Source: Thermoleophilia bacterium (GTDB taxonomy: Bacteria; Actinomycetota; Thermoleophilia; Gaiellales; Gaiellaceae). From it: a DNA stretch of 7,942 bases. Under the pieces are notes generated by a model. It searched no databases and was not told the origin of the DNA. It worked only from the letters and a program-made list of their open reading frames with translations. Below, in pieces: positions 1 to 7,942 of the stretch. Numbering within the stretch: the first letter of the stretch is position 1; every line of letters starts with the position of its first letter. Location of the stretch: contig JAERMP010000097.1 in the NCBI GenBank assembly GCA_016844515.1, positions 1 through 7,942 on the forward strand, written 5' to 3'. The translations under genes were made by a program, and so were the position numbers.

Positions 1-574
1 CGTACTCGGGTACCTCGGCCCACTCACGCGCCATCTCGGCCGAGACCTCGAGATGGAACTGCACGCCGTACGCACGATCGAAGCGGAACGCCTGGTTCGG
101 GTACGCGGGAGAGCCTGCCAGGCGCACAGCGCCGTGCGGCATGTCGAACGTGTCGCCGTGCCACTGGAGCGTGAGCAGGTCTCGCGGGAGCCCGGCGAAC
201 ACCGGGTCAGTGAGCCCATCCAGTGTGAGCGCGACGGGCAGGATCCCGACCTCGGGTGCCGGGCCGGGATAAACGCGGGCGCCGAGGGAGGCCGCGAGCA
301 GCTGCACGCCGAGGCATACGCCCCATAACGGGACGCCGGCCTGCGCCGCTTCGCCGATCAACCTCTTCTCGCCTGTGAGCCACGGCAGGACGGCGTCGTC
401 GTTCGCCGACATCGGCCCGCCCATGGCCACGATCGCGTCGAACCCGCGCCAGTCAGGGAGAGGGTCACCCTCGTCGAGCTCCACCCGATGGAGCTCCGCG
501 CCGCGATCGCGCAGCACATCCTCGAACACGCCCGGCGGCTCGCAGGCGATGTGCTGGAGGATCAGCGCTTTCAC
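1..574 (-). CDS. Class I glutamine amidotransferase (GMP synthase-like), 3' end missing
   Basis: The reading frame from GTG at 574 runs off the left edge after 191 codons; stand-alone members of this family are about 230-240 residues, so roughly the last fifth is missing. It shows the class I amidotransferase landmarks: an oxyanion-strand AMGGPMS at about 50-56, the nucleophile elbow GVCLG with Cys87, QWHGDTFD at 137-144, and QFHLE with His174 and Glu176 completing the Cys-His-Glu triad. Such domains release ammonia from glutamine. The stand-alone forms often act on unknown acceptors, so the substrate cannot be named. No Shine-Dalgarno sequence precedes the GTG, but a TAGTCT -10 box ends seven bases upstream, so the mRNA is probably leaderless. 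It is divergent from the first RNA unit. It could also be annotated as a GMP synthase N-terminal domain protein, but no synthetase domain can be seen in the window. Confidence 0.88.
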   Translation of the reverse strand, partial: MKALILQHIACEPPGVFEDVLRDRGAELHRVELDEGDPLPDWRGFDAIVAMGGPMSANDDAVLPWLTGEKRLIGEAAQAGVPLWGVCLGVQLLAASLGARVYPGPAPEVGILPVALTLDGLTDPVFAGLPRDLLTLQWHGDTFDMPHGAVRLAGSPAYPNQAFRFDRAYGVQFHLEVSAEMAREWAEVPEY

Positions 575-581
575 TCGGACG

Positions 582-611
582 AGACTAGCGGCCGAGTCTC
601 CGTTGGGCCAA
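582..611 (-). promoter_or_regulatory. Putative promoter of the amidotransferase gene
   Basis: On the minus strand TTGGCC (611-606) and TAGTCT (587-582) are separated by 18 bases. The -10 box lies seven bases before the GTG start, which predicts transcription starting at or next to the start codon. The -35 box abuts the conserved dyad at 612-628, so a factor bound there could affect both directions. Assigned by motif only. Confidence 0.4.
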
Positions 612-628
612 GTGCGCCAACTTCGCAC
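612..628. promoter_or_regulatory. Conserved dyad upstream of RNA unit 1, possible operator
   Basis: GTGCG-CCAACTT-CGCAC is a perfect 5-bp inverted repeat with a 7-base centre. The equivalent in copy 2 (1724-1740) keeps the centre unchanged and keeps pairing potential in the arms. It lies 57 bp upstream of the first base of the tRNA-like gene, counted from its right edge, and outside the expected transcript. A protein-binding site is therefore more likely than an RNA hairpin. The factor is unknown. Confidence 0.4.
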
Positions 629-668
629 TAACCCGGTGACGAGGCCTGCTGAAGCGCTTGCGCCGCTC

Positions 669-674
669 TACCGT
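669..674 (+). promoter_or_regulatory. Putative -10 box of RNA unit 1
   Basis: TACCGT fits the TANNNT pattern. It lies within TCTACCGTGA, which is conserved in both copies, and is followed 11 bases later by the tRNA-like 5' end. The only conserved -35 candidate is a poor CCTGC about 20 bases upstream. Transcription would start around 681-683, leaving almost no leader. Confidence 0.4.
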
Positions 675-685
675 GATAGCGCGGC

Positions 686-771
686 GGAGGGCGAAATCCC
701 GAGGCGGGATGGCCGTCTGAGAAGCGGTCGACCGACGCGAGTCGGTTCCGGTTCGATTCCGGCGCCCTCCG
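686..771 (+). tRNA. tRNA-like gene, Ser/Sec-type 8/4 fold, anticodon GAG (copy 1)
   Basis: The cloverleaf can be drawn fully. Acceptor: 686-693 with 763-770 (8 bp). Linker: AA at 694-695. D-stem: 696-701 with 705-710 (6 bp, 3-base loop). Anticodon stem: 712-716 with 724-728, extendable by 711-729. Loop: 717-723 with T718 and anticodon GAG at 719-721. Variable arm: 731-736 with 741-746 around a GCGA loop. T-stem: 748-751 with 759-762 (4 bp) and T-loop TTCGATT. Discriminator: G771. The acceptor helix can extend three more pairs (683-685 with 772-774 shifted to CGCC 770-773). CCA is not encoded directly after G771, although ACCA follows at 775-778. An 8/4 branch, long D-stem, long variable arm and G73 are Ser/Sec-like and match the 'allo-tRNA' class described for bacteria. 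A normal tRNA-Leu(GAG) has a 7/5 branch and A73. It could insert Ser at CUC/CUU codons or be a purely regulatory tRNA mimic. Confidence 0.75.
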
Positions 772-798
772 CCCACCAGACCTGCTCTACACTCGTAG

Positions 799-814
799 TG
801 CTTCTCAGACGGTC
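799..814 (+). other. Segment complementary to the anticodon arm of tRNA-like copy 1
   Basis: Bases 799-814 can pair with 711-726, which covers the 5' strand of the anticodon stem, the whole loop with the GAG anticodon, and part of the 3' strand. It forms 16 consecutive pairs, two of them G-U (712-813 and 726-799). Formation of this helix would break the anticodon stem and bury the anticodon. The equivalent segment of copy 2 has changed in step with its own anticodon arm. Confidence 0.7.
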
Positions 815-830
815 GCGGGCGTAAGCCCGC
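815..830 (+). other. GTAA-capped hairpin upstream of terminator 1
   Basis: GCGGGC-GTAA-GCCCGC forms a 6-bp stem with a GNRA-type loop immediately after the anticodon-complementary segment, and it is identical in copy 2. Its 3' strand (AAGCCCGC, 823-830) could instead pair with the terminator 3' strand (857-864), so it may compete with terminator folding. Confidence 0.55.
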
Positions 831-840
831 TTCGCCATAC

Positions 841-870
841 GAAGCCCGCCGCCAGGCGGGCTTCGTCTTT
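841..870 (+). terminator. Rho-independent-type terminator of RNA unit 1
   Basis: GAAGCCCGCC (841-850), GCCA and GGCGGGCTTC (855-864) form a perfect 10-bp stem followed by GTCTTT. The T tract is short, as is common in GC-rich genomes. It also faces the end of the decayed minus-strand gene at 892. Confidence 0.65.
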
Positions 871-891
871 CGCGGGGCGCTGCAGTCGCGC

Positions 892-1649
892 TCAGACGAC
901 GGCTTCGAGTGCGTTTCTGAACTCGATGATCGTCTGTCTGAACCACGTTCGGGCTTCGTCGTGACGATCCAGCTGGTCGATCAGCTTTCCCTGCCACGCG
1001 TAACGGCGAAGAATCTTGCAGCGGTGCGTCCCCGGGTTGAACTCAAGCGACCCGAGGACTCTCTCGAGATCGTCCCTCTTGGTTTCGAGCAGCGCTAACA
1101 GCCTCAGGTTTTCCTCCCGGTCGCCAGTGGAGATCTCGAGCACACCTCGGAGCTCTCCGGATCCAATCTCCTCTTGAATCCAAGTCTTCGGGATCGGCGA
1201 CTTGATCGTGAACCAGAGCGACTTCGGATCTGCGCGACCCGCAAGTAGCTCCGGTCGTCGAAGAAGCGGATGTCCTCCCCAGTGTGCTCGTTGAGCCAGT
1301 CGAGGGCGACGCGGTGCTCGTCGCGGAACCCGCGAGCGATCCACACGATCGTCGCCGCGTCGGTTCCGGCCGTATAGGTCAGAAGCTGGCCGAGATGACC
1401 GTGGTCACTCTGCTCGATCTGGTTCTCGACGATCAGCCGCGCCTCGTGCGTGAGATCGCGTCCGATAAGGTCGAGCGAGAAGCCGCCCACCGAGTGCTCT
1501 GCCTCCTCGAGCTGGATCTCGAGGCCGAGTGTGTCGCCAAGGACGTCGGCGTTGTCGAGCAGCCAGGGCGTGAACGAGGTCGCCTCATTGGGCCAGACCG
1601 CTCGGATGTCCAGCCAGTCGACCTTGCCGAGTGCTTCGGGCGTGCTCAC
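892..1649 (-). pseudogene. Decayed DUF4268-family gene, frameshifted and internally shortened
   Basis: From GTG 1649 the first 130 codons read like the N-terminal part of DUF4268 proteins, with DIRAVWPNEA near 14-23, FSLDLIGRD at 57-65, LIVENQ at 72-77, HLGQLLTYTAG at 85-95 and FRDEHRVALDWL at 108-119. After about 1260 this frame becomes meaningless and the family resemblance continues in another minus frame, from about 1245 to the TGA at 892: LWFTIKS, then an NLRLLALLETKRDDLE-type helix and a C-terminal ARTWFRQTII helix. The middle section expected in full-length relatives (about 80-90 residues) is absent, so both a deletion and a frame change are present. Asp60 and the Glu75-x-Gln77 pair resemble a PD-(D/E)xK nuclease core; that is inference. 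ATG 1670 is an alternative start. TATGCT at 1660-1655 is a possible -10 box. The gene is flanked by the two RNA units. A sequencing error could explain the frameshift but not the shortened middle. Confidence 0.65.
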
Positions 1650-1723
1650 CGCGGAGCATAGGCACAGCAAGAGTCCCGGCCGCGTTGTCCCAGTCTTCGA
1701 GGTTGCGCGTGCGCCGGGCGAAC

Positions 1724-1740
1724 GTGTGCCAACTTCGTAC
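1724..1740. promoter_or_regulatory. Conserved dyad upstream of RNA unit 2, possible operator
   Basis: GTGTG-CCAACTT-CGTAC matches the dyad at 612-628 in centre and position. Its arms differ at two bases but can still pair if G-T pairs are allowed. The identical distance to the tRNA-like gene in both units points to a functional site. Confidence 0.4.
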
Positions 1741-1780
1741 CAAGTCTGTGAGCGCGCCTGCCCGAGCGCGGTGGCGCCTC

Positions 1781-1786
1781 TACCGT
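1781..1786 (+). promoter_or_regulatory. Putative -10 box of RNA unit 2
   Basis: TACCGT ends 11 bases before the tRNA-like 5' end, exactly as in copy 1, within the conserved TCTACCGTGA. No good -35 box can be recognised. Confidence 0.4.
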
Positions 1787-1797
1787 GAACGTGCGGC

Positions 1798-1883
1798 GGA
1801 GGGCGAAATCCCGAGGCGGGATGGCTGCGTGAGAAGCAGTCGACCGACGCGAGTCGGTTCCGGTTCGAGTCCGGCGCCCTCCG
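1798..1883 (+). tRNA. tRNA-like gene, Ser/Sec-type 8/4 fold, anticodon GAG (copy 2)
   Basis: It folds as copy 1 does: acceptor 1798-1805 with 1875-1882, D-stem 1808-1813 with 1817-1822, anticodon stem 1824-1828 with 1836-1840 (plus 1823-1841), loop 1829-1835 with T1830 and GAG at 1831-1833, a 6-bp variable arm with GCGA loop, a 4-bp T-stem with loop TTCGAGT, and discriminator G1883. It differs from copy 1 at five positions in the 96-base core. Four of these are in the anticodon arm; one anticodon-stem pair changes from C-G to T-A and a U-G wobble becomes C-G, so the stem is under selection or recently constrained. The fifth is in the T-loop. No CCA directly follows G1883, although CCC-ACCA does. 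Function is as uncertain as for copy 1. Confidence 0.75.
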
Positions 1884-1913
1884 CCCACCACACCTGCTGC
1901 TCTACACTGGGGA

Positions 1914-1929
1914 TGCTTCTCACGCAGTC
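1914..1929 (+). other. Segment complementary to the anticodon arm of tRNA-like copy 2
   Basis: It can pair with 1823-1838 over 16 positions with one G-U (1824-1928). Compared with copy 1, three positions have changed (1926, 1924, 1923), and each change matches the change in the anticodon arm of its own copy. Confidence 0.7.
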
Positions 1930-1945
1930 GCGGGCGTAAGCCCGC
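1930..1945 (+). other. GTAA-capped hairpin upstream of terminator 2
   Basis: GCGGGC-GTAA-GCCCGC, identical to the hairpin at 815-830 and in the same place relative to the complementary segment and terminator. Confidence 0.55.
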
Positions 1946-1955
1946 TTCGCCATAC

Positions 1956-1985
1956 GAAGCCCGCCTGACGGCGGGCTTCGTCTTC
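1956..1985 (+). terminator. Terminator of RNA unit 2, at the convergent end of the glx cluster
   Basis: GAAGCCCGCC (1956-1965), TGAC and GGCGGGCTTC (1970-1979) form a perfect 10-bp stem followed by GTCTTCTTC. The stem equals copy 1 while the loop differs. It may also stop minus-strand transcription arriving from the gene ending at 2011, but there is no T tract on that side. Confidence 0.6.
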
Positions 1986-2010
1986 TTCGAAGAGAGGCGC
2001 CGTGCCGTTC

Positions 2011-2472
2011 TTAGTGTCCTGCGGGTTTCTCCCAGCCCTCGAGGACCGGTGCCTTCCAGTCCGCGCCGACTGTCCGCGAGCCCTCCACCCAGGAGCCGAG
2101 CTCGGGCTGCGGGAACTTGCAGTGGATCTCCTTGAGCTGGATGCCGTAGGAGCCTCCGCTCGTCAGGTGCTTCATCAGCACCTTGCGCGCGATCTCGTCC
2201 TCCCTTCCAGGAGGGATGGTGAAGTAGATCTTGAGGAATGAGTTCGAGTAGCGGTCGAAGACGGCAGGGACACCGTCCTCCTCGAGGAGCGCGATGTCCT
2301 CGAGCCAGTTGATGTCGTCACCAGGCGTCAATGCTTGGAGATCCATGTCGTCGATGAGCGAGATGTCCTCCTGGTATCCGAACCGCTTCCCTGAGAGGAA
2401 CTCGGCATCGAGCGACTTGATCTTCTCGGGCTCGGCATACGCGAGCTCGTGCGAGTGGGTCTGCTCGGTCAT
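2011..2472 (-). CDS. Unrecognised 153-residue protein at the end of the glx cluster
   Basis: I do not recognise a named family. The protein is soluble in appearance, with no signal peptide and no membrane segment. It is acidic in its first half (GDDINWLEDIALLEEDG near 51-67) and richer in aromatic residues and glycine in the second half, with FLKIYFTIPPGR at 79-90, GGSYGIQLKEIHCKF at 106-120 and several Trp residues near the C-terminus. One Cys (118) rules out a classical iron-sulfur motif. The ATG at 2472 overlaps the glxD stop in an ATGA arrangement and is preceded by GGTGGAG, so it is translated together with glxD. The tight coupling suggests an extra subunit, assembly factor or regulator of the GlxBCD enzyme; that is inference. 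TAA ends it at 2011, facing RNA unit 2. Confidence 0.8.
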   Translation of the reverse strand: MTEQTHSHELAYAEPEKIKSLDAEFLSGKRFGYQEDISLIDDMDLQALTPGDDINWLEDIALLEEDGVPAVFDRYSNSFLKIYFTIPPGREDEIARKVLMKHLTSGGSYGIQLKEIHCKFPQPELGSWVEGSRTVGADWKAPVLEGWEKPAGH

Positions 2473-3914
2473 GACTCCACCGTCCGTAGGTCCGCGATCT
2501 GCGCTGTCTGATTCGCTGTGAGCTCCTCCTCCGCCTTGATGGCGAGGAGCCTCTTTACCTCGGCGAGGATCTCTTGCTCGGTCTGGCCGACGGTGTAGTT
2601 CGTTCCGGCGAGCGGCACGCGCGCCATGGCGGAAGCCTCGATCGTGAGCGCGGCGAGGTCCTCGGGCTCGAGCGAGTGAACGTTGGTCTTGCCGCAGGCT
2701 CGGGCGAGCATCTGCAGCTCCATGGTCATCGTCGTCAGGAAGTTGTAGACCCGTAGCGACGCGTCCTCGACGACCAGCCGCTTCCGCAGCTCCGGATCCT
2801 GGGTCGTGATCCCGACCGGGCAGCGGCCCGTGTGGCAGTGGTAGCACTGGCCGGCGGGCACGCCGACGGTCCCCTCGTAGTCGGTAACGCCGGGGATCTC
2901 CTTGTTGCAGTTGAGCGCCATAAGCGCCGAGTGCCCGATCGCGACGGCCGTCGCACCGAGCGCGATCGCCTTCGCCACGTCCGCGCCGTTCCGGATGCCG
3001 CCGGCGACCACGAGGTCGATCTCGTCCACAAGCCCGACATCCTCGAGCGCGCGCCGCGCCTCGGGAATGGCCGCCATGAGCGGGATGCCGGTCTCCTCGG
3101 TCGCGATGTGCGGGCCGGCGCCCGTGCCGCCCTCGGCACCGTCCAGATAGATGATGTCCGGGCCGCACTTCGCGGCCATGCGGACGTCGTCGTAGACGCG
3201 CGCCGCACCGAGCTTGAGCTGGATCGGCACCTGGTAGTCGGTTGCCTCGCGGATCTCCTGCACCTTGAGCGAGAGGTCGTCCGGACCCAGCCAGTCCGGG
3301 TGACGAGCCGGCGAGCGCTGATCGATTCCGGCTGGAAGCGAGCGCATCTCCGCCACCTGCTCGGTCACCTTCTGGCCCATCAGGTGCCCGCCGAGGCCGA
3401 CCTTGCAGCCCTGGCCGATGAAGAACTCGATCCCGTCCGCGAGCATCAGGTGGTGCGGGTTGAACCCGTACCGACTCTGGATCACCTGGTAGTACCACTT
3501 CGTCGAGTAGTCGCGCTCGGGCGGGATCATCCCGCCCTCGCCGGAGCAGGTCGCGGTGCCCGCCATCGAAGCGCCCTTCGCGAGCGCCATCTTTGCCTCG
3601 AGCGAGAGCGCGCCGAACGACATCCCCGTGATGTAGATCGGGATGTCGAGCGCGAGCGGCTTCTTCGCGAAGCGGGCGCCCAGCACCGTCTTCGTCACGC
3701 ACTTCTCGCGGTACCCCTCGATGACGAAGCGCGTGAGCGTGCCGGGGAGGAAGACGAGCTCGTCCCAGTGCGGCATCGGCTTGAAGATCGAGAAGCCGCG
3801 CATCCGGTAGCGGCCGAGCTCGGCCTTGATGTGGATGTCGTTGATGACCTCCGGGGTGAAGATCCGGCTGCGCCCGAGGACGTTCTTCTGAGAAGGGGCG
3901 GTCTCGTCGGCCAT
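2469..3914 (-). CDS. glxD: GlxD / MgsC-like FMN-binding glutamate synthase subunit
   Basis: This 481-residue protein has the glutamate synthase (FMN-binding) barrel. Visible are GMSFGALS at 97-104, GEGG at 125-128, DGAEGGTGAGP at 258-268, the phosphate-binding stretch AGGIRNGADVAKA at 304-316, and C-x2-C-x4-C (Cys357, 360, 365) followed by PVGITTQ, the usual site of a 3Fe-4S cluster in this family. In the family it accepts ammonia or an amine, passed from the amidotransferase subunit, and forms glutamate or, in methylotrophs, N-methylglutamate. I chose ATG 3914 because its A is also the last base of the glxC stop codon; a start at 3977 would extend deep into glxC. It belongs to the minus-strand glx operon. 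Without biochemical data it cannot be assigned as a GlxD-type glutamate synthase or as methylamine-glutamate N-methyltransferase subunit C (N-methylglutamate synthase). Confidence 0.93.
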   Translation of the reverse strand: MADETAPSQKNVLGRSRIFTPEVINDIHIKAELGRYRMRGFSIFKPMPHWDELVFLPGTLTRFVIEGYREKCVTKTVLGARFAKKPLALDIPIYITGMSFGALSLEAKMALAKGASMAGTATCSGEGGMIPPERDYSTKWYYQVIQSRYGFNPHHLMLADGIEFFIGQGCKVGLGGHLMGQKVTEQVAEMRSLPAGIDQRSPARHPDWLGPDDLSLKVQEIREATDYQVPIQLKLGAARVYDDVRMAAKCGPDIIYLDGAEGGTGAGPHIATEETGIPLMAAIPEARRALEDVGLVDEIDLVVAGGIRNGADVAKAIALGATAVAIGHSALMALNCNKEIPGVTDYEGTVGVPAGQCYHCHTGRCPVGITTQDPELRKRLVVEDASLRVYNFLTTMTMELQMLARACGKTNVHSLEPEDLAALTIEASAMARVPLAGTNYTVGQTEQEILAEVKRLLAIKAEEELTANQTAQIADLRTVES

Positions 3915-4702
3915 CACAGGACCAGCTTTCTCTCCGAGGGCTCGAGCATGTCGTAGTTGTAGAGCACCTTTCCGCACACGAACTTCTGGAACTCGGGCGG
4001 CGAGCCGAGACCGTAGATCCGGAACTTGCGCTCGATCAGCTCGGTATCACCGTCCGTCCACTCACCCGGGACGCAGTCGATCCCGAGCGATTTGACCTTG
4101 CCCGCGACGTAGATCGTCCCGTCGTACATCGAGTCGCCCAGCCCGGGCCCGACGTCGCCGCCGATGATGATCCGGCCGCGCTGCAGCATGAACCCGGTCA
4201 TCGAGCCGGCGGAGCCGAGCGTGATGATCGTGCCGCCCTTCTGGTCGACGCCGCTGCGGGCGCCGACGCGGCCCTTCACCACGAGATCGCCTCCGCGAAG
4301 CGCAGCGCCCGTGAGCGAGCCCGCGTTCCCGTCGACGACGACGACTCCGGACATCATGTTCTCGCAGGCCGACCAACCGACGCGGCCGGTGATGTGGATC
4401 TCGGGCCCGTCGATCAGGCCGCAGCCGAAGTAGCCGAGGCTGCCGTTGAAAGTGATCTTGCAGCGCGTGAGGATCCCGACTCCCAGCGAGTGCTTCGAGC
4501 CGGGGTTGTCGATCTCGATCTCCTTCACGCCCAGTTCGTACAGAAGCCAGCGCAGCTCGAGGTTGATCGCGCGCGTGGTCAGCTCCTTCGCGTCGAACCG
4601 TGCGCGCGTGCCGTCGATCACGGAGATCTTCGGGATGTCCGCAAATGGCTCGGCTAGACCGCGCGCGTCGTACGTGATCTTCCTCTCGCCTACCGCTGCC
4701 AC
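3914..4702 (-). CDS. glxC: GlxC / MgsB-like GXGXG subunit
   Basis: The 262-residue product is the free-standing version of the C-terminal beta-helix domain of large glutamate synthases. Its second half is a run of short strand-turn repeats with GXG-type glycines: FNGSLGYFGCG at 85-95, ITGRVGWSACENM at 104-116, VKGRVGARSG at 142-151, TLGSAGSMTG at 161-170 and IGGDVGPGLGDSMYDG at 180-195. In the family it links the amidotransferase and FMN subunits structurally and is not itself catalytic. GTG 4702 is favoured: AGAGG lies seven bases upstream, and the start overlaps the end of glxB by 13 bases. It ends in TGATG shared with glxD. An equal name is N-methylglutamate synthase subunit B; the sequence alone does not decide. 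Confidence 0.9.
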   Translation of the reverse strand: MAAVGERKITYDARGLAEPFADIPKISVIDGTRARFDAKELTTRAINLELRWLLYELGVKEIEIDNPGSKHSLGVGILTRCKITFNGSLGYFGCGLIDGPEIHITGRVGWSACENMMSGVVVVDGNAGSLTGAALRGGDLVVKGRVGARSGVDQKGGTIITLGSAGSMTGFMLQRGRIIIGGDVGPGLGDSMYDGTIYVAGKVKSLGIDCVPGEWTDGDTELIERKFRIYGLGSPPEFQKFVCGKVLYNYDMLEPSERKLVL

Positions 4703-5625
4703 ACGAGCACCTCTCGCTCGTAGGGGTCGTAGGTGTCGATCTCCCGCTCGAGGATCGCGCGGATGGCGATCTCCTCGGAGGCGATCGCGACGAGGTCGTC
4801 CGCTTCGTAGAGGACGAGGGGCTTCGCGGCCAGCTCGTCCTTCGCAACACCGAGCTCGTCCTTGGTAACCGCGATGTACGTGAAGACGCCATCGAGGTCG
4901 TCGAGCGACTTGTGCATCGCCTCCTCGAGGGTCGCTCCCTCGCTCATCTCCTGCGCGAGGTACACGGCGATGATCTCGGAGTCGCACTCCGACATGAACC
5001 GTCGCCCGGCCCGCTCGAGCCGGCGACGCCACATGAAGTAGTTCGTCAGCTGCCCGTTGTGGACGACCGCGACGTCGGAGTAGGGATACGCCCAGTACGG
5101 GTGGGCCCCGGCGATGTCCACCTCTGACTCCGTCGCCATTCGGACATGGCCGATCGCATGCGTCCCCGTGAACGACGAGAGCCCGTACTGGTCGTGCACG
5201 GTCTCTGCGTCGCCGAGGTCCTTGACGATCTCCAGCGTGCGGCCGAGCGAGAGAACCTCCGCCTCGGGGATGTCCTCCACGAAGTCGGCGAGCAGCTTGA
5301 GATCGCCGTCGTACTCGAACGAGACGCGGAATGCGTACGGCGTCTCCTCCTCGACCTCGTGGATCGAAGCGCCGAGCGAGGCAAGCCGGGACTCGACCTC
5401 GGCGCGGTGACGGCGGAGCCGGTCCCCGAACTCGAAGTCGCGGGGTGTGTTGGCGTCCGCGAGCTTGTAGCGCATGATGAGATCGCCGTTCTCGGGGCTG
5501 CCGTAGAGCGCATAGCCGGTCGAGTCGGGCCCGCGGTGCTTCATCGACTGGAGCATCCGCGTCATCTCGTCACCGATCGGGTGCTGTGACCCGTCCCGGT
5601 AGATGATCCCTGCTATTCCGCACAC
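4690..5625 (-). CDS. glxB: GlxB / MgsA-like class II glutamine amidotransferase
   Basis: This 311-residue Ntn-hydrolase has the nucleophile Cys2 directly after the initiator, in the order seen in glutamate synthase and PurF amidotransferase domains: MCGIAGI at 1-7, HRGPDSTG at 30-37, GHVRMATES at 159-167, HNGQLTNY at 189-196 and CDSE at 214-217. It should hydrolyse glutamine and pass ammonia to the GlxC/GlxD complex in the cytoplasm. Residues 60-145 form an insertion typical of the free-standing GlxB/MgsA type, giving the usual length for that group. The GTG at 5625 is preceded by GGAGGTGAT at good spacing. It is the only strong ribosome site in the cluster, suggesting that translation of the glx genes starts here and is then coupled downstream. 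Removal of the initiator residue is needed to free Cys2. Confidence 0.92.
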   Translation of the reverse strand: MCGIAGIIYRDGSQHPIGDEMTRMLQSMKHRGPDSTGYALYGSPENGDLIMRYKLADANTPRDFEFGDRLRRHRAEVESRLASLGASIHEVEEETPYAFRVSFEYDGDLKLLADFVEDIPEAEVLSLGRTLEIVKDLGDAETVHDQYGLSSFTGTHAIGHVRMATESEVDIAGAHPYWAYPYSDVAVVHNGQLTNYFMWRRRLERAGRRFMSECDSEIIAVYLAQEMSEGATLEEAMHKSLDDLDGVFTYIAVTKDELGVAKDELAAKPLVLYEADDLVAIASEEIAIRAILEREIDTYDPYEREVLVWQR

Positions 5626-5643
5626 TCAGATCACCTCCCGCAA

Positions 5644-5724
5644 GGTCTGCATCCGCAGGAGCGGATGCAGACCGCGGGTGCCGCCTGCGGCGGCAACATC
5701 CCTAAAGCGGCCGCTCCGCGGCCG
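5644..5724 (-). promoter_or_regulatory. Three inverted repeats between the synthetase gene and glxB
   Basis: The 118-bp gap holds three consecutive hairpin-forming sequences: a perfect 13-bp inverted repeat (5644-5656 with 5661-5673, loop AGGA), a 7-bp one (5679-5685 with 5689-5695) and a 7-bp GC-only one (5708-5714 with 5718-5724). In the minus-strand transcript the strongest hairpin comes last, just before the glxB ribosome site. No T tract follows any of them. They may set relative mRNA stability, slow polymerase, or act as a partial terminator between genes; the sequence does not show which. Confidence 0.5.
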
Positions 5725-5743
5725 GGGCCGTGGGTAACCACAG

Positions 5744-7141
5744 TCACGGAAGCACATCCAGGTACTCCTGCATGTCCCAGTCGGAGACAGTCGCGCAGTA
5801 GCGCTCCCACTCGTCCCGCTTGTAGTGCATGAAAACACGGTACATCTCGCCCGGCAGCGCGCTCTTCACGACCTCATCGGCCTCGAGCGCTTCGAGCGCC
5901 TCGCCGAGCGTCATCGGAACGCGCCGCACCTGCTTGCCGGCCTCGATCGCCTCGTAGATGTTCCCCTCCTCGGGCTCGCCCGGATCGAGCTTCCGCTGAA
6001 TCCCGTCGTCCATGACCTTGATCAGACCCGCTAGCGCCAGGTACGGATTGACGGCGGAGTCGACCGAGCGGTACTCGAAGCGGTCGGGCGACGAGATCCG
6101 CAGGGCGGTCGTGCGGTTCTGGTAGCCCCAGTCGGCGAAAACCGGAGCCCAGAAGCCCGTGTCCCAGAAGCGTCGGTACGAGTTGACCGTCGGCGCGGTG
6201 ACGCAGGTGAGGCCGCGGAGGTGCTCGAGGATGCCCCCGATCGCTTGCAGCCCCGTCTCGCTCGGCTTGTGAATGTCGTCCGTGTCGGGCAGGAAGGCGT
6301 TCTCGTCGCCCTTCCAGAGCGAGATGTTCGTGTGGCAGCCGTTTGCCGAGACGCCCATGAACGGCTTCGGCATGAAACACGGGAAGACGCCGAGCTCGCG
6401 ACCGACCTGTTTCGCGATTTGCCGGAACGTCGAGAGGTTGTCCGCCGTCTGCTCGGCGCGATCGAAGCCGAAGTTGAGCTCGATCTGGCCAGGCGCGTCC
6501 TCGTGATCGCCCTGGATCATGTCGAGCCCGAGCTTCTGCCCGTACTCGACCATCTTGTGGATGATCGGCTGGAGCTCGGAGAACTGATCGATGTGGTAGC
6601 AGTAGGGCTTGGTGACGCCCTCGACCGAGGGCGTGCCGTCGGCGCCCAACTTGAGCCACATCATCTCTGGCTCCATCCCGGCACGCAGGTGCATGCCCGT
6701 CCGTCCTTCGAAGTCCTCCTGGATGCGGCGCAGGTTCCCGCGGCAGTCCGAGGTGAGCACCTCGCCCGGCCCCTCGCGGTCCTCGCGGTTGCGGAAGCAC
6801 GTGCACCAGACGCGCGCAACCCGCGAGTCCCATGGCAGCACCTGGAACGTCTCGGGCTCAGGGATCCCGACGAGCTCCCAAGCCTCCGGGCCGTAGCCGA
6901 TGTAGTTGCCGTGGCGGTCGACGAAGAGGTTCGCCGTCGAGCCGTAGACGAGCTGGAAGCCCTTCTGGGCGATCGTCTCCCAGTGAGGCGCCGGAACGCC
7001 CTTACCCATGATGCGGCCGGTTACGGAGACGAACTGGTAGTAGATGTAGGTGACGCCCTCGGCGTCGATCTTCTTCCGGACATCCTTCACCCGCTCAGCA
7101 CGTCCCTCGGCTTCGACGAAACGCTCCAGGTCGGTCGCCAC
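5744..7141 (-). CDS. glnT: Glutamine synthetase-like ligase, type III (GlnT) / gamma-glutamylmethylamide synthetase (GmaS) type
   Basis: This 465-residue protein is an ATP-dependent glutamate-amine ligase of the glutamine synthetase fold. Visible are a beta-grasp N-domain (about 28-110), GMEPE at 155-159 (metal-binding Glu), HEDAPGQIELNFG at 213-225, MPKPFMGVSANGCH at 257-270 (ATP and glutamate site, His270), APTVNSYRR at 316-324, and RFEYRSVDSAVNPY at 354-367. The stretch matching the E. coli ammonium-binding FDGSS reads VYGST (65-69), so Asp50 appears replaced by Tyr66. This points to a substrate other than, or besides, ammonia, such as methylamine. The adenylylation loop NLYDLP is only partly kept (GNIYEA, 393-398). 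Two GTG starts exist, 7144 and 7141; 7141 is seven bases from AAAGGAG and is preferred. It precedes glxBCD, as in glnT and mgs/gmaS clusters. Family certain, substrate uncertain. Confidence 0.9.
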   Translation of the reverse strand: MATDLERFVEAEGRAERVKDVRKKIDAEGVTYIYYQFVSVTGRIMGKGVPAPHWETIAQKGFQLVYGSTANLFVDRHGNYIGYGPEAWELVGIPEPETFQVLPWDSRVARVWCTCFRNREDREGPGEVLTSDCRGNLRRIQEDFEGRTGMHLRAGMEPEMMWLKLGADGTPSVEGVTKPYCYHIDQFSELQPIIHKMVEYGQKLGLDMIQGDHEDAPGQIELNFGFDRAEQTADNLSTFRQIAKQVGRELGVFPCFMPKPFMGVSANGCHTNISLWKGDENAFLPDTDDIHKPSETGLQAIGGILEHLRGLTCVTAPTVNSYRRFWDTGFWAPVFADWGYQNRTTALRISSPDRFEYRSVDSAVNPYLALAGLIKVMDDGIQRKLDPGEPEEGNIYEAIEAGKQVRRVPMTLGEALEALEADEVVKSALPGEMYRVFMHYKRDEWERYCATVSDWDMQEYLDVLP

Positions 7142-7184
7142 CACGTTGCTCCTTTTCTCCCGCCTCCGAAGTCGGTCGTGCGGG

Positions 7185-7190
7185 AGCCTA
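7185..7190 (-). promoter_or_regulatory. Possible -10 box for the synthetase-glx cluster
   Basis: TAGGCT (7190-7185) fits TANNNT and would give a leader of about 35-40 nt containing the AAAGGAG ribosome site. No convincing -35 box is seen. An 8-bp palindrome CGTGCACG (7207-7214) lies just upstream. Weak, motif-only evidence. Confidence 0.25.
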
Positions 7191-7224
7191 ATCAGCGGAT
7201 GGCGATCGTGCACGGGATCTGATC

Positions 7225-7230
7225 TAGCCT
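7225..7230 (+). promoter_or_regulatory. Possible -10 box for greA, leaderless start
   Basis: TAGCCT fits TANNNT and ends eight bases before the GTG at 7239, so transcription could begin at the start codon. The absence of any ribosome site before this GTG agrees with a leaderless message. No -35 box is recognisable. Confidence 0.3.
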
Positions 7231-7238
7231 GTGCGCCT

Positions 7239-7691
7239 GTGGGTGAGCCGAAGATCGAGTACCTGACTGCTCCGCAACGTGCCGAGCTCGAGGCGGAGCT
7301 CGTCGAGCTCGAGGGCCCGCGGCGGAAAGCGGCCTCGGCGGCAATCGCGCACGCGCGTGAGTTCGGCGATCTGAGCGAGAACTTCGAGTATCACGCGGCG
7401 AAGAACGAGCAGGGCCTCCTCGAGCGCCGGATCCACGTCCTGCGCGAGCGGTTGCGCCATGCGGTCACGGTCGAGCACGAGACCGACGAGCACGTAGGCG
7501 TCGGCTCGATCGTCGAGATCGCCGACGAGGACGGGGAGCGGATGGAGGTCGAGATTTCGGCTCTCGGCGGAGTCGCACCCCACTCACCTCTCGGGTCGGC
7601 GCTCATGGGCGCCGCGATCGGTGACGTGGTGGACGTCGAGGCCCCGCGCGGCGCCTGGAAGGCGCGCGTGCTCGCGATTCGCCGCTCGTAG
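7239..7691 (+). CDS. greA: GreA-family transcription elongation factor
   Basis: The 150-residue product has both GreA parts. An N-terminal antiparallel coiled coil (about 10-78) has its tip carrying the conserved acidic pair in EFGDLSENFEYHAAK (Asp44, Glu47). A C-terminal FKBP-like domain (about 84-147) includes VGVGSIVEI, SPLGSALMG at 116-124 and GDVVDVEAPRG. GreA enters the secondary channel of RNA polymerase and stimulates cleavage of backtracked transcripts. GTG 7239 is chosen because the reading frame and the usual YLT opening (residues 8-10) fit and a -10-like box lies just upstream; no ribosome site is visible. The length is close to the usual 155-160 residues. It is divergent from the synthetase gene and shares TAGTG with the next gene. 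It could be a paralogue rather than the main GreA of the genome. Confidence 0.9.
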   Translation: MGEPKIEYLTAPQRAELEAELVELEGPRRKAASAAIAHAREFGDLSENFEYHAAKNEQGLLERRIHVLRERLRHAVTVEHETDEHVGVGSIVEIADEDGERMEVEISALGGVAPHSPLGSALMGAAIGDVVDVEAPRGAWKARVLAIRRS

Positions 7692-7942
7692 TGGACACCC
7701 TCGTCGAGCTTCACGCGCGGGAAGAGTCGCGGTTCGTGGATACGCATCCGCGGTCGCGCGAGCTCGCCGAGCGCGCCCGTGCGAGCCTCTTCGAGGGCGT
7801 TCCGATGCACTGGATGCGCAAGTGGCCGGGCGGCTTCCCCGTTTTCGTCCGTGAGGCGAAGGGCGCGCGCTTCGTCGACGTGGACGGGATCGAGTACGTC
7901 GACTTCTGCCTCGGCGACACGGGTGCGATGACGGGCCATGCC
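7691..7942 (+). CDS. Class III aminotransferase, HemL-like, N-terminal part
   Basis: From GTG 7691, which shares a G with the greA stop codon, 84 codons run to the right edge. Residues 20-45 hold the opening helix (ELAERARASLFEGVP) and the MHW and WPGGFPVF stretch. These are followed by GARFVDVDGIEYVDFCLGD and TGAMTGHA, the substrate-domain entrance typical of PLP-dependent class III aminotransferases of the glutamate-1-semialdehyde aminomutase type. The PLP-binding Lys and the rest of the enzyme lie outside the window. The gene has no own ribosome site, so it is probably translated by coupling to greA. Likely substrates are amino acids or amino ketones; a true HemL role cannot be told from an aspartate aminotransferase-family relative here. 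Confidence 0.82.
   Translation, partial: MDTLVELHAREESRFVDTHPRSRELAERARASLFEGVPMHWMRKWPGGFPVFVREAKGARFVDVDGIEYVDFCLGDTGAMTGHA

Follow-up and report, generated by a model that had tools for sequence, protein, structure and literature searches.

The window, the whole stretch of DNA of 7,942 nt that was analyzed, raises the question of why two tRNA-like genes are each followed by a short segment complementary to their own anticodon arm. The window contains two units of approximately 260 nt (612-870 and 1724-1985), whose repeat blocks are 84% and 88% identical. We refer to the complement of the anticodon arm as the guide. The elements of the two units and of the gene between them are as follows.

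669 to 674, plus strand: -10-like box TACCGT of the first tRNA gene (by inspection)
686 to 771, plus strand: 8/4 allo-tRNA, copy 1, from base 1 to discriminator G73 (ARAGORN, Rfam, alignment); anticodon GAG 719-721, anticodon stem 711-716/724-729, loop 717-723
711 to 727, plus strand: anticodon-arm stretch of copy 1 paired by the downstream complement (sequence, covariation)
788 to 793, plus strand: -10-like box TACACT preceding the complement, copy 1 (TANNNT conservation)
799 to 814, plus strand: guide, complement of its own anticodon arm, copy 1; proposed 5' end of an antisense RNA
815 to 830, plus strand: hairpin 3' of the guide, copy 1 (folding, alignment)
839 to 870, plus strand: terminator-like hairpin with a T-rich end, copy 1 (folding, alignment; unlisted by the consensus scan)
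892 to 1670, minus strand: DUF4268 gene between both units, apparently split across two frames (892-1344 and 1104-1670)
1781 to 1786, plus strand: -10-like box TACCGT of the second tRNA gene (by inspection)
1798 to 1883, plus strand: 8/4 allo-tRNA, copy 2 (ARAGORN, Rfam, alignment); anticodon GAG 1831-1833, anticodon stem 1823-1828/1836-1841, loop 1829-1835
1903 to 1908, plus strand: -10-like box TACACT preceding the complement, copy 2 (TANNNT conservation)
1914 to 1929, plus strand: guide, complement of its own anticodon arm, copy 2
1930 to 1945, plus strand: hairpin 3' of the guide, copy 2 (folding, alignment)
1954 to 1984, plus strand: terminator-like hairpin, copy 2 (folding, alignment, terminator scan)

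In both copies, the complementarity to the anticodon arm was complete. The stretch 711-726 (GGCCGTCTGAGAAGCG) pairs with 799-814 (TGCTTCTCAGACGGTC) at 16 of 16 positions (14 Watson-Crick and two G-U pairs), and 1823-1838 pairs with 1914-1929 at 16 of 16 (15 Watson-Crick and one G-U). The sequence-only reading had counted four differences between the two anticodon arms, three of them compensated downstream, which direct reading confirmed; the position that it took for an unpaired loop base, 717/1829, is anticodon-loop position 32. It had also proposed that the long helix would bury the anticodon. Our results agree with this proposal, as the pairing would cover the anticodon, and when either whole unit was folded as one RNA, the anticodon arm was paired with the downstream segment and the cloverleaf was opened (z of -5.45 and -5.39).

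Homologous units, which the sequence-only reading had suggested collecting with a covariance model, were gathered with models of the tRNA part alone (R1, then R2 and R3). This collection yielded a total of 46 units: the two of the window, 39 from surveys of Thermoleophilia and Planctomycetota, and five from surveys of Chloroflexota and Acidimicrobiia. An initial pattern scan of the genome collection had given 14 loci, two of which were homologues, while the other 12 were judged by inspection to be chance or unrelated matches. The two homologues were L003, a Thermoleophilia metagenome-assembled genome (MAG) with the same amidotransferase neighbor and two units, one of them decayed, and L008/L016, from a Planctomycetota MAG. 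With the covariance model, five units were found in the planctomycete genome G002, with the anticodons GAG, GAC (three units) and CAC, and each of the four units with enough downstream DNA carries the complement of its own arm.

The occurrence of matches across the surveyed groups, which overlap, was patchy. Matches were found in 12 of 129 genomes of the order of G001 at E<=1e-6 (four of the 12 being ordinary or non-unit matches), in 21 of 399 genomes of its class (E<=1e-8) and in three of 296 genomes of its phylum. The class of G002 gave four of 23 genomes, and its phylum 10 of 294, six of which look like ordinary tRNA-Ser. Matches were also present in four of 251 genomes of the phylum of G697 (the genome of the SAR202 locus L011) and in one of 198 genomes of the class of G696 (the genome of the Acidimicrobiaceae locus L009). 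The class of G702 gave none in 148 genomes, an empty result that is uninformative by itself, and 11 of 121 genomes of the order of G295 matched with no unit beyond those already collected.

Three sites were left out before counting: L027 (4 nt downstream, and near-identical to L036), L018 (the site of the decayed copy in L015) and L032 (an 82-nt match with no unit). Thirteen ordinary tRNAs were set aside as controls (L022-L024, L033-L035, L062-L067 and L069); nine of the 13 were called Ser by ARAGORN (Sec in the case of L023), L064 was also Ser, and L062, L065 and L067 were judged to be ordinary from their loops only. ARAGORN called no tRNA at several units and read L060 as Ser(TGA), compared with GAA in our own reading of the loop.

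The tRNA part of the units has the architecture of an allo-tRNA. ARAGORN reported tRNA-Leu(GAG) at 686-773 and 1798-1885, and Rfam reported tRNA-Sec at 685-771 (51.8 bits) and 1797-1883 (47.1 bits, with a gathering threshold of 47). An ordinary tRNA-Leu is disfavored by G73, the serine-type acceptor and the 8/4 branch. The tRNA-Sec family (RF01852) has a similarly extended acceptor, long D stem and long variable arm, but tRNA-Sec was rejected because the anticodon at 719-721 and 1831-1833 is GAG, not UCA. The alignment of 41 units revealed an 8-bp acceptor stem, a 4-bp T stem and a 5-bp variable stem, that is, a 12-bp acceptor branch of the 8/4 kind with a long variable arm; in the window, should G771 not be the discriminator, a ninth acceptor pair (685-771) could form. 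Over the 41 units, 93.3% of the cloverleaf cells were paired, and 273 double changes were present versus 82 in shuffles; the tRNA fold is under selection. Unlike the other stems, which are variable, the top of the acceptor was nearly fixed (1-72, GC in 40 of 40; 2-71, GC in 39 and GU in one; 3-70, AU in 39 and CG in one). A37 was present in all 41 units, and U33 and G73 in 38 each.

Together, G1-C72, G2-C71, A3-U70 and G73, which we take to be serine-type elements, accompany a non-serine anticodon (GAG in the window), and we infer that the tRNA would be charged with serine and used in translation. As read from the loops, the anticodons of the units with a complement are GAG, GAC, GAU, GAA, GCC and CAC, and the codons for these six rank 2, 3, 4, 7, 12 and 16 of 64 among the 1885 codons of six window genes. 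These codons are so common that a serine tRNA reading them would be expected to hit nearly every protein.

To a large extent, the guide follows the anticodon arm of its own tRNA. A strong complement of the own arm, at +17 to +135, was found in 34 of the 45 units that have 100 nt or more of downstream DNA (L017 falls short, with 53 nt), with a score limit of 27 that was fixed after the scores were seen. When each arm was compared with its own 170 nt downstream, the summed score of the 45 units was 1543.5, while 100,000 permutations of the downstream stretches gave a mean of 1048, a standard deviation of 30 and a maximum of 1195; because related units have loops in common, these permutation numbers are not exact probabilities. 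The 34 units with a complement contain 21 different 7-nt loops. At loop bases 32-38, the own partner paired in 229 of the 238 cells, compared with 172 +/- 5 (maximum, 192) in 20,000 permutations. In particular, position 36, the third anticodon base, was paired in 34 of 34 units (C-G 15, G-C eight, U-A eight, A-U two and U-G one), and an uninterrupted helix of 8-20 pairs (median, 15) runs through U33. The cloverleaf is unable to explain covariation at loop positions. The long helix of arm and guide is itself under selection, as the sequence-only reading had argued from two copies.

We also compared the duplexes and the controls. The own guide gave the best duplex for 28 of the 34 arms (mean of -29.8 vs -13.3 kcal/mol). 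Different units that have a loop in common score up to 47 with each other, meaning that the guides are not all private. The 13 control tRNAs scored from 15.5 to 32, where L069 (32) exceeded the limit with a mismatched helix. Among the 32 units found after the idea arose, 27 had a tandem complement and one, L044, had a divergent complement. Homologues in which the arm varies and the downstream segment stays static, the case that the sequence-only reading had named as counting against it, were not seen among the 34; yet 10 of the 45 tRNAs have no complement, whichever arrangement is considered.

Several observations suggest that the guide is the start of a separate RNA gene. A TANNNT box lies just 5' of the guide in 31 of 34 units, versus 5.9% of the 24-nt windows in the same surroundings; the three units without it are L021, L043 and L040, and inspection of L021 revealed CACAAT, with TTGACT 17 nt before it. 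In the 26 nt preceding tRNA base 1, TANNNT was found in 18 of 33 units. The claim of a promoter rests on this conservation, since a scan of 560-2020 in the window with an E. coli-type consensus gave none. At the usual -10 spacing, the RNA would start near the guide, which would leave its 5' end free for pairing. On the 3' side of the guide, the 31 of 34 units that were aligned (L041, L053 and L054 were omitted) have a hairpin that a short linker, often UUCACC or UUCGCC, joins to a GC-rich terminator-like hairpin. In L044, whose discriminator is U, the complement (1671-1686, plus strand) and the tRNA (1501-1599, minus strand) are divergent; the complement is preceded by TTGACG, 17 nt and TACCCT and is followed by a hairpin and a terminator-like hairpin. 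This complement cannot belong to the tRNA transcript there. From the TANNNT box and the divergent L044, the complement is most likely a separate antisense RNA and not merely a cis trailer.

Gaps between tRNA and guide reach approximately 130 nt. In 15 long-gap units (L028, L031, L037, L038, L045, L047-L049, L051-L053, L055, L057, L058 and L060), we observed a branched hairpin right after the tRNA, the loop of which tends to be complementary to the anticodon loop; the best loop-matching hairpins are those of L031 and L060. The match of this hairpin to the anticodon loop scored 244 vs 209 +/- 10 (p 7e-4), with the own stretch ranking first in four of 15 units. The hairpin may be an extra lock.

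The units lacking a guide were of several kinds. No complement was found in 10 of 45 units, namely L047, L056, L058, L042, the decayed L015 copy and all five from the surveys of Chloroflexota and Acidimicrobiia. L056 scored 29 on a mismatched alignment and was counted as without a complement; otherwise, the count of units with a complement would be 35 of 45. No guide was found for L042, L047, L056 and L058 within the loci of approximately 1.7-3.1 kb that were examined, with L042 having just 123 nt downstream. L047 looks intact, with no broken pair, G73 and an encoded CCA, which indicates that an allo-tRNA can persist without a neighboring guide. The Chloroflexota and Acidimicrobiia loci L068 and L070-L073 contain allo-tRNA-like genes with the anticodons GCA, TGG, GAT, TAG and GAG, as read from the loop, and no antisense partner was found in these loci. 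Flanking inverted repeats were considered around these five, and this idea was dropped after one weak pair was found in the five loci.

The decayed copy at L015 1239-1328 (L003/L015) has six of eight acceptor pairs unformed, gaps counted, and its downstream segment no longer matches. At L003 1623-1715 and 2127-2537, a decayed unit, with an unpaired acceptor and a guide that no longer matches, adjoins an intact unit and a PemK/MazF-type toxin gene, which lies downstream of the units. Acceptor pairing is incomplete in one or more cells in six of the 34 units with a complement, and two of the 34 lack G73.

The surroundings of the units were compared with those of relatives. In the window, the units are flanked by a class-I amidotransferase gene (2-628, minus strand) and a conserved ORF (2011-2472, minus strand), and the region 574-2011 is a variable site between the two. 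Amidotransferase matches were present in 73 of 129 genomes, and among the 30 loci fetched only L074, which is from G001, the genome of L003, had units. The spacing between amidotransferase and ORF is 126 nt in L079, 73 nt in L085 and -1 nt in L082, compared with 1436 nt in the window, where the gap contains unit 1, the apparently split DUF4268 gene and unit 2. The units represent an insertion at a position left empty in relatives. L075 and L083 have gaps of 1079 and 1295 nt with no unit, so the site accepts other insertions too.

The flanks of 38 loci revealed no recurrent protein partner among 101 of the 121 ORFs; the most widely shared Pfam families, among the 25 of 38 families listed, were methyltransferase types (three members) and RNase H or hydrolase types (two), and a protein partner was rejected. 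No recurring defense or mobility gene was found in these flanks, a pattern scan of viral contigs gave no match, and blastn found no match in plasmids and phages; thus, a role in addiction on mobile DNA is unsupported by the context. Further along the window, 2469-7213 (minus strand) encodes a glutamate-synthase-domain protein, a GXGXG protein, a class-II amidotransferase and a glutamine synthetase beside greA, a cluster that looks unrelated to the RNA units.

The reading that we favor, and hold to be rather probable, is that the allo-tRNA is a poison and the antisense RNA its antidote, the two forming an RNA-only pair of toxin-antitoxin type. The unit would be a pair of RNA genes. The first would encode an 8/4 allo-tRNA with a tRNA-Ser-type acceptor and discriminator and the anticodon for another much-used codon (GAG for CUC in the window), and the second, beginning some 30 nt past the tRNA, an antisense RNA of approximately 70 nt with a promoter and a terminator of its own. 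At its 5' end, the antisense RNA would be complementary to the anticodon loop and the 5' strand of the anticodon stem of its own tRNA. This single-stranded end would pair with the 7-nt anticodon loop as a toehold and then invade the anticodon stem, which would mask the anticodon and break the fold. If the antisense RNA were lost or outrun, the free tRNA would be charged with serine and would place it at much-used codons for Leu, Val, Ile, Phe or Gly, poisoning the proteome. The serine-type identity, the anticodons for common codons and the matching antidote per tRNA argue for this reading, as do the patchy multi-copy occurrence, the lack of a protein partner, the insertion at an empty site and the decayed copy with its unmatched segment. 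Against it stand L042, L047, L056 and L058, which have no guide within the loci examined although L047 looks intact, and the five allo-tRNAs from the Chloroflexota and Acidimicrobiia surveys, which have none either. From the DNA sequence, we infer that both RNAs would be expressed and separately transcribed, that the tRNA would be charged and toxic, and that the antisense RNA would act as its antidote.

Other explanations fit parts of the same evidence. The sequence-only reading had the complement as a trailer in cis, with tRNA and complement on one transcript that is locked or open depending on processing or a signal. The same strand and the short gap in the window and other units speak for such a switch, as do the one-RNA folds that favor the long helix and the tendency of the long-gap hairpins to match the anticodon loop (15 units, p 7e-4), but the promoter-like box directly before the complement, the terminator, the gaps of up to approximately 130 nt and the divergent gene in L044 speak against it. 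We consider this explanation unlikely as a whole and that claim probably wrong or half right, in that a read-through cis form may complement the trans form in units with a short gap, those of the window included. The tRNA could instead be a regulated and useful mis-decoder, with the antisense RNA permitting a low level of serine misincorporation under stress that is adaptive and not poisonous. The anatomy of guide, fold, covariation and box is equally compatible with this explanation, which nevertheless appears distinctly improbable given that the targets are the commonest codons, that the occurrence is patchy (in the class, for instance, 21 of the 399 genomes) and that several differently aimed copies are present within one genome (G002).

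There is only a slim chance, in our view, that the tRNA decodes nothing and serves as a decoy or sponge, for example for an anticodon nuclease or for a small RNA with real targets elsewhere. Some allo-tRNAs are described as unusable by E. coli in the parts of PMC7609411 that we consulted, whereas the conserved U33, A37, T-loop, acceptor top and G73 would be less needed by a decoy. An inverted repeat or copying between the two stretches at the DNA level, as at a recombination site with no RNA function, is highly improbable. Insertion at a site empty in relatives would suit it, but the match follows the anticodon arm, and a box lies before the complement and hairpins after it. Furthermore, the non-Watson-Crick cells at positions 26-38 comprised 31 G-U, eight A-C and 10 others of 442 (binomial p of 3e-4 for G-U vs A-C, in a register picked by a score slightly favoring G-U over A-C). 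This excess of G-U among the departures points to selection on RNA pairing and not DNA copying of one arm from the other, which the sequence-only reading had left as its second option.

We compared the putative poison-antidote pair with known systems. T-box leaders recognize ordinary tRNAs by pairing with the anticodon triplet and the NCCA end, and control the following gene. Both involve an RNA that reads an anticodon, but in our units the pairing would involve approximately 8-20 bases of one private tRNA, and a terminator-like hairpin lies at the end of the RNA. T-box leaders were also rejected on a search, as Rfam gave no T-box match in the window (E<=1) nor in L060, L031, L019, L061 and L055 (E<=0.01).

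Allo-tRNAs of the 8/4 and 9/3 types were reportedly described by Mukai et al. in 2017. As described in passages of PMC7609411, allo-tRNAs share with the window tRNAs the 12-bp acceptor branch (8+4 here), the long variable arm, the 6-bp D and anticodon stems, and a serine-type acceptor with a non-serine anticodon. According to the same passages, related 8/4 and 9/3 allo-tRNAs insert Ser at CUC and UUA in E. coli, and a link to toxin-antitoxin systems or transposons has been supposed for one group. In contrast to our units, these passages mention no antisense gene, and the hosts that they name are Clostridia, Proteobacteria and Acidobacteria, versus Thermoleophilia and Planctomycetota here.

RNA-RNA toxin-antitoxin pairs are classed as type VIII in the consulted part of PMC12548467, of which CreTA is an example (PMC8501985, in part). 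Judged from the sequence, the units resemble this type in having two adjacent putative RNA genes, one complementary to the other, and, going by the excerpts of both sources, CreTA is similar in that both parts are RNA and translation is targeted through a tRNA. The excerpts of PMC8501985 describe CreT as sequestering a rare tRNA via the codons of a tiny ORF and CreA as repressing the CreT promoter through Cascade, whereas here the putative toxin would be a tRNA for common codons that the antitoxin pairs with directly. Two features of CreTA, CRISPR-like repeats flanking the antitoxin and a toxin mini-ORF with rare codons, were not noticed in our sequence. Type I systems likewise use an antisense RNA as antitoxin (general knowledge, and PMC12548467 in part), but our units have no toxin mRNA or peptide, and the paired RNA is a covarying tRNA cloverleaf.

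Thus, allo-tRNAs and RNA-RNA toxin-antitoxin pairs are already known from the parts of the literature consulted, and searches limited to open-licence PMC papers turned up no tRNA whose anticodon arm is matched by an antisense RNA gene that is dedicated to it and covaries with it. We give about even chances to the view that the units are a new class of selfish, protein-free toxin-antidote element, in which a code-breaking tRNA would be countered by an antisense RNA that unfolds its anticodon arm, with toxin and antidote co-diversifying and the copies in one genome aimed differently. If true, this would assign a function to some, at least, of the allo-tRNAs whose anticodons are odd, and would provide a protein-free toxin-antitoxin pair whose toxin attacks the genetic code itself and a means of programmable control of a single tRNA.
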